Shown: positions 1 to 64,000 of the stretch, in pieces
Layout: each line of letters opens with the position of its first letter
Position numbering within the stretch: the first letter of the stretch is position 1
Assembly (NCBI GenBank): GCA_021323375.2
Contig: JAJPCT020000017.1
Location: 62,001-126,000 of the forward strand
DNA: 64,000 nt
Source: Candidatus Wolframiiraptor gerlachensis
GTDB taxonomy: Archaea; Thermoproteota; Nitrososphaeria_A; Caldarchaeales; Wolframiiraptoraceae
Direction of reading: 5' to 3'
Made by a program: the position numbers and the translations under genes
Notes under the pieces: model-generated
Database searches by the model: none
What the model saw: only the letters and a program-made list of their open reading frames with translations
Told to the model about the DNA's origin: nothing

Positions 1-398
1 TGAGCTTCGAGAAGTGGTGGATCGGTAATCAGGAATAGGTTTACGACTGTTCCGGGTTCATAGGTGTGGGGTAGAGGTACTCGAAGGGCTGCTCTCTGCC
101 CTACTTTAACGATTGTTGTTCCAAGCATTCCCTCAACGGGCAAATCTATCCGCTCTTTATCCAAAACTATCGCTTTTATAACAAAATCCACCGTGCCGGT
201 ATTTTGCACCGTGAATGTGATGTAAGCCTCTCCCGAGTTTGGATTCACATATATGGTATTCTGCATGACAGTATAGTCCACCCTCTCTGCAGGTTTTACT
301 ATGAAGAAGGAATATGCGAAGATTATCATTGTGCAGATAAGCAAGCATAGAACTATCCCCATAGTTATGCTAATCGTGCCGCCCCCTTTACTGTTCAT
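1..398 (-). CDS. Membrane-anchored extracellular protein of the sugar-transporter operon (partial)
   Basis: Open reading frame on the minus strand starting with ATG at 398 and still open at the window edge, so only the first 132 residues are seen. Residues about 9-33 form one hydrophobic membrane anchor, followed by a beta-rich outside part with alternating polar and hydrophobic residues and an N-T-G-T segment, as in CARDB-like or pilin-like archaeal surface domains. The ATG overlaps the TGA of the permease upstream (ATGA), so it belongs to the same operon. It may hold or present sugars at the membrane, but that is inferred only from position. Confidence 0.6.
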   Translation of the reverse strand, partial: MNSKGGGTISITMGIVLCLLICTMIIFAYSFFIVKPAERVDYTVMQNTIYVNPNSGEAYITFTVQNTGTVDFVIKAIVLDKERIDLPVEGMLGTTIVKVGQRAALRVPLPHTYEPGTVVNLFLITDPPLLEA

Positions 399-1372
399 TT
401 AACAAACACCCCCGCCCTTCTCATAGCTAAAGCTGCAACGAGGAGAATAATTCCTCTTACTACATATTGCATGAAGCCGCCTATCCCTGCAAGAACCATA
501 ATATTCAATATTGATGTCATGATAAAGGCGCCTATCGCTGTGGCTATCAAACTACCTGTTCCACCGGTAAGGGCTACACCGCCAACCACAACCGCCGCGA
601 TAACATCAAGCTCATATCCTAGCCCTGAGTGGGGGTATCCGGCCCCAAGCCTAACTCCAAGCACGTAACCAGCGATAGCGGAGCAAACGCCTGAAAAAAC
701 AAAAGCAAGATTCTTTACACCAGAGTTATCGACCCCTAGATTTCTAACAGCGAGCTCATTTGAGCCTGTAGCTCTGACATAGAGGCCTAACCGTGTTTTC
801 TCAAAGAATAGAGTTAATATTACTAAAGCAATGAGATAAATCCAGAATATTATGGGAACGCCATAAAGAACCTCATTTAATCTGAGAAACTCTTCATTAT
901 AGACTGGTATATTCAAGCCACCGGAAATTATGTAGGCTATCCCTCGAACAACGGTTAACGTTCCAAGTGTAACCACAAATGAAGGTATCCGGAGTTTTGT
1001 CACGAAGATGCCATTGGTCAGACCTATAATGCCGCCAATCGTCATCACTGAGAAGAGGGCCATATAAGGCGAGAAGTTATATTGAGCTATCAGTATCGCT
1101 GCTACAACATTGGCTAGTCCGATAATGGATCCGACCGATAAATCTATGCTTCCAGAAAGTATGACAAAGGCCTCTCCAAGAGCGGCAATCGCGATTACGC
1201 TTACCTGGCCAAGAAGCATGGTTATGTTTTGGGGCAGATAGAATTGTGGCGTGACCACAGCAGCCAAGATTAGAATACCAATAAATCCCGTCAACGATTT
1301 AAGCTCATCTATTGATGCATACTTTTCCTTTATCGTTGTAAGTAACCTGGAGTAAAAAGTATTCCGAGCCAT
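395..1372 (-). CDS. Sugar ABC transporter permease (RbsC/AraH-type)
   Basis: Inner-membrane permease of the BPD_transp_2 family, 325 residues, close to the usual 320-340. It is almost wholly hydrophobic with some 8-10 membrane segments. The block with LGEAFVILSGSIDLSVGS is the conserved early part of RbsC/XylH/AraH proteins, and the GGVALTGGTGS stretch near residue 265 is the cytoplasmic coupling region of the same family. It lies 4 bases downstream of the ATPase gene and overlaps the next gene by ATGA. Substrate is probably a monosaccharide or nucleoside; the sequence does not decide which. Confidence 0.9.
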   Translation of the reverse strand: MARNTFYSRLLTTIKEKYASIDELKSLTGFIGILILAAVVTPQFYLPQNITMLLGQVSVIAIAALGEAFVILSGSIDLSVGSIIGLANVVAAILIAQYNFSPYMALFSVMTIGGIIGLTNGIFVTKLRIPSFVVTLGTLTVVRGIAYIISGGLNIPVYNEEFLRLNEVLYGVPIIFWIYLIALVILTLFFEKTRLGLYVRATGSNELAVRNLGVDNSGVKNLAFVFSGVCSAIAGYVLGVRLGAGYPHSGLGYELDVIAAVVVGGVALTGGTGSLIATAIGAFIMTSILNIMVLAGIGGFMQYVVRGIILLVAALAMRRAGVFVK

Positions 1373-1376
1373 TCTC

Positions 1377-2102
1377 TCACAACCTCATTAATCTTACAAG
1401 CTCTACAGGATTTGTCTCCTCCGGCATTTTCTCAGCTATAATTCTTCCACTCCGCATCACAAGTATTCTGTCAGAGTACCTAATTATAGCATTTAGATCG
1501 TGAGCCACATATATCCCACCAATCATCTTGGTCTTTATCAATTGTTTTACAAAGTTCATCACCTGTTCTGATGCTCCTGCAGATAAGTTGGCTGTAGGCT
1601 CGTCCAGAAGCAGCACCTTAGGATCGAACATGAGTGTTCTTAGTATCGCGACCATCTGCTGCTGCCCTCCTGATAGAAATCTTACTTTCTTTTCAATGCT
1701 CGGAATATCGAATTTTAGATCCTTTAACTTCTCTTTCAAGATCTTTTTCATGAGCTTGTAATTCAAGAATTCGCCCGATACGATTTCCCTGCCCAAGAAG
1801 ACATTTTGTGTAACATTTAAGTCGGGACATAACATGAAGTCCTGAAAGACCATCTCAATGCCTGCTTTTCTAGCATCCATAGGGCTTTTAAATTTCACCT
1901 CCTTTTTCTCTAGAAATATTTTACCTGAGTCGGGGGAATATACCCCGGCAATTATCTTCAATAATGTCGATTTTCCTGCCCCATTATCTCCGATGATTGC
2001 TAACAGCTCTCCTTTATGAAGTATTAAAGATACGTCAGAAAGCGCCTTGATAGCCCCGAAGCTCTTTGATATTCCCTCGACTCTTAAGATTTCTTCAACC
2101 AT
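1377..2102 (-). CDS. Sugar ABC transporter ATP-binding protein, single domain
   Basis: ATPase partner of the RbsC-type permease, 241 residues. Walker A GDNGAGKST lies at 38-46, Q-loop VFQD at about 85-88, signature LSGGQQQ at 143-149, Walker B VLLLDEPT at 163-170, and a switch His in AHD follows. Bacterial RbsA/XylG proteins carry two such domains (about 500 residues); this one has only one, as in some archaeal and Thermotoga systems, so it would act as a homodimer. It is first in the minus-strand operon and faces the divergent binding-protein gene. Confidence 0.92.
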   Translation of the reverse strand: MVEEILRVEGISKSFGAIKALSDVSLILHKGELLAIIGDNGAGKSTLLKIIAGVYSPDSGKIFLEKKEVKFKSPMDARKAGIEMVFQDFMLCPDLNVTQNVFLGREIVSGEFLNYKLMKKILKEKLKDLKFDIPSIEKKVRFLSGGQQQMVAILRTLMFDPKVLLLDEPTANLSAGASEQVMNFVKQLIKTKMIGGIYVAHDLNAIIRYSDRILVMRSGRIIAEKMPEETNPVELVRLMRL

Positions 2103-2194
2103 ACTTTCCCCTTTATTAATTTTTAAACTTTATTTAAGAATTTTCCAGAAAGCCTTTTATAAGAATGCATATTATAATATAAAACTGAGAAGTC
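2103..2194. promoter_or_regulatory. Divergent promoter region between ABC operon and binding-protein gene
   Basis: A 92-base AT-rich spacer. For the plus-strand binding protein, CTTTTATAA at about 2155-2163 sits some 32-40 bases before the ATG, in the range for an archaeal TATA box with a short leader. For the minus-strand ATPase, a run of A/T around 2118-2140 (TTTAAAAATT on the minus strand) serves the same role. A shared regulator site is likely but no clear palindrome was found. Confidence 0.5.
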
Positions 2195-3408
2195 ATGTCT
2201 TCTGGAGAGGAAAAGAAGGTTGATAGAAGAGGAGCACTACGAATAATTGGCGGAACTGTTGCGGGCCTCGTTGTCGGAGGTGTTATCGGATATTTAGTTA
2301 AGCCGGCGGAGGTTATTGAGAAAACTATAACACATACCACCACGGTTACCGGCCCCGCAACCACGATAACCGTGACTAAGACTGTTACATTGACGCCTAC
2401 GCCCACCATTGCAAAGCCGAAGAAGCTTAATGTAGCTTTCTGGGTCGGTAATCTAGCATCTCCTTACTGGATTTCATGTAAGGATGGAGCTGAAAAAGCT
2501 GCAAAGGATATAAATGATCATTTCGGCGAAGAGCTATGCATCGTTACGACCTTTGATGCCAGAGATGATCCTTCCTTACAAACGAGTCAGATAGAATCAG
2601 TCATTGGTGCTGGGATCTATGGAGCCACAGTCCTTCCAGCAGTAGTTGCTGAAGCGATGGTGCCGGCATTTAAGAAGTTATACGAGGCAGGAATCCCAAC
2701 AATTACATATGACCAGAGAGATCGCCCCTGAAGGTATGAAGTTATAGACTCTTCTGTATAATCACGAATAACGTGGAGGCGGCAGCATTAGAGACGGAGG
2801 CTTTAATTAAAGAGCTAGAGAAGAGCGGTAAACCTAAGCCTTGGAAGATAGCCATAAATTGTGGGCATCCAGGAGCTTCCTCAGCTGAAGATAGGAGGAC
2901 TGGACATCATTTGGTCTTGGATCCGCTAGTTGAGAAGGGCGATGTAATTATAGTTAATGAGCAGTATCATGAGGGGTGGAAGAGGGAGCTGGCTAGAGCG
3001 ACGATAGAAGGAGTATTGGCGAGGCATCCAGATTTAGCAGCAGTTGTCTGCTCGAACGATGATATGGCCCTTGGCTCTATTGCTGCAATAGAGGGAGCAG
3101 GCTTGAGACCTGGAGTCGATGTTCTAGTTGCTGGATTTGATGCCATTAGCGAGGCGGTTGAAGCTGTTAGGAAGGGCAAGTTAAATGTGACTATTGCTCA
3201 GGCAGCCAAGATCATGGGTTACTGGGGAGTGTATTCCGCGTTCCTACACATTAATACTGGGTGGATGCCGCCTGTTGAGACGATCCCCGCCCCAGTAGTC
3301 GTCGTGACAAAGGAGAATGTCGAGACCTTCGCACCATTAATGGAGCCTCCACGCTGGGATCTATGGAAGAAGTATGGGCCAACATTGACAGAGGCTTTCC
3401 CGAAGTAA
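2195..3408 (+). pseudogene. Sugar ABC transporter substrate-binding protein, interrupted
   Basis: Type I periplasmic-binding protein (RbsB-like). The N-terminus has a twin-arginine pair (DRRGALR) before a hydrophobic segment, then a Thr-rich linker, then the binding fold. The first frame ends at TGA 2729-2731. Removing one C from the run 2725-2728 restores the frame as ...RPEGMKL; a TAG at 2745-2747 then interrupts it; removing one A at 2770-2771 joins the third part (2773-3408, beginning EAAALETEAL) as EY-VEAAAL. Three lesions in about 45 bases therefore break an otherwise full-length protein. It could be a true pseudogene, an assembly fault, or recoded. The intact permease and ATPase next door suggest a working transporter. 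Confidence 0.8.
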
Positions 3409-3617
3409 CACCCCCCGCAATCCCTTAGATGATAAACACCCCCACCCATTTTTATCTCTACTCGAGATTGGCATATCTTATTTCTTATTGAAATTGAAAT
3501 TGTTAGCAATCGGGGAAAACGGTTACATATTCTCATCCCATCATCCTTAGGTGATGTGTTCTCGGATCTTTAAAAGTTTATAACATTTAATTTTGGGATA
3601 TTAAATTGTGATCTGGA
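3409..3617 (+). promoter_or_regulatory. Intergenic spacer with promoter of the sugar isomerase gene
   Basis: A pyrimidine-rich stretch with ATTTTTAT just after the binding-protein stop (about 3450) may end its transcript. An AT-rich box CTTTAAAAGTTTATAA at about 3569-3584, some 35-45 bases before the ATG at 3618, is a good TATA-box candidate for the isomerase gene. Confidence 0.4.
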
Positions 3618-4592
3618 ATGGAGCGGTATGGTGTTGGTTTATGGATCTTTGGAAGGCTTGTTGATAGATTTGTATCGCCTGAGTATAAGCCTGATAAACC
3701 CTTGGATGAGAGAATCAGGCTTGCATCAACGATCCCCCTGGTGAGGGGGGTTGAGCTCTCGTACCCCTCCGATTTCCAAGGATATTCTCCGGAGGCGGTG
3801 ATGGATATGTTGAGGGGCCAGAATCTGGAGGTCTCGGCCATAAATATAGATTTATTTTCAAGGCCTAAATGGCAGAGGGGGTCAATAACATCTCTCGATG
3901 ATTCTATAAGGAGGGATGCCATAGAGTTTGTCAAGAATGGGATTGAGGTGGCGAGAAGGCTTAATGTTAGGAATATAAATCTGTGGCTTGGGCAGGATGG
4001 GCATGATTACCTCTTTTCAGATCATCGAGAGAAGTGGAGACTGCTCATAGATAGTCTTAGGGATATCTCGAACTATCTAAGGGATGAGATACTTTATCTC
4101 GAATATAAGCATAAGGAGCCTAGGACACATTCACTTATATCAAATGTTGGGAAGGCCATGCATATAATACATCGTGTAGGGTCGGATAAGCTCGGCGTTA
4201 CCATTGATACAGGCCATGCACTTATGGCCGATGAAAATCTCGCGGAGAGCGTATACCTGCTAGCTGACTCCAATATACCCATAATGCTTCACCTTAATGA
4301 CTCTTATGGATACTGGGATGATGATATGATCGTGGCCTCAATAAATCTCCTCAAATTCATAGAATTCTTCTACGCATTAGAGGATGTTGGATACGATGGA
4401 TGGTATGACCTTGATATCTACCCGTATAGGGAGGATCCTGTAAAGGCATGTAGCCAGAGCCTAAAGATAATACACTACATTAGAACAATTATCAAGGAGA
4501 ATAAGGATAAGTTGAATGAGGCAATAAAGTGCGATGATCCACATAAGGCTTTAGACGCTGTTTGGAGCCTCTTCCTCAGAGATTTCAAGTGA
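3618..4592 (+). CDS. Sugar phosphate isomerase/epimerase-like TIM-barrel protein
   Basis: 324-residue protein of the xylose-isomerase-like TIM barrel (AP_endonuc_2) family. Family features are VELSYPSDF on an early strand, NLWLGQDGHDY, the acidic ILYLEYKHKEPR strand, GVTIDTGHAL with metal-binding Asp and His, and MLHLNDSYGYWDDD. These Glu, His and Asp residues match the metal site of the family. The gene follows a sugar ABC transporter, so it probably handles the imported sugar. Its length and the D/H set favour an isomerase of the L-rhamnose/D-tagatose type over an endonuclease; the exact substrate is unknown. Confidence 0.8.
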   Translation: MERYGVGLWIFGRLVDRFVSPEYKPDKPLDERIRLASTIPLVRGVELSYPSDFQGYSPEAVMDMLRGQNLEVSAINIDLFSRPKWQRGSITSLDDSIRRDAIEFVKNGIEVARRLNVRNINLWLGQDGHDYLFSDHREKWRLLIDSLRDISNYLRDEILYLEYKHKEPRTHSLISNVGKAMHIIHRVGSDKLGVTIDTGHALMADENLAESVYLLADSNIPIMLHLNDSYGYWDDDMIVASINLLKFIEFFYALEDVGYDGWYDLDIYPYREDPVKACSQSLKIIHYIRTIIKENKDKLNEAIKCDDPHKALDAVWSLFLRDFK

Positions 4593-4642
4593 AAAAATCG
4601 CAAACAAAAACTGAGAAAGCAATAGTGTAGGAAAAGGTCGGA

Positions 4643-5167
4643 TTAAATAATCCAATATATTTTTGAGTTTATACTAGAGTAAGGGAAAGTAGATGATATT
4701 ATCAAGGTTAAGCGGCTGTCATTTAATATCTTTATGGGGCTTAATGATGTTGCTAATATTTTTTGATATGGTATGTCCCATGTTATTCGTATTAGGTCTG
4801 GTATTGGTGGCGCTTTATTGGGCTGTAATTGGATGGCGTATAGTGGTGTTCTTGGCTTTACCCCGTGGAGGAGGGTGCATCCGTGTTCTCGTGTTATTTT
4901 TAGGTGTATGTCTGCTATTGGCGCGAGCCTCTCGATGATCCATGGCATGATGGGCTTAACTAGCCAGAGCATTAGGCTGTGATGCTGTCTCACGATATCC
5001 TGAGCTATGGCCAGCTGTTTTAAGGCTTCTTCACCGGATAATCGAACCATTCTGTCAACACCTATATCTGCGATTATCGGGTTACCGGTATGCTCGATAA
5101 GTTTTGTACTGAATTCTATGATCTGCTTGCCTACCTCCTCAACATTCTTAGGATCGAATTCCATCAT
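4643..5167 (-). CDS. Conserved hypothetical protein, unrecognised
   Basis: 174 residues if started at the ATG at 5167, which has a good Shine-Dalgarno AGGAG six bases ahead; an upstream start at 5200 is in frame but has none. The middle part (residues about 30-130) has regular helical charge patterning and blocks such as AQDIVRQHH, WLVKPIMPW and GVKPRTPLYAIQLQ that look like selected protein. The last 20 residues are low in such pattern and may follow a frame break. I do not recognise the family. It has no operon partner. Confidence 0.5.
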   Translation of the reverse strand: MMEFDPKNVEEVGKQIIEFSTKLIEHTGNPIIADIGVDRMVRLSGEEALKQLAIAQDIVRQHHSLMLWLVKPIMPWIIERLAPIADIHLKITREHGCTLLHGVKPRTPLYAIQLQPNKAPPIPDLIRITWDIPYQKILATSLSPIKILNDSRLTLIISSTFPYSSINSKIYWII

Positions 5168-5241
5168 GTTTCGCTCCTTCTTTATCGGGGTTCCTGACAA
5201 GATATAATTATCTTCTCATAGCATTTCTCCAAAATACTGCT

Positions 5242-5550
5242 ATGACGGAAAAATATGGCTTGGGGATAATTACCGTGAACGTGATCTGGTTCTCCATTAT
5301 TGGTCTTCTCTGGTTATGGAATGCGAAGATTAGGAGAACGAATTATACGTTTCGTAGGTAGCCATTATGGAAATACTGGGTTATGCCTCTAGCCGTGCTA
5401 GCTTTCTGGAGTCTGGATAACCCATGGGACTTTAATCCAATCTATTTGCTAACCTCTGACGCCCCGCCAGCATTCTGTCTAATAACTCCGATCTACCTAT
5501 CAATTTTTATCTCCTATATCCAAGAGTCAATCTTCCAGCTCCAAGAGTGA
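5242..5550 (+). pseudogene. Small membrane protein interrupted by an in-frame TAG
   Basis: A continuous frame of 103 codons from ATG 5242 to TGA 5548-5550 with one TAG at 5359-5361 (codon 40). Before it lies one hydrophobic segment followed by basic residues (NAKIRR); after it come PLWKYWVMPLAVLAFW and a second and third hydrophobic part. Both halves read as one polytopic membrane protein. It may be a decayed gene, or two small genes with the second starting at an internal ATG. Function unknown. Confidence 0.35.
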
Positions 5551-5922
5551 CGAGCTTCATAGGAACCCTACTAGGCATTTTAATATAGGCACAGGTTTTA
5601 TATGTGGGGCAGCGAGGGCTTATACCATGGATTCATACATATCCCTTTGCAAGATTATCTTTGTGCTTCTTCATACCATCTATTAAAGAGACATGAAAAG
5701 TATAAAATGTTAAGGCTTGTAAAATGGGCCCCTGGCAGGACATCCTCAACAATGATCCAAATTCTTCACTTGAATCACTTCAATAGTCTTAGAAGCGATG
5801 GCTTACTTGCTGGTGCTGGAATGAGTGTAGATATCTCTAGGATGATGGCAATTATGACCCCGGCCCAGCAATGCCATTTCAACCAATTTCACCACCCATT
5901 TTCCTGATGACAGGGCCATTCT
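5551..5922. other. Gene-poor stretch
   Basis: No convincing gene is seen. A 101-codon plus-strand frame (5602-5907) has no recognisable domain and irregular composition. A TTTTAATATAGG box lies near 5577-5588. On the minus strand the frame of the neighbouring 89-residue gene stays open for 49 codons beyond its TAG stop at 5923-5925, without homology that I can recognise. Confidence 0.3.
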
Positions 5923-6192
5923 CTACAGCAGTACTTGTTTTACTACGATTACCGGGTCTACTGGCTCTGAGCCGGGAGCCTTCTTCAAAACCTCTTTTAC
6001 GATCTCTGGGCTTGATGCCTCCCAATCGCAGAAACCCATACCATTCTCATCAACATGGGTTCCATTGAAGTGGGCATCCGGGTAATCCCTGAGTACCTCG
6101 AGGAATCTATTCCGGATATTGATCAGCTCTTCTCTGCTCAGTTTCGGCAACCTACCCTTCTCAGTAAAATGAAAGACAATAACCCTTACCAC
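5923..6192 (-). CDS. Small alpha/beta protein, DUF4242-like
   Basis: 89 residues with a GTG start at 6192, preceded by a GAGGGG-type Shine-Dalgarno and by a TATA-like ATTTAAA on the minus strand near 6220. The pattern of an early beta strand (VRVIVFHF), a helix with many charged residues, then FNGTHVDENGMGFCDWEA, a second helix, and a last strand (PVDPVIVVKQV) fits the ferredoxin-like DUF4242/NIPSNAP-type fold, in which the conserved Cys and acidic residues may bind metal. Assignment is by pattern memory only. Confidence 0.5.
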   Translation of the reverse strand: MVRVIVFHFTEKGRLPKLSREELINIRNRFLEVLRDYPDAHFNGTHVDENGMGFCDWEASSPEIVKEVLKKAPGSEPVDPVIVVKQVLL

Positions 6193-6204
6193 CTTGACCC
6201 CTCA

Positions 6205-6240
6205 CGCATACTAAAATATTTAAACTTTTTAACTCAAAGC
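6205..6240 (-). promoter_or_regulatory. TATA-like promoter of the DUF4242-like gene
   Basis: The minus strand reads GTTTAAATATTTTAG here, some 20-35 bases before the GTG start at 6192. It is AT-rich against GC-rich surroundings and at archaeal TATA spacing. Confidence 0.4.
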
Positions 6241-6357
6241 ATGAATCTTGCTCGTCATAATGACAAGGATCCCTTGAGTTCTTTGAAGGCTCTCTCCTAA
6301 GATCCTGAGCTTTTTCCAATGATAAGTCATCTTTGGGCAACATAGTAAGCCTCCCAT

Positions 6358-6540
6358 TTATGTAGTTGCATATGCTTCTGCGGCTTCTGCTCCTCCACCT
6401 TCATACCCATATCCTTTTCTGATCGTCCTTCCGCCTCCAGCATCATACTACATTCTGCCGCATACGGGGCATTTCTTGAAGATGCCAATAATTAATGGGA
6501 TTATTCTCGCGTTACAAAACGGGCATGGCTCAATAGTCAT
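6358..6540 (-). pseudogene. Zinc-ribbon protein interrupted by in-frame TAG
   Basis: From ATG 6540 a frame of 30 codons carries two CxxC pairs (CPFC near residue 6, CPVC near residue 24), a zinc ribbon. It meets TAG at 6448-6450, but the same frame then runs 29 more codons rich in Gly, Ala and Glu to TAA at 6358-6360. The frame is also open upstream of the ATG, with another Cys/His set (CPVHGK...C), but has no good start there. This looks like a damaged longer zinc-binding protein. Function unknown. Confidence 0.35.
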
Positions 6541-6659
6541 TATTCTACACAAATTAGCTGTTTTCCCATGAACTGGGCAGTCCGCAGCCCCAAGCCTCGA
6601 TTATCATAGCTTATAAGCTTTGTTCTCAGGCCCAAAAATCTCATGGGATTTCAAGGAAT

Positions 6660-6691
6660 AATTCAAGGGTCGCACGACCCTTGAATTTTTT
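6660..6691 (+). terminator. Perfect 13-bp-arm palindrome followed by T-run
   Basis: Arms 6660-6672 and 6675-6687 are exact reverse complements around a two-base centre, and the right arm runs into six Ts (6686-6691). This is the shape of a strong intrinsic-type terminator or cruciform. No gene ends nearby, so it may end an unseen RNA or belong to the decayed mobile/CRISPR zone. Confidence 0.5.
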
Positions 6692-6873
6692 AACTTTTAG
6701 GCCCCATACTATATAAGGAAACCCTCGGCCAAGTTGCTCTAGTTCTTGGAGCTGGATCAAATTTTACGGGTAAGGCCTACCGTAGAAAATCCGTAAAATT
6801 CCCGATAAAATATATTGTAAAAATAGGGGGGAGAAGTGTGCCCTCAAGATCCCTTAGTGTATTCCACTCAGCC
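6692..6873. other. Non-coding stretch with a second inverted repeat
   Basis: Contains a TATA-like ACTATATAAGG at 6708-6718 and 10-bp inverted arms (6760-6769 and 6791-6800) around a smaller hairpin. A short structured RNA is possible. No open frame of note. Confidence 0.25.
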
Positions 6874-7030
6874 CTTTTTCAATTCTCTTTGAAATTCGCT
6901 GAATCGCACCGAACCGGGGGATGGTCGAGCAGAGGATCACGACTTTCAATTCTCTTTCTGAGATTCTTTACCCGGCCTTCCTCGCATAGCGCATAATTAT
7001 GTTGGCCTTTCAATTCTATGCCAGCATGAA
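6874..7030 (-). CRISPR. Relic CRISPR array, three repeats and two spacers, no cas genes
   Basis: The central repeat is 24 bp (6943-6966) and on the minus strand begins GAATCTC and ends GAGAATTGAAAG, matching repeats of Thermoproteales, including the 3' ATTGAAAG that becomes the crRNA 5' handle. A second copy (about 6874-6897) has one deletion and a few changes. A third (from 7007) keeps only 11 bases at the handle end. Copies are 67 and 64 bases apart, giving spacers of about 45 and 40 bases. Degenerate repeats and no cas gene in the window suggest an orphan, decaying array. Confidence 0.6.
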
Positions 7031-7423
7031 ATACAGGCTACTCTTAGCTTGGATTCCGGAATGATCTTTCCCTCAAGAAAATCCTGAGGACCCGATAACA
7101 AACAATGTTTAAGATGTAAGCAGGAGGCTACATGTAGCTAATGATTAAGTTAAATGAATCTTCAGGATCTTATTTCCTCAGACTCCCAATAATCACCTTG
7201 GCCATTATCTAAGATGTAAATTATATTGTGTGTGGAGGTTTGTTTTGAGGGGACTCATATTTCTGGCTTATGGGGGTTGGCCCTCCGCGGACTGAGCTGC
7301 AGTCATCTTATGTTGATCAGCCTGTCCCGTATTCTTCATCGGGCTCGTTTATAATGTTGTTGCTTGCTTCTTATAGCTTTTGGCCGGATAATCGCTAATT
7401 AGCTGGATGTGTTTGGTTGTTTT
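7031..7423. other. Non-coding or decayed stretch
   Basis: No intact gene. On the minus strand a 45-codon open frame ending in the third CRISPR repeat has a C-x4-C and a CxxC pair and may be a gene fragment, but it lacks a start codon. Otherwise nothing recognisable. Confidence 0.25.
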
Positions 7424-7492
7424 GGCGGATGATGAGGTCTTGACCCGGGCGGATTCGGCCGGGATGAAGATTGGTGCGGCCCTGACGTCGCC
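7424..7492 (+). ncRNA. C/D box sRNA candidate
   Basis: Box C ATGATGA (7429-7435), a C'-like ATGAAGA (7464-7470), an 11-base guide, and box D CTGA (7482-7485), closed by a GGCG/CGCC terminal stem (7424-7427 with 7489-7492). D' is degenerate (CGGA at 7450-7453). This fits archaeal 2'-O-methylation guides. It ends just before the promoter of the next gene. Targets were not worked out. Confidence 0.6.
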
Positions 7493-7493
7493 T

Positions 7494-7503
7494 TAAAAAT
7501 TAT
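7494..7503 (+). promoter_or_regulatory. TATA box of the thiamine-binding protein gene
   Basis: TTAAAAATT ends about 27 bases before the ATG at 7529. That spacing argues for a leaderless transcript starting at this ATG and against the in-frame start at 7502. Confidence 0.45.
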
Positions 7504-7528
7504 GTTTATGCCCGCTCAATATTTTATT

Positions 7529-7852
7529 ATGACCGTGATTGTGGAGTTTAGCGTTATCCCGCTGGGTGAGGGAACTAGTGTCTCGAGATTTGTGGCGAGG
7601 GCTATTAAGGCTTTGGAGGATGCTGGTGTCAAGCATGTGAGCACGCCGATGGGGACTATCGTTGAGGCTGGGAGCTTGGATGAAGCCTTGAGATATGTGA
7701 GGATGGCTCATGAGGCTGTCTTCGAGGCGGGCGCAAAAAGAGTCATCACGGTAATAAAGATTGATGATCGGAGGGATGTTGAGAGGAGTATGGAGGATAA
7801 GCTCAGGTCCCTCGAGATGGCTCTTAGGGATCTTGAGCATGAGAAGAGGTGA
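7529..7852 (+). CDS. MTH1187/YkoF-type thiamine-binding family protein (DUF77)
   Basis: 107 residues from ATG 7529, the length of the MTH1187 family. It has the family start (VIVEFSVIPLGEG-S-S), the central VSTPMGTIVEAG strand-turn, and the helix with many charged residues toward the end. Members form ferredoxin-like tetramers and some bind thiamine or related ligands in the cytoplasm. The start was chosen from the TATA spacing; nine upstream codons are open but do not fit the family. Confidence 0.88.
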   Translation: MTVIVEFSVIPLGEGTSVSRFVARAIKALEDAGVKHVSTPMGTIVEAGSLDEALRYVRMAHEAVFEAGAKRVITVIKIDDRRDVERSMEDKLRSLEMALRDLEHEKR

Positions 7853-8569
7853 TTAGTCGAGCTCTATCCTCCTGATCACGACATCTCTCGCATGCCTGAT
7901 GACGTCCTCCGGCGGCCTCCTGCCAAGCACCCTTGCAACCTCCTCCCTGATCATCGCGGATGGCTTTGAGGCCAATGCATCTATGACGCCCTTCACCGAG
8001 CCATATGTCTTGAGAAGCGCTTTAGCCAATGCTGGGCCGACTCTTGGAAGGCCCTCGATAACGTATAATGCCTGCTCCTCCAATGTCTTGGATGCGGAGC
8101 TAGCCCTCAGCCTAAGATCCCTAGGCTCCCTCCTCTCCTGCAAGCTCCTATACTTTGCTATGAGATAGTGGCACGTCCCCTTCCAATCAGGCGTAAAGAT
8201 GATTACTAGATCCTCATATGTCCTCTGGATGCTCTCGATAAGCCTGTATATGCTCGACTCATTCCACTCCGTCACCCTCCTCACGATCCCTATCCACCCC
8301 TCTATCACGAGTATCTTCTCAAATGAGTCCGCCTCCTCAAGCTGGTCGAGCTGAGACCATATCCTGCCCCTCCCACTCTCATCAGGCTTCATGGAGTTCA
8401 GGAGATCTGTTATGGTCTTGCGCTCGACGACTGCGATGCCCTCAGAGCCATCGAGCAAGTAATCTCCCACCTCGAGAGCTTTAACCCCAACTTGCTCACC
8501 AAATACGCTAACAAGCATCCTATAGATCTCGTCAGCCTTGGAAGCCTCCCTACTATCAATAAAGATCAT
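7853..8569 (-). CDS. xpf: XPF/Mus81-family structure-specific endonuclease, short form
   Basis: 238 residues. The ERCC4 nuclease motif is complete: GD at 35-36, ERK at 49-51 and Asp at 55 (GDXnERKX3D). A tandem helix-hairpin-helix follows near residues 165-230 (GLPRVGPALAKALL). It lacks the N-terminal helicase of euryarchaeal Hef, which is the crenarchaeal form, cutting 3' flaps and fork structures as a dimer, usually with PCNA. The usual C-terminal PCNA-binding peptide is not evident: the protein ends in a basic helix and IELD. Confidence 0.93.
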   Translation of the reverse strand: MIFIDSREASKADEIYRMLVSVFGEQVGVKALEVGDYLLDGSEGIAVVERKTITDLLNSMKPDESGRGRIWSQLDQLEEADSFEKILVIEGWIGIVRRVTEWNESSIYRLIESIQRTYEDLVIIFTPDWKGTCHYLIAKYRSLQERREPRDLRLRASSASKTLEEQALYVIEGLPRVGPALAKALLKTYGSVKGVIDALASKPSAMIREEVARVLGRRPPEDVIRHARDVVIRRIELD

Positions 8570-8633
8570 TCTTCGAGGGATGCAGCAGCCTAGACAGGCT
8601 TTAAAGATTTAGAGACATGGCCGAAAACAAATT

Positions 8634-8819
8634 ATGCCGCGAGTATTATCCAAGCATTGGCTGATGTGTGACGGCTTCTGGGAAGGGGTATTATGGGGCA
8701 TGGGCTATGGGCTGGCAGCAGAGGAGAGGGAGAAGAAGATTCGCTGCATGTTCTGCCGCCGCCTCATAGCAAGAGATGCTATATACTGCCCATATTGTGG
8801 AAGGAAGCTGAGGGGCTAA
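8634..8819 (+). CDS. Small zinc-ribbon protein
   Basis: 61 residues ending in a classic zinc ribbon (CMFC...CPYC, about residues 38-56). The ATG at 8634 lies about 27 bases after a TTTAAAGATTT box, fitting a leaderless start. The N-terminal 30 residues are Trp- and Gly-rich and may be a short membrane-seeking or protein-binding part. Its 3' end overlaps the convergent radical SAM gene by four bases. Role unknown. Confidence 0.6.
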   Translation: MPRVLSKHWLMCDGFWEGVLWGMGYGLAAEEREKKIRCMFCRRLIARDAIYCPYCGRKLRG

Positions 8820-9640
8820 AGGTATTCGAGGAGGCTGCTCCCCCTCTCCCTTGCCGGGAAGGCGGGTTCATATGGGACGCCCTCCCTCTCACAGAGCTTC
8901 CCAACAATCTCCACGACCCTCATTCTCCAGCCATGCTCCATGCTCATGGCCTCTGGATACCTCTCCTTAACAGGGCTCATGGAGGCCGCCAAACCCCTTT
9001 TCATCCTGAAAAAGTCATAGTATAGCCTTGATCCGGTCTCAGCTGCTAGGGCCACTATTCCCTCTATGGCCTCCGGCGAGTCATTCACGCCCCTCATTAT
9101 CGGGCCTAGGAAGATCCATGTATTGACACCCTCCATGGATAATCTTTTCAGGGCCTCGGCCCTCGCCGCTGGCTCGGGAGCCCTCGGCTCTATCAGCCTA
9201 GCCACCGTAGGATTCAATGTGGTTATCGTTATCCCGACATCAACCCTATCCCTATGCCTGGAGAGGATATCGAGATCCCTGAGCACGAGTGGAGACTTCG
9301 TCTGAATGCTGACCTCGAAGCCCGAGCCTAGGAGAATCTCAAGCCCCCTCCTAGTCAACCGCTCCTCCGCCTCGATTGGCTGATAGGGATCTGTTATCGT
9401 CGAGACACCGACAACACCTCTACGCACCCTCCGAACCTCCTCCATTAAAATCTGCATAGCATTCTCCTTCACGTATATGATCTCACCCCATGCCTCAGCC
9501 ACCTCCCCATATCGCGTATAAGCCCTCCCATAGCAATAGCGGCATCCATGATAACAGCCAGCATATGGATTATATGCGTAATCGAGATCATAGAGACCCG
9601 TCTTAGACAAGACATTCGAGACCTTGATCCTCTTATACAC
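8816..9640 (-). CDS. SPL-family radical SAM protein
   Basis: 274 residues with the radical SAM motif CxxxCxxC at Cys29, Cys33, Cys36 (CYHGCRYC), the DPYQPIE motif and the SIQTKSPLVLRDLD strand typical of the SplB-like COG1533 group. These bind a 4Fe-4S cluster and cleave SAM. The true spore photoproduct lyase Cys context is absent, so a DNA-photoproduct role should not be assumed. It lies five bases downstream of the nre gene on the same strand, a hint of a repair link. Confidence 0.85.
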   Translation of the reverse strand: MYKRIKVSNVLSKTGLYDLDYAYNPYAGCYHGCRYCYGRAYTRYGEVAEAWGEIIYVKENAMQILMEEVRRVRRGVVGVSTITDPYQPIEAEERLTRRGLEILLGSGFEVSIQTKSPLVLRDLDILSRHRDRVDVGITITTLNPTVARLIEPRAPEPAARAEALKRLSMEGVNTWIFLGPIMRGVNDSPEAIEGIVALAAETGSRLYYDFFRMKRGLAASMSPVKERYPEAMSMEHGWRMRVVEIVGKLCEREGVPYEPAFPARERGSSLLEYL

Positions 9641-9645
9641 GGCGC

Positions 9646-10866
9646 TCAGGGCGGCTGCACCTCTAGCCTCGTCTGACTTAACAAGCTCCTCAAAAGCCTA
9701 GAAGTATTAAGCCATGTTGAGAGGGGCAGCTTCGTAGACCTCGATATCCTCTCCAAGACATCCTCAAACCGATCATACTTCTCGGGCCTCGACTCGAACA
9801 TCCTCCTAAGATTCTCCCTGACAAACCATACTCCTATTGGGAGGAAGAAGCCCTCATAGATCTCCCTGATCAGGATGGCCATCCCCTGCCTCCTAATCCT
9901 CAGCATGAACTCTGCGGTCGCGAGCCTCGCAGCATAGTAGCATCCACCAAGCGATGCATATGTCGTCCTACCCTTATAATCCTCCCAATCACCTTCAACC
10001 TCCACCTCAGCCCCAGGATTCCATGTAGTATATGGGAACCAGGCCTCAATCCACTCATAGCTCCAAGCATAGGGCGCGATCACGGCGATAAATGTGTTCC
10101 TCGAGACCCTTCTCTCAAAGAAGAGATACGAGTCTATGATCGGGAGCCTCTTTACATCCTTGATGAGCCTCTTAGAGATTATCGAGTCCACTGCGGTTAT
10201 AGACCATCTTGTCGGAACAATCTTCCTAAGCCCCTCGACGCCAAGGCCGCCGACAGAGAATATCCTCTGTATCCGGGATACCGGGATACCGCTCGAATAG
10301 AGCTGGAGAACAGCCTCTGAGGCCTTCAAATCGCCATCAGAAAGAACCCTATCAACAGGCTTCTCGATCCTCGGCTCATCAACTATCCTAAACTTCTCAA
10401 CTATACCAGCCGGCCCAAGAGGCGGCGCATTAAGATCTAGCTTAACCCCGGGCCTCGGGGGCTTTGAGAACCTCAACTCCAAGTCGATGGATCTAGCCGA
10501 GGCGGCAACAAGTCTCAGATCATCTATTAGCACGGGCTTCCTCACATCAACAGTCATGCATCCCCTCACGAGGCTAAGCCTCATCCTGAGAATCTCATCC
10601 AGGCTCAGGTCAAGCCAGTTCTCGGGAGCATCATAGACCTGTGCATCACCTTCACCAACAGAGACTGATGGCGCAATCCTAACCTTGGGATAGCCCGACC
10701 AGCCCACGAAGACCGATGGAGGAGAAGGGGCCTCCAACAGACTACTACTAGGAACCCTAATCTCCTCCACCACACGCCAGACAGAGAAGAGGGGGCATGG
10801 GCTCTCACCACATAACCCCCTAGCCCCCCTACAAAGCAGACAAGGCTTCACAAGACTACCCGACAT
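9646..10866 (-). CDS. Nre-family archaeal DNA repair protein
   Basis: 406 residues. The N-terminus has CxxC-x6-C-x4-C (Cys9, 12, 19, 24), the zinc site of the Nre family (DUF650/DUF651), followed by the family blocks around FVGWSGYPKVRIAP and, near the end, the ARLATAEFMLRIRRQ helix. Nre proteins are linked with PCNA and repair of mitomycin-type damage. Many end with a PCNA-interacting peptide; this one ends LSQTRLEVQPP, without a clear motif. Forms an operon with the downstream radical SAM gene. Confidence 0.85.
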   Translation of the reverse strand: MSGSLVKPCLLCRGARGLCGESPCPLFSVWRVVEEIRVPSSSLLEAPSPPSVFVGWSGYPKVRIAPSVSVGEGDAQVYDAPENWLDLSLDEILRMRLSLVRGCMTVDVRKPVLIDDLRLVAASARSIDLELRFSKPPRPGVKLDLNAPPLGPAGIVEKFRIVDEPRIEKPVDRVLSDGDLKASEAVLQLYSSGIPVSRIQRIFSVGGLGVEGLRKIVPTRWSITAVDSIISKRLIKDVKRLPIIDSYLFFERRVSRNTFIAVIAPYAWSYEWIEAWFPYTTWNPGAEVEVEGDWEDYKGRTTYASLGGCYYAARLATAEFMLRIRRQGMAILIREIYEGFFLPIGVWFVRENLRRMFESRPEKYDRFEDVLERISRSTKLPLSTWLNTSRLLRSLLSQTRLEVQPP

Positions 10867-10921
10867 CCATCAGCATAAACTAGCCAGAAGCCCCTCTTAA
10901 ATAATATCCCCCGCCACGTCA

Positions 10922-10931
10922 CCTATATTAT
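10922..10931 (+). promoter_or_regulatory. TATA box of the plus-strand C/D box sRNA
   Basis: CTATATTAT centred about 26 bases before the expected 5' end (10953) of the sRNA. Confidence 0.5.
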
Positions 10932-10952
10932 CTAAGTCAGCAGACTATTATA

Positions 10953-11016
10953 CGCGGATGATGAAGGTTTCTAGCCCGACCGAGATGGAATGAAGAGACG
11001 TCAGGACGCTGACGCA
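10953..11016 (+). ncRNA. C/D box sRNA
   Basis: Box C ATGATGA (10958-10964), D'-like CCGA (10976-10979), C' ATGAAGA (10990-10996), a 12-base guide, box D CTGA (11009-11012), and a GCG/CGC closing stem. The exact 12-base distance between C' and D is the archaeal norm, and a TATA box sits at the right distance upstream. It should guide 2'-O-methylation of rRNA or tRNA; targets not determined. Confidence 0.75.
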
Positions 11017-11034
11017 TCTCTCACAAAAATTATC

Positions 11035-11104
11035 TGGCTCAGGGGTGGGACTATCGATCATCCATGATTCAGTGGGCGCAGCCATAGGGCCCTCATCATC
11101 GCCA
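11035..11104 (-). ncRNA. C/D box sRNA, antisense-oriented neighbour
   Basis: On the minus strand: TGGC stem, box C ATGATGA (11099-11093), D' CTGA (11072-11069), C'-like ATGATCG (11061-11055), a 12-base guide, box D CTGA (11042-11039), and GCCA closing the stem (11038-11035). All canonical boxes are present and the terminal stem is a perfect 4 bp. A TATA-like CTAATATTC on the minus strand at about 11127-11135 lies some 27 bases upstream. It converges on the sRNA at 10953-11016. Confidence 0.75.
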
Positions 11105-11336
11105 AACAAACATACAATCATCCCGAATATTAGTCTAGCTCCATGAATTGGGATATGTCAGACTATCGGGCTCTCATCACAAGATCAGGGACTGCGGCCA
11201 TCATCATCCAAAACAATCCATGTAACATCCCAGTGAAAGATATTTCGCTCAATAAACTCGATACAGCCAATTTTATTGCATCATCAGATCACTTAAAAGA
11301 AAATGTTATATTTCTCACATTCATTTGTCATAATGC
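11105..11336 (+). other. Leader region before the 173-residue gene
   Basis: Contains the minus-strand sRNA promoter and, for the plus gene, ACTTAAAAG at about 11290-11298. An in-frame upstream ORF from 11143 exists but has irregular composition and is unlikely to be translated. Confidence 0.3.
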
Positions 11337-11856
11337 TATGGCGAGAAGAAGGATTGTAGGTAGGGGTAGGGTTGCTGACATGCTTCAGACAGCTATTCGT
11401 AGAGAGGCTGGTAGAGCCGCCAGCCTACTCGAGCGCGACGTCGAGGACCTTTATGCGATAATCGGCTCACAGCTAGCAGCCATACAGGTGGCTACAAAGC
11501 TGGTGCGAGCCAGGATACCTCCAAGAGTCAATAAGCGCGAGTTCATACTCCAGCGTATGCCAGTAATAACCGAGCTGCCAAGGGATGAGGGCAGGAAATT
11601 CGTGGAGAGCTGCTGGAGCAAGATAGTCGATCGAGCATGTAGATGGTGGGATGAGAATAGGGAGAAGTTCAGCGGCAAGGATGCCAAGACAATAATAAGG
11701 AGCCTGGCGCCCGAGATAGCACTAGCAATACCGGCGAAACTTAGAGCAGGATCAATAGCCGCATTAACAGCAGCACTCCTAGTGAAAGAGGGTCTAGACA
11801 AAGTCTGCGAAAAAGCAACAACACAAGAGTCCACTAAAGGAGCGTCTACTAGTTGA
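11337..11856 (+). CDS. Conserved hypothetical helical protein
   Basis: 172 residues from ATG 11337 (MARRRIVGRG). A basic start is followed by a long helical part with a Leu/Ile pattern, a Trp-rich segment (CWSKIVDRACRWW) and an Ala/Leu-rich helix near the end. I chose this ATG since the upstream extension to 11143 is of poor coding quality and a TATA-like box lies between. I do not recognise the family. It stands alone, upstream of the initiator tRNA. Confidence 0.6.
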
Positions 11857-12073
11857 GAGATCATCTCATCCCTAAATCCTCACAATTTTTTCCCAAATTC
11901 ATTTTCAAGTTTTCAAGTTTCAAGCAAATCTATTTTCATGAATCATCGCCATAGTTTGCTGAAAATATCCTAATGACCGCCATGACCAACAACATTAAGG
12001 CAAATGTACCAGCTGAGACAGCTTCTCTCGGAATTCTCTGATCCGGCCCTTCCTTAAAAGCTGGTTATCAAAA

Positions 12074-12084
12074 GTATATTAAAA
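12074..12084 (+). promoter_or_regulatory. TATA-like box of initiator tRNA
   Basis: GTATATTAAAA lies about 30-40 bases before the tRNA 5' end in an AT-rich spacer (11857-12114) that otherwise shows nothing. Confidence 0.4.
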
Positions 12085-12114
12085 GCCACGAATAAAATAA
12101 CTTTTGGGGCGTAA

Positions 12115-12189
12115 AGCGGGGTAGGGCAGCCAGGTTAGCCCGCCGGGCTCATAACCCGGAGGTCGGAGGTTCAAATCCTCCCCCCGCTA
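12115..12189 (+). tRNA. Initiator tRNA-Met (CAT)
   Basis: 75 bases folding as a full cloverleaf with anticodon CAT. The first pair is A1-T72 and the anticodon stem has three consecutive G-C pairs next to the loop, both marks of archaeal initiator tRNA. No intron; CCA is not encoded (A73 is followed by CAC). Confidence 0.92.
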
Positions 12190-12251
12190 CACATTCAATG
12201 TATCGTGGAAATAATCGCTATCTCTCTGGAGACTTGCTTATTCTCATCCCG

Positions 12252-12425
12252 CTATTTCTTGGGCTGTGTCTTGAATTGTGTGTAGTGGCAGTTTCCGCAG
12301 TAGTATCTGTCTCCATGATCCGCCATTATGTATCCTCTCCCGCATCTTGGGCAGAACATTATGTTCGCCACTAGTTTTCCTCCTTCGACCTTGTATTTCT
12401 TCCAGAGCTGCGCCTGTTTACCCAG
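12252..12425 (-). CDS. rps27ae: Ribosomal protein eS31 (S27ae)
   Basis: 57-residue small-subunit protein with the family zinc site CPRC...CGNC and the core WKKYKVEGGKLV and MADHGDRYYC. The family begins a few residues before the Trp of WKKY, but between the in-frame TGA and that point there is no ATG, GTG or TTG. The only near-start codon is CTG at 12425-12423, which overlaps the eS24 stop region. A shorter form from the GTG inside KLVANIM would lose the conserved N-terminus. Last gene of the aIF5B operon; ends with TAG. Confidence 0.85.
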   Translation of the reverse strand: MGKQAQLWKKYKVEGGKLVANIMFCPRCGRGYIMADHGDRYYCGNCHYTQFKTQPKK

Positions 12426-12717
12426 CTTGCTTCACCTCCACGAGTAAGCCATGCTTCTTAAGAATCTGTTTTCTCTCATACATTTTCGCGTATTCTACTG
12501 AGTCATATATATGGATGTGCGCCCTCGCCTTTCTCGTCCCGAAGAGCGACTCCATCTTCTCGATTATCACGCGCTCCTTCTCCACGTTGTATCTCTTCGC
12601 GATCTCCTCTCTAACCTCATCTCGCTTGGGCGTCCCAGACTCATAGATTATGATCGCCTCTATCTCTCTTCGGCCTAGGAGTGGGTTCTTTCTATCCTTG
12701 ATTATCTCGAGGTTCAT
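12418..12717 (-). CDS. rps24e: Ribosomal protein eS24
   Basis: 99 residues, the archaeal length. The start MNLEIIKDRKNPLLGRREIE and the EKMESLFGTRKARAHIHIYDS block are family signatures. The ATG overlaps the TGA of eS6 (ATGA), and the stop lies beside the putative start of eS31, so the three genes are translationally linked. Confidence 0.96.
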   Translation of the reverse strand: MNLEIIKDRKNPLLGRREIEAIIIYESGTPKRDEVREEIAKRYNVEKERVIIEKMESLFGTRKARAHIHIYDSVEYAKMYERKQILKKHGLLVEVKQAG

Positions 12718-13136
12718 GCGGCCTTCGCCTCCTGGACAGGCACGAGGATCGCGTTTATCTGGGCTATAGCCTCGCTTATCACGTTGCCCCTAACTGTCCG
12801 CCTTCTCCTCAGGCCCTTCTTCTTCCTTCTCTGCCTCCGCTTCTTCTTTTTCGATGGCGGCTTCTCATATCCCCTGAAGCCTATACCCGCCGTGATTAGT
12901 ATCCTAACCTTCCTAGCCCCGCTGACATCAGGCCTCATGGGGAAGCCATCCTTATCTGTTCCACCCGTTATCCTGATCCTATACCCCTTATAACCTAGAA
13001 CTGAGCCGTCAATCTCATCCCCAATCTTCTTCCCTATGAAGAGCCTGAATATGTTCGGGTCTAGGGTTATGGTCTTGGCAGTGCCATCCGCCGGATTTGA
13101 GAGGACGAGCTTCGGCGCAGCGGCTTTCTCCGACAT
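12714..13136 (-). CDS. rps6e: Ribosomal protein eS6
   Basis: 140 residues with the N-terminal beta domain (KLVLSNPADGTAKT, IGKKIGDEIDGSVLG, GYRIRITGGTDKDGFPMRPD) and a very basic tail (residues about 95-115) that contacts 16S rRNA. Lies 36 bases downstream of aIF5B, a common archaeal pairing. Confidence 0.96.
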   Translation of the reverse strand: MSEKAAAPKLVLSNPADGTAKTITLDPNIFRLFIGKKIGDEIDGSVLGYKGYRIRITGGTDKDGFPMRPDVSGARKVRILITAGIGFRGYEKPPSKKKKRRQRRKKKGLRRRRTVRGNVISEAIAQINAILVPVQEAKAA

Positions 13137-13172
13137 CCTTTAAGAGGGCTTCAAGGGCGTCCTATTAACTCT

Positions 13173-14948
13173 TCATCTAGCCCAGAGGGGATCTATCTTC
13201 CTCATTATCCCGACTATCTCCTCTAGGGTCTTCTTCGAGCCATCATCCAGCATGTCATAGTATTCTTTTAGGAGGAGCCTTGCATCGTTCTCGGGCACGG
13301 CCACGTAGAGTATTTCGCCCTCCCGGATATGCCTGCCGACAACCGGCTCCCTCATGGATATCGCGACCCTCATTCCAGCCCTAGCCTCTGGTATGCTCTG
13401 CCCTTTATCCTGTATCTGGGCTATTGTCCCGACAACCTTCCCCTTATCATTCATCATGGGGTATCTTGGCTTTATCAGCCCAGCCTGCACCTCGACACCA
13501 ACTATCGCCGGCTCACTCCTCCTAAAGACATAGCCCTCGAGGATCTTTATCTTGCCCGGCTTTATCAGGCTCTCAAAGGCCCTCAACCTCCTCTTCGTCG
13601 TCTCCTCCTCAACCCAGCTCAGATAATTCTCGATGAGCCTGAAGAGTATCTTCTCCTTAAATATCCTAATCCCCTTATTATTCGCCTCAATCTCTAAGTC
13701 ATGATCAACCTTTACGTTGAATGCGAGGATGACTCCCTTGAGCTCATCCTTCATTCTTACGACCTCGGCCTCCACGATATCCCTCTTCGAGACATCGCCT
13801 ATGCCAGCCCTCCTAACAGGTATGCCCCTATTCTTGAGGGCAAGGATAGCGGCCTCAAGTGTCCCCAGCGTATCCGCCTTGATAACAACGCCGATCTTGT
13901 CCGTGCTGAGGATGATCTCGCCGACCTCCATCCTGATCTTCTCGAGGATCTCCTGCTCCCTCGCCGGCGAGTCAACAACATAGATGGGTGATCCAGCTAT
14001 AGCCTCCTCCAAGCCCTCGGCGACGATCTTCACGCCGGCTGCGGCCTTAACTTCATCAACTCGGTTAAACCTGTCCCTTGGATCTCTCATCTCATCAAGG
14101 GGCTTGGGGACGAGGAGGGCTCTAACCCTTGTCGTGAAGGGGCCGTTCACGCCCATGAGAGCTATCACATCACCAACCCTGAGGACGCCATCGCTGATTA
14201 TCGCGTTTATCGTTGTCCCGAGGCCCTCCTCCTCTAAGACCTCTAGGACAGCTCCCTCAGCCGGCCCATCGCCAACTGTGAGCTGCTTCTTCATGAATGC
14301 CTGTGCGAGCCCGAGAAGGACTAGGAGTAGGTCTGGGATACCCTCACCCGTCTTCCCGCTTACAGGGATTATCGCGAGAGTTCTCGTGAAGTCCGTTATC
14401 TTGTAGTAGAGGTCGGAGTTGAAGCCGTGGATGGATAGCTGGCCCATGAGCGAGTATACCCTGTTCTGGAGCTCCTCCCTCACATATGCGGGTTGAGCAT
14501 CGAGGGCCTTGAGGAGGGGCATGGTTCCCTGCGGCTTCCAGCCCGGTATCAAGTCTATCTTCGTTGCGGCGACGACGAATGGGGTCTTCCTAGCCCTTAG
14601 AAGCTCTATGCTCTCCCGAGTCTGCTCCTGGACACCCTCGTTTATGTCTATGACTAGGATTGCGAGATCCGCGAGTGATCCACCTCTTCTCCTAAGATTT
14701 GCGAAGGCGGCGTGGCCCGGCGTATCTATGAAGAGTAGGCCCGGTATCTCGAGCCTCTTGACCTTGACCTCGCCCAACAATACTTTGCAGGTCTCGATGA
14801 TTGCGTCAAGCGGGAACATGCTCGCCCCGATATGCTGTGTTATCCCGCCAGCCTCCCTAGCCGCGACAAGAGTCCCCCTCATCTTATCAAGGAGAGTAGT
14901 CTTGCCGTGATCGACATGGCCAAGCACCGCGACTATTGGCGCCCTCAA
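13173..14948 (-). CDS. infB: Translation initiation factor aIF5B
   Basis: 591-residue GTPase that joins the ribosomal subunits and positions initiator tRNA. G1 GHVDHGKTT is at 10-18, the switch II DTPGH at 75-79, domain II near 215-320, and a long helix and domain IV (KPGKIKILEGYVF) toward the end. The G4 motif, normally NKxD, reads TKID at 129-132. Start is TTG at 14948, since an in-frame TGA lies six codons upstream. No intein. It leads the operon with eS6, eS24 and eS31, close to the initiator tRNA on the other strand. Confidence 0.96.
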   Translation of the reverse strand: MRAPIVAVLGHVDHGKTTLLDKMRGTLVAAREAGGITQHIGASMFPLDAIIETCKVLLGEVKVKRLEIPGLLFIDTPGHAAFANLRRRGGSLADLAILVIDINEGVQEQTRESIELLRARKTPFVVAATKIDLIPGWKPQGTMPLLKALDAQPAYVREELQNRVYSLMGQLSIHGFNSDLYYKITDFTRTLAIIPVSGKTGEGIPDLLLVLLGLAQAFMKKQLTVGDGPAEGAVLEVLEEEGLGTTINAIISDGVLRVGDVIALMGVNGPFTTRVRALLVPKPLDEMRDPRDRFNRVDEVKAAAGVKIVAEGLEEAIAGSPIYVVDSPAREQEILEKIRMEVGEIILSTDKIGVVIKADTLGTLEAAILALKNRGIPVRRAGIGDVSKRDIVEAEVVRMKDELKGVILAFNVKVDHDLEIEANNKGIRIFKEKILFRLIENYLSWVEEETTKRRLRAFESLIKPGKIKILEGYVFRRSEPAIVGVEVQAGLIKPRYPMMNDKGKVVGTIAQIQDKGQSIPEARAGMRVAISMREPVVGRHIREGEILYVAVPENDARLLLKEYYDMLDDGSKKTLEEIVGIMRKIDPLWAR

Positions 14949-15014
14949 CCTCGCCGTGGGCCCTCACCATTCTCTAGCCCATCAACTCGGCCTAAAAACC
15001 GTATCCCTCGAGGT

Positions 15015-15836
15015 CTAGGGGAGGTAGAGGGCTGGGGAGCCTCCATAATGCGGGTCAGAGCCAAGCTCCTTCAACGTCTCATCGAATGCCTCCTGTATTG
15101 GGAGCTTCTCGGAGTATAGTTTTCTGAGGAGCTTTATCGTGAAGGCGTCAGTGTAGTCTGGCGAGATCTCTCCCCTGAATCCTATATACGCTCCTGCGCC
15201 GCGCTCGAAGAAGGCTGAGGCCATGACATTATCATTGCCCGTGAAGCAGGACGCCGCGATTATCAAAGTCCTCTTGAATGTCCCATGAAGCTTCTCCGAG
15301 ATATAATGTGGCGGGGCGACGCAATAAGTCTCATTTGAGAGGAATGGTCTTCCGAGGAGAAGATAACCCGACTCAACCTCATCCCTATGAGATTCTGGGC
15401 CGCATTTCTCGATGAAGAGTCCGCCTCCAATAAATAATCCTATCGGCTGCCTTATCCTCCCACCATGAACCCTGAAAACCACGAGGCTGTAACCCTCTAA
15501 TGGAAGATCCTTTAAGAGGCTTAGCGATATATTCTCGGGGCCATAGACACCAACCTCGAAGCCCACCTCCCTCAAAACCTCAACAGCGGACTCTATGAAG
15601 GTCTGATTCGGGTAATCAGCGGCTAGCCCATCCAAGATTGCAGCCCTCATCTGGGAAGGCTCCTCGGGGCTGTGTCCCAAGTAGATCGCGGCAGGCACGA
15701 TCATCGTGGCTACCACGAGTATCAGGAGTATCCAAGGCCACCTCTGCATACGCCGCCTAGAAAAATAGATCCCCCTCCTTTTACCATGCGTCCTCAACCC
15801 AGCGTGAGGCGGGTTATGGATCTTTTTCGAGGACAA
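15015..15836 (-). CDS. Membrane-anchored caspase-fold (clan CD) peptidase-like protein
   Basis: 273 residues. A basic N-terminus is followed by one membrane segment (about 34-53), so the rest probably lies outside the cell. The soluble part shows the caspase-haemoglobinase order: a strand ending in His124 (VVFRVHGG), then a strand ending in Cys197 (IIAASCFTG), followed by the AFFERGAGAYIGFRG element seen in CHAT/C25-type proteins. The His and Cys spacing fits a catalytic dyad. This is an inference from fold-order and motif; no family was confirmed. It sits 66 bases upstream of infB on the same strand. Confidence 0.55.
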   Translation of the reverse strand: MSSKKIHNPPHAGLRTHGKRRGIYFSRRRMQRWPWILLILVVATMIVPAAIYLGHSPEEPSQMRAAILDGLAADYPNQTFIESAVEVLREVGFEVGVYGPENISLSLLKDLPLEGYSLVVFRVHGGRIRQPIGLFIGGGLFIEKCGPESHRDEVESGYLLLGRPFLSNETYCVAPPHYISEKLHGTFKRTLIIAASCFTGNDNVMASAFFERGAGAYIGFRGEISPDYTDAFTIKLLRKLYSEKLPIQEAFDETLKELGSDPHYGGSPALYLP

Positions 15837-15949
15837 GGTTCCGTGTATATATGCATATTAGGGGCGAGATAAAGGCATATAACACAGCTTATTAGGGTAA
15901 TATTGAAAAGGAAATGTAGGCGAGGGTAAGCTGTCTCTCGCCTAAGAAG

Positions 15950-17137
15950 GTGCTGATCGCGTTTTTATCCCTGGCGCTGATAATGAGCGTCTTTTCGCAT
16001 AATGTCTGTGACGGCAGCCCCCAGCCAAGATATATTGAGGCCCAGATAACTATCACTACTACCGGTGGGATCAATAGATTCTTCTCAGTTTCACTCGGGG
16101 ATACGCTTGTTCAGGTAGTTGATCCACTTTACACGGTCTCCTCATCAACTACTGCGATGTTTACCACTAGGGAAAGCTTCACGGGTAGCGTTTCCGGGGA
16201 CCTATCCGTAACAATAAATAACGGGGCATTCAACACCATATGGGTTGACGTTACAGCAACCTCGATGAGGGGTTTAACGATAGGTCATGCCGATTATTCA
16301 GACTTAATCGGCGACTTACAGCTAATAATTGTGCTGGATGTGGATGCTCAGCTTAGCGCCAGAAACATAGTAGGAGCATCATTAAAGGGATATGCTTTCA
16401 GTAAAAGCTCACGCGGCGGCTACACGGGTAAGTTATTAATCCTTAAGCTTGAAGGCTCATTAACAAGCCCGAACGAGTGGCAGTTTAACGGGAAAGGATG
16501 GATATTCGATGAAGCTGAATGTCAGCCGGGAACCTTTAGTGTTTCTGGATCAAGAGTGGGTGCCCCAGGTGAACTAAGAACGGTACCTCTTATGTCTGGT
16601 GGTGATGTGGTTATGCAGTTCACCACGAGTGATATAACGCTCGCCGCCAACGCTTCTGCACAATTTACTACCAGGCAGCACTTGACCGGCACTTCTACCG
16701 GAGCATTAGTCGGTAGCTTTGACCTAGATTCAAATGCATTTATAATCACCTCGGGAACACATGTGGGCAAAGGATACAGCGTTGCAAGATTCGCATTCAC
16801 CAACCCGGATGGAACGGTGGATGGCTTCCTCATACTAGATAACATCTACTACGGCGTTCATAACGGATATATCGTCGGGGTCTCCGGAACAGGAGCATTC
16901 GTCAACAAGATCTTCCTAGGCACGTTTAATGGCGCATTCACCAACCCACCAAACTATTATGACTACGAGGGGTCGGGCTCCGTCAGAGTATGCTCGATAC
17001 CACCCCCAGTAGGCGGCATTATACTAGACGCCAAGACCACCTCAACCGTTATGCTAGCACCACTATGGGCTTATGCCTCACTAATCGCAATAATCATTGC
17101 CACAACGATGATCATACTAAGGAGGAGGCTGAAATAA
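15950..17137 (+). CDS. Secreted, membrane-anchored surface protein with a duplicated domain
   Basis: 395 residues with a GTG start at 15950, the first start after an in-frame TAA. It has a signal peptide (about 1-22), two beta-rich modules, and a C-terminal membrane anchor (about 371-390) followed by RRRLK, the layout of a cell-wall protein. The modules repeat with an offset of about 168 residues: FTTRESFTG at 71-79 matches FTTRQHLTG at 239-247, and LEGSLTSPNEW near 167-177 matches FNGAFTNPPNYY near 327-338. Thr, Ser and Asn are abundant. Function unknown; probably a surface or adhesion component. Confidence 0.65.
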   Translation: MLIAFLSLALIMSVFSHNVCDGSPQPRYIEAQITITTTGGINRFFSVSLGDTLVQVVDPLYTVSSSTTAMFTTRESFTGSVSGDLSVTINNGAFNTIWVDVTATSMRGLTIGHADYSDLIGDLQLIIVLDVDAQLSARNIVGASLKGYAFSKSSRGGYTGKLLILKLEGSLTSPNEWQFNGKGWIFDEAECQPGTFSVSGSRVGAPGELRTVPLMSGGDVVMQFTTSDITLAANASAQFTTRQHLTGTSTGALVGSFDLDSNAFIITSGTHVGKGYSVARFAFTNPDGTVDGFLILDNIYYGVHNGYIVGVSGTGAFVNKIFLGTFNGAFTNPPNYYDYEGSGSVRVCSIPPPVGGIILDAKTTSTVMLAPLWAYASLIAIIIATTMIILRRRLK

Positions 17138-17151
17138 CATCACAACCTCTC

Positions 17152-18147
17152 TCATTTTTCTCCAACACTCCACCGCACTTTACCTTCTTTTATTGGGGGT
17201 TTCCAGAATGGTTCTCTCGCCTCGACAGCTCTTAGGAATAGCCTCTTCAGCTCCTCGTCTGACGCGCCCGACCTCATTGCTGTGAGGAACTCGACCTCAT
17301 TATCGCTTCTCATCAGGCATGGCTTGAACCTCCCATCATGAGTTATCCTAAGCCTTGTATCATTCATGCAGAAGAGATGGTTTCCAGAAGGCCTGACAAA
17401 CTCGATCCACACGCCATTAGGCATCTGATACCTGCTCCTATAATGGAGGCTTCTCGTGATCCCCGCCACCGCCATCCGCGCAACCCTCTCCTCGAGGCCG
17501 GAGAGCGGGAGATAATGATGCTCCAGCCCCTTGCCCGCGGCGAGACCGCATCCCACAAGTTCTATCAGCTGAACAACTATCTCACTGGATGATGAAAGCT
17601 CCTCGGCGAGCCTGATGAGATCATCGAGCTCATCATCATTTATACCGCGGAGTATGACGACGTTGAGCTTGACGGGGTTAAGACCCGCCTCTACCGCAGC
17701 CCTAACAGCCTCAAGCACCTGAGAATGCCTCCTAGCAGCCTCCACGAGATCCAGCCCGGTTATCATGGCATACCGATCCGGCCTAGTAGAATGCAGGCTT
17801 ATGTTAACCCTCTTCAACCCATGCATCCTGAGATCCCGTGCCATCTCAGCAAACCTGAAGCCATTCGTCGTCATCGAGAGATCCCTCAATCCGAGACCAT
17901 TAAGCCTCGAGACTATCTCGAGTATGTCGGACCTCATCATCGGCTCCCCGCCCGTGAGCTTAACGGAGTCCACGCCAAGCTCCATTGCCACCCTGACGAT
18001 GCGCTCAATCTCCTCAGGAGTCATCAGCTCACCAGATTTATCCTCGAGACCCTCACCATGACAGAAGAAGCATCTTAGATCACAGGCTGACGTGACCGAG
18101 ATCCTGAGACCCCTCACTGGCCTACTATAGCGATCCATCAGGGTCAA
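17152..18147 (-). CDS. moaA: MoaA-like radical SAM GTP 3',8-cyclase
   Basis: 331 residues. The SAM cluster motif is Cys22, Cys26, Cys29 (CDLRCFFC), followed by KLTGGEP and NVSLHS-type blocks of MoaA, which makes the first intermediate of the pyranopterin cofactor. The second cluster normally uses CxxC...C near the C-terminus (FCMHCTR in other archaea); here it reads FCMNDTR with Asp263 in place of the middle Cys, while Cys260 and Cys277 are kept. The codon is GAT, two changes from a Cys codon. The gene is divergent from the ferredoxin-AOR pair, whose enzyme needs this cofactor. Confidence 0.85.
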   Translation of the reverse strand: MTLMDRYSRPVRGLRISVTSACDLRCFFCHGEGLEDKSGELMTPEEIERIVRVAMELGVDSVKLTGGEPMMRSDILEIVSRLNGLGLRDLSMTTNGFRFAEMARDLRMHGLKRVNISLHSTRPDRYAMITGLDLVEAARRHSQVLEAVRAAVEAGLNPVKLNVVILRGINDDELDDLIRLAEELSSSSEIVVQLIELVGCGLAAGKGLEHHYLPLSGLEERVARMAVAGITRSLHYRSRYQMPNGVWIEFVRPSGNHLFCMNDTRLRITHDGRFKPCLMRSDNEVEFLTAMRSGASDEELKRLFLRAVEAREPFWKPPIKEGKVRWSVGEK

Positions 18148-18179
18148 CGGTATGACGGCTCAAGATTCATCCACGGCCC

Positions 18180-18225
18180 TTTTAAGCATAATTCTACAAC
18201 ATATCAGGGGGTAACGCTTAAAAGG
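18180..18225. promoter_or_regulatory. Divergent TATA boxes of moaA and ferredoxin-AOR operon
   Basis: On the minus strand GCTTAAAAGG (about 18180-18189) faces moaA; on the plus strand CGCTTAAAAGGG (about 18206-18217) lies 34-45 bases before the ferredoxin ATG. The two boxes are near-identical in core. Confidence 0.5.
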
Positions 18226-18250
18226 GATCAAGAGTACTGGAGCCTCCACC

Positions 18251-18736
18251 ATGCCGAAAAAGCTTGTCATAAGCCCGAACAAGTGCACTGGATGCGGCAT
18301 ATGCATGCTGGCATGCTCCTACAGGCATTTCAAGGTGATCAACCCCGCGAGATCGAGGATCAGAGTTGTGAGGCTCCCCCATGAGCCCGTTGACTCGCCA
18401 ATATACTGTATTCAATGTGGCCTCTGTATCAGCGCATGCCCCTTCAATGCCCTCTCAAGAGATCTTAGAATAGGCGCCGTGAAGGTTGATCCCGAGAAAT
18501 GCACTGGATGCGGCATATGTGTGCATGTCTGCCCATATGGCGCCGCATCTAGGGACCCTAAGACCCATAAGGCCCTCATATGCGACCTCTGTGACGGCGA
18601 CCCAGAGTGCGTCAAGGTGTGTTCTGAGGGCGTGCTCCTCTACCTAGACCCGGATGATGCGGCCGAGTATAAGCGGATAGCCTTCTCAAGGCTCCAAAGG
18701 AGGGAGGTTACGCCCCTAAGGCCCGATACGAGGTGA
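18251..18736 (+). CDS. Polyferredoxin subunit linked to aldehyde:ferredoxin oxidoreductase
   Basis: 161 residues with four 4Fe-4S cluster motifs: CTGCGICMLAC near residue 12, CIQCGLCISAC near 55, CTGCGICVHVC near 80, and a fourth set of Cys in CDLC...C...C near 115-130. This is the small electron-transfer partner found before AOR-type genes; it would take electrons from the tungsten enzyme in the cytoplasm. It lies seven bases before the AOR gene. Confidence 0.92.
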   Translation: MPKKLVISPNKCTGCGICMLACSYRHFKVINPARSRIRVVRLPHEPVDSPIYCIQCGLCISACPFNALSRDLRIGAVKVDPEKCTGCGICVHVCPYGAASRDPKTHKALICDLCDGDPECVKVCSEGVLLYLDPDDAAEYKRIAFSRLQRREVTPLRPDTR

Positions 18737-18743
18737 TGGGTGG

Positions 18744-20660
18744 ATGGCGGATGGAAAGCTTTACGGCTATGCGGGCAAGATTCTCCGCGTCAACCTCTCG
18801 AAGGCAAAGATCGTGGAGGAGGATCTTAGGCCAGATCTACTGAAGCTCTACTTGGGAGGGACGGGCTATGCTGTGAGAATGCTATGGGATAGCCTTGAGA
18901 AAGGAATAGACCCGCTTAGCCCCAAGAACCTGTTGATAGCATGCACCGGGCCGCTCACGGGCACCCTGACACCATGCTCTGGCAGCGTCGAGTTCGCCTT
19001 CAAGTCGCCGCTGACAGGGATCTTCGGCCAAACTAGGGCTGGAGGAAGATTCGGGCCGAAGTTAAAGTATGCAGGCTACGACTTCATAATAGTTGAGGGT
19101 GCATCAGATAAGCCCGTCTACCTTAGCATCATGGACGGGTCGCCGGAGCTTAGGGATGCATCTCATATCTGGGGCAAGACCGTTCACGAGGCGACCGATA
19201 TCCTGCTCGAGGAGGTTGGTGATCCTGAGGCGTCTGTCGCATGCATCGGGCCGGGAGGCGAGAGACTGATCAGATACGCGAGCATAATGGTCGACTATGA
19301 TCGGGCTGCGGGGAGATGTGGTGGAGGCGCTGTGATGGGATCTAAGAGGCTGAAGGCGATAGTGGTGAACGGTGACCGCGATATTGAGGCCGCTAAGCCA
19401 GACGAGTTCTATGAGGCCGCTCTCGAGGCAATAAAGGCTGTGAGTAAGCAGGGCAGGGGGTCACTAGGCCAGTTCGGAACCGTGGGCGGATTGCTTGGGC
19501 TGAACGAGTCAGGAGCCCTGCCGACGAAGAACTTCCAGACATGCTACTACGAGGAGGCTGAGAAGATGTCGGGCCAGGAGCTCGCGAGGAAATACCTACT
19601 TAAGCGAAGGGCGTGCATGGGATGCCCGATCGGGTGCGGGAGATATGTCTGGGTTCCATCGGGCCCATATATGACGCCGCCTCATGAGGGGGCCGAGTAT
19701 GAGACCACGGACATGATCGGCGTCCAAAGCATGATAGGCTCTCTTGAGCCCCTCATCAGGGCGGATTACCTCTGCAACACCTATGGCATAGACACGATCT
19801 CGGCTGGAAACGTGATCGCATTCGCGATAGAAGCATATGAGAGGGGCTTGATAACGGATGAGGATACGGGTGGGATTAAGTTGAGGTGGGGCGATGCTGA
19901 TGCCTGTTTAAAGCTCCTCGAGCTTATCATCGAGCGTAGGGGTATTGGGGATCTCTTGGCCGAGGGTGTTAAGCGCGCCGCCGAGAAGATCGGGAGAGGT
20001 GCTGAGGACTTCGCATGTCATGGCAAGGGATTGGAGGTGCCGGCCCACGATACCCGAGGAACATCTAAGTCTTTCGCGATCCAGTATGCTATTGGTAATC
20101 CGAGGGGCGCATGCCATATCGAGCCGCTATGGGCTGGGATGTGGGACTTCTCCAGATCAAGCCTAGGGCTTAGGGAGCTCGGATTACCATGGCCACCGCC
20201 GAGCAGGTTCGAGGAAGTTGGTGTCAAGAGGGGTGAAGCATGTAGGCTTCTCTGGCTCTATGGTGAGCTCGCGAGCATACTCGGGATATGCAGGTTCAGC
20301 ATGCAGGGAGGAGAGGATGAGATACTCACGCCGGCGAGGCTCTCACGCCTAGTTTCAACGCTAACGGGATGGGGTCTCACTCCTAAGGACTTGATCAAGA
20401 TCTCTGACAGGGTCTATACGCTGAAGCGCTGCTTCAATGTGAGAGAGGGGGTTAGTAGGAAGGATGATAGGCTTCCGAGGAGGCTTATGGAGCCCCTTGC
20501 AACAGGGCCCACGAAGGGTCAGAGGGTAGAGAACCTCGACGTAATGCTCGATGAGACATATGAGGCTCTTGGATGGGATAAGAAGACCGGGAAGCCTACG
20601 AGGGAGAAGCTGAAGGAGCTTGGGCTCGATGATGTAGCTGAGGTCATTTGGGGAGGCTAA
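18744..20660 (+). CDS. Aldehyde:ferredoxin oxidoreductase family tungsten enzyme
   Basis: 638 residues. The N-terminal domain starts GYAGKILRVNLS, with the substrate/cofactor-binding GRCGGGAVMGSKRLKAI segment and the 4Fe-4S motif CMGCPIGC near residue 290. Length and motifs fit the AOR family, which oxidises aldehydes to acids using a tungsten bis-pyranopterin. The paired ferredoxin suggests an AOR/WOR-like member and not the FOR or GAPOR types, but substrate cannot be read from the sequence. Co-located with moaA. Confidence 0.93.
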   Translation: MADGKLYGYAGKILRVNLSKAKIVEEDLRPDLLKLYLGGTGYAVRMLWDSLEKGIDPLSPKNLLIACTGPLTGTLTPCSGSVEFAFKSPLTGIFGQTRAGGRFGPKLKYAGYDFIIVEGASDKPVYLSIMDGSPELRDASHIWGKTVHEATDILLEEVGDPEASVACIGPGGERLIRYASIMVDYDRAAGRCGGGAVMGSKRLKAIVVNGDRDIEAAKPDEFYEAALEAIKAVSKQGRGSLGQFGTVGGLLGLNESGALPTKNFQTCYYEEAEKMSGQELARKYLLKRRACMGCPIGCGRYVWVPSGPYMTPPHEGAEYETTDMIGVQSMIGSLEPLIRADYLCNTYGIDTISAGNVIAFAIEAYERGLITDEDTGGIKLRWGDADACLKLLELIIERRGIGDLLAEGVKRAAEKIGRGAEDFACHGKGLEVPAHDTRGTSKSFAIQYAIGNPRGACHIEPLWAGMWDFSRSSLGLRELGLPWPPPSRFEEVGVKRGEACRLLWLYGELASILGICRFSMQGGEDEILTPARLSRLVSTLTGWGLTPKDLIKISDRVYTLKRCFNVREGVSRKDDRLPRRLMEPLATGPTKGQRVENLDVMLDETYEALGWDKKTGKPTREKLKELGLDDVAEVIWGG

Positions 20661-20696
20661 ACCTCAAAACCCCATTCATCCAAGTGTATAGCGGGG

Positions 20697-21704
20697 TTGA
20701 CGACCATAAGTCCCGATGAGAAGCTGGTCCTCGGCATAGAGTCCACAGCACATACATTCGGCGTCGGAATAGCATCAAGCTCCGGCAAGATACTGGCCAA
20801 CGTGAATTACGTTTACCGGCCGAAGGAGGGCGGGATACATCCAAGAGAGGCGGCTCAGCATCATAGCAGGATAGCGGCAAAGGCTCTGAGGGAGGCTCTC
20901 GAGCAGGCTGGCGTGAAGCCCATGGACCTCGATGGAGTAGCATTCTCAATTGGGCCCGGAATGGGGCCATGCCTCAGGGTCGGTGCCACGGTGGCACGCG
21001 CTATCGCACTAAGGCTCGGCAAGCCCCTGATAGGCGTTAACCATAGCGTAGCCCATATCGAGATCGGGAGGCTCGCGACCGGCTGCAGGGACCCGGTCGT
21101 CCTTTATGTCGCCGGAGGCAACACGATGATCACGAGCTATATCGATGGCAGATACAGGATCCTTGGTGAGACCTTGGATATAGCTGCTGGAAACTGTCTC
21201 GATGTCTTCGGGATAAAGGCTGGCATAGGGCCCATGCCGGCCCCGGAGGAGTATGCTAGGAGGGGTGAGAGGTTTCACCCGCTCCCCTACCGGGTTAAGG
21301 GAATGGATGTCTCATTCTCAGGCCTCTTAACAGCGGCCCTGAAGCTCCTCGGAGAGGTTAGGCTCGAGGATCTCTGCCTCAGCATAACCGAGACCGTTTA
21401 CAGCATGCTGACAGAGACTCTTGAGAGGGCGCTGGCATATGCTGAGAAGGAGGAGATACTTCTCGTGGGCGGGCTCGCTAGAAGTAGGAGGCTAAGGGAG
21501 ATGATCGAGGAGATGGCGAAGCTTCATGATGCGAGGGTCTACACGGTGCCCCCGGAATATGCTGGTGATAACGGGGCGATGATCGCCTGGACAGGGGTCC
21601 TCCAACTCATCGCGGGCCAGACTCTGAGGATCGAGGAGAGCAAGGTTAGGCCTAGATTCAGGCTAGATGAGGCCGAGGCTAGATGGAGAATGCTAGGTCT
21701 ATAG
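20697..21704 (+). CDS. kae1: tRNA N6-adenosine threonylcarbamoyltransferase Kae1
   Basis: 335-residue catalytic subunit of KEOPS, which adds threonylcarbamoyl to A37 of ANN-decoding tRNAs. The ASKHA fold is seen in GIESTAHTFGVG, the metal-binding HxxxH at His116/His120 (HSVAH), VAGGNT, and GMDVSFSGLLTA. The start is TTG at 20697. Archaeal Kae1 and Bud32 are often fused; here they are separate, adjacent genes. Confidence 0.95.
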   Translation: MTTISPDEKLVLGIESTAHTFGVGIASSSGKILANVNYVYRPKEGGIHPREAAQHHSRIAAKALREALEQAGVKPMDLDGVAFSIGPGMGPCLRVGATVARAIALRLGKPLIGVNHSVAHIEIGRLATGCRDPVVLYVAGGNTMITSYIDGRYRILGETLDIAAGNCLDVFGIKAGIGPMPAPEEYARRGERFHPLPYRVKGMDVSFSGLLTAALKLLGEVRLEDLCLSITETVYSMLTETLERALAYAEKEEILLVGGLARSRRLREMIEEMAKLHDARVYTVPPEYAGDNGAMIAWTGVLQLIAGQTLRIEESKVRPRFRLDEAEARWRMLGL

Positions 21705-21715
21705 GGGGAAGAGTG

Positions 21716-22378
21716 ATGATTGGGGAGAGGCTTGAGGTCATTAGGGTCGGCGCAGAGGCCGTTGTCTCCCGGCTCGAGTGGAATGGATTCAAGATGGTGT
21801 CGAAGCACCGTGTGCCGAAGCCCTACAGGTTCCCGGAGCTTGATAGGTTGGTTAGGGATAGGAGGACCCTGCATGAGGCTAGGGTGATCATGAACTTGAG
21901 GAGGCTTGGGATACCATGCCCGGCGATCCTCCTCATGGATAGGAGCGAGGCGACGCTCTACCTCCAGCTAATCGAGGGCGTTGAGCTAAAGAAGGCCCTA
22001 GACTCGCTGCCAGTCGAGGAGGTTGAGAGGCTGGCAAACATGCTCGGTAGGATTGTTGGGAGAATGCATAGGGGCGGCATCGCGCATGGCGACCTCACAA
22101 CATCAAATATCATGCTCGATAGGATGGAGAACCTCTATCTCATAGACTTCGGCCTAAGCACTATAACAAATGACCCGGAGGAGCTGGCCGTGGACATACA
22201 CCTCCTTGATAGAAGCCTAGAGAGTGTTCATCATAGGTTGAGGGCGGTGTTTATGAGGAGCTTTCTCAAGGGCTACGCAGCCGCGGCTGGCATGGACTTC
22301 CTACAAGCATTAATCGAAAAGGTTAAGGAGATCAGAAGTAGGGGGAGATATGTTGAGGAGCGGAGAAAGAGGTATTAG
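21716..22378 (+). CDS. bud32: KEOPS complex atypical kinase Bud32
   Basis: About 220 residues. Kinase-like motifs include the Lys in MVSKHRV, the catalytic loop HGDLTTSNIM and the metal-binding DFGLS. It works as an ATPase with Kae1. The start at ATG 21716 follows the Kae1 TAG by 11 bases and has GGGGGAAG as a strong Shine-Dalgarno; in-frame starts inside Kae1 are less likely. A GTG directly before the ATG is also possible. Confidence 0.94.
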   Translation: MIGERLEVIRVGAEAVVSRLEWNGFKMVSKHRVPKPYRFPELDRLVRDRRTLHEARVIMNLRRLGIPCPAILLMDRSEATLYLQLIEGVELKKALDSLPVEEVERLANMLGRIVGRMHRGGIAHGDLTTSNIMLDRMENLYLIDFGLSTITNDPEELAVDIHLLDRSLESVHHRLRAVFMRSFLKGYAAAAGMDFLQALIEKVKEIRSRGRYVEERRKRY

Positions 22379-22958
22379 ATTCGTGGTCGTGACGAGCAAT
22401 CTTGGAAAAGCTAGGGAATTCGAGAGCATCTTCTCCGAATATGGATTGAGCTTCAGGATTGAACCCATTAAGACGCCGGAGATACAGGCAGTGGACCTGA
22501 GGATAATTGCTGAGCAGAGCGCGATCTATGCCTATGATATTCTCAGGGAGCCCGTGCTAGTCGAGGACGCAGGTCTCTTCATAGACGCGTTAAACGGCTT
22601 CCCGGGACCATTCAGCAGCTACGTCTACAAGGCTATCGGGATAAGAGGAATACTGAAGCTCATGGAGGACGTTGAAGATAGGAGGGCGCGATTCCTATCA
22701 GTCATAGCATTCTACACGCCGATGATCGGCGGCGTCAAGATATTCACGGGGGAAGTTGAGGGGTATATAGCGAGAGAGCCCCGCGGCTCCAGCGGCTTCG
22801 GCTTCGATCCAATATTCATCCCGGCTGAGGGCGATGGGAAGACGTTCGCCGAGCAGAGCGTTGAGGAAAAGAACAAGCTCTCTCATAGGGCGAGGGCTGC
22901 TAGGAAATTCGCCGAGTGGATGCTATCGCTCGAGCCCATCTCGCCGGCATACGAGTAG
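22350..22958 (+). CDS. rdgB: XTP/dITP diphosphatase (RdgB/HAM1)
   Basis: 202 residues. Starts with the TSNLGKAREFE substrate loop, has VEDAGLFIDALNGFPGPFSSYV and GSSGFGFDPIFIPAEGDGKTFAE, all signatures of the family that removes non-canonical purine nucleotides. Overlaps the Bud32 3' end by 29 bases, so it is third in the Kae1-Bud32-RdgB operon. Confidence 0.95.
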   Translation: MLRSGERGIRFVVVTSNLGKAREFESIFSEYGLSFRIEPIKTPEIQAVDLRIIAEQSAIYAYDILREPVLVEDAGLFIDALNGFPGPFSSYVYKAIGIRGILKLMEDVEDRRARFLSVIAFYTPMIGGVKIFTGEVEGYIAREPRGSSGFGFDPIFIPAEGDGKTFAEQSVEEKNKLSHRARAARKFAEWMLSLEPISPAYE

Positions 22959-22961
22959 CCC

Positions 22962-24545
22962 TTAAATCAGCCCAATCCTCCTCCTGAGATACGATGATGG
23001 AAGACTTCTAATCCAGTTCAGATCATTTATGTAGAATGTTCTTATGTCGTCTAGGTCGTAGAGCGCGAGGGCAAGCCTCTCCAATCCTCCTCCCCATGCG
23101 AGGACTCTATGCTTTACTCCCATGGGCCGGGTTACCTCGGGCCTGAAGATTCCCATGCCGATGAGCTCGAGCCAGGTCTTCTTATCCTCGAGATATGCTA
23201 TCGCCTCCGCCGACGGCTCCGTGTATGGGAAGTAGCTTGGCCTAAACCTGACATTCTTAAGCCCAAGCCTAGCGTAGAACTCCTTGATCAATCCCAGTAG
23301 GTCCCTGAAGGACACGTTCTCGCCCATCACTATCCCCTCGATCTGATGGAACTCTGCGAGATGCTTCCAGTCAACCTTCTCATTCCTGTATATCCTGTCA
23401 ACTGAGAATACCTTGACTGGCGGCTCCCGGTGATCGGCGAGCCACCTGATTGTCGTGGCGGTTGTATGCGTTCTCAAGAGGAGCTTTCTTGCTTCATCCT
23501 CCCTCCACTTATAGCCCCATCCCGTAGACCCTGTATCACCTCCATCCTCATGTGCCCGCTTAACAGGCTCCACGAGATGCATGGGTAGGTCGCCCATCTC
23601 AGGCTCGGCTAGATAGAACGTGTCATGCATCTCCCTCGCGGGGTGGTCTTGGGGCTGGAAGAGGGCGTCGAAGTTCCAGAAAGCCAGCTCGACAAGCGGG
23701 CCCTTAATCTCCTCAAAGCCCATCTCGACAAACACCTCTCTCACGATCCTTATCAGCTCCCTCAGCGGATGCCTCTTGCCGGCGAAGACTGGCGGCGTCG
23801 GCGCCTGCACATCGAACCTGCTAAACCTCACCTGTCTCCACTCGCCCGATACAAGCATGCTGGGCGTAAGTCTGGTAACCTCCCTAACCTCGAGAAGAGA
23901 GTCATCGAGTTTTAGGAGGGCTTCACTCGGCTTCAAGACATGAATTCTCTTGATCTTAACCTCGAGCACGCCGGGCCTCGAGGCAAGCCGCTGACAAGCC
24001 CCCCTCAAGTCCTCCGGGATCTCCGAGGCCTCCCTCTCACCATCCCTCAGAATCCTGAGAAGATGCTCCTCAGGAAGCTCGCTGGGCTCCGAGACAAGTC
24101 TAGCATAAACATTCTCGCCAATCTTCTCGATATCTATCCATCCCATCCTGCGAGCCCAGTTAACTCCAATCCTGAACTCCTTCTCTCCAAGCTCCTTCTC
24201 CAATATCTTTAGGTCAAGCCTTCCACCAGCTGCCTTAAGCATCTCTATGAGTCTTCTTTCCGGGAAACCGCGCTCCGCATAAATCCGCCCCTCCTCGCCA
24301 AGTCCATAGAACCTTCTCTCATACTCCTCAACCGTTACCAGTCCTTTGCTCGATAACCAGAGAGCGGCTTTCGCGATCGAGCCGACATCCCTGCCAATGA
24401 GCTCCGCAGCTTCCTCGAAGGTGAGCGGCCTACCAGCCCGCTTTAAAGCCCTAGCAACCTCCCTCTCAAGCCAGTGGAGAACAAGCTCCGAAACAATAAC
24501 CGGTCCCTCGCGATCACGGCATCTCCAGCGAGATTTAAGCCTCAC
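22962..24545 (-). CDS. pheS: Phenylalanyl-tRNA synthetase alpha subunit
   Basis: 527 residues, the archaeal/eukaryotic length. Winged-helix N-terminal domains precede the class II core with motif 1 near FVEMGFEEIKGP, motif 2 in RTHTTATTIRWLA...FSVDRIYRNEKVD and motif 3 in WGGGLERLALALYDLDDIR. GTG start at 24545. The beta subunit gene is not next door. Converges on rdgB with only three bases between the stops. Confidence 0.95.
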   Translation of the reverse strand: MRLKSRWRCRDREGPVIVSELVLHWLEREVARALKRAGRPLTFEEAAELIGRDVGSIAKAALWLSSKGLVTVEEYERRFYGLGEEGRIYAERGFPERRLIEMLKAAGGRLDLKILEKELGEKEFRIGVNWARRMGWIDIEKIGENVYARLVSEPSELPEEHLLRILRDGEREASEIPEDLRGACQRLASRPGVLEVKIKRIHVLKPSEALLKLDDSLLEVREVTRLTPSMLVSGEWRQVRFSRFDVQAPTPPVFAGKRHPLRELIRIVREVFVEMGFEEIKGPLVELAFWNFDALFQPQDHPAREMHDTFYLAEPEMGDLPMHLVEPVKRAHEDGGDTGSTGWGYKWREDEARKLLLRTHTTATTIRWLADHREPPVKVFSVDRIYRNEKVDWKHLAEFHQIEGIVMGENVSFRDLLGLIKEFYARLGLKNVRFRPSYFPYTEPSAEAIAYLEDKKTWLELIGMGIFRPEVTRPMGVKHRVLAWGGGLERLALALYDLDDIRTFYINDLNWIRSLPSSYLRRRIGLI

Positions 24546-24580
24546 GTGGCGCGAAAAGAGCTTCTAGCCGAGGAGTCTTA

Positions 24581-24655
24581 CGGGCCCGGGGGGACTCGAA
24601 CCCCCGGTCTTCGGCTCCGGAGGCCGACGCCCTATCCAAACTAGGCCACGGGCCC
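24581..24655 (-). tRNA. tRNA-Arg (CCG)
   Basis: 75-base cloverleaf on the minus strand with acceptor GGGCCCG/CGGGCCC, anticodon loop CTCCGGA (anticodon CCG) and discriminator G. No intron and no encoded CCA. Confidence 0.92.
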
Positions 24656-24735
24656 CTCTAACAGCCTCTCCCGATCCGCTTGCTATTGATCTTTTCTTCT
24701 CATCTTTTTAATCTTCGGCCAGCACTTCTTAACAA

Positions 24736-24890
24736 ATAAAAACGGGGAGGAAATGGGGTGGGGCTGGCCGGCGAGCTGTCGTAGCTGGGGGTTGGCGGGC
24801 CACCAGCTCTAACCACCACAAAGGATCTGTGGTGGGAGTCGTGGGTTATGCCACCAACCCTTCATAGCTTTTACTGCCCACCGGCCAGCA
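24736..24890 (-). ncRNA. Structured RNA candidate at the 3' side of the IS110-type remnant (possible bridge RNA)
   Basis: A GC-rich segment with nested inverted repeats: outer 9-bp arms 24763-24771 and 24881-24889; a second stem GGGTTGG (24789-24795) with CCAACCC (24854-24860), extended by two more pairs; and an 8-bp hairpin 24813-24820 with 24828-24835. Downstream on the minus strand comes CCGTTTTTATTT, a possible terminator. Elements of the IS1111 branch of IS110 carry their bridge RNA at this side of the transposase. The structure is read directly; the role is inference. Confidence 0.4.
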
Positions 24891-25559
24891 AGTGCTGTTT
24901 CTGTTGCTGCCATGCCTTCTTCAGGATCCTTACAATTCTTAGCTGTAGCTTGTAGACCGCCTTCTTGGGTGATAACCCCTCCAGATCCCTGAGGAGCTCT
25001 GCATTAATTCCGAGTCGTTTATTGTTAAGATAGACATTCATTGCGAGCCTTAAGAGGTGTGCACGTAGTCCACGATGATGGTTTTTGTTTTTATGAGGTG
25101 TTAAGCCCAACAGGCCATATAGTCTGCTAAGCTTCCAGTTTAGCGGCAATCTCGCCACTAGTATCGCCCCCATCTCACGTACATCTCGTACTCCCCTATC
25201 AACCTCAATAGGTCTACCTCCCTTGCTGGAAGCTATTTGAAGTGGTTTTTCGGGATCACACTCAGGAGCTTTGCATCAACCTCATCGGACTTCCTAAGCC
25301 CATTCTCCTCCCTCAACTTCTTCACCAACCTCTTATTCTTCAGCAGATACACCTTAACACCCTTCCTCAACGATTCCAAGACTTCATCGTATAGCTCTAG
25401 GAATAGCGAATCAATGTATATCTCGCTGGCGTCCTCCAGCTCCGTCAACTTCCTCACCTTAAACGGTTTCTCACCATCAAATACCGTATGAGCCTTATTC
25501 TTCCCCCTCTTCTTTCCGTCAACGGAGATCGCCGTATCAACATAGTAGACCCCACTCAT
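24871..25559 (-). pseudogene. IS110-family-like transposase, broken
   Basis: Two parts. 25233-25559 (from ATG 25559) resembles the DEDD N-terminal domain of IS110, with VKVYLLKNKRLVKKL and RKSDEVDAKLL. It stops at TAG 25233-25235, yet the same frame continues LPAREVDLLRL for about 20 codons; then one base shift joins 24871-25173, which has LYGLLGLTPHKNKNHHRGLRAHLLRLAMN, like the Transposase_20 domain. The total of about 230 codons is short of the usual 300-400, so the middle may also be deleted. Not active as read. Confidence 0.55.
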
Positions 25560-25693
25560 AGTTCTCTACTCCCTCCAACGGATCTCTTGGGCTCGCCGCA
25601 TAGAGTCTTAACGGTCGTGACTCCAACATATTGGGCATAGGCCCTAGCGAAATCATCCATCCTCCCAAGATTCTCGAGCACAAAAGTTCGCAA
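25556..25693 (-). CDS. Small leader ORF before the IS110-type transposase
   Basis: 45 codons from a TTG at 25693, ending in TGA that overlaps the transposase ATG (ATGA at 25559-25556). It shares the pattern FVLENL-x-R...FA...VG..T...L with the small ORF before the TnpB gene at 38535-38645. Upstream frames carry further coding-like pieces, so it may be the end of a longer, frame-broken protein. Function unknown. Confidence 0.4.
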   Translation of the reverse strand: MRTFVLENLGRMDDFARAYAQYVGVTTVKTLCGEPKRSVGGSREL

Positions 25694-25733
25694 AAGAACC
25701 GGTGCAGCCTATCCCTATAACTTTCAATAATCA

Positions 25734-25862
25734 TTAGCATTCATTAGTATAGTCCAGAATCCTGACGAGGTCATCCAGCAACCCAGCCTCCTCAAAGCGA
25801 CCCCTGAGCCCCCTATATATCCTCTGGATCTTGGGCCCACCCATCCCCAATAAACCCACCAC
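25734..25862 (-). CDS. 42-codon ORF upstream of the IS110-type remnant
   Basis: From GTG 25862 with GGGAGGTG just ahead as Shine-Dalgarno, to TAA 25734-25736. The predicted peptide has a basic first half (PKIQRIYRGLRGRF) and an acidic helix (EEAGLLDDLVRILD). It may be the front part of the same broken accessory protein as 25556-25693, separated by a frame shift. No known domain. Confidence 0.3.
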   Translation of the reverse strand: MVGLLGMGGPKIQRIYRGLRGRFEEAGLLDDLVRILDYTNEC

Positions 25863-26044
25863 AACACCTCCCTAACACAGACCTCACTTATTCCTTGAGG
25901 ACCACCCCCGAAAATGAAAAACGGTGGAAAACCCACCCTTATAGAGTATAAGGAAAATGCTACTTGTCTTCGCGATTGAGGTTGGGATTTAAGCTCATTT
26001 ATATATGAATCCCGCCGGGCCCGAACTTCTCGTAGGGAGATCAA
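25863..26044 (+). promoter_or_regulatory. Spacer with TATA box of sua5
   Basis: CATTTATATATG at about 25997-26008 lies some 37-48 bases before the ATG at 26045. Otherwise the spacer shows no gene. Confidence 0.4.
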
Positions 26045-27169
26045 ATGACTATGGTTTTATTCATCGCTCCGCCTATTCAGGCTGGGAGTTGGGAAGTGGC
26101 TAGGACGCGGATAGTCAAGATCGACCCAATTAATCCCGAGGAATACATCCTCGTGGAGGCTGCCGAGGTTATCAAGCGTGGAGGCCTCGTGGCCTTCCCC
26201 ACGGAGACCGTCTACGGCCTCGGAGCCGACGCCTATAACCGCGATGCCGTGAGGAGGATATTCGAGGCTAAGAAGAGGCCTATGGATAACCCCCTGATAG
26301 TCCATATCTGCGATCTCGAGTGGCTCGAGAGCGTCACGAGAAATGTTCCAGAGGAGGCACGTAGGATCGCGGAGAGGCTCTGGCCCGGGCCGGTAACCCT
26401 CGTCCTCTGGAAGTCTCATGAGATCCCGGCTGAAGTCACCGCTGGCCTGCCGAAGATCGCTGTGAGATTTCCATCACATCCTGTCGCCATGGGTCTTATC
26501 AGGCATAGCGGGGTCCCCATAGCTGCTCCAAGCGCGAATCTCGCAGGCAGGCCATCACCAACCACAGCGCAGCACGTGATCCAAGACCTCTATGGCAGGG
26601 TTGACGTGATACTAGATGGAGGTGAGACGCTCTTCGGCGTGGAGTCGACGATAATAGACTTGACAAGTGAACCTCCTAAGCTGCTGAGGCCCGGCCCGAT
26701 CCCTGTCGAGGACTTGGAGAGAGTACTGAGGACACAGATAAGCATCCCCAATCATGCTAGGGGATTGTCGGAGGCGGAGATCGCGGAGTCCCCGGGCATG
26801 AAATACAGGCATTATGCGCCGGAAACACCTCTCAAACTTATCGAGGCGTTGGACTACCATGACCTAGCCTCATACTCGGCGAAAGTCCTTGAGATAGCTG
26901 AGGAATATCGCTCAAGGGGCTTTAAGGTCGTGATCCTCGCATCTCGGGAAACATGCCGGACCTACGTAGAGAGAGGCTTCGAGGTCATCGAGCTTGGATC
27001 TAGGAAAAATTTCTACGAGATAGCAAGAAACCTCTTCAACAGTCTTAGGAGGGTTGATGAGACAGGAGCGGATCTAGTGATCGCCGAGGGCTTTGAGGAG
27101 AGAGGGCTGGGGCTAACAATAATGAATAGGCTTAGAAAGGCTGCGAGACAGGATAGACTACTCGTCTAA
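26045..27169 (+). CDS. sua5: L-threonylcarbamoyladenylate synthase Sua5
   Basis: 374 residues. The YrdC domain carries FPTETVYGLGADA, KRPMDNPLIVHI, PSANLAGRPSPT and the GVESTIIDLT loop; a C-terminal Sua5 domain (about 255-370) follows. It makes TC-AMP from Thr, bicarbonate and ATP for Kae1, which is in the same window at 20.7 kb. The first about 20 residues (to EVARTRIVKIDP) may be extra; a GTG at 26096 is an alternative start. Confidence 0.93.
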   Translation: MTMVLFIAPPIQAGSWEVARTRIVKIDPINPEEYILVEAAEVIKRGGLVAFPTETVYGLGADAYNRDAVRRIFEAKKRPMDNPLIVHICDLEWLESVTRNVPEEARRIAERLWPGPVTLVLWKSHEIPAEVTAGLPKIAVRFPSHPVAMGLIRHSGVPIAAPSANLAGRPSPTTAQHVIQDLYGRVDVILDGGETLFGVESTIIDLTSEPPKLLRPGPIPVEDLERVLRTQISIPNHARGLSEAEIAESPGMKYRHYAPETPLKLIEALDYHDLASYSAKVLEIAEEYRSRGFKVVILASRETCRTYVERGFEVIELGSRKNFYEIARNLFNSLRRVDETGADLVIAEGFEERGLGLTIMNRLRKAARQDRLLV

Positions 27170-27432
27170 AAGCTGTTCCTACTCTCCTCCTGGAGCGAGA
27201 GAAGGGCATTCGCCCTATGATAGAGAACACGTATCTTGAATTCCATGTCCGAGACCCTCTCCCTGAGACCCTCGGGGAGCCCTGCCTCCATTATGCTCTT
27301 AACCTCCTTCATCAGGTCCTCGAGCATCACCTTCACAAGCTCCATCCTAGCTTCTTTCTGCAATAGCTGCTCGCAGAACCGAAGATCCTCCTCGATCTCG
27401 CGGATCCTCTTCTCGGCCTCCTCAGCTTCCAT
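27166..27432 (-). CDS. Small coiled-coil protein
   Basis: 88 residues, almost wholly helical with heptad-like spacing of Leu, Ile and Met and many Glu, Lys and Arg. Resembles prefoldin- or UPF-type archaeal coiled coils in general look only. Its 3' end overlaps the sua5 stop by four bases (convergent). Confidence 0.55.
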   Translation of the reverse strand: MEAEEAEKRIREIEEDLRFCEQLLQKEARMELVKVMLEDLMKEVKSIMEAGLPEGLRERVSDMEFKIRVLYHRANALLSLQEESRNSF

Positions 27433-27526
27433 GGATACTTCAAGAGATCGAGATCACGCCCACAATAAAAGGATTATAATGCCGCTGGATGAGAATTAAT
27501 TAACAACTTGCTCCGGGCGAGATGAG

Positions 27527-28243
27527 ATGAGCGAGAAGAAATACAAGAATGATCCCCTCTGGAGCATTCTCGTTGATGTTGTTAAAATGCTTCCCCACTT
27601 CCAAGAACACCTAGCCTATGTGAGGGATGAGATTCTGCCCAAAAAGCCAGATATAAGTGCTGAGGAGCTCTCGAAGATCCTCTCAATACCCTTGGGCGAG
27701 GCCCTTGTCATTCTAGATAAGCTGAGGGAGTTTCCATGCGAGGTTGAGGAGAAGCTGTCAAGGAGCCTCCCAGACCCGGAGCATGAGCGCGTCGCCCTCG
27801 GAGGGACATTCAGCAAGCTCCATTATGGACATATGAGGCTCCTGCTTGAGGGGTTCAGGTTGGGAAAAACAGTCATTATAGGCGTGACGACCGACGAGTT
27901 CGCCAGAAAGCTCGGGAAAAAATACACCGTTCCACCATTCGAGACGAGGGTTAATGGATTAAAGTCATTCCTGCGGCGGATGGGATGGATCGATAGATGC
28001 GAGATCCTACCGCTACATGATCCATATGGCGTGACGGCGGTTGATCCAAATCTCGAGGCCCTAATAACAAGCCCCTTCACACATTACAGGGGCATTGAGA
28101 TAAATGAGATCCGCTCGAGGAGGGGACTGAGGCCCCTGAGGGTCGTGGTCTGCCCGCTGGTTGTCGCCTGGGATGGCAAGCCCATCTCAAGCACCCGGAT
28201 ATTCCTCGGGGAGATTAATGAGAGAGGTGAGCCCCTAGGTTAG
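27527..28243 (+). CDS. coaD: Phosphopantetheine adenylyltransferase, archaeal type
   Basis: 238 residues. Nucleotidyltransferase motif GGTFSKLHYGH (HxGH at 99-102) and KPISSTRI near the end mark the archaeal/eukaryotic PPAT that adenylylates 4'-phosphopantetheine in CoA synthesis. An N-terminal extension of about 85 residues looks like a helical domain not found in the shorter family members. Its stop overlaps the convergent membrane protein gene. Confidence 0.88.
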   Translation: MSEKKYKNDPLWSILVDVVKMLPHFQEHLAYVRDEILPKKPDISAEELSKILSIPLGEALVILDKLREFPCEVEEKLSRSLPDPEHERVALGGTFSKLHYGHMRLLLEGFRLGKTVIIGVTTDEFARKLGKKYTVPPFETRVNGLKSFLRRMGWIDRCEILPLHDPYGVTAVDPNLEALITSPFTHYRGIEINEIRSRRGLRPLRVVVCPLVVAWDGKPISSTRIFLGEINERGEPLG

Positions 28244-29157
28244 ACTCCCCCGAAGAAGAAGAGAACTAGGAAGATGAGAATGCCGACGATTACCGTGAGC
28301 TTCATCGAGGCCTTGTAAAGCCTCTTGAACCCCACGCTATTATACACAACGAGCCCAACATTCGAGAACAGGGAGAGGATATCCACTATCATCTCGCTAA
28401 GCCCAACCTCCTGCTTTCTAACTGGAACTCTGCTCAGCATATTCTGGTATTCAACCGAACTCCAATTGCCCACGCAAAGGTCAAGCCTCTCCGATGCAAA
28501 CTCCACGCCGCCGGAAAGCCACCTCACATTGGTGAGATTCATATATGTTCTAGTATTTTCGATTACTTCCCCAATATTCTCCGGCCTTATCATGCCCCAG
28601 TTTGGGAGCGTTAGATTTGGATAGGCGCGGTAGACCTTCACGTAGGCTGCCCTGACTATCGGCGATGTTATGTTCACGCCGCCCTCCGGCGCGATCCCGA
28701 TCAACATCGCATCCCTGAAAGTGACATTCTGAAAGTCCGCGTCAACGATCATGTAGGATACCTTGGGGGTCTGCCAAAGGAATGGCACTTGCAGTGCTGT
28801 GAATACCGCGACTATTATAAAGGAATGTGCTACCATTGTTAGAAGCTTCACAAGATTGAGATCCTCGCCTTTAAACATCACCACGAGAAGGACGACCATT
28901 AGGATGAAAGCGAAGGTTATACCCAGCTGGATCCCCCGAGTCGTTATGATAGCCTCGAAGTCTGGAGCTGTTGGGATGAGCCTCCTGAAGCCTTCCAGCG
29001 CATATACCATCTCCACCTTCTCATTAAGCACATAGCCGGTCACATATGAGACAATGAGTAACGTGGCTACGATAATTGCTAAGCCCCGGCAAAGCCTCAG
29101 CCACTTGCCAACATCCACCTGAGAGAGACGCTCTCTTAACGCCTCACGGGAGAACAA
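28240..29157 (-). CDS. Four-segment membrane protein with sequon-rich outside domain
   Basis: 305 residues. Membrane segments lie near 24-46, 74-94, 103-123 and 283-303. The loop of about 150 residues between the third and fourth holds five N-x-S/T sequons (NVT, NIT, NLT, NLT, NWS), suggesting a glycosylated external domain. No known family. It is third in a minus-strand cluster after a membrane wHTH protein and a two-segment protein. Confidence 0.6.
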   Translation of the reverse strand: MFSREALRERLSQVDVGKWLRLCRGLAIIVATLLIVSYVTGYVLNEKVEMVYALEGFRRLIPTAPDFEAIITTRGIQLGITFAFILMVVLLVVMFKGEDLNLVKLLTMVAHSFIIVAVFTALQVPFLWQTPKVSYMIVDADFQNVTFRDAMLIGIAPEGGVNITSPIVRAAYVKVYRAYPNLTLPNWGMIRPENIGEVIENTRTYMNLTNVRWLSGGVEFASERLDLCVGNWSSVEYQNMLSRVPVRKQEVGLSEMIVDILSLFSNVGLVVYNSVGFKRLYKASMKLTVIVGILIFLVLFFFGGV

Positions 29158-29188
29158 TTCTCAACCTGCCACCCACTCGAGCATCATT

Positions 29189-29542
29189 TCAGGATTTAAG
29201 CTTTGTACACCGAATCAGGAGAAATGCAGCAGCCGCCACAATCACGGAGAATAATATGTTCATGAGCAGGGAGGGGACCTCTAGCTCGGGCCCCAACCCC
29301 TCTCCGGCCTCGGTGAGCACTTCTTCGGGCCGGGCAGCCGCCTCAGCAGCCTTACGAGGTGCTGTTTCGGTGGTTATTGATTGCATGGAGAGCGTCTTGC
29401 CCTCGCCCGCCCGCAGGCTGGGCCGGATGCTTATTTGAGCGAGGTTTATGGCTTGATTTACGAGGAATGCTAGGACTAGCGCGGTGATCGCCAGCATTAT
29501 CAGCCGCTTATTCACGAGCATATCCAGGTCATCCACCCCCAT
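29189..29542 (-). CDS. Two-segment membrane protein
   Basis: 117 residues from ATG 29542 (MGVDDLDML), which lies 19 bases after the wHTH gene; an in-frame upstream start would overlap that gene. Membrane segments lie at about 14-34 and 93-111, with a Ser/Thr/Ala/Glu-rich outside stretch between. Unrecognised; likely co-transcribed with both neighbours. Confidence 0.55.
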   Translation of the reverse strand: MGVDDLDMLVNKRLIMLAITALVLAFLVNQAINLAQISIRPSLRAGEGKTLSMQSITTETAPRKAAEAAARPEEVLTEAGEGLGPELEVPSLLMNILFSVIVAAAAFLLIRCTKLKS

Positions 29543-29561
29543 AATGCTATGGATTAGAACA

Positions 29562-29987
29562 CTACCAGGTCCTATGCCTCCATATTCTGATCGTCTCGAT
29601 CCAGAAGAAGAGGGATGAGAGGCCGCCAAGGGCTATGGCGTGGAGGCTCAGGTCCGGGAAGTTCTGAGCCACATAAAGCATGAGCAGCGTTGTTATGAAG
29701 ACCGCGTAGAAGATCATTCTCGGGATAAGCCTGCCACCCACGAGCACGAACATCTTCAATATCCCGACATCAACCTTTTCCTGGGCGAGATACCTGTTCC
29801 CCTCATCCCTTAGGACGAGTCCCATCTCCCTGAGCTTCTCGAGATGGTGATGAGCGACGCTTGGGCTTGAGAAGCCGAGGGCTCTCTGAAGCTCCCTCAC
29901 GCCAACAGGCCTCCCAGCTCTAAGCAGATAAATGTAAACCTGGAGGGTCTTCCCCCTAAGCTTGTAGAGCTCATTCTCCCGCTCCAT
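29562..29987 (-). CDS. Membrane-bound winged-helix transcription regulator
   Basis: 141 residues. Residues about 8-72 form a winged helix (LQVYIYLLRAGRPVGVRELQRALG...SPSVAHHHLEKLREMGLV), of the ArsR/MarR-like type. Two hydrophobic segments follow (about 85-106 and 112-132), so the DNA-binding domain is tethered to the membrane. It is first in a three-gene cluster of membrane proteins and probably controls it or the divergent gene at 30087. Confidence 0.7.
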   Translation of the reverse strand: MERENELYKLRGKTLQVYIYLLRAGRPVGVRELQRALGFSSPSVAHHHLEKLREMGLVLRDEGNRYLAQEKVDVGILKMFVLVGGRLIPRMIFYAVFITTLLMLYVAQNFPDLSLHAIALGGLSSLFFWIETIRIWRHRTW

Positions 29988-30086
29988 TATCGGCCACGTT
30001 CATGGTATCCCCATGTCATCCTTAAAAATCTCTTGCTCCGCGTGATGGGGAGAGTCCTTGGATGATGCATGAGTGGTGATTGAGGC

Positions 30087-30302
30087 ATGGTGAGGTTGGC
30101 GAGGATTGTTGGGCTCGCCGCTATGATATGCTCCGCGGTTTTCGCGGTATTCTACATCCTATGGTTCTTCGGCTTAACCCCCCTCGACCCCCAGCTCGCC
30201 GTGAAGATACCGATCCTTGTAATAGTGTTGGGCCTATGCTTCATTGCCGGCTGGCTGGGATATGTTATGGCAACCGCGCCATCCTCCTCATCTCCTCATT
30301 AG
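30087..30302 (+). CDS. Small two-segment membrane protein
   Basis: 71 residues, membrane segments about 8-28 and 41-62, with LAVKIPILVIVLGLCFIAGW in the second. The composition and length look like a conserved small archaeal membrane protein. Divergent from the membrane wHTH gene. Confidence 0.55.
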   Translation: MVRLARIVGLAAMICSAVFAVFYILWFFGLTPLDPQLAVKIPILVIVLGLCFIAGWLGYVMATAPSSSSPH

Positions 30303-30461
30303 GGAATTAACCTTAATTTCTTAAAGAGATCAATCTCTTGGAATGAACCCACCTTCTTTATCAGATCAGTATTCTTATATTCCTCGTCTAACCCCATCAG
30401 CGAGAATTGAAAAAGCACCACCAGTTCTTAATAACCAGTTAATTACCACCATAATAATTTC

Positions 30462-31793
30462 TCAGGCTGGAAGACCGAGCCAGAGAAGGAAATCAACATA
30501 CCACTGCGGCTTGACCGGGAAGAAGTAGAGGAAGAAGCATATCTGGCCTGCGAGGAGGAGGTAGAGTACAAGCTCGGAGAACCTCTCACCCTCAAGCATC
30601 CTAGATATGGCCACAGCTATGACCGGGACCGAGTTGTAGAAGTAGAATGAGTAGACCCAGCGGTGGAGTATGTGCGCGAGCGGGAAGTAGATTAGATAGT
30701 TCGTGAGGAGCCAGCAGAGCGTGAAAAGCTCTAGGTCCGGGAACTCTCCAGACCTTAGCCTCGTGTATGCGATGTATATCGCGAAAATGAAGACTATCCA
30801 TGTCATCCACCAGAGGGGTGTCTGCATGCCATAGTATGCTATCGGGTGGTATGTCTTCAGCGAATCAACCTGGACGGCTACAACGAAGTAGCTCGCCCTC
30901 GGGAACTGGAAGATCGGGTTCGTCCATGAGAGCGGCATATCAACCACATCACCCTCCGAGAATGTTAAGCCTGAATGATAGTTCAGCATGAAATCAAGGT
31001 GCTCGAAGGGCGTCTGAAACGCTTTATAGGAGTAGTCATAGATTCCTAGGCCTATGATTAGGATTATTATGGCCGTGAAGCATATCCTCTCAACAACCTT
31101 TATCCAGCTTCTCATCGCGCCCCTGAAGGATGTCTCCTTATATGATGCCTTGGCTAAGTCGTAGAGCAGTATCGCGGATAATATGAATGCTGTTGAGAGC
31201 TTTGAGAGTAGTGCCAGGCCGAATGCCAGCCCAGAGAACACGGGCCTCCTCCTGAGATAGAGATATGCTCCTAGGAGCGAGAATGCAAGGGCCGGCGCAT
31301 CGAGCATGGCGATCGAGCTTAGGTTGAATGATGTGATGTCGAAACCTAGGAGGGCGGCGGCGATCACGGATGCCCTGAAGCTTTTGGTCAGCTCATATGC
31401 GATGAGGCCGACTAGGTAGACTGACGTGGCCCCGCAGATTGTTATGAGCGTCCTCCAGCCATATGGATTATCGCCGAATATCAGTATCCCGAGCATCATC
31501 AGCGCCTTGGATAATGGTGGGTGCTCGTTGTTCGCGGCCTCCCCCCGAAGCATCTTCCTCACAGCAGGGATGTAATGCGCCTCATCAAATACGAATCCAC
31601 ATCTACCGCCCTCGATCGGCGGATTGGTGCATGATTCGGGCGGGAACTCAGGCCACGGATACGGTATTATCAGGAGTTTGAAGACTAGTATTATCAGGGT
31701 TATGCCTATCAACCAGGCCCTTAGCCTCCGCTTAGACCCGATGCCAAGCCACCCTCTTAATCTTCTCAGCAATTTGGACACCTCTTGAGGCAA
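30462..31793 (-). CDS. PMT-family protein glycosyltransferase (GT-C)
   Basis: 443 residues, about ten membrane segments. The first outside loop has FDEAHYIPAVRKML and NNEHPPLSK, the acidic and His-containing motifs of dolichyl-phosphate-mannose protein mannosyltransferases (GT39/PMT_2). It would transfer a sugar from a polyprenyl-phosphate carrier to surface proteins. Overlaps the upstream GT-C gene by 62 bases. Dpm1, which makes the donor, is at 59.8 kb. Confidence 0.82.
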   Translation of the reverse strand: MPQEVSKLLRRLRGWLGIGSKRRLRAWLIGITLIILVFKLLIIPYPWPEFPPESCTNPPIEGGRCGFVFDEAHYIPAVRKMLRGEAANNEHPPLSKALMMLGILIFGDNPYGWRTLITICGATSVYLVGLIAYELTKSFRASVIAAALLGFDITSFNLSSIAMLDAPALAFSLLGAYLYLRRRPVFSGLAFGLALLSKLSTAFILSAILLYDLAKASYKETSFRGAMRSWIKVVERICFTAIIILIIGLGIYDYSYKAFQTPFEHLDFMLNYHSGLTFSEGDVVDMPLSWTNPIFQFPRASYFVVAVQVDSLKTYHPIAYYGMQTPLWWMTWIVFIFAIYIAYTRLRSGEFPDLELFTLCWLLTNYLIYFPLAHILHRWVYSFYFYNSVPVIAVAISRMLEGERFSELVLYLLLAGQICFFLYFFPVKPQWYVDFLLWLGLPA

Positions 31794-32844
31794 AGTAGGT
31801 CTCTAGTAGGATTATGAATAGTAGGACTGCTCTCAGGAGGGCGAGAAGCTGGGGTGGAGATCCCGGGGCTAGTGGGTTGTGCGTCTCGAACCAGAGGAGG
31901 ATTATCCCGGCATTTGCGAGGTCTAGGAAGAAGTATGGTATCGGCAAACTCCCCATCACGGCTAAGAGCGGGGGAAGCCAGAGGAGCATCTGGGGCGTGA
32001 AGACATAGTTCGTTAAGAGGAAGACCGATAGCGCCATAAAAGTTCTCTGGATCAGGTCAGCGCTATCATGCAGGTAGACCTTTAGAAGACCATAAGCCAT
32101 GAGGAGCATTCCGAAAAGCTTCGCGGTATCCCATGACCCGCTGTTAGGGAAGAATATGAGATACCAGGCATTCTCGAGGCCCCATCTAACATGATAGAGG
32201 TATGTGCCGTCTATGAAGTCTGGGTTCAGGGCCCAGAGCACGAGATTTACGGCCGCGAAGATTCCCAGCGAGATTAACGCGTATTTTACCCGATTCCTCC
32301 ATCCCTCAACGTGCATGAGGATGAATGGGAGCGTGATCAGGTTTATGAGCTTGACTAGGGCTGCGGCCGAAAACGCGATGGCCGATGATATGAGTCGCCG
32401 CCTAAGTAGCAGGAAGAGGGAGAGCATGAGAAGCGATGCGAAGATCACATCATAGTTATAGACCGTGTAGAGGATCATGGATGGGCTGAGGCATAAGAGA
32501 ATGAGCGCATACTCGAGGCCTATGCCCCTCTCCTCGCAGAGCCTGATAACTATCTCGAGCATGATTATGTAGAATACGAGGATTATCGCTGAGAAGATCG
32601 AATAGTAGGATATGATATTTGAGCCGAGGGACGCCGCGAGGAATGTAAGGAAGCCGGAGAGCGGCGGATACTCGAAGGGCGCCTCGATGTATGGTATTCT
32701 GAGGCGCGTTAACCAGCCCTCCCTATACCAGAAGGATACTATATCGGAGTAGATAGGGTTCGAGAGGCTTGGGCTATGGATTATGTAGGAGAGGATGAAT
32801 GAGGCGATGCCCGCGGCGTAAACGACCTCTCTCCTTATTGACAT
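31732..32844 (-). CDS. GT-C fold membrane glycosyltransferase (GT87/DUF2029-like)
   Basis: 370 residues, about ten membrane segments. The first loop has SDIVSFWYREGW and PFEYPPLSGF, and later YNYDVIFASLLML and FTPQMLLWLPP, which match the polyprenyl-phosphate-mannose-dependent GT87-type pattern. Located four bases after elp3 and overlapping the PMT gene. Likely works with it in glycosylation. Confidence 0.72.
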   Translation of the reverse strand: MSIRREVVYAAGIASFILSYIIHSPSLSNPIYSDIVSFWYREGWLTRLRIPYIEAPFEYPPLSGFLTFLAASLGSNIISYYSIFSAIILVFYIIMLEIVIRLCEERGIGLEYALILLCLSPSMILYTVYNYDVIFASLLMLSLFLLLRRRLISSAIAFSAAALVKLINLITLPFILMHVEGWRNRVKYALISLGIFAAVNLVLWALNPDFIDGTYLYHVRWGLENAWYLIFFPNSGSWDTAKLFGMLLMAYGLLKVYLHDSADLIQRTFMALSVFLLTNYVFTPQMLLWLPPLLAVMGSLPIPYFFLDLANAGIILLWFETHNPLAPGSPPQLLALLRAVLLFIILLETYFASRGVQIAEKIKRVAWHRV

Positions 32845-32848
32845 GCGA

Positions 32849-34501
32849 TCACCCGGCTAATTTCTTGCTCACATATGGGCCGTCCAGCTTATATCCATGC
32901 CGGTAATAATATCTCCTGACGCCGACGCCGCTTATCACGACGATCTTCCTCGAATCTAGCTCCTCGACGCCGATCCTCTCAGCCTCTCTCAGGAGCATCG
33001 ATCCGATTCCCGCATGCTGTGCAGATGAGCTCTCCGGCGGCCCGCCGACCGGGATCATCCTACCACATACATGGAGCTCCCTAACTATAACCGCCCTCTC
33101 GAGCTCGGGCCTCAGAACCTTACATGGAAGCCTTAACCTGATAAAGCCGAACAACACATCTTTCACGGGATCCTCATAAGAGATGAAGTGCTCGATGCCT
33201 CCTGACGCCTCATATCTTCTCACGATGATCCTGCCATCCTCCAGCCTCGCGCACACACCATCCCTGAGAAGCCTATGACCATATTCCCTACATCTTATGC
33301 ACCTGCACCTGAGACCCCTCATCCTCAGCTTCTCCTCAACAACCTCCCTCAGGTTTGGTATTCTATTGCCTGCGGCCGCAAGTCTTAATGGTATCTCGCG
33401 CTGTATCCTCTGAATCCTCACATAGGGTGGCGTGAGCTCGAGCCATCTCGCGAGAAGCTCTACGAGATCCTCATCGCTATATGGCTTGTAAAGGCCGCTT
33501 CTCCATAGATCATAGAGACGGGTGCCGGGCAGGACGAGGGTCGGATAGATCTTGACCTGATCAGGCCTAAACCTCGAGTCGCTCCAGATCCTCTCATACA
33601 TCTCGAGATCCTTCTCGATGCTTGATCCGGGGAGGTTTGGCATGAGATGGTAGCCGACCTTGAAGCCGAGATCCTTCAATATCTGCGTCGCCTCAACCAC
33701 ATCCTCGACACTATGCCCGCGGTTCACGATCTCGTATATCTCGTCATCTATCGCTTGGACGCCGAGCTCGACCCTAGTAACCCCGAGCTCGAGAAGCCTC
33801 TGAGCCTGTGGGAGCTTCGCCCAATCCGGCCTAGTCTCAACTGTTATCCCAGAGACGCGGATCGAGGGAGAATTCTCGGCCATCCTAAGGGCATCCTCAA
33901 GTGACTCGGATTCAGCGCCGTTGAAGGCGTCTAGGCACCTTTTAATGAACCACCTCTGATATCCTTGGGGGAGGGCTGTAAATGTCCCAGCTATTATTAT
34001 CAGTTCAACCTTATCAACCTCATGGCCCATCCGCTTGAGCCTTTCAACCTGCGTCCGCGCCTGGAGATATGGGTCGTAATCATGTAGCCTCGCGAGCTTA
34101 ACTGTCTCCTCCTCGCCCGTATGGCTCTTCGGAGCATTCTCCCCGCCTGGACAGTATATGCAGCCGCCATGAGGACAGGCCTTCATCGGGTTCATAATTG
34201 TTATCGTCGTGACGCCCGAGATCGTCTTCACAGGCTTCTTCATGAGAATTCTCCTAAGCTTCTCACGAAGATCCTCTGGAGCATTCTCCAAGATATCGAG
34301 GTTCGTAGGAACTCTACCGAGACCATACTCCCTGGCCACGATCCTCTTAGCCTTCTCAACGCTAATGCCCGACTCTAGGATAAGGAGTGCCGCAGCCCTA
34401 CACGCCTCCCTCAGCCTGCCCTCCTCAACGAGCATCCCAGAGATCTCTATCAATGCTGGGGTAAGCCTGCCTTTAAGCCTCATGTAGAGCTGGGGTATCA
34501 T
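32849..34501 (-). CDS. elp3: Elp3-like tRNA uridine(34) acetyltransferase/radical SAM enzyme
   Basis: 550 residues. The radical SAM motif is CPHGGCIYCPGG; later EIPLRLAAAGNRIPNLR and CRCIRCREYG (zinc), and a GNAT domain near 440-550 (HAGIGSMLLREAERI, VRRYYYRHGYKLDGPYVSK). Archaeal Elp3 alone makes cm5U34 in tRNA from acetyl-CoA and SAM. Length and motifs complete. Confidence 0.95.
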   Translation of the reverse strand: MIPQLYMRLKGRLTPALIEISGMLVEEGRLREACRAAALLILESGISVEKAKRIVAREYGLGRVPTNLDILENAPEDLREKLRRILMKKPVKTISGVTTITIMNPMKACPHGGCIYCPGGENAPKSHTGEEETVKLARLHDYDPYLQARTQVERLKRMGHEVDKVELIIIAGTFTALPQGYQRWFIKRCLDAFNGAESESLEDALRMAENSPSIRVSGITVETRPDWAKLPQAQRLLELGVTRVELGVQAIDDEIYEIVNRGHSVEDVVEATQILKDLGFKVGYHLMPNLPGSSIEKDLEMYERIWSDSRFRPDQVKIYPTLVLPGTRLYDLWRSGLYKPYSDEDLVELLARWLELTPPYVRIQRIQREIPLRLAAAGNRIPNLREVVEEKLRMRGLRCRCIRCREYGHRLLRDGVCARLEDGRIIVRRYEASGGIEHFISYEDPVKDVLFGFIRLRLPCKVLRPELERAVIVRELHVCGRMIPVGGPPESSSAQHAGIGSMLLREAERIGVEELDSRKIVVISGVGVRRYYYRHGYKLDGPYVSKKLAG

Positions 34502-34541
34502 TCCTAAAATATCCCGCTTAACATTCTTTCAGACCAGAGTA

Positions 34542-35651
34542 ATGCCGGAGATCTGGTTCAGATATGGTGGCACGGAGGTCTCGCTCGAGCTCCCGGATGA
34601 TCTAAGCTATAAGATGCTTGAGCCGAGGGAGCTTAAGCCTGATGAAAGGCTCTGGAGGGAGCTTGGCACGTTCGCGGATAATCTTGGGAGGGGTGCGGGG
34701 TCAAGGGGCTTTACAATCCTATATGATCATTCAGGCGACAAGATGTCCCTAGTAATCCTGAGACATCTAATCGAGTCGCTTGAACAATATTCTGATAGGA
34801 TCAGGGTTCTAGTATCCGGCTGGAGACTTGATCCATCCGAGGGGTGGGAGGATGCGAGGAGGGGGCTGAAGGAGTATGATGTAAGAGCCGAGATCATTAA
34901 CGTGAGGGGCCGTGAAATGGTGGAGCACTCCGGGATGAAGATCGTGGAAGATCTACTGGACAACTCTGTAAAGATCATCCTCACGGCCTCAGAACCCCAT
35001 GGATTGTTCGGTAAGGCATCGCTCCGAGAAGCCCTAGCATTTGGGGGGTTCGCGGAGATCGGCTTTTCCGAGGACTTACAAGCGGATATCTTGACGGTGT
35101 GGAGTCGGCTGATTGAGGAGCTGAGGCCCTGGGCCATCACCATGCTCAATGACCGCATCTACATGGGTGACGCGGAGGATGTCGCAAAGAGGGTCTATAA
35201 TGCAGGATGCGAGGAGGCTGTCAGCGATTTCGAGATAGTCTTGGCAGGCTGCGGTGGAAGGCCCCGGGACACATCGTTCCAGCTCATCGCCCACGTCATC
35301 GGGCTCCTGAGGGACACTGTGGTGGATGATGGGCTGATAGGACTGATAGCGGAGTGTAGCCGCGGCCTCGGATCAAAATCGTTCATGGAGGCTGTTCTCG
35401 GCGGTGGCGGGACCCCGCTCGACCGCGCCCTAGTGAGGATGATTCGGGAGACCTCCACTAGTAAGAAGATCGCCCTAGCAACAACCCTCCCAAGAAGCGT
35501 CATGAAAAAGCTCTTCGATATAAGATGCTTCGACACGCCGGAGGAGATGCTAACCTATGCTCTAAGGAGGTACACGAGAGGAGCGCGCATCCTGATATTG
35601 GAGAGACCACATGTCAAGCCTGTTAGAAGTAGTATGCAGGGACAAAGCTGA
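34542..35651 (+). CDS. LarA-like protein (lactate racemase/DUF2088 superfamily)
   Basis: 369 residues. The N-terminal half has FTILYDHSGDK in place of the LarA Asp-His region and TASEPHGLFGKAS, matching the EPH-x(3)-G block. The C-terminal half has IVLAGCGGRPRDTSFQLIAH and GLIGLIAECSRGLGSKSF, the LarA C-terminal signature. LarA binds a nickel pincer cofactor; several members isomerise 2-hydroxyacids. No larBCE genes are seen here, so activity and cofactor are uncertain. Ends within the convergent S2P gene (29-base overlap). Confidence 0.75.
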   Translation: MPEIWFRYGGTEVSLELPDDLSYKMLEPRELKPDERLWRELGTFADNLGRGAGSRGFTILYDHSGDKMSLVILRHLIESLEQYSDRIRVLVSGWRLDPSEGWEDARRGLKEYDVRAEIINVRGREMVEHSGMKIVEDLLDNSVKIILTASEPHGLFGKASLREALAFGGFAEIGFSEDLQADILTVWSRLIEELRPWAITMLNDRIYMGDAEDVAKRVYNAGCEEAVSDFEIVLAGCGGRPRDTSFQLIAHVIGLLRDTVVDDGLIGLIAECSRGLGSKSFMEAVLGGGGTPLDRALVRMIRETSTSKKIALATTLPRSVMKKLFDIRCFDTPEEMLTYALRRYTRGARILILERPHVKPVRSSMQGQS

Positions 35652-36726
35652 GGGCAATCACTATCAGAACTGCGGTGAATAGAAGCTTCCTCCCCCTCGA
35701 GAGGGGCGAGATATCGTCGAGAGGGGGTACATCGGGCGCCCGGGACATTAATAGGAGGAAGAGGATCGCAATGAAGAAGTACCCCATTATCGCTAGGAAC
35801 GCAAGTGATGCATAGCTGGCGATCCTATGCTGCCTCGGCGTGAGAAGGCTTCTGAAGATCTTGGAGCCATCCAGCTGCCAAATGGGTAGGAGGTTGAGAG
35901 CCGTGACCAAGAAGCCGAGCCACGCTGCAAAGCTGGCTGTCCCCGCCATGAGTGGAATCTTCCCAGGGACCGCGAACAGGAATATTATCAGATTCATCAT
36001 CAGAGGTGCTGGTAGGAAGCCTCCTCCCAGCCTCCTGATCTCATTGACTATCACTTCGTACTCGGCCTCTGTTAGCCAGATAGTCTGGGTCTTCACAACG
36101 AATAATGTTACCAAGACGCTGAGGATGAAGCTCATGAGGGGGCCGCTTATCCCGAGATCAAACATGTCATCCCTGTTGATTATCGGCTCCTTCTGGAAGA
36201 TTACGGCGCCGAATGTCGGTAGCATGCCGGGTATCCCTGGGATGAAGTATGGGAGCGTGGCCTCCATCCCACTCTTCTTAGCTGATATGAGGTGGCCAAG
36301 CTCATGCAGCCCTATAATTAGTATTAGGAAAACCGTGAAGAGGGATGCATCGAGGAATTTATCGAGGAGGCTTCTTTCGCCGAATATGATCTCGTAGCCC
36401 GGGGATGACGCCCTGATGAAGCCGTCGGCGAGGATTACCGCCAGCGTGGCGATGAACAGGATTAGCGGGAGGTTTCTATACCGCATCCAGCCCAATGCCG
36501 GCTCATAATACTTGAATATTCTTATCGTGATCCTGCCATTTTGCAGTCGAGCCGCCGGGACATAGCCGAGCCTCTTCAGATCCTTATAAAGTCCCCGGAA
36601 CCTTTCCTTGATATCCCTCTCTGCGACTAGGAATGTGAGGAAGCCGGCCTCATAAAATATATCCTCAATTGTGAAGTGCTCGGAGACGATCTTCTTTATC
36701 TCCTCTAGCTCGCCATAATACTCCAA
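35623..36726 (-). CDS. Site-2 protease family metallopeptidase (M50)
   Basis: 367 residues with about seven membrane segments. The zinc motif HELGH is at 141-145 and the third ligand lies in NLLPIWQLDG. A soluble N-terminal domain of about 80 residues precedes the membrane part. S2P enzymes cut membrane-tethered regulators within the bilayer; the membrane-bound wHTH protein at 29.6-30.0 kb is a possible type of target, but that is only a thought. Confidence 0.88.
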   Translation of the reverse strand: MEYYGELEEIKKIVSEHFTIEDIFYEAGFLTFLVAERDIKERFRGLYKDLKRLGYVPAARLQNGRITIRIFKYYEPALGWMRYRNLPLILFIATLAVILADGFIRASSPGYEIIFGERSLLDKFLDASLFTVFLILIIGLHELGHLISAKKSGMEATLPYFIPGIPGMLPTFGAVIFQKEPIINRDDMFDLGISGPLMSFILSVLVTLFVVKTQTIWLTEAEYEVIVNEIRRLGGGFLPAPLMMNLIIFLFAVPGKIPLMAGTASFAAWLGFLVTALNLLPIWQLDGSKIFRSLLTPRQHRIASYASLAFLAIMGYFFIAILFLLLMSRAPDVPPLDDISPLSRGRKLLFTAVLIVIALSFVPAYYF

Positions 36727-36822
36727 GACTGCTCTCGTCCGAAGATCCTGATAGGCGATTTTAATAGTTTCCGAGCTCTCAGGCGGCCGAAGAAATATAT
36801 TCGGAGAGTATCCACTCTTGTC

Positions 36823-37371
36823 ATGGCGTTCAGCGATAGGGTTTGTAGGTATTTTGAGAGACCTGGGTCCGCGAATACCGAGGCAGTTATAGAGGCTGTT
36901 TCTAGGAGGCTTGAGGAGGGGGATGTTCGGAGTGTTGTCGTCGCGAGCACCTCAGGCAGGACCGGGCTCAAGTTCGCCGAGAAGCTCCATGAAAAGGCGC
37001 GGATCATAGTTGTCTCATACGAGAAGATCCCGCCCAAGATCAGGGAGGACATAACAAGCCTTGGGGGGGTTGTCGTGGATAATGTGGGCCTCCCCCTGCA
37101 CAGACGCGGAATGGACAAGATAAGGAATACCTTCTATGTGCTGGGTCAGGGGTTTAAGGTTGCCGTCGAGGTGATCTTGATAGCTGTTGATGAGGGGGTT
37201 CTGAAGATGGGCCAGGTGGTTATAGGCGTGGGGGGAACAGCCCACGGAGCGGACACCGCGATAGTCGCTAAAGCATCATCCTCGAGGGAGATGCTCGGCT
37301 CAGAGATCAGGCGTAGGCTCGAGGTCAGGGAGATAATAGCTATGCCGGTAAGGAAGAAGTGGTGGGAGTAA
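36823..37371 (+). CDS. Stand-alone pyruvate kinase C-terminal-domain protein
   Basis: 182 residues with the PK_C alpha/beta fold (VVVASTSGRTGLKFAEKL, IIVVSYE, GVVVDNVGLPLHRRGMD). Such free-standing domains are common in archaea; the catalytic barrel is absent, so it is not a pyruvate kinase. Overlaps the next gene's upstream region. Confidence 0.8.
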   Translation: MAFSDRVCRYFERPGSANTEAVIEAVSRRLEEGDVRSVVVASTSGRTGLKFAEKLHEKARIIVVSYEKIPPKIREDITSLGGVVVDNVGLPLHRRGMDKIRNTFYVLGQGFKVAVEVILIAVDEGVLKMGQVVIGVGGTAHGADTAIVAKASSSREMLGSEIRRRLEVREIIAMPVRKKWWE

Positions 37372-37427
37372 GGGAGAGGATAAAAGGGACTACATCTTAC
37401 TCATTAATCTTAGAGGCAGGCTGGGGC

Positions 37428-37928
37428 ATGGTGATTGATGATAAGGGGCAGATTGTGCAGATTAGACAAGCTTCTCCAGCTGATCTACTTCGTGTGATGA
37501 TGATAAACAGGATATGCCTGCCCGAGAACTATACCTACTCCTTCTTCGACTCCATCCTCCAGAGTTACCCTAAGACCTTCTTGGTGGCGGAGGTTAACGG
37601 GGATGTCGTCGGCTATGTGATGTGTAGAGTTGAACACGGCCTCTCAAAGCTCGATAGGCTAAGCATGAAAAGGCTAGGCCACATAATCTCCATAGCCGTC
37701 CTCCCCGATTACAGGAGGATGGGGATCGCGACCATGCTATTATCCAAGGCGCTGGAGATACTCAGGGATGAATACAAGTGCTCGGAAGCATTCCTCGAGG
37801 TTAGAGTCTCAAATCACCCGGCCATCTCCCTCTATCATAAGCTCGGATTCGAGATAGTCAAGATTTCGAAGGGATACTATATTGATGGGGAGGATGCCTA
37901 CGTGATGGCGCGTGTGCTCACTAAGTAG
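37428..37928 (+). CDS. ard1: N-terminal protein acetyltransferase Ard1/RimI
   Basis: 166 residues from ATG 37428. GNAT motif A is RRMGIATMLLSKAL, with INRICLPENYTYSFF early and LEVRVSNHPAISLYHKLGF and YYIDGEDAYVMAR late, a close match in order to the Sulfolobus Ard1/NAT. It acetylates protein N-termini. The in-frame upstream start at 37359 would add 23 residues not seen in the family. Confidence 0.9.
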   Translation: MVIDDKGQIVQIRQASPADLLRVMMINRICLPENYTYSFFDSILQSYPKTFLVAEVNGDVVGYVMCRVEHGLSKLDRLSMKRLGHIISIAVLPDYRRMGIATMLLSKALEILRDEYKCSEAFLEVRVSNHPAISLYHKLGFEIVKISKGYYIDGEDAYVMARVLTK

Positions 37929-38021
37929 TCTGACTTGAGAAGAGCTTTTACAACTTTTACTTTCTACTTTCCTTATCTCCCTCCAAAATGCTTTTAATAT
38001 TCCCCTTTTACCTCAGCTGTC

Positions 38022-38480
38022 TCAAAGTAGTATTCTTTTAATGTTTCTTCTGCGATCTCCAAGATAATGCATCTCCACCTTACTCTTGCCATGTATATCT
38101 TGTTCTGACGAATCCATGAGATAGATGTTCTCCTCCGATATGGCCAGTATCCTGAACTCCATCCTCTCCATCCTCTTTAATCCGTCCGCGATCTCCTTGC
38201 TCAATCTTGTTGTCTCCCCGCTATCAAGCCCATTTCCAGAACCGTTTTCTATACTCCTCACATATCACCTGAACAATCTTTCCATCCACTATGACTGCGT
38301 ATCCCTTAAGCCTCTTTGTAAGGGCTATAAGCCCTCCACACAAATCATAGGCTCCCTCATACTTCTCAATATGCAGAACCTCCTTGAGCCTGCCCTTCCT
38401 ATCAACCGTTGTAACTGTAAGGGGGCTTGAGGCGAGCTCCTGAGCCTGAGGTTCAATTTCTCAGGAGGCTTCATTTTCGG
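38022..38480 (-). pseudogene. Decayed unrecognised gene
   Basis: Two coding-like pieces in different frames. One (about 38232-38450, minus) reads LTVTTVDRKGRLKEVLHIEKYEG...GYAVIVDGKIVQVI and ends WKWA-TGA. It lacks a start, but MKPPEK in another frame sits just upstream. The other, from 38261, has LSKEIADGLKRMERMEFRILAISEENIYLMD. Together they look like one protein of about 150 residues broken by frame shifts. Family unknown. It flanks the TnpB element. Confidence 0.35.
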
Positions 38481-38534
38481 GATGGTCCTTAATGAATAAA
38501 AGAGTGTCTCTATCAGGGATATGTGGGGATGTGA

Positions 38535-38645
38535 TTGCTTGGGGTTCTAGCTAGATTGTTTGTCCTCGAGAATCTTGCCAGGATTAATAATTTCGCCAAT
38601 ACATTTGGGAGAGATGTCGGAGAATCCACGATGAGGGCGCTATGA
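38535..38645 (+). CDS. Small leader ORF before tnpB
   Basis: 36 codons from TTG 38535 with a TGA overlapping the ATG at 38642 (ATGA). The core FVLENLARINNFANTFG matches the leader ORF of the IS110-type remnant at 25556-25693 in residue order and in the ATGA overlap. The upstream frame has an immediate TGA. Unknown function. Confidence 0.4.
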   Translation: MLGVLARLFVLENLARINNFANTFGRDVGESTMRAL

Positions 38646-39946
38646 AACGGGCTCAAGAGCCTGCTGGGGATGGCTGGAGGATGAGGAGGACGTGTGTGGT
38701 GGAGTTAATAGTTGATGAGGGGGCTGAGAGGAGGCTGAGGCAATTATGCGAACTTTCGTCGAAGTTATGGGATGAGGTTAATTATGCTAGGCTGAGGATG
38801 TTCCTTGAGAGAAAGTATGTCGACTTTAAAGGAACGTATAAGGAGTTCTATGAGAAGTATAGGCCGGTAATCGGTTCGGCTACGGTTCAACAAGTGTTAA
38901 ACAGGAACAATGATATATGGAGAGGCTTTTTCAGGCTTCTAAGATTGAAGAAGAAGGGAAAGCTATCACCATCCATAACTGGTGCTAGTCCGCCGGGATC
39001 TAAGAAGAGGAATAAACCTAGGATGTTATGGGCTGTTTTAAGGAAGGACCAATACAAGATAGACAGTGACAGGATTATCCTCATGGGTCTCGGTGCGATC
39101 GGCTGGATAGAAGTGGGCTACAAGGGCTTGATACGTTTGAGGAGTGAGCGAGGAGAGCTTAGGATATGCTATGATGTCGATAGGGGAAATGGTATGCCCA
39201 CATATCGCTCGAGGTCTCCGAGAAGGCTGTTAGGGAAGGATGGAAACCGGTGCCGCAACAGCCGAAGGGTAATCTAGTCGCAGGTATGGATATTAGGAAT
39301 AAACAATTTAATGGCAATCTACGTCGAAAATGGTTTAAGGAAGCTCATTAATGGTAGGCCGTTGAAGGCGATCTCGCATTACTGGAGGATGAGGATAGCC
39401 GAGTATCAGTCAATGTTGAATGGGTATGGCTTGAAGACCTCCAAAAGGCTTAGGCTGATGTACTCAAAATGGAGGAGGCAGGCAAGAGATTATATAGATT
39501 ATATAAATGCTAAGGTGAGGCAGGCTGTAGAGTGGCTCTATGATATCGGAGTTTCTACGATTAAAGTCGGCTACCGAGGAACATCATACATGAGAACGGT
39601 AACTTCGAGAATGTCCGAGTCTGGCATTATGGATACCTCCTACGGAGAATCATCGATAGTCGCAGAAGAATATGGAATAAAGGCGATCCTCGTTAACGAT
39701 GCGGACACGTCGTCAAAATGTCCAATACATGGAGATGGTGATGGGTGCGGCGCTAGGATTAGTAGGGGGCTATTCAGGTGCACGAGGCTAAACAAGGTCT
39801 TCAACGCAGACCTTGCAGCGGCATATAGTAAACTGATGACGCCGATAACCCCGAGCCCCGAAAGGGGTAGGGGTAATGGGCCGGAGACCTGGCCCGGGAT
39901 TAAACCCTCGAAAAGAGGTGATGTAATCCCAAACCTTCTCACCTAA
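38642..39946 (+). pseudogene. tnpB: TnpB (IS605/IS1341-type) RNA-guided nuclease, frame-broken
   Basis: The N-terminal domain (RRTCVVELIVDEG...LSSKLWDEVNYARLR) and the C-terminal part (HYWRMRIAEYQS, zinc-finger Cys pair CPIHG...CG...C, NADLAAAYSK, TPSPERGRGNG tail) are typical of thermophilic archaeal TnpB. Between them the frame shifts: one G seems missing in the G-run near 39184, restoring GKWYAHISLEVSEKAV, and one extra A near 39294 restores GMDIGINNLMAIYVENG with the first catalytic Asp. In the first frame it stops at TAG 39275-39277. No tnpA is found. Confidence 0.85.
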
Positions 39947-39972
39947 GGGGTAAATTCCCTTAGGTGAGAAGG
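39934..39972 (+). repeat. 16-bp perfect inverted repeat at tnpB 3' end (element right end / omega-RNA)
   Basis: Arms 39934-39949 and 39957-39972 are exact reverse complements with a 7-base loop; the tnpB TAA lies in the left arm. GC-rich hairpins (CCCCGAAAGGGG near 39854) precede it within the tnpB tail. In IS605-type elements the reRNA/omega-RNA overlaps the end of tnpB and ends at the right boundary, so this hairpin is a candidate for it. Confidence 0.6.
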
Positions 39973-40351
39973 AGGTCTTGTGATGGCGAGAAGGCTCCAA
40001 TGTCCACAGAACTATCCCATAGTGTGAGCAGCTCTATAGTAAAAGCTGGAAAAACCGATTGTGAAAACATTAGATCCCAAATTAAGAAGTTCTCCAACTC
40101 AGAAAAATTCCACCGGTTATAAGGGCTTAATGGCACCCCAACCCTCATAACCCCCACATTTTCATTTTCATTAAGCCTCATTGGGAATTATACCGGAGAA
40201 CCTTTTTATCGTGATATTTGGAGAAAAACGAATTTAAAAAACTAGATTGAGCTCTATTAAGAAAGAATGAGGCACCATGATTTGTGGGGGTTTGAGGGAA
40301 AGCTTCTCTTGTTATGGTTAAAGATTTTTCGTCTCTTTTAGGAACTTAATT
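39973..40351. other. Gene-free spacer after the TnpB element
   Basis: About 380 AT-rich bases with no convincing frame on either strand. TTTAAAAAACTAG near 40232 is TATA-like, but no gene follows. Target DNA next to the element's right end would start here. Confidence 0.3.
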
Positions 40352-40660
40352 TTATGGAAATAATCCTCCGGTCTTCACTTTTATAAGGAGCACACTTACT
40401 TCATTCGGCTCGGCCGAGATCTCATCGCTGAACCTGATCCTCCCCGTTATCCTATTGAAGTGCGCAAACTTCTCCCTAGGAACCTTGTCAAGCCTAGTAA
40501 AGTAGATCACGGGCGCTAGGGAGGCTATGGGCATTAGAAACGTGAACGCTATCTTGCGCTCCTCATCCACATTGATCATCGAGACATGTAATGTGGAGGC
40601 AACGCGTATAAGCTCCTCTATTCCCAACACCTCTATACGGAGCGGCTCAGCCTCGCTCAT
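40352..40660 (-). CDS. Conserved hypothetical protein
   Basis: 102 residues with alternating strands and helices (RIEVLGIEELIRVASTLHVSM, KIAFTFLMPIA, VSVLLIKVKTGG). No membrane segment is certain. Not recognised; clean start and good coding pattern. It lies 23 bases downstream of the NDP-sugar transferase gene on the same strand. Confidence 0.6.
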   Translation of the reverse strand: MSEAEPLRIEVLGIEELIRVASTLHVSMINVDEERKIAFTFLMPIASLAPVIYFTRLDKVPREKFAHFNRITGRIRFSDEISAEPNEVSVLLIKVKTGGLFP

Positions 40661-40683
40661 CGAGGATTATTGGCTCTAGGCCC

Positions 40684-41391
40684 CTAATATCCCTTAAAGA
40701 TGCTAAGGTTTGGAATTATCTTCGAGGCCTCCTCAAGGTCCTTATGACTATCTATGCTGAGCCACGTGCAGTTATCATAGGGATAGGCTCTCAGCAGGCC
40801 CCGCTCCGCTAAAACGGGCAGGGTGATCCTCTCCATATTCCCCTCGTCTGGCAAATAATCGAAAATCGCGGGTCTCATAGCATAGATCCCGGCATTAATC
40901 CAGTAATCTCTTATCCTCGGCTTCTCAGCGAAATGGATTATTCTCCATGTGTCATGATCAAACTGTACTATACCATATGGTGATGGAAGGGGTATTAGAG
41001 CGATAACGGCGATGTAGCCATCAATAAGTGCATCAACGAGCTTAAGCGGGTTTAGATCGGTCAGCACATCGCCATTAACCAGCAGGAAAAGATCCTCATC
41101 CTCGAGAAGGCGCCGCGCATTCTTTAATGCGCCGCCCGTCCCCAAAGGCCTCTCCTCAAACGCGTACTCGATCTTAACGCCGTATCTCGATCCATCTCCA
41201 AGCCTCTCCACGATCCTCTCCTTCAGATAGCCAGCGCATACCACTATCTCACTAATACCGTGGTGCTTCAACCAGCTTATCTGCCATTCAATTATCCCCT
41301 TATCACCGATTGACAGGAGGGGCTTTGGGATGGTCTCGGTAAGGGGTCTGAGCCTCTTACCATACCCCCCGGCAAGGATCGCAGCTCTCAT
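40684..41391 (-). CDS. NDP-sugar pyrophosphorylase family nucleotidyltransferase
   Basis: 235 residues. The signature LAGGYGKRLRPLTETIPKPLL opens the protein, with VCAGYLKE, GTGGALKNA, LVNGDVLTDL and WINAGIYAM typical of glucose-1-phosphate thymidylyltransferase or mannose-1-phosphate guanylyltransferase types. The C-terminal beta-helix of longer forms is missing. Makes an activated sugar, probably for surface glycans. Confidence 0.88.
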   Translation of the reverse strand: MRAAILAGGYGKRLRPLTETIPKPLLSIGDKGIIEWQISWLKHHGISEIVVCAGYLKERIVERLGDGSRYGVKIEYAFEERPLGTGGALKNARRLLEDEDLFLLVNGDVLTDLNPLKLVDALIDGYIAVIALIPLPSPYGIVQFDHDTWRIIHFAEKPRIRDYWINAGIYAMRPAIFDYLPDEGNMERITLPVLAERGLLRAYPYDNCTWLSIDSHKDLEEASKIIPNLSIFKGY

Positions 41392-41443
41392 TCAATTAAT
41401 TCTTTCATTATAACCGCACTATAATTGTTGCGAATGCATATGT

Positions 41444-42898
41444 CTATCTAGGCCTAAACTTGATCCTCTGACCCTGCACCGTATCCTCCACGATTATACC
41501 TATCTCTGCTAGCCTATCCCGTATTCTATCACTAATATCATATATCCGGCGCCTCCTAAGCTCCTCCCTAACCTCCAACAGGATGTCTAGAACCTCTTTT
41601 ACCTCAGCTTGGGCACGGAGCTTCGATGGCCTATATTTCTGCAGTAAGCCGAGCACATGCGAGAGCTCTAAGATCGCATCATAATATGATTTGAGTACGA
41701 GCTTGTCATGCTTTGCATGCCCACTGATATAGGCGTTGGCCGACCTGATGAGGGCATGTATCTCGGCTAAAGCTCTAGGCGTATTAAAGTCATCCTCCAT
41801 CGCTGAGATGAACTTCTTCTTGGCCTCTTCGATCCTGTTAATCTCCGCTTTAGCAGCTTCACCATCCTCCTCGGCCTCCTCGAGAAGCTCATGAAGCACG
41901 TCGAGTGTCTCCCTGATCTTCATAACGCTTGATTGGGCCTGCTGCATCGCATCCTCATTATAATCTATCTGACTCCTATAATGGGATGATAGGATGAAGA
42001 ATCTTATAGCATCCGCCTCATACTTCTTCAAAGCATCCTTTATCGAGATGAAGTTCCCGAGACTCTTACTCATCTTCTCACCATTTATCGTCAGATATCC
42101 CGTGTGAAGCCAATATTTCGCGAATGGTTTCTTCCCGGTGTAGGCCTCAGCCTGCGCTATCTCATTCTCGTGATGTGGCAGGATCAGCTCCTGCCCCCCG
42201 CCGTGAATATCTATCTGTTCTCCGAGATATTTCATTGCCATGACACAGCACTCGATATGCCATCCTGGGAACCCCTCACCCCATGGGCTATTCCACTTGA
42301 GGAGATAGCCCTTCTCTGCCTTCTTCCAGAGCGCGAAGTCCGCGGGATTCTTCTTACGCGGATCCGGCTCGATCCTATGCTTCACGAGCTCTTCGTATCT
42401 TATGCCCGAGAGCTTTCCATACTCTGGAAATGTTGAGACGTCGAAGTAGACGTTCCCATCCACGACATATGCATAGCCCCTCTCCACGAGTTTAGCCGCC
42501 ATCTCAATCATGTCAAGAATATGCATTGAGGCCCTAGGCTGGATATTCGGCCTTCTGATACCAAGAGCATCCATATCTTGGAAGAACGAGAACATGTATT
42601 TATCAACGAGCTCCATCGGCTGAAGCCTCTCCCTCCTCGCGCCCTCAATCACCCTATCCTCCCCAGTCTCCTCCCGGATATGCCCAACATCCGTGATATT
42701 CCTAACATAAATGACCTTGTATCCATAGTACTCGAGAAATCTGATAATAGCGTCGAATGCTATGTATGTCCTTGCATGCCCGAGATGAGCAACATCCTGA
42801 ACCGTCGGCCCGCAAACATACATCTTAACGATGCCGGGCTCAAGAGGCTCGAAAATCTCGATACGCCTCCCAAGCGTGTTGAAAACGCTGATCGGCAT
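41444..42898 (-). CDS. cysS: Cysteinyl-tRNA synthetase
   Basis: 484 residues, class I. HIGH motif HLGHA (38-42), KMSKS motif GEKMSKSLGNF, and zinc residues including Cys29 and the WHIECCVMAMKYLG and HHENEIAQ segments are present. Standard length. So Cys-tRNA is made directly, without needing the SepRS/SepCysS route. Confidence 0.96.
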   Translation of the reverse strand: MPISVFNTLGRRIEIFEPLEPGIVKMYVCGPTVQDVAHLGHARTYIAFDAIIRFLEYYGYKVIYVRNITDVGHIREETGEDRVIEGARRERLQPMELVDKYMFSFFQDMDALGIRRPNIQPRASMHILDMIEMAAKLVERGYAYVVDGNVYFDVSTFPEYGKLSGIRYEELVKHRIEPDPRKKNPADFALWKKAEKGYLLKWNSPWGEGFPGWHIECCVMAMKYLGEQIDIHGGGQELILPHHENEIAQAEAYTGKKPFAKYWLHTGYLTINGEKMSKSLGNFISIKDALKKYEADAIRFFILSSHYRSQIDYNEDAMQQAQSSVMKIRETLDVLHELLEEAEEDGEAAKAEINRIEEAKKKFISAMEDDFNTPRALAEIHALIRSANAYISGHAKHDKLVLKSYYDAILELSHVLGLLQKYRPSKLRAQAEVKEVLDILLEVREELRRRRIYDISDRIRDRLAEIGIIVEDTVQGQRIKFRPR

Positions 42899-43007
42899 CC
42901 AGCTCCATTACTGAGAATGGTGTTGTGTATAAATACCGATTTCTCCACCCCGGGATAAAGTTTATAAGTAACGATGTGTGATACGATAATCGGGAATAAA
43001 AAAGTTT

Positions 43008-43013
43008 AGGAGG
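43008..43013 (+). promoter_or_regulatory. Shine-Dalgarno of tfb
   Basis: AGGAGG eight bases before the GTG start at 43022. It fixes this start. A TATA-like AGTTTATAAG lies near 42959-42968. Confidence 0.6.
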
Positions 43014-43021
43014 CTTCGGGA

Positions 43022-43978
43022 GTGTCTTCAGAGAAAAGAAGAGCTCCAATTTGGAGGGAGGGAATGCTTTGTCCAGAGTGTGGTAATGATATCTTGATTC
43101 ATGATCCTAGAACTGGGGAGATAACATGTCCAAGCTGCGGTTATGTTGTTCAGGAGAGGGATGTTGATAGAGGGCCTGAGTGGAGGAATCTTGACGAGGA
43201 AGAGGATAGAAGTAGGGCCGGCGCGCCGCTCTCGATAATGTATAGGGATCACGGGCTTTCAACAGTGATTGATAGGATTGATGAGGATGCCGCGGGGAGG
43301 AAGTTGCCGAAGGAGGTTAGGGAGAAGCTTCTAAGATTGAAGAAGCTCGATGCTACTTCCCAAGTCAGTGCTTCCGAGGCGAGGAACCTCCAGCAGGCGG
43401 TCAATATTCTGCAGATCTACGTGGATAAGCTGAGGCTAAGCCAGGCAATAGCCGAGGCCGCGATGTTAATTTACCGGAAGGCGTTGAAGGCAGGACTGGT
43501 TCGAGGCAGATCGATCAGATCGATAATGGCCGCGGCGGTTTACGCCGCATGCAGGTTGATGGGCGCCCCAAGAGATCTTAGAGAGCTCGAGAAGGCTTAT
43601 CCAATAGTCAAGAGGAAGACGATAGCACAGGGCTACAGGCTCCTTCTAAAGCACCTCAACCTGAAAGTCCCGGTTGCCGATCCAGCGATATTCCTGAATA
43701 AGATAGCATCGAAGGTCGGCCTCGATGAGGCAACAGTCCAAGAGGCTTTAAGGATCCTTGAGGAGGCTCATAAGAGGGGGGCGACAATAGGAAAGGATCC
43801 CGTCGGAATGGCGGCCGCGGCATTATACATGGCTTGTCAGGAGAGAAATCAACCAGTGACCCAGAAGGATATCGCGAGGGCGGCTGGCGTGACCGAGGTT
43901 ACAGTTCGGAATAGGTTTAAGGGTCTGAAGGAGATCCTCGAGGGCCAGCAGGTTACTAGCCGATCCGCGTCCTCCTAG
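43022..43978 (+). CDS. tfb: Transcription initiation factor TFB
   Basis: 318 residues. N-terminal zinc ribbon CPEC...CPSC, the B-finger/linker, and two cyclin folds (about 120-210 and 215-305) with VTQKDIARAAGVTEVTVRNRFKGL as the final helix pair. TFB binds TBP-TATA and recruits RNA polymerase. Complete. GTG start with strong SD. Confidence 0.96.
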   Translation: MSSEKRRAPIWREGMLCPECGNDILIHDPRTGEITCPSCGYVVQERDVDRGPEWRNLDEEEDRSRAGAPLSIMYRDHGLSTVIDRIDEDAAGRKLPKEVREKLLRLKKLDATSQVSASEARNLQQAVNILQIYVDKLRLSQAIAEAAMLIYRKALKAGLVRGRSIRSIMAAAVYAACRLMGAPRDLRELEKAYPIVKRKTIAQGYRLLLKHLNLKVPVADPAIFLNKIASKVGLDEATVQEALRILEEAHKRGATIGKDPVGMAAAALYMACQERNQPVTQKDIARAAGVTEVTVRNRFKGLKEILEGQQVTSRSASS

Positions 43979-44002
43979 GATCCACTACCTCCTCCTGCGC
44001 AA

Positions 44003-44311
44003 TTAGATGACCTCAATGTTCTCGTCGAGCCATCCTATTGAGAGAAGTATCTCTCTAACTTTTTGTCTATGATCTCCTTGGAGAATAATCGTGTTATTCT
44101 TCACAGTTCCTCCTGATGCACATGCGGCCTTCAGCATTTTCGCTAGCTTGTGTAGATCCTCGGTTCCATTATCTAAGCCCTCTATTATTGTAACGGGCCT
44201 GCCCCATTTCCTAGTCTCAAGCTTTATCTTGATCTTCTGCTGCTCGCGGCTTATTGTCTGACATACGCAGATTGACTTTGGTAACCCGCAGACTGGGCAG
44301 ATTCCCTCCAT
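44003..44311 (-). CDS. sui1: Translation initiation factor aIF1 (SUI1)
   Basis: 102 residues. An N-terminal CPVC...CVC zinc-like motif, typical in archaeal aIF1, is followed by the SUI1 fold (WGRPVTIIEGLDN, ACASGGTVKNNTIILQGDHRQKVREIL). It secures start-codon choice. Converges on tfb. Confidence 0.95.
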   Translation of the reverse strand: MEGICPVCGLPKSICVCQTISREQQKIKIKLETRKWGRPVTIIEGLDNGTEDLHKLAKMLKAACASGGTVKNNTIILQGDHRQKVREILLSIGWLDENIEVI

Positions 44312-44408
44312 TACCTACCTCCTTTCAAGATTAATAGAATCCGCGGTTATATAAATTTGCGCCCCGAGATTCTGGTTAAATTGGCGGCGGGTAATTTTAT
44401 TCTGGCCC

Positions 44409-45581
44409 GTGATGAGGCGCATGATCGAGCATGTTGACGAGGAGTATATAGTCTCAATCGCCTCGAGGCTTGTTAGGATAAACTCGGAGAATCCTCCGGG
44501 CCGCGAGGCCGAGGTTGCGAGCTTTCTCGCGGAGAGGCTTTCCGAGCTCGGTCTCAAGGCGAAGGTTGATGCTTTTGATAGACGGGCCAACTGCATAGCA
44601 TCAACCAAGGATTTTGAGAGGGCGGGCCTCCTGCTCCTCACACATCTCGATACTGTTCCGGCTGGTGAGAGGGAGGCTTGGAGCATCCCTCCATTTGGGG
44701 GGATCATCAGGGATGGCAGGCTTTATGGTAGGGGCGCCGCGGATGCTAAGGGGTGTATCGCCTCAATGCTTGGAGCCTTGAAGGCTTTAGCCGACAGCGG
44801 CGTGGAGTTCGGTGGAGAAGGCCTCGTCCTCGCGGCTGTCGCGGATGAGGAGATGGGGTCTCAAGGCGTTAGAAGGCTCATAAGTAGGGGATTTAGGGCG
44901 GATTATGCCGTCGTCGGTGAGCCAACTGGGCTTCGAGTCTGCGTGGCTCATAAGGGGAGGCTTGTCACCACTGTGAAATTCACGGGAAGATATGCCCATT
45001 CAAGTAGGCCTGAGCTGGGGATAAACGCCCTCTACGCGGCCTCCGAGTTCGCCCTCGAGATCGAGGAGTATTCGAAAAGGATTAAGGGAAAGGATCATCC
45101 TCTCCTCGGTCCTCCAGCAATCTCGGCGACGATGTTCAAGGCTGGCGAGAAGGATAACATGGTACCCGGCTGGGCTGAGGTTGTCGTGGATTATAGGGCT
45201 CTGCCCGGGGAAAGGCTTGAGACAATATTGGACGAGTTTAAGCATATTGCGGGGAAGGTTGATCGAGGAAGAGGAACGAGGCATGAGACCATTGTTCTCC
45301 GCTGGGTTCCGCCATCCGAGGTGGATCCCGGGTCGAGGATCGTCGAGGTGGCTGCCGAGGCCGTGAGAAGAGTCTTGAACCACGAGCCCGAGATATCCGG
45401 CTTCCAAGCGACATGCGATATGAGCTATCTAGTTAATGATGCTGGAGTTCCCTCCATAATTCTTGGGCCGGGAGATCTAGAGCAGGCTCACATGGCAGAT
45501 GAATGGGTCTCGATTGCGGAGCTCGTAGCTGCAGCCAAGATCTATGCGCTGATAATCCATGGGATCTTATGCGCGTCCTAG
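44409..45581 (+). CDS. M20-family metallopeptidase (ArgE/DapE-like)
   Basis: 390 residues. Zinc ligands lie in LLTHLDTVP, GRGAADAKG, DEEMGS and VGEPT, with His in the last part (QAHMADEW). A dimerisation domain is inserted near 180-290. Such enzymes remove acyl groups from amino acids or cut small peptides; substrate (N-acetylornithine, succinyl-DAP or other) cannot be told. GTG start at 44409. Confidence 0.88.
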   Translation: MMRRMIEHVDEEYIVSIASRLVRINSENPPGREAEVASFLAERLSELGLKAKVDAFDRRANCIASTKDFERAGLLLLTHLDTVPAGEREAWSIPPFGGIIRDGRLYGRGAADAKGCIASMLGALKALADSGVEFGGEGLVLAAVADEEMGSQGVRRLISRGFRADYAVVGEPTGLRVCVAHKGRLVTTVKFTGRYAHSSRPELGINALYAASEFALEIEEYSKRIKGKDHPLLGPPAISATMFKAGEKDNMVPGWAEVVVDYRALPGERLETILDEFKHIAGKVDRGRGTRHETIVLRWVPPSEVDPGSRIVEVAAEAVRRVLNHEPEISGFQATCDMSYLVNDAGVPSIILGPGDLEQAHMADEWVSIAELVAAAKIYALIIHGILCAS

Positions 45582-46273
45582 CTATCCGCCTCCTCATGTA
45601 TTCTCCTCCTCTCATCATACTCGTCTCTGGTCATCATTATCCTTGCTGGGCAGCCGTATGCCACCATTCCAGCTGGAATGCTTCTCGTGACGATCGCGCC
45701 AGCCCCGACGACAGCCCGCTCACCTATCTCGACACCAGCCAAGATTACTGCACCAGCCCCGATAATGGCGCCCCTCGCAATCCTAACGCCCAAGAGTCTC
45801 CTACTAACGGGGTACGGGTCATTTGTCACAATCACTCCCGGGCCTATGAAGACCTCATCCTCAACAATGGTCAAGTGCGGGAGATAGGCCCCTGACTGTA
45901 TGCTGACCCTCGACCCAACCTCAACCCTTCCATCAAGCTTAGCATAGCTTCCTATCCTGCTATCAGACCCTATTCTAGATCCCTCCCTAATGAGGACATG
46001 ATGCCCAGTCTCAACCCTGTCGCCGATTTCAACGTCCTCATAGATCACGGTGTGGCTGCGGATAATGCATCCACTCCCAATCTTGGCCCCAGAACTCAGC
46101 TCATCAAGCTCTTTTAGCATTCTTGATGATCTGAGAAGCTTTTCTCTCCTCGGATAACCAATGCAGACAAATTCGTCGAGAAATGTCTCCTCGCCCACCT
46201 CCGAGCAGCCCAGAATCACCGCGGACTCTGAGGCGACTCCCCTGATGATCGCGCGCTTGGATATGTATCCCAT
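45578..46273 (-). CDS. Left-handed beta-helix acyltransferase
   Basis: 231 residues, largely hexapeptide repeats ([LIV]G-x4) from residue 60 to 205, with a family loop containing VTNDPYP and the end GAIVTRSIPAGMVAYGCPAR, as in sugar N- or O-acetyltransferases of the WlbB/DapH kind. Probably acetylates a nucleotide sugar. Overlaps the M20 gene end by four bases. Confidence 0.82.
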   Translation of the reverse strand: MGYISKRAIIRGVASESAVILGCSEVGEETFLDEFVCIGYPRREKLLRSSRMLKELDELSSGAKIGSGCIIRSHTVIYEDVEIGDRVETGHHVLIREGSRIGSDSRIGSYAKLDGRVEVGSRVSIQSGAYLPHLTIVEDEVFIGPGVIVTNDPYPVSRRLLGVRIARGAIIGAGAVILAGVEIGERAVVGAGAIVTRSIPAGMVAYGCPARIMMTRDEYDERRRIHEEADS

Positions 46274-46324
46274 ACCAAGCCCGGCTTAAGCAATGTTTAT
46301 ACTCTGAAAAAAACATTCTATCAA

Positions 46325-47707
46325 ATGATGAGCTCGCCCCGCGGCCTGATAAAGAATTTTGACGATCTCATTGGATCGAGGCTCGGGGAGATGGCCGACC
46401 TTAGAAGCGAGGTTTTGAAGGCAGCTGAGCACGGGATTAAGAGTGTTATGCCTGAGTGTTTCATGAAGAGGATCCGGGTGGAGAATGGCTCTCTCATCAT
46501 CAAGGACTCGCTCAGAATAGATTTGAGGGAATTTGATGAGGTTATAATTCTCGGAGTTGGGAAGGCCTCAGTAAGGATGGCAGAGATGCTGGAGCCCATC
46601 CTCTATGACAGGATAGCAGGTGGAGTAATAGCCTCATTGAGCAGCCCATGTGAATGCATTAACCTGAGGAAGATTAATGTTGTTCCATCCAGCCACCCTG
46701 TCCCAAGCGAGAGAAGCGTGGAGGCGTCTGAGATTATCCTAGAATGGGCTGAATCTGTTACAGAGAAGACCTTGGTGATCTTTCTTCTTTCTGGTGGGGC
46801 GTCGGCAATGCTCGCCCTCCCAGCCCCACCAATAACCCTAGAGGACAAGATATTCACGACGAGGCTCCTGCTGGAGAGCGGGGCGACTATAGATGAGATC
46901 AATACCGTTAGGAAGCATTTATCGCTGGTTAAGGGTGGGTGGCTCGGCAAGAGGATGTCAAGGGCCAGGGTTATCAGCCTGATACTCTCGGATGTTGTCG
47001 GAAACAAGGTGGAGTGTATAGGCTCGGGGCCAACAGCGCCTGACCCAACAACATTCAGGGATGCCTACAACATATTAAGGCGATATGATCTATGGGATAG
47101 AGTTCCGGAGAGTGTTAGGCGTAGGATCATGGATGGCTTGGAGGGTAGGGTTGAGGAAACGCCGAAACCTGGGGACCCCGCGTTCCAGAGGATAACGAAT
47201 ATCGTGATCGCTGATGTTGGTGATGCGTGTAGGGCTGCAGCGATCTATCTCGAATCAAGGGGCTTCAAATGCAGTGTTCTTAGCAAATATGCGGAGGGCG
47301 AGGCATCTCAAGTTGGAATCTTCCTAGCAGGACTTTTACAGCAGTTTGAGGAGGAGGGTGGGAGGAGGGCGGCGATACTAGGTGGAGAATATACTGTGAC
47401 CGTTAGGGGCGGCGGGGTTGGCGGCAGGAATCAGGAGCTCGTCCTAGGCTCGCTGCCCAAGCTCAAGGATTTGAAGAGGTCTGTTATAATGAGCGTCGGA
47501 ACGGATGGTGTGGATGGAATCTCATCGGCTGCAGGAGCGATAGCGGACCCGCAGACATATTATGACGCAATAAGGCTTGGCATAAACCCTGTTAGATTTC
47601 TCAGGGAGAACGATTCTAATAGCTTCTTCAATCTCGTGGGTGGGGCGATATACACGGGGCCGACTGGGACGAATGTCGGAGACCTAACGATCCTAGCATC
47701 TGCATAA
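46325..47707 (+). CDS. Glycerate 2-kinase (MOFRL family)
   Basis: 460 residues. VVPSSHPVPSERSVEAS, LLSGGASAMLALP, NTVRKHLSLVKGGWL and the GGRNQELVLGSL and GTDGVDGISSAAGAIAD blocks match glycerate 2-kinases of the non-phosphorylated or semi-phosphorylated Entner-Doudoroff route. Complete. Confidence 0.93.
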   Translation: MMSSPRGLIKNFDDLIGSRLGEMADLRSEVLKAAEHGIKSVMPECFMKRIRVENGSLIIKDSLRIDLREFDEVIILGVGKASVRMAEMLEPILYDRIAGGVIASLSSPCECINLRKINVVPSSHPVPSERSVEASEIILEWAESVTEKTLVIFLLSGGASAMLALPAPPITLEDKIFTTRLLLESGATIDEINTVRKHLSLVKGGWLGKRMSRARVISLILSDVVGNKVECIGSGPTAPDPTTFRDAYNILRRYDLWDRVPESVRRRIMDGLEGRVEETPKPGDPAFQRITNIVIADVGDACRAAAIYLESRGFKCSVLSKYAEGEASQVGIFLAGLLQQFEEEGGRRAAILGGEYTVTVRGGGVGGRNQELVLGSLPKLKDLKRSVIMSVGTDGVDGISSAAGAIADPQTYYDAIRLGINPVRFLRENDSNSFFNLVGGAIYTGPTGTNVGDLTILASA

Positions 47708-47725
47708 GCCGTCAACCGGGGATAA

Positions 47726-47736
47726 TACTTAAAGCT
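47726..47736 (+). promoter_or_regulatory. TATA box of small membrane protein gene
   Basis: AATACTTAAAG centred about 30 bases before ATG 47761, fitting a leaderless transcript. Confidence 0.45.
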
Positions 47737-47760
47737 GGGAAAGAGGAGCCTAGCCGCGGC

Positions 47761-47874
47761 ATGACCCTTGAATCCTTCCTCGACCTAGTTTACAGGAGCT
47801 CCTTCTGGCTCGCCGCGGTAATATTCGCGGCGATCCTCGCCTATATAGTCTATACGTCGCTTAGAAGCGAGTAG
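47761..47874 (+). CDS. 37-residue single-span membrane protein
   Basis: Short frame from ATG 47761 to TAG 47872-47874. An acidic start (MTLESFLDL) is followed by one clear membrane helix (FWLAAVIFAAILAYIVYT) and a short basic/polar end. It has its own TATA box and lies 12 bases before primase, so the two share a transcript. The overall shape is like small Sec- or respiratory-subunit proteins; no family assigned. Confidence 0.5.
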   Translation: MTLESFLDLVYRSSFWLAAVIFAAILAYIVYTSLRSE

Positions 47875-47886
47875 GCTTAGGGAAGG

Positions 47887-49104
47887 ATGAGCTTCATAAA
47901 GAATGAGGATGCCGCGTTTGTCCAAAGGCTCTTCAAGCGATACTATATCGAGTATGGTGAGGAGGTTTATGTCCCTGAGAGGATTCAGGAGAGGGAGTTC
48001 GGCTACTTCACCTTCGCGGAAAAAGTGATGGTTAGGCACATCGGCTTCACGGGTCCGGGAGAGCTCATGCAGATGCTCGCTGAGAAGGCTCCCCTCCACG
48101 TATACCATTCAACAGCATTTTACAAGTATCCTAGGGCTCCGATGGGTCAGAAGGGGTGGATCGGCTCGGAGCTGGCATTCGACATAGATGCTGATCATCT
48201 TAAGACCCCATGCAGGAAGAGCCACGACTTTAAGGTATGTAGGAGCTGCCTGCTAGATTATCCCGTTGACGTGGAGAGGTGCGCGAGGTGCGGGGCTCCA
48301 TTGGAGAAGGTTGAGTGGGTATGTGAGAGTTGCTTGGAGACCGCTAGGAGCGAGGCTGGGAAGCTTCTCGAGATCCTTGAGTCCGATCTGGGATTTGAGA
48401 AGATTAGGCTCGCGTTCTCCGGCAATAGGGGATATCACGTCATCGTCTCGGATGAGCATGTCCTTGATCTTGGCCAGCAGGAGAGAAGGGAGATCGTGGA
48501 CTATGTTATGGCGGCTGGGCTTGAGGTGAAGCTCCTAGGCCTCGAGGAAAGGAGGGTGAGGGCGGAGGCGGCGCCGGATCTCGACGAGCCGGGATGGAGG
48601 GGCAGGATAGCTAGGCAGGCGCTACAATTGCTTGTGAGCGGGAATGTTGCAGAGATCTGCGAGCTCGCGGGCGAGAGGAGATTGCAGGCCCTGGCAAGGG
48701 ATTTCGAGAAGCTTGGGGAGATCGAGGCCGACAGGATTCCATGGAGTTCTCTAAGCGCCTCATCGAGAAGAATTCTGGTGAGGGCTGCTATGGAGGCTGC
48801 AGCAGCACACGTGGACGCCGTCGTGACGCAGGATGTTCATAGGCTGATAAGGCTTGGAAACTCGCTTAACGGCAAGACCGGGCTAAGAGCGCAGATTATA
48901 GACCCAAATGATCTCGATGACTTCGATCCCATGTGGAGCGCCGTGGCGCTGCCGATCGATGAGGATGTTCATGTTAGGGTGATAAGATCCGACGGAATGA
49001 GGCTTCACGGCCTCGAGATACCGCCGATATATAGGGGCGTGGCAAGGCTTCCACTGGCGGCCGCTGTTCTCCTCCTATGCCGTGGAGTCGCCACACTGCC
49101 GTAA
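47887..49104 (+). CDS. priS: DNA primase small (catalytic) subunit
   Basis: 405 residues. Metal-binding Asp99 and Asp101 in FDIDAD, the SGNRGYHVIVS nucleotide site, and a Cys-rich zinc insertion (about 109-152) with additional CxxC pairs (CRSC, CARC, CESC). It makes RNA/DNA primers together with PriL, which is not in the window. Start ATG 47887 lies soon after the small membrane protein. Confidence 0.95.
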   Translation: MSFIKNEDAAFVQRLFKRYYIEYGEEVYVPERIQEREFGYFTFAEKVMVRHIGFTGPGELMQMLAEKAPLHVYHSTAFYKYPRAPMGQKGWIGSELAFDIDADHLKTPCRKSHDFKVCRSCLLDYPVDVERCARCGAPLEKVEWVCESCLETARSEAGKLLEILESDLGFEKIRLAFSGNRGYHVIVSDEHVLDLGQQERREIVDYVMAAGLEVKLLGLEERRVRAEAAPDLDEPGWRGRIARQALQLLVSGNVAEICELAGERRLQALARDFEKLGEIEADRIPWSSLSASSRRILVRAAMEAAAAHVDAVVTQDVHRLIRLGNSLNGKTGLRAQIIDPNDLDDFDPMWSAVALPIDEDVHVRVIRSDGMRLHGLEIPPIYRGVARLPLAAAVLLLCRGVATLP

Positions 49105-49154
49105 AATCTGATAGGCGGCCTTAGTAATAATTTCTCACGCTGGGGTGTCTTGGC

Positions 49155-49595
49155 ATGAGGATAGCTGTTGGATCGGATGATATATATCATGTTGCTAGGG
49201 TAATTGTCGAGCATCTTAGATCGAGGGGACATGAGGTTGAAGAGCTTGGAGCCCTCCGCTCGGGAAGGCTTGAGCCTTGGCCCGATGTCGCATGGGAGGT
49301 TGCCCGGAGGATTGTGGAGGGGCTCGCCGACTACGGCATAGTGATATGCTATACGGGGACCGGCGTCTCGATCGCCGCGAACAAGGTTAGGGGGATAAGA
49401 TGCGCCCTCTGCCCCGATGCCGAGACCGCTCGAGGAGCGAGGAGATGGAATGACGCGAACATGCTCGCTCTAAGCGCGAGGCTGACATCCGACGAGGTGG
49501 CGAAGGAGATCGTGGACGCCTTCCTATCGATTGAGAAGCCCGATGAATCAGAGCTCGAGAACATACGCAAGATAATGGATATGGAGAAATCATGA
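49155..49595 (+). CDS. rpiB: RpiB/LacA-LacB-family sugar-phosphate isomerase
   Basis: 146 residues. MRIAVGSDDIYH opens the fold; GIVICYTGTGVSIAANKVRGIRCALC and NDANMLALSAR are RpiB hallmarks, with Cys in the active-site segment. Interconverts ribose-5-P and ribulose-5-P or a related pair. Confidence 0.92.
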   Translation: MRIAVGSDDIYHVARVIVEHLRSRGHEVEELGALRSGRLEPWPDVAWEVARRIVEGLADYGIVICYTGTGVSIAANKVRGIRCALCPDAETARGARRWNDANMLALSARLTSDEVAKEIVDAFLSIEKPDESELENIRKIMDMEKS

Positions 49596-49630
49596 AGTAT
49601 ATTCTTCTTTCTTCTTCTTTTTCTTTGATG

Positions 49631-49719
49631 CGGGCCCGGGGGGATTTGAACCCCCGACCCCCGGGTCTCTTCCAGATATGTTAAGAGCCCGGCGCTCAAC
49701 CTGGCTGAGCTACGGGCCC
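49631..49719 (-). tRNA. tRNA-Lys (CTT) with a 15-base intron
   Basis: Minus-strand cloverleaf, acceptor GGGCCCG/CGGGCCC, discriminator G, anticodon CTT. The intron (49667-49681) lies between positions 37 and 38; its 3' end AAGAG can pair with CTCTT of the anticodon loop, giving the bulge-helix-bulge cut by the splicing endonuclease. Spliced length 74 bases. CCA not encoded. Confidence 0.92.
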
Positions 49720-49782
49720 CTATTCATAGGCTTTCCGAGGGATTTATTTATCCTTTCGTTCGCTAGATCCTCCCTGCAGGGT

Positions 49783-50352
49783 TTGCGCGTTATCGGCGTT
49801 GATCTAGCGGGTTCTCCTAAGAGGATCACGGGGCTCTGTTATCTCGAGCAGGACTTATGGGCTGAGGTCTCCCGCGCATACTCGGACGATGAGATACTGT
49901 CATTCATCAATGGTCATGAGGCTAGGGTTGTAGCGATTGATGCTCCGTTGAGCTTACCGAGATCAGGCGATCTTAGGAGATGTGATGAGGAGCTTAGGAG
50001 GGTTGGGATACGCGTCCTCCCACCCGTTCTGGGTGGGATGAGAAGGCTTACCGAGAGGGCGATTAGGCTGAGGGAGATCTTAGCATCCAAGGGCCATGAA
50101 GTCATAGAGGTGTTTCCCACGGGCGCTCGTAAGATCCTTGGATTGCCATCGAGGAGAATGGGCATTAATGCTCTCCGCAATGCCCTAGTAGCATATGGTG
50201 TGAGGGGGTTGCCGGATGATGTTGATCAGCATATACTTGATGCCGTGATATGCGCCCTAGTCGGGCTATATTATCTCAGGGGAGAATACGTGGTGTTCGG
50301 AGAGGAGGTTGAGGGCGTGATAGTTATGCCGCGGCCGAGATCACTTGAATGA
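49783..50352 (+). CDS. DUF429 protein (RNase H-like fold)
   Basis: 189 residues from TTG 49783, chosen since the upstream frame runs into the tRNA gene and GATTTATTTATC (49741-49752) sits at TATA distance. The fold starts IGVDLAGSPKR, has VVAIDAPLSLP and EVFPTGARKILGL, all DUF429 hallmarks with acidic residues as in RNase H-like enzymes. Function unknown. Its end overlaps thrS by 12 bases. Confidence 0.8.
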   Translation: MRVIGVDLAGSPKRITGLCYLEQDLWAEVSRAYSDDEILSFINGHEARVVAIDAPLSLPRSGDLRRCDEELRRVGIRVLPPVLGGMRRLTERAIRLREILASKGHEVIEVFPTGARKILGLPSRRMGINALRNALVAYGVRGLPDDVDQHILDAVICALVGLYYLRGEYVVFGEEVEGVIVMPRPRSLE

Positions 50353-52200
50353 TGGTCTCCTTGAGAGGAGCTTTGGGAGCGGGAGCTTCTTGAAGGGCTT
50401 GTCCCCGATCTTCTCCCTCATCTCCCTTATCAGGTCTTCTAGTGTGAGCTTCTCAACGCCCCCGGTCGCCCTCTTCCTCACGCTCAGCAGCCCGCTCTCC
50501 CTTTCCCTCTCGCCATACACCACGATATAGTGTATCCACTCCATCTCAGCATCCCTTATCTTCTTGTCAACGGATTCATCGCGATCATCTATGTCCGCTC
50601 TTATCCTAGCCTCCTCGAGCCTCTTGAGGATCCTGAGACAGTCTTCGAGATACTCGGATTTTACCGGGATCAACCTTACCTGGGTTGGTGTTAACCAGAG
50701 AGGGAGCATGGGCTTCTCCCCCCGCATCATCGCAAGATATGCCTTCTCCAGTAATGCATAGATGACGCGCTCTATCGCGCCGCTTGGGGAGCAGTGGAGT
50801 ATTATTGGATACTCCTTCTCTCCCCGCTCATTCACGAATGTTATCCCGTAGTATAATGCGTTCTCCACGTCTATCTGGTCTGTTGATAGGGCGGCTGCCT
50901 TCCGCTGACAGTCCACGAAGTTGAACTCCCACTTCAGCACGAAATAGAAGTAGCGCTCGCTCCACATCTCGGCGAGCACGGGCTTCCCGAAAATCCTCAC
51001 CAACTCGAAGATGAAGTCCTTATTCTCCTCATAGAAGTCTCTCGTGAATCTTATCGCCATCTCAAGGTCGTCTCTCGTGAGCCCAACACCTTCCATGACC
51101 TCGAGGCTGAGCCTCAGCCTCCTCTTCATCTCCTCCTTAGCCTGCTCCAAGTCCCTGCATATCGCGTGGACATCCGGCATCGTGAAGGCTCTAAGCCTCT
51201 TCAAGCCCACAAGCTCCCCGCTCTTCTCCCTCCTGAAGCTATATCTCGTGAGCTCATAGAGCCTGAGCGGGAGATTCCTATAGGAGAGGTTCATGTCCTT
51301 CGCGATGAGGAATTGGCCGAAGCACGCCGCGAACCTGAGGAAGTATCTCTTATCCTCGGTCTCAATAACGTATTGTCTCGCCGGGAACTTGTGGAGATAC
51401 CTCCTGAGGCTCGGATGGTTCATGTCATACATTATGGGCGTCTCGACCTCTATCCCTCCATACTCTATCACCTTCTCGGTGACATATTGTTCGAGGAGGC
51501 TCTTGATCAGCCTGCCCTTAGCATACCATCTCAGGTTGCCCGGGTCGCTTGCCGGCTCATAATCCGCGATCTCAAGCCTCTTCATCAGGGAAGCATGCGG
51601 GGGCTCCTCGAGAACAGCCCTAGACTTCTGGATCTCATAGCGCGTGAAGGCCTCGAGGTTCTCATGCCCGCGGAAGTCGTACTCCTCGACCGGGATCATC
51701 TTGCCCTCCGGCGTGAGGATATACCAGTTGGATACGAGCTTCTCCTCGAGTATGAGCGCCTGTGGGACCTCCTCACCACCCTTCTCAACCACCTTCTCAT
51801 AACTTCTAAGCTGCTCGGCGAGCGGATGCCCCTTAACCGCGATCACAAGCCTCTTGTTCCAGCCGAATGGAGCCGAGTATGTCTCTAGATCTAGGGAGCC
51901 GGCCTCATCCCGCATAGCCCTGAGTATTGAGAGGGCTTCTCCGGGTGGAGCAAGATTAGAGCTTAGATGCGCATAGGGATATATTACGATCCTCTGTGCC
52001 CTGAGCTTCCTCGCCTGCTCCGCAAGCTCCCTTATCGCCCTCCTCGCGAGCTCGGGGTCATCATCCTTCTCCACGCATGTTAGCAGGAGGAGGGCATCCT
52101 CGATCCTATAGACCTTCTTCTCAGCCTCTTCATAGACCGAGCTCTCAGGTCTTATCGGCTCATACTCCACATAATCCACGTGGAGCGCTAGGACCTTCAT
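50341..52200 (-). CDS. thrS: Threonyl-tRNA synthetase, archaeal type
   Basis: 619 residues. The N-terminal archaeal editing domain (DTD-like, starting MKVLALHVDYVEYE) is followed by the class II core (motif 2 in RLYELTRYSFRREKSGELVGLKRLRAFTMPDVH cut short here) and the anticodon-binding domain. Both editing and catalysis are present in one chain, unlike organisms with split ThrS. Confidence 0.95.
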   Translation of the reverse strand: MKVLALHVDYVEYEPIRPESSVYEEAEKKVYRIEDALLLLTCVEKDDDPELARRAIRELAEQARKLRAQRIVIYPYAHLSSNLAPPGEALSILRAMRDEAGSLDLETYSAPFGWNKRLVIAVKGHPLAEQLRSYEKVVEKGGEEVPQALILEEKLVSNWYILTPEGKMIPVEEYDFRGHENLEAFTRYEIQKSRAVLEEPPHASLMKRLEIADYEPASDPGNLRWYAKGRLIKSLLEQYVTEKVIEYGGIEVETPIMYDMNHPSLRRYLHKFPARQYVIETEDKRYFLRFAACFGQFLIAKDMNLSYRNLPLRLYELTRYSFRREKSGELVGLKRLRAFTMPDVHAICRDLEQAKEEMKRRLRLSLEVMEGVGLTRDDLEMAIRFTRDFYEENKDFIFELVRIFGKPVLAEMWSERYFYFVLKWEFNFVDCQRKAAALSTDQIDVENALYYGITFVNERGEKEYPIILHCSPSGAIERVIYALLEKAYLAMMRGEKPMLPLWLTPTQVRLIPVKSEYLEDCLRILKRLEEARIRADIDDRDESVDKKIRDAEMEWIHYIVVYGERERESGLLSVRKRATGGVEKLTLEDLIREMREKIGDKPFKKLPLPKLLSRRPSFK

Positions 52201-52427
52201 AATATCACCCTCGACCCGAAGCCCTCCACGTGACGCATCTTCTCAATCTTCTGCTGCTCCCTAGTTAGCTTCTTGAGCAATTTCCAGTGAGCCTCGCAGA
52301 GATAGGCTCTCCTACCGGATCCCTCAATCTTCATGCCCGATGGGATGCGCTGGATGGAGATTGATTTGACGGCCTTCTCGCCGCATCCAGCCACCGAGCA
52401 CTTAACGCCTTTTGAGACCTTTCCCAT
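52197..52427 (-). CDS. Small zinc-binding protein upstream of thrS
   Basis: 76 residues, with KCSVAGCGEKA and LCEAHWKLL, four likely zinc ligands (Cys, Cys, Cys, His). Its TGA overlaps the thrS ATG (ATGA), so the two are co-translated. Basic tail with LTREQQKIEKMRH. Seems conserved in crenarchaea; function unknown. Confidence 0.7.
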   Translation of the reverse strand: MGKVSKGVKCSVAGCGEKAVKSISIQRIPSGMKIEGSGRRAYLCEAHWKLLKKLTREQQKIEKMRHVEGFGSRVIL

Positions 52428-52466
52428 GCCGCCTCCGCCACCTACCGGGGGAAAGCGCGTGAAGCA

Positions 52467-53228
52467 TTAAAGATTGCTCAGCATACTGCTGTCCATAACC
52501 TCCGAGAGGGGCTCGAGTATCACTATTCCCTCGCCCGGCCTGATCTCGAAAGTGTATATCGCGGAGTCGGCCCTGCTCCACCTCATCTTCCTCACGTAGA
52601 TTGTCTTCAGCAGCTTTCCATAGAATCTCGTGACGCCTAAGACTATGACGCCAGATGCGAGGAACTCCTCGAACCCGAATCTGCTAAGCTTATTCGAGCC
52701 CGTCGGGATATCGCATGTGAGCATGGTGGTAGCGCCAAACTTCTCCTCCATCATATTCACTATCTCCCTGAGATATTCCCTTATCACGAGCTCCTCTCTC
52801 GCCCCCGCCGCGAGCGCCGAGATTGGGTCCAAGACTATCCTATTGACCGGCCTGCCAGCGGCGATCCTTGCCAAAGCATCAACGAATGCCCTGCTCTCCT
52901 TCCCAAACCTCTTGAGATCCTCGGCATAGAGCCTTAGCTCGAATGGATGGAAGATGCCCTGCTCGATGTATTCCCAGAGATTCCATCCGAGTGAGAGAGC
53001 GCCCCTCAGCACCCCCTCAATCCTCTCATCAAGCGAGATGTAGATGCAGTTCTCGCCATTCTTCAGGCCTTCTAGGAGGAATTGAAGGCTTAGGATCGTC
53101 TTGCCAACGCCCGTCTCGCCCGTGATAAGATATGTCTTGCCCTTGAGCAGGCCTCCGCCAAGCATCTGATCCAGCTTCGGAATGCCTGTTGAGACTCTCT
53201 CGAAGGGCTCCATCAGCCCGGCTTTCAC
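52467..53228 (-). CDS. KaiC/RadA-like RecA-superfamily ATPase
   Basis: 253 residues. Walker A GETGVGKT at 37-44, Walker B-like NRIVLDPISALAAG near 132-145, starting with STGIPKLDQMLGGGLLKG. This is the COG0467 single-domain KaiC-like type, with roles in signalling or motility control in archaea. Not recombinase RadA: DNA-binding N-terminal domain is missing. Confidence 0.85.
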   Translation of the reverse strand: MKAGLMEPFERVSTGIPKLDQMLGGGLLKGKTYLITGETGVGKTILSLQFLLEGLKNGENCIYISLDERIEGVLRGALSLGWNLWEYIEQGIFHPFELRLYAEDLKRFGKESRAFVDALARIAAGRPVNRIVLDPISALAAGAREELVIREYLREIVNMMEEKFGATTMLTCDIPTGSNKLSRFGFEEFLASGVIVLGVTRFYGKLLKTIYVRKMRWSRADSAIYTFEIRPGEGIVILEPLSEVMDSSMLSNL

Positions 53229-53262
53229 GGCTATTCAGCAGGTTAAAGCACTTAATGAACAA

Positions 53263-54363
53263 TTAGGCAAGGAACCTGCCATTCTCATATATCAGCTCAT
53301 TATCGCCGTAGACCCTACCTCTCCTGAGGTCGAGGATTAGATCCCAGTGTATCGAGGACTTGTTGGTTCCGCCGGTATCAGGGTAAGCCGCCCCGAGGGC
53401 AATGTGCATCGTCCCACCAATCTTCTCATCAAGCAGTATCTGCTTCGTGGGCCTCGTGATATTGTAGTTTAGGCCGAAGGCGACCTCGCCCAGCCTCTTC
53501 GACCCCTCATCGGTCTCAAGTATCTTCTTCAGCTTATCTGCTCCCTTCTCGGCGGACGCGTTTACGACCACTCCTCTCTTGAACTCGAGCCTCACCCCCT
53601 CGACCTCGAAGCCGCCCCATACAGCGGGGAAGCTGAAAGTTACACGTCCTTCAACACCATCCTCTATGGGCGCTGTGAACACTTCGCCAGCCGGCATATT
53701 ATGCCGCCCATCATCGTTCAGCCACTTCCTCCCACCCACCTTGATCAGGAGATCCGTATCCTCCGAGACAACTCTCAGCTCATCAATCTTGCTAAGCAGG
53801 TTGACTATCTTCTCCTGCTCCTCAGCCTTCCTCCTCCACTCCTTGATCGGATCATCCCGGTCAACCATGCAGGCGCTGAAGATGAAGTCCTCATACTCGA
53901 CAGGCCCCATGCCAGCCTCTTGAGCAAGGGCGTTCGTTGGATATATCGTGACATTCCAGCGGAGCTCGCCCGCCGCCTGCCTCCGCATAAATATCTCGGT
54001 CAGCTCGGCTCTCGCCGCCCTCCTAACCCTTATCCGCTCGGGATCAACGCCCACCAAGGGTTTCGTATGGCTACTGGAGACTATGGAAATCGAGACATCA
54101 ATCCTCTCCTGAATGAACTTCTCTATCGGCGAGAGATGCCTCAGAACAGAGTCGCTCGCATATCTGTAGAAGATCTCGTCTAACTGGCTATCACCCAGCA
54201 TGATATGGGGATAGGCTCCCTTGGAGACCACGAGTCTTACGAGCTCCCTGACGAGAGGCAGCGCCTCGACCTCAGCCCTGATTAGAATTTCATCACCCTC
54301 CTTAACTGAGACACTATAATCGGTCACCAGCCTCGCGAGCCTGGATACACGCGGATCTATCAC
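53263..54363 (-). CDS. M29-family aminopeptidase
   Basis: 366 residues. The metal site at the C-terminal part has Glu in LGEVAFGLN, His in MHIALG, His in SSIHWDLI and the following Asp. These match thermophilic aminopeptidase T/AMPM29. Cytoplasmic peptide turnover. Confidence 0.9.
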   Translation of the reverse strand: MIDPRVSRLARLVTDYSVSVKEGDEILIRAEVEALPLVRELVRLVVSKGAYPHIMLGDSQLDEIFYRYASDSVLRHLSPIEKFIQERIDVSISIVSSSHTKPLVGVDPERIRVRRAARAELTEIFMRRQAAGELRWNVTIYPTNALAQEAGMGPVEYEDFIFSACMVDRDDPIKEWRRKAEEQEKIVNLLSKIDELRVVSEDTDLLIKVGGRKWLNDDGRHNMPAGEVFTAPIEDGVEGRVTFSFPAVWGGFEVEGVRLEFKRGVVVNASAEKGADKLKKILETDEGSKRLGEVAFGLNYNITRPTKQILLDEKIGGTMHIALGAAYPDTGGTNKSSIHWDLILDLRRGRVYGDNELIYENGRFLA

Positions 54364-54397
54364 AGGGAAGGCTATAATCGGCCGTGTCTTTAAGCCT

Positions 54398-55183
54398 TTA
54401 GGGCAGGAAATGATGGGAAGTTTGCCAAGTCTTGAAGCTTTTCACGGCTCGGATGATCTCCCGACAGCGCTCGAAGCTTTCCTCGGCGATCGTCCCGGTC
54501 ACGATTATATCTGCCCCGGCTTTAAGCGCCTCGACAGCATCCTCGGGCCTCCTGATCCCTCCGCCCACGACAATAGGAATTGCGACGGCCTTCCTAACCG
54601 CTTTGATTGTCTGGGGTGGTATCGGCCTCTGGGCGCCCGAGCCTGCCTCGAGATAGATGAACCTCATCCCGAGGTATTGTGCCGCGAGGGCGTAGCATGC
54701 CGCGACCTCCCCCCGGTTGAGGGGTAGTGGAAGCGCCCTCCCCATAGCCGCGACAGCCGTATCGCCGCCGAAGACGAGATAGCCCATCGGTATAGCTTCA
54801 AGTCCATATTGGCTGACGAGAACAGCTCCCTGCGATTGCGCGCCTATGATAAAGTAGTGATCAACGCTATTGAGAAGGCTCATGAACCATATGGCATCAG
54901 CATATCTGCTTATGCTCGTGACATTGTTCGGGAATATTATGACGGGGATCCCGACCGATGACTTTATGGATTTAACAAGCTCATCCATCTGGGATTGGGA
55001 GAAGAATGTTGATCCTCCAACCATTATACCGTCTGAGCCCGCCTCCTCCGCCTTGGACGCTATCCTGGAGGCGTTTTCAGGGGAGGATTCTTCCGGGTCT
55101 ATGAGGAGGAGGTGGATCTTCTCGCCGGCTTCCAGCTTGCTAAGCAGGTATTGCTCAACTTTGCCTATCCTCAGATGCCTCAT
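54398..55183 (-). CDS. Geranylgeranylglyceryl phosphate synthase
   Basis: 261 residues from ATG 55183 (MRHLRIGKVE). TIM barrel with LLLIDPEES, DGIMVGGSTF, VIIFPNNVTSIS, FIYLEAGSGA and IPIVVGGGIRRPEDA, all in GGGPS/PcrB proteins. Joins geranylgeranyl diphosphate to sn-glycerol-1-phosphate, the first step of archaeal ether lipids. An in-frame start at 55222 exists. Overlaps the Elf1-like gene. Confidence 0.93.
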   Translation of the reverse strand: MRHLRIGKVEQYLLSKLEAGEKIHLLLIDPEESSPENASRIASKAEEAGSDGIMVGGSTFFSQSQMDELVKSIKSSVGIPVIIFPNNVTSISRYADAIWFMSLLNSVDHYFIIGAQSQGAVLVSQYGLEAIPMGYLVFGGDTAVAAMGRALPLPLNRGEVAACYALAAQYLGMRFIYLEAGSGAQRPIPPQTIKAVRKAVAIPIVVGGGIRRPEDAVEALKAGADIIVTGTIAEESFERCREIIRAVKSFKTWQTSHHFLP

Positions 55184-55517
55184 AAGCCTCACCCTGATCC
55201 TGCGTGCCGGGTAGCTCGCCAAGCTCGCTGGTCTCAGAGGGCCCTTCAGCCCCAGCTACCTGTAATACGGGTCGCTCAACCGGCTTCCTAGCACCAGTCA
55301 CTATATCATAGAACTCCGCATAGGCGTCTACTGGCATGTATGCTGGAAGCCATCTAACCTCGGCGTTGGCCCCGCAGCTTCCACATGCGACCCTAGCGAC
55401 ATCCGATCCCTCCTCATGATAAACCGCCACACTCACCTCATTACAGAGGGGACACATGAAGAGCTTGGGAAACGGCTTAACAACCTTCTTTATAATCTTC
55501 CTCCTCTTTCGGCCCAC
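55155..55517 (-). CDS. Elf1-like zinc-binding transcription elongation protein
   Basis: About 120 residues. The core GRKRRKIIKKVVKPFPKLFMCPLCN...VACGSCGA is the Elf1 domain (basic start plus CxxC...CxxC). The likely start is the GTG giving VGRKRRK at 55517; upstream in-frame starts add five residues. The C-terminal 45 residues are acidic and disordered. Interacts with RNA polymerase. Confidence 0.85.
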   Translation of the reverse strand: MGRKRRKIIKKVVKPFPKLFMCPLCNEVSVAVYHEEGSDVARVACGSCGANAEVRWLPAYMPVDAYAEFYDIVTGARKPVERPVLQVAGAEGPSETSELGELPGTQDQGEAYEASEDRQS

Positions 55518-55634
55518 ACACCCCACCTCCAATCAAGCATGATACCGTCAATGTCCGGCCATATATTATGCAGAATGACTAAATAAATATTAGATTCGAG
55601 CCTTGTGGAGAGCTTGGGTGAGGAAGAGAGCTAT

Positions 55635-56264
55635 ATGAGGGGGCGGGTGAAGATTGGGCTGGTAACGTTGGATATGAAGCTGGCGGCGAGGCTTAGGGAG
55701 CTCTCCCGGGAATATGGTGTTGAGCTAGTGCACTCTATAGATGCTGAGAGCCTCCCCCTAGACGTGGACGTGATTATAGCGTTGAGAAGCGAGGGGATGA
55801 ATGTTGATGGCAGGAGGGTTGTTTATTGCGAGGATTTTGGGTCGCTGGATGAGTGCTTGGAGCGGGCGCTGGAGCTTTCCATGAGCGGGCTTGGCAGGAG
55901 GATGGCGGTAGTCGCCATTGACCCGGGCAAGAGCCCTGGTGCCGCATTCCTCTTAGACAACTTCCTCCTGAAGACTAAAAGATATGGATCTCTTGATGAG
56001 CTTGTGAACGATGTTAAGCGCTTCCTGCATAGACATCAGGATGCAGGGAGGAGGTATGTAGTTTTAGGGGCAACCACGAACATGAGCGCTGTAAAGTCTC
56101 TTATGAAAAGCCTCGAAGAGGCTGTTAGTAGTGTGGGGGCGACGATAGTAGTCTGCGATGAGTCTTTTACGAGCAGGGGCATCCTTCCCAAGATGAGGGG
56201 TATGAGTAGGGATGAATACTCGGCTCTAATGCTTTCCCTCAAGAGTGTTCTCGGCTTGGAGTAG
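55635..56264 (+). CDS. RNase H/RuvC-like fold protein, unrecognised
   Basis: 209 residues from ATG 55635; an upstream GTG at 55605 gives 219. In the longer numbering VVAIDPGKSPGAAF places Asp106 at the end of the first strand of an RNase H-like fold, followed by VVLGATTNMS and VVCDESFTSR. The pattern resembles Holliday-junction-resolvase-like proteins. The N-terminal part (VKIGLVTLDMKLAARL) may be a receiver-like fold. Role unknown; followed by the Clp1 kinase gene. Confidence 0.6.
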   Translation: MRGRVKIGLVTLDMKLAARLRELSREYGVELVHSIDAESLPLDVDVIIALRSEGMNVDGRRVVYCEDFGSLDECLERALELSMSGLGRRMAVVAIDPGKSPGAAFLLDNFLLKTKRYGSLDELVNDVKRFLHRHQDAGRRYVVLGATTNMSAVKSLMKSLEEAVSSVGATIVVCDESFTSRGILPKMRGMSRDEYSALMLSLKSVLGLE

Positions 56265-56274
56265 GTGAGCTATC

Positions 56275-57492
56275 ATGCCCGTGGTTAGGGTGAAGAAGGG
56301 TGATACACTGATGCTCTATGGCCCGGCCTCGGCGCTCATAGTTGAGGGCAGGGCATCGGTGCTCGGCTGCCCTCTAACTCCCAGAAGCAAGCTGATTGTG
56401 AAAAGCTGGAGATCGAGGCCCATATACGCGGAGAGGGACTTCGTGGCGGATATCGCTTATGGTGAAAGCGGCGGCTACGACATCATCGAGGGTGATACGA
56501 TTCCGGAGGAGTGGAAAACCTTGGCCGAAAAGGCCTCAGAGATTCCGAGCAAGGTCTGCGTTTACGGCGGCGTTGACTCTGGCAAGACCACATTAGCAAC
56601 ACTCATTCTCAATAGCATGATCAAGAAGCTGAAGCTAGCCGTATACGTTGACTTGGATCTCGGCCAGTCGAGCATCTGCCCGCCGACGACAATAGGTTAT
56701 GTCTCTTTAAGGGCGCCGACCTTCGACATTTCCTATCATAAGATGGAGGGTGGTGAGATTGTTGGATATACGTCTCCAACCCCCATAGCCGGGGCGCATC
56801 TCAAAGCTGTTGAGAAGCTGGTCAGAAAACTCTCAAAGAAGTATGGAGGTGTGGCTGCGTCAATAGATCTGGATGGGTGGGTTTCAGGCGAAAAGGCGAT
56901 AGAACATAAGAAGGAGCTGATAAGAATCCTCAAGCCCAATTATCTCGCCTCGATAGGAGAGATCCCGGATGAGATTCGAGAGGAATGTGAGAGGCTCGGC
57001 GTGGCATACGAGGTGCTCCCACCACCCCGAGAAGTTAGAAGGAGGGATCAGTCTGCTCGGCGCAAACTCCGCGAGCTAGCTTACGAGAGATTCCTAAGGA
57101 AGTCTGTCGTCAGGAGGATACCAATAAGCTGGATAAATCTCAGCACCATAACTGACGGAGCGGATCTGAGGGATGTGAAGAGGTATATTGAGGCAATTAT
57201 CCAAGACTATGCTGAGGAGTCCTTCGAACCGATTGAGCAGGATGTTGAGAAAGCTTTGGGCGAGCTCGCCAAGAATGAGATCGGCGTGCTAAGCTATCTC
57301 AGGAACCCCGATGAGGCCTTCGTTGGCATAGGGCTGCTCATAGACCTCAACACGAAGGACGGATACATTAGAATCATAACACCATATAAGGGGACTATCA
57401 GGCATGTTATAGTCGGCGCTATATTGTTATCGATCCAAGGCGAGGAGGTCTATTCGAGCCCGAAGATCCTTATGCTGAACAAAATCAGCTGA
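56275..57492 (+). CDS. clp1: Clp1/Grc3-family polynucleotide 5'-hydroxyl kinase
   Basis: 405 residues. P-loop GGVDSGKTT at 98-106, DLDLGQSSICPPTTIGY as Walker B, and the family's lid SIDLDGWVSGEKA. Archaeal Clp1 phosphorylates 5'-OH RNA or DNA ends, perhaps in tRNA intron or mRNA processing; two intron-bearing tRNAs lie in the window. Starts 10 bases after the RNase H-like gene. Confidence 0.9.
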   Translation: MPVVRVKKGDTLMLYGPASALIVEGRASVLGCPLTPRSKLIVKSWRSRPIYAERDFVADIAYGESGGYDIIEGDTIPEEWKTLAEKASEIPSKVCVYGGVDSGKTTLATLILNSMIKKLKLAVYVDLDLGQSSICPPTTIGYVSLRAPTFDISYHKMEGGEIVGYTSPTPIAGAHLKAVEKLVRKLSKKYGGVAASIDLDGWVSGEKAIEHKKELIRILKPNYLASIGEIPDEIREECERLGVAYEVLPPPREVRRRDQSARRKLRELAYERFLRKSVVRRIPISWINLSTITDGADLRDVKRYIEAIIQDYAEESFEPIEQDVEKALGELAKNEIGVLSYLRNPDEAFVGIGLLIDLNTKDGYIRIITPYKGTIRHVIVGAILLSIQGEEVYSSPKILMLNKIS

Positions 57493-57506
57493 GCAGGGAG
57501 AGTATT

Positions 57507-58094
57507 TTACTCCTTCCTGGCTCTAGGCTGAAGCACCTTTATCGTCCTGACGACCCCGGCGAGCTCTAGGTTCCTAGCATTCTCGGATGGTAGCGCGGCA
57601 ATGTCCCCGGCTTTAAATGGTCCATAGGATTCCATGTCTACCCCAATAAACTCTGGTGTATCCTTTAGGAAGCATACAAGCTCATATCTTGACGGTATCC
57701 TCTCCCAGTTCTGGTAGGCAACCGCCTCGATAAGCTCTCCAACGCAATCCCTATACTCCCTGATAAGCGATACGAGCCTTGGATAAATTCGGCGCTCAAA
57801 TCCAATAAGATTCTCGAGGGGCTTCTCCTCGACCGCCGCCTCAACAAGCTTTCTCAACCTCAGCTCAAAGAGCTCCCGCACAATCTTTGTAACCGTCTCG
57901 AGAAAGACCTCCTTCAGCTCCGATGTAAGCGTCTCCCTATCAGAGACCCTAAGCTGATGCTTGAGACCTCCAATATATTTCCGTATATCCTCTAAGAGCT
58001 CTTCAGGGAGCTTGGCAGGCCCCTCCTCACCCCTCTCAATCCTCCAAGCCTCCATGAGAGACTCGTAAACATCCCCGTGAGAATTGGAGCTCAT
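57507..58094 (-). CDS. GINS complex subunit Gins51
   Basis: 195 residues. The helical A domain is followed by the small B domain at the C-terminus (FIGVDMESYGPFKAGDIAALPSENARNLELAGVVRTI), a clear match to archaeal Gins51/Gins15. GINS links MCM with Cdc45/RecJ and primase. B at the C-terminal end marks the Gins51 order as opposed to Gins23. Confidence 0.85.
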   Translation of the reverse strand: MSSNSHGDVYESLMEAWRIERGEEGPAKLPEELLEDIRKYIGGLKHQLRVSDRETLTSELKEVFLETVTKIVRELFELRLRKLVEAAVEEKPLENLIGFERRIYPRLVSLIREYRDCVGELIEAVAYQNWERIPSRYELVCFLKDTPEFIGVDMESYGPFKAGDIAALPSENARNLELAGVVRTIKVLQPRARKE

Positions 58095-58162
58095 ACTACT
58101 TCACATAAGCTCTCCTACAAGGAGAATATAAGGAGAGAAGGCGACGTAAACGCTTCAAAAGT

Positions 58163-58203
58163 CACCCCCCTCGAGAGTCATCAAATCAGATTAAAGGGGG
58201 GTG
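58163..58203 (+). repeat. 9-bp-arm GC-rich inverted repeat
   Basis: CACCCCCCT (58163-58171) and AGGGGGGTG (58195-58203) around a 23-base loop. It lies between divergent Gins51 and Nudix genes. It could be a hairpin in an untranslated leader or a protein-binding site. Confidence 0.35.
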
Positions 58204-58241
58204 GAAATTATCCTTTTAGGCTTGACATGAGGGGCTTCATT

Positions 58242-58264
58242 CCTTAAATTAATGAGGTTACCTC
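58242..58264 (+). promoter_or_regulatory. TATA box plus palindromic operator candidate of the Nudix gene
   Basis: CCTTAAATTA at about 58242-58251 (30-40 bases before ATG 58281) is followed by the palindrome GAGGTTACCTC at 58254-58264, placed where a bound repressor would block the start of transcription. Confidence 0.4.
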
Positions 58265-58280
58265 GTTAGGGCTTTAGAGG

Positions 58281-58814
58281 ATGCGGGCGAGAATTGTTTC
58301 GAGCGAGCAGGTTTATCGGGGTAGAGCCGTCTCCCTGAGGAGGGAGCTTATTGAGCTGCCGTCGGGTAAGAGGTTTTATCGTGAGGTCGTGGAGCATAGC
58401 GGCGCCTCGGCCATAGTCCCCGTAACGCCTGATGGGAGGATCATCTTAGTCAGGCAGTATAGGCATCCCATCGGCGAGTATATTCTCGAGATTCCAGCTG
58501 GGACTCTTAAGCCCGGCGAGGATCCCGAGACCTGCGCTAGGAGGGAGCTTGAGGAGGAGACAGGCTATGTTGCCGACGAGCTCATCCACCTGCTCACAAT
58601 ATATCCGTGCCCCGGCTATAGCAGCGAGAGGCTTTACGTCTACTTGGCTAGGGGGCTGAGGAGAGGCTCCCAGAGCCTAGAGATAGACGAGGACTTATCG
58701 GTCGTGGAGCTTAGCATCGAGGAGGCCCTAGAGGCGATCAAGAGAAACGAGATAAGGGATGCGAAGACCATCGCCGCCATACTCTATTATCATAACTTCG
58801 TGGTGAAGTGTTGA
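58281..58814 (+). CDS. Nudix hydrolase, ADP-ribose pyrophosphatase type
   Basis: 177 residues. The Nudix box runs GTLKPGEDPETCARRELEEETGY-like at about 73-95 (GX5EX7REUXEEXGU). VVEHSGASAIVPVTPDGRI, QYRHPIGEYILEIPAG and the CPGYSSERLYVYLA block are typical of ADP-ribose pyrophosphatases. Converges on thiL (25-base overlap). Confidence 0.92.
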   Translation: MRARIVSSEQVYRGRAVSLRRELIELPSGKRFYREVVEHSGASAIVPVTPDGRIILVRQYRHPIGEYILEIPAGTLKPGEDPETCARRELEEETGYVADELIHLLTIYPCPGYSSERLYVYLARGLRRGSQSLEIDEDLSVVELSIEEALEAIKRNEIRDAKTIAAILYYHNFVVKC

Positions 58815-59769
58815 TATCCCTTATCCTCGAGAACCCGCCACTCATCTCCCCATCTAACCTTTATCACTTTATCTTCTGATGCTCTTCCTATGATTATCAG
58901 CCTCCCCCCGGCCTTCTCAACGGCTTCACGCGCCATGTCGAGTAGCGCTGGCTTTATTGTCACGACGAGTTCATACTCCTCGCCGCCATAGAATACTAGG
59001 TCGAATAGGTCTAGGCCATACTTCTCGGCATATTCCTCGGCCTCCCGGCTCACGGGCGGCTCATCAATTATAAACCGACATCATTCACCCTGCTGGACTC
59101 ATTTAATAACCTCGCAAGACCATCGCTAGAGTCTATCGAGGATGATACAGCGCCCGTCCTCGCGAGCTCCACACCCTCCCTGACCCTAGCAATAGGCCTA
59201 GAGAAGCATTCGATTAATCTCTCTGAGAGCGGGTCTCTTCTCCTCCCACTGAGAAGCGCGTGAAGACCTGCTGCCTGCGAGCCGAACTCCCCCGTAACCG
59301 CCAGTATATCTCCCGGCCTGGCCCCAATCCTCGAGATCGTCCGGTCCGCCGCCCCCAAGCAAATGACATCTATTATTATCTCCCTCCCAGAGTTCAGGTC
59401 GCCGCCGATGATTTTTCCACCATAGAGGCGTGCCGCCTCCTCAAGTCCCATCCACACCTCCTGAAAATCCTCAAAGAGCATATTGCCTGGAAGCGTGAGT
59501 GAGACCAGGTAGGCTATCGGAGCGCCGCCCTTCGCGGCCACATCACTCGTCGCCGCCGTCACTGCCTTGAAACCCACATCCCTCAGCCTCATCCCCGCCG
59601 GCATATCCGTTGACTCGACAAACATATCGCATGACACTATAAGCCTCCCATCGAATAGGAGGTCGGCAGCATCGTCGCCGGGCGGGAGAGATGCACCCTC
59701 ACCCTCATCAAGCCTCCTAACTATCCACTCGATAAGCCCCCATTCGCCAAAATCCCTAAGCCTCTTCAT
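58790..59769 (-). pseudogene. thiL: Thiamine-monophosphate kinase ThiL with one frame break
   Basis: The start ATG 59769 overlaps the Dpm1 TGA (ATGA). The first part has LPPGDDAADLLFDG, VGFKAVTAATSDVAAKGGAP, GGDLNSG and the SIDSSDGLARLL motif of ThiL; it stops at TAA 59068-59070. The rest (from 59053) has VSREAEEYAEKYGLD and FYGGEEYELV. Adding one T in the T-run near 59072 joins them as VGFIIDEPPVSREAEEY, giving a normal 326 residues. A single missing base in an essential biosynthesis gene may be a sequencing fault or a real lesion. Confidence 0.9.
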
Positions 59770-60530
59770 CTCCCCATAATCCTCCGAAGCATGGTCTTTA
59801 AGCACCAAGAGGCGTAGCGTGTGATCTCACCTCTACCGAGCTTCGATTTTCCAGCCCTTCGCGGGAGAAACCTTAGAGGATATTCCTCGATCTTGCATCC
59901 AGCTTCATGGAGAAGATGAAGAAGCTGTACTTGGAATACATATCCTGACCAGAGCTCTGTGAGCCTATCTATGATCTTCTGGAGGGCCGTAGATCGGATG
60001 ACCCTGAATCCTGATGTCGCATCCTTAACCCTGATGCCTGTCGAGATCCTCGCGAGCAGGTTTGCTCCACGGCTCACAAGAACTCTGTAGATGGAGCCTT
60101 CAACCCATCCGCCTCCCGGAACATATCTAGATCCTATCACGACATCCGCCCCAGAGCTCTCCGCACGCTCAAGCATCCCGAGCAGGGTTTCCGGCGGATG
60201 ACTACCATCGGCATCCATCTCACAGATATAGTCGGCCCAGCCATGCTTCTCCAAAGCCCTCCTAAAACCATCTATATAGGCGGAGCCGATACCGAACTTG
60301 CCCGGCCTCTGAAGCAGGTCTATCCCAGGCCGAGAGGCCGCCATCCGGCGAACCACATCAGCCGTGCCATCCGGGCTCGAGTCATCAACAACCAAAACAA
60401 CAACCCTCCAGCCAGCACCCTCAAGAACATCAAGAACTGCCGGAATAAGCCAGCCAACATTCTCAGCCTCATTATAAGTCGGAATAACAACAACAGCGCC
60501 CCTCAAGCCAAAGAAAAAGAGAGCATTCAA
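59766..60530 (-). CDS. dpm1: Dolichol-phosphate mannosyltransferase-like GT2 enzyme
   Basis: 254 residues. GT2 fold with VVIPTYNEAENVGWLI, VDDSSPDGTADVV, EMDADGSHPPETL and VIGSRYVPGGG; KDATSGFRVI later. Without C-terminal membrane segments, this is the short Dpm1 type. It makes the polyprenyl-phosphate-sugar used by the PMT- and GT87-like enzymes at 30-33 kb. Confidence 0.9.
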   Translation of the reverse strand: MNALFFFGLRGAVVVIPTYNEAENVGWLIPAVLDVLEGAGWRVVVLVVDDSSPDGTADVVRRMAASRPGIDLLQRPGKFGIGSAYIDGFRRALEKHGWADYICEMDADGSHPPETLLGMLERAESSGADVVIGSRYVPGGGWVEGSIYRVLVSRGANLLARISTGIRVKDATSGFRVIRSTALQKIIDRLTELWSGYVFQVQLLHLLHEAGCKIEEYPLRFLPRRAGKSKLGRGEITRYASWCLKTMLRRIMGR

Positions 60531-60593
60531 CGATAAAAATCAAGCGAGCACGCTAATACGGTTCAGACCCATACTACAGGAAGATGTAGGTGG

Positions 60594-60683
60594 AGCCCCG
60601 GCCGGGATTTGAACCCGGGACCAACGGCTTTCTAGCCAAGAGTGGATACAAGGCCGCCGCTCTGCCGGCTGAGCTACCGGGGC
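60594..60683 (-). tRNA. tRNA-Thr (TGT) with a 17-base intron
   Basis: Minus-strand cloverleaf with acceptor GCCCCGG/CCGGGGC, anticodon TGT, discriminator T, and CCA present in the DNA at 60591-60593. The intron (60630-60646) is at the canonical 37/38 position. Spliced length 73 bases. Confidence 0.9.
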
Positions 60684-60718
60684 GCAGTTTTAAGAGTTTT
60701 TCTGCTTGGATTTAGGTG

Positions 60719-61570
60719 TTAAGGGTTTTGGGCTGGTATTAGTGCTGTGAGCAGTGTTATTGCTGCCATGATTGTTGTCAGCATGTGTGGTTTCAGCTTT
60801 TGGGATGCTCTTAGTAGTGCGGCGATTGCGATGAGTGATAGGGCGGCTGCTGTGGCTGTTGCTGTGATGAGAGCGGCCGCCTGGATGAGGCCTGTTATCT
60901 CTTGGTTTAGGAGGAGCATGTATGCTGATCCACCGATTGTTGCGGGGATGCTCATGATGAATGAGAGCCTTAGGGCTGTCTGTGGGCTTTTGCCGAGCGC
61001 GAGCAGCGCTAGGATGGTTATCCCGCTTCGGCTGATCCCGGGCAGCGCTGATAAGCCTTGAGCAAGGCCCGCGAGAAGCCCATCTCTATATGGCCTGAAG
61101 TTTTCTGCTCGGTTCCCATGATCCTTCATCCTTCCGCCCCTCCAGAGCAAGATGCTCATGATAATGTATAGTGCTCCCACGAGAGTCATGGATAGCCTGT
61201 CGAGGTGTTCGAGGGATTCAGCGACTAGGAGTGCGAGGGGTGGGGCCGCGAGCCCGGTCGCGATTATGGAGGCGAGTATGAATTTGAGGAGCCTCACCCC
61301 CTCCTCATCGCCAGCCAACCCTCTAACCATCTTGAGAATATCTCTTCTAAAGTAGGCTATTGCGGCCGCGGCTGTCGAGCCATTCAGGAATAAGCTGAGC
61401 AGGTATGCCGTGGATGGGTGGAGGCCGGCGAGATAGAAGATAAGCAGTAGTATCGTCTTGCTGCTCACGGGGAGCCACTCGAAGACTCCCTGAGCCGATC
61501 CAGCCGCGACGCCCAGAAGAAGCTCCTCATAGCCTTTCAAGACCCTTTCCCGGGTGAGAGCCGGGATCAC
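60719..61570 (-). CDS. uppP: Undecaprenyl-diphosphatase UppP (BacA family)
   Basis: 283 residues, about eight membrane segments. The motifs GSAQGVFEWLPVSSKT and GLAQGLSALPGISRSGITI are the two UppP signature blocks (with E, S and R residues). In archaea it would recycle the polyprenyl carrier used for glycan synthesis. Confidence 0.93.
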   Translation of the reverse strand: MIPALTRERVLKGYEELLLGVAAGSAQGVFEWLPVSSKTILLLIFYLAGLHPSTAYLLSLFLNGSTAAAAIAYFRRDILKMVRGLAGDEEGVRLLKFILASIIATGLAAPPLALLVAESLEHLDRLSMTLVGALYIIMSILLWRGGRMKDHGNRAENFRPYRDGLLAGLAQGLSALPGISRSGITILALLALGKSPQTALRLSFIMSIPATIGGSAYMLLLNQEITGLIQAAALITATATAAALSLIAIAALLRASQKLKPHMLTTIMAAITLLTALIPAQNP

Positions 61571-61646
61571 GTAAGAGATATATCCTCCGCATCTTCCCTC
61601 GGCTTGAAACGCTGAAATACCGGCTAGATAAAGTCCTTACTAGAGC

Positions 61647-62798
61647 TTGATATTTCTCCCGAAAGTGGTTCGTGAGAAGGAGTGCAAAGTCTGCGGCGCC
61701 AAGTCGAGGAATATCTCGGAGAGCATCGGCGTCTGCGTTAGATGCCTCAGGGAGAGGCCTGAGGAGGCTTTAGAAATAGCCATACGATCTCATCGAGAGA
61801 GTAGGGTGAGGTGGGGTCTTCCACCCGAGCCGCCGAGGACGGCTGGCGGGATAAGATGCGGGCTCTGCGATGCGAACTGCTTGATCGGGGAGGGCGAGGC
61901 GGGCTACTGCGGCCTGAGAAGAAATTTCGGCGGAAGACTCCAGTCGCTCGTCTCGGCGGAGAAGGCGCTACTCCACTACTATCTAGATGCTCATGTTACA
62001 AACTGCTGCGCGGCATGGTTCTGCCCAGCTGGAACGGGATGCGGCTACCCAGCCTACGCGGTCAAGAACGGGCCCGAGTATGGCTACTATAACCTCGCGC
62101 TCTTCTTCTATGGCTGTAGCTTTGACTGCCTTTTCTGCCAGAACTGGTCTCATAAGAGGCTGAATGAGGGAGGGCTTGTATCGGCTGACGAGCTGGTCGA
62201 ATACACTCTCAGGAACTTTAGGATTACGTGCTGGTGCTGGTTCGGCGGCTCCCCGGAGCCGCAGCTGCCATTCGCTATAAACGCTTCCCGGAGGATATTG
62301 GAGGAAAAGCCTGAGAGGAGGATCGTTAGGATCTGCTTTGAGTGGAATGGATGCGGGGCGCCCGAGCTCGTTAAGAAGGCTGGGGAGCTCGCATATATCA
62401 GCGGCGGCAATATAAAGTTCGACCTGAAGGCCTATACGCCGAGCGTTCACCGCGCCCTAACAGGGAGGGATAATAAGCGTGTCCTCGAGAACTTCGAGCT
62501 GATATACAAGGAGTTTTATGAGCGGAGAAGAGATGCCCCGGTCTTGAACGCGACAACCCTCCTCGTCCCCCACTACGTTGATGAGTATGAGGTCTCGATG
62601 ATCGCGGAGTTCATAGCGAGCCTCGACCCCGAGATTCCATACAGCCTCCTCATATTCCACCCGGATTATCTCATGAGCGATATGACGATAACCCCTAGAG
62701 AGCAGGTTGAGAGATGCTATCAGGCCGCGAAGAAGCATCTCAAAAGGGTGAATATCGGGAATGTCGCCCTCCTCGGCCTAGCCGAGGCTGAGATCTGA
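61647..62798 (+). CDS. PflX-like radical SAM protein
   Basis: 383 residues. An N-terminal zinc set (CKVCG...CVRC) precedes GIRCGLCDANCLIGEGEAGYCGLR, then the radical SAM motif in YGCSFDCLFCQNW (CxxxCxxC). The layout matches COG1313-type radical SAM proteins, relatives of pyruvate-formate-lyase activases. Many Cys near residues 125-140 may hold another metal site. Substrate unknown. TTG start at 61647. Confidence 0.82.
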   Translation: MIFLPKVVREKECKVCGAKSRNISESIGVCVRCLRERPEEALEIAIRSHRESRVRWGLPPEPPRTAGGIRCGLCDANCLIGEGEAGYCGLRRNFGGRLQSLVSAEKALLHYYLDAHVTNCCAAWFCPAGTGCGYPAYAVKNGPEYGYYNLALFFYGCSFDCLFCQNWSHKRLNEGGLVSADELVEYTLRNFRITCWCWFGGSPEPQLPFAINASRRILEEKPERRIVRICFEWNGCGAPELVKKAGELAYISGGNIKFDLKAYTPSVHRALTGRDNKRVLENFELIYKEFYERRRDAPVLNATTLLVPHYVDEYEVSMIAEFIASLDPEIPYSLLIFHPDYLMSDMTITPREQVERCYQAAKKHLKRVNIGNVALLGLAEAEI

Positions 62799-62844
62799 TC
62801 AATGGATAAATTACCGGTAATATCCTGAATGGTGAGGATGGAGG

Positions 62845-63615
62845 ATGGGGGCGGAGGTCGAGATAATAGTTAAGCCCCCGAGCATGAGGGCCTCTAAGGA
62901 GGCCGCCGCAGAGCTGAAGCGTATCGAGCCCGACGCTATAATGCTAAACCTCCCCGAGAACATAAGTGACCTAGTACAGGATCTAGCCTCCGAGAGCATC
63001 AAGTATGAGGACTTCATAGAGGAGGTTGGAGAGAGGCTTCCAAGCCCCGTGGAGGCTTGGATCAAGGGATATGAGCATATCTTACTCGAGCTCCGGGAAT
63101 TAAGGAGAGGCCCCGATGTCTACTGTTATGGAGACCTAGTCTCATTCGAGGTGGAGGCGAGGAGAGCAATTGAGGTTGCACGCCTAACCCTTAGAACGAT
63201 CATAACGGGGCGCGTCGACGTGGATGAGTGGCTTAAGCTATTCTCGGAGGAGAGGAGGATAGTTGAGGCTGGCTCAATCAGGGAGGCGGAAAAGGTCGCT
63301 AGCACGCTGATACGCTATGAGAGGGCCGCCTGCATCTCAGAGCATGCGCCAACTCATCTTAAGGCGAGGCTGGCAAGAGAGGGCATGATTACTAGGGTGC
63401 GCTATGTCGGACAGCCCTATCACTTCACTCCGCTGGAAACCCTGAGAAGAAAAATCGCAAAGGGAAACGTGAGTAGGGAGGAGGTTGAGGCTCTCGTGAG
63501 AGAGCATGTGAAATTCATCAGGGAATATGTTTACCGTAAGCCGCTCCTAGAAGCGCTTGACGAGTGGAGCATGAAGAAGCTCTACTGGCTCTATGGATGC
63601 AGGGATAAACCTTAA
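62845..63615 (+). CDS. Conserved hypothetical protein, unrecognised
   Basis: 256 residues, soluble, helix-rich. It opens with a strand-helix unit (VEIIVKPPSMRASKEAAAELKRIEPDAIMLNLPENI) that resembles the start of TraB/PrgY-like or ChaN-like proteins, where EPDAI-type segments occur. Later parts are Arg/Glu-rich helices with a Cys-His rich spot (RAACISEHAPTH). Starts 46 bases after the radical SAM gene and may share its transcript. No function assigned. Confidence 0.6.
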   Translation: MGAEVEIIVKPPSMRASKEAAAELKRIEPDAIMLNLPENISDLVQDLASESIKYEDFIEEVGERLPSPVEAWIKGYEHILLELRELRRGPDVYCYGDLVSFEVEARRAIEVARLTLRTIITGRVDVDEWLKLFSEERRIVEAGSIREAEKVASTLIRYERAACISEHAPTHLKARLAREGMITRVRYVGQPYHFTPLETLRRKIAKGNVSREEVEALVREHVKFIREYVYRKPLLEALDEWSMKKLYWLYGCRDKP

Positions 63616-63641
63616 TTCCAGGGGGATTTCCAGCCCACGAC

Positions 63642-64000
63642 ATGAGCTATCTCCTCCTTGTCATAGATTTTCAAGAGAGGTTGCTGAAGCATATTCATGG
63701 CTCGGATGATGTCTTGAGGAGCGCGGTTAAGCTGATTAGGGCCTGCAGGGTTCTAGGAGTCCCTATAATATTGACTGAGCAGATCAAGCTCGGTGAAACT
63801 ATTAGGGAGGTGAGGGAGGCCGCTGGTGTGGAGCCGATATTAAAGTCGAGCTTTAGCTGTGTGAAGTGCGAGCAGGTTCGCGGGTTCTTGGAGAAGATTA
63901 GGCCTAAGGCGGTGATCTTGGCCGGAATCGAGGCGCATATCTGCATACTCCAGACCGCTCTAGATCTTCTCGAGCTCGGCTATAGGGTCTATATTCCCGT
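63642..64000 (+). CDS. Isochorismatase-family cysteine hydrolase (partial)
   Basis: The first 119 residues from ATG 63642, cut by the window end. The catalytic triad is present: Asp9 (VIDFQE), Lys68 (ILKSSFS) and Cys101 (GIEAHICILQ). The short first part without long inserts is like YcaC/nicotinamidase-related members. Hydrolyses a small amide or ester; substrate unknown. Probably in the same operon as the gene before. Confidence 0.88.
   Translation, partial: MSYLLLVIDFQERLLKHIHGSDDVLRSAVKLIRACRVLGVPIILTEQIKLGETIREVREAAGVEPILKSSFSCVKCEQVRGFLEKIRPKAVILAGIEAHICILQTALDLLELGYRVYIP

Follow-up and report, generated by a model that had tools for sequence, protein, structure and literature searches.

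The window, a stretch of 64,000 nucleotides on contig C17 of the Candidatus Wolframiiraptor gerlachensis genome (G000; a 1.28 Mb assembly in 27 contigs), carries on its minus strand a broken transposase gene which runs into a long hairpin. Two pieces of the gene remain: an N-terminal, RuvC-like remnant of 108 aa which ends in TAG (25233-25559) and a C-terminal remnant of 100 aa (24871-25173) which closes with a TAA stop at 24873-24871; about 50 codons are missing between them. A conserved 5′ leader, CATTTTCGGGGGTGGTCCTCAAGGAATAAG (25887-25916, minus strand), is common to many copies of the element. On the sua5 side, a 17-nt tRNA 3′-end fragment, GAATCCCGCCGGGCCCG (26007-26023, plus strand), adjoins the boundary of homology (26008) with G001, a close relative about 85-92% identical to G000.

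The hairpin (24889-24763, minus strand) overlaps the last transposase codons and the stop. Three nested stems compose it: an outer one (24763-24786 with 24866-24889), a middle one (24789-24798 with 24851-24860) and an inner one (24813-24820 with 24828-24835). A first-pass annotation of this DNA had recognised the broken transposase, the nested stems, the minus-strand T-run and an outer arm within the last transposase codons; all are present at the place it gave, and the arm covers the TAA stop as well. Read on the transposase strand, the predicted guide RNA is a single long hairpin with the order P1, conserved internal loop, P2, variable guide loop and P3, and it matches the covariance model of its family at 112 bits. 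The P1 5′ arm (24876-24889) lies within the last transposase codons and its 3′ arm at 24763-24776. The 5′ strand of the conserved internal loop, AGTAAAA (24869-24875), consists of invariant columns and holds the stop codon. In P2 the 5′ arm (24851-24860) pairs with the 3′ arm (24798-24789). Between P2 and the terminal hairpin P3 (24813-24835) lie the two strands of the variable loop, the left (5′) strand CATAACCCACGACTC (24836-24850) and the right (3′) strand TTAGAGCTGGTGGC (24799-24812). The hairpin is followed by a C-rich stretch and the T-run GTTTTTATTTG (together 24731-24762), which are present after P1 in nearly all copies and probably mark the end of transcription.

The minus strand folds at −75.1 kcal/mol, compared with −46.1 ± 3.6 for dinucleotide shuffles (z = −7.98; none of 200 shuffles as good). 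An RNA from the plus strand was considered and rejected: the fold reaches only z = −2.1 there, and all elements read on the transposase strand. No Rfam family matches the hairpin, and at gathering level the region 20000-30000 yields only the neighbouring tRNA.

The hairpin is the 3′-terminal part of an element present in many copies. The genome of the window, in which a DNA search gives more than 20 related places, has about 25 of them, and further copies occur in three relatives from the same archaeal family. Relatives of the transposase were detected by protein search in 17 of 61 near genomes, an intact family member of 299 aa is encoded at L012:5043-5942, and the scan of named genomes gave a single deposited MAG with a relative, Nitrososphaerales archaeon KUA_Bin06. 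Common to the copies is the layout of the 3′ end: a 14-bp P1 over the stop codon, the internal loop AGUAAAA / UACGANN, P2, the variable loop and P3. A covariance model trained on eight copies recovers about 40, at the 3′ end of related transposase genes, including many untrained copies and another genus. In an alignment of 41 copies, 94% of cells pair and two-sided compensatory changes are present in 30 of 38 pairs. P1, P2 and P3 all covary, with 195 compensatory cells compared to 54 ± 8 when partners are shuffled, a control which is lenient because the alignment was fitted to the structure. These findings identify the hairpin as an RNA under conservation, as opposed to an isolated palindrome; the first-pass annotation had named lack of covariation, another RNA family or inverted-repeat ends as outcomes that would speak against its proposal, and none of these was found.

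Among 300 genomes of the phylum, the RNA was detected in four, all from one family and two genera, with strict filters that may miss distant ones; no relative was found in viral contigs. Within its family the RNA very likely has a function, and the window hairpin itself is a decayed copy of this guide RNA. This decayed copy does not stand alone; it belongs to a large family. Solo 3′ arms, GGCTACGAGGACTCGCCGGCCAGCCCCACCCC, are found without the rest of the RNA at L024 1670 and L025 2128 as apparent deletion remnants. At L104 12035-12155 (G001:C16:12035-12155) a 283-bp insertion holds the guide RNA only, with no transposase, and the site is empty in G000; this is possibly a non-autonomous element. 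A more distant group of similar transposases occurs in G038, G024, G032, G028 and other genomes of the order. The model finds no such RNA there, and this group may possess guide RNAs of its own.

The variable part is one internal loop between two covarying stems. It has two strands of some 14 nt whose sequence changes in almost every copy and whose lengths vary little among 39 copies (left 13-16 nt, right 12-16 nt, one outlier). This combination of near-constant length and free sequence suggests guides. A hidden helix between the left and right strands was examined and discarded, as their complementarity in the 39 copies is not above chance. An H/ACA-like pocket reading one strand was also rejected, since the sense and antisense tests point to opposite strands. 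In the copies L021 (2115-2237) and L023 (1859-1981) the left guide strand is identical and the right strands are different, hinting at half-wise replacement of guides.

The guides were compared with the insertion site of each copy, with orthologous sites devoid of the insertion located in most of G001. To the left of the junction, one guide strand is complementary to one strand of the DNA; to the right, the second guide strand is complementary to the opposite DNA strand. Each arm matches over up to 10-12 nt, and the register is shared; the matched stretch mostly begins at loop nucleotides 3-5 (range 1-7), alike in both strands. When guides were permuted among 14 copies, the observed mean of 15.96 compared with 10.60 ± 0.59, and no value that high occurred in 100,000 permutations; on the wrong strands these guides gave a negative result (p = 0.15). 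Both arms score at the junctions of L013 (10/11 and 10/11), L072 (11/11 and 10/11), L074 (10/11 and 9/11) and L088 (11/11 and 8/11), and single scores are 11/11 for L026 and 10/11 for each of L010, L017, L021 and L023. With fixed 11-nt guides in nine copies, the arms at 9/11 to 11/11 were never equalled by the guide of another copy.

Individual copies illustrate the relation. In L013 the right strand equals CTTAGCCGAG at the left junction and the left strand is antisense to GCTTCTTTCT at the right junction. The guides match TTTGAAAGTAG and AGCCATAGTT in L074, whose empty site in G001 reads TTTGAAAGTAGCAATAGTTCATCG, and GGGAAATAGGTT and GTTTAAGCCT in L072; the matches are GAATGCTGATT in L010 and TCCTAAAATGCC in L026. 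The relation is kept in L088, L014, L021 and L023, where the element lies in the other orientation; for L088 the matches are CTGGCGGAAGCT and, read from the empty site, CAAGCCTTAAA. When 1.15 Mb of G001 was scanned without bias, the top dual match was the exact orthologous empty site for L088 and L074, and the empty site of L072 ranked fourth. The reciprocal test, which covers part of G000, finds that the G001 copy L103/L081 matches 15/16 nt and a further 8 nt within a tRNA-like gene of G000; support from other G001 copies is weaker or partial (L161, GTAcAgACCTT; L104, ATGCATTCT; L157, AGCTACCGGG). The distance between junction and guide match reaches about 30 nt in some copies, and scans within 80 nt of the right flank gave weak signals only until the true junctions were fixed. 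At the boundaries of L015, L022 and L018, and for the window copy against its present flanks, no convincing match was found, which we assume to reflect decay or wrong boundaries. Since the variable strands correspond to the DNA that flanks each landing place on either side, the RNA most likely sets the insertion site of the element.

The guides of the window copy lead to a tRNA gene. Nucleotides 4-11 of the left guide are antisense to CGTGGGTT of the T-arm of tRNA-Arg(CCG), and nucleotides 4-14 of the right guide have the same sense as GAGCTGGTGGC of this tRNA. The two combine into the 18-nt GAGCTGGTGGCGTGGGTT, which is contiguous in the tRNA-Arg(CCG) of G005, from anticodon stem to T-arm; both halves are also present in the G001 tRNA-Arg(CCG) beside pheS. 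A related G001 element, L049, sits within the 3′ part of a tRNA-Arg beside sua5 in the opposite orientation. Together with the 17-nt tRNA fragment, these observations indicate that the window copy was most likely aimed at a tRNA-Arg gene of this locus. The tRNA that now stands beside the window element differs in sequence from the guide target. The window copy is probably a relic whose target was the tRNA-Arg(CCG) gene between sua5 and pheS, as reconstructed from the relatives.

Several features of the tRNA genes accompany this picture. The tRNA-Arg(CCG) of G001 beside pheS (L183 471-562; G001:C95) contains a tandem duplication of about 17 nt exactly at the predicted target of the window RNA, possibly an excision scar. 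In the window (24545-26045), the tRNA-Arg(CCG) between sua5 and pheS is inverted relative to G003 (L070), with the element at the breakpoint of the inversion. At 60591-60683 and 49630-49719, ARAGORN calls odd tRNAs whose anticodons are unresolved; the former is 95% conserved in G001, where the family element L157 lies at its end.

The affiliation of the transposase is less direct. DEDD_Tnp_IS110 (PF01548) is the family that most members match, and the best of them reach 15-20 bits, below the cut-off of 29. Transposase_20 (PF02371) has no match in the genome or in the family members, and the family alignment holds no conserved serine that could be the catalytic serine of the SG motif. Canonical archaeal IS110s have about 10 aa more in this segment, and a tyrosine nearby, around residue 231, is conserved in 18 of 20 family transposases. 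Where a RuvC-like D-E-D-D active site would lie, a pattern YVD...(D50)...KSDExD is conserved in the family, with the acidic E position reading D. Alignment of the family to canonical IS110s by hhalign gives 11% probability. The fold predicted without a deep alignment is poor; a partial model of low confidence (pLDDT 61) has the bridge recombinases ISCro4 and IS621 as its top four PDB matches, at E-values of 0.1-0.7, which are not significant. The label 'IS110-like', used from the start, holds as a distant relationship only and not as family membership: the PF01548 scores stay below the cut-off, and PF02371 and the serine motif were not found.

The ends of the elements are equally unusual. Ends at CATTTTCGGG and just past the hairpin were considered at first sight plausible boundaries and rejected, as the comparison with G001 places the boundaries further out on both sides, at positions which differ per copy. 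Subterminal inverted repeats of 7-17 bp, the mark of the IS1111 group, were sought in the seven elements with junctions: none of at least 8 bp and one of 7 bp was found, at boundaries which carry some uncertainty, and no conserved element ends were found in these seven. Insertions occur in both orientations. Five clean junctions show direct repeats of 4-8 bp (6, 5, 8, 4 and 5 bp); this set is suggestive and not proof, because a generous null gives at least 4 bp in 27% and at least 5 bp in 9% of random pairs. IS110 and IS1111 elements, for their part, insert without longer target duplication and in fixed orientation. In both L017 and L088 the left end consists of a piece of about 110 nt whose sequence is found in unrelated host genes of G001.

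We consider it very probable that the hairpin is the target guide RNA of an archaeal mobile-element family which encodes a distant IS110-like, RuvC-type transposase, and in our reading it is a variant with a single loop, for the target only, which stands between bridge RNAs and tigRNAs. In the proposed mechanism, the 3′ end of the transposase transcript would give rise to the RNA. On one side of the insertion point, some 11 nt of the right strand have the sequence of one DNA strand and would pair with its complement; on the other side, some 11 nt of the left strand would pair with the former DNA strand itself. Together with its protein, the RNA would then open and mark a unique site of about 20 bp, and the element would be inserted between the two halves. 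Binding of the RNA to the transposase, R-loop formation, strand opening, catalysis and insertion are all putative steps which we infer from the sequences. A bolder version, to which we give somewhat less than an even chance, sees a new class of RNA-guided integration: a one-loop guide, a serine-less RuvC-type transposase, staggered cuts, insertion in either orientation and a target duplication of about 5 bp, intermediate between TIGR-Tas and IS110.

The comparison with IS1111 is the first to be weighed. As in ISEc11, ISPa11 and others (PMC11187229), the RNA lies downstream of a DEDD-type transposase. In IS1111 seekRNAs the 5′ guide is complementary to the top strand and the 3′ guide to the bottom strand, and the two overlap in the target (PMC11187229); here too the top-strand complement precedes the bottom-strand match and overlaps it in the target (L013, L072, L074 and others). 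Given that the loop strands match the site on opposite strands in a common register, the RNA would work like an IS1111 seekRNA or bridge RNA. It could even be an ordinary one, with a donor loop that reads the element's own ends (perhaps AGUAAAA/UACGANN) and with oddities that stem from decay and misplaced boundaries; in many IS1111 bridge RNAs the donor nucleotides lie outside a simple loop (PMC11208160). This explanation seems rather unlikely to us. The termini are not conserved and so cannot be read by a conserved loop, and the lack of subterminal inverted repeats of 8 bp or more in the seven elements, the direct repeats, the two orientations and the absence of Transposase_20 and the SG motif all depart from IS1111. 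Unlike in IS1111, moreover, the family transposase stays below the family cut-offs, the RNA extends over the stop codon, and nearly each copy has its own guide.

The bridge RNA of IS621, an IS110 element, lies 5′ of the gene and is bispecific, with separate target and donor loops (PMC11208160, PDB 8WT6). It shares with the archaeal RNA the pairing of internal-loop strands with opposite DNA strands left and right of the core, whereas one variable loop and no separate donor loop were found in the latter, which may yet have a hidden donor contact. The archaeal bridge-type RNA on the IS1111 side, as the first-pass annotation had it, is supported for target recognition by loop strands which match both strands of the site in the IS1111 order; the evidence does not extend to a complete bridge RNA from a genuine IS110/IS1111 element, as one guide loop and neither a donor guide nor conserved donor ends were found, and the transposase lacks the serine motif of Transposase_20.

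The tigRNA is a single stem-loop whose two spacers address opposite strands; it is symmetric under swapping and guides staggered cuts, TasR leaves staggered ends, and the IS110 bridge RNA has been called a fusion of two tigRNAs (PMC12045711). The archaeal RNA has the same layout, with one stem-loop and two opposite-strand guides in symmetric roles. It might be a nuclease guide of this kind, the element entering a staggered cut by repair or end capture instead of strand-exchange recombination. Insertions in both orientations, the direct repeats (AGCTT, GTAGC, TTGGA, CAAG, GAACTCCC) and the pieces of unrelated host genes at element ends agree with such a route, which we too consider rather unlikely. 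Five direct repeats are few and the shortest lie partly within chance, and the host fragments could be later rearrangements. TIGR-Tas is marked by a Nop-domain effector and box C/D motifs, and the likeness here lies in the RNA layout; the guides are single units, one solitary RNA per element fused to the transposase gene and not an array. That the hairpin is simply a terminator or an mRNA-stabilising structure with chance guide matches is highly improbable, despite the T-run and the overlap with the stop codon, as none of 100,000 permutations equals the own-site matches, the top genome-wide matches fall on exact empty sites, and a terminator needs no 14-nt variable strands within covarying stems.

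As a one-loop target guide, the archaeal RNA belongs to what is, on sequence comparison, a new variant of RNA-guided transposition. A literature search, with preprints and subscription papers outside its range, found no such archaeal system. A dual-strand guide RNA is thereby placed in archaea next to a transposase missed by standard Pfam models, so that such systems may be widely overlooked. If one loop suffices, the donor half of bridge RNAs would not be essential to RNA-guided insertion, which bears on the kinship of IS110 elements, TIGR nucleases and box C/D RNPs. With its own guide matched to its own site in nearly every copy, the family makes retargeting traceable within one genome, and a smaller guide of about 22 programmable nucleotides would be of interest for genome engineering.

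Lastly, the 5′ side of the elements displays recurrent features. Divergent small ORFs recur upstream of the transposases (L012, about 1075-1770; L019, L020, L011); one encodes about 95 aa with CxxC...CxxC, a second is acidic, and no Pfam match was found for them. In the window, a broken TnpB-type gene (38472-39946, plus strand; OrfB_IS605, Cas12f1-like_TNB) has upstream the same CATTTTCGGGATGGTCCTYAAKGAATAA leader as many IS110-like transposases, as if TnpB-type and IS110-like transposons shared one 5′ module.
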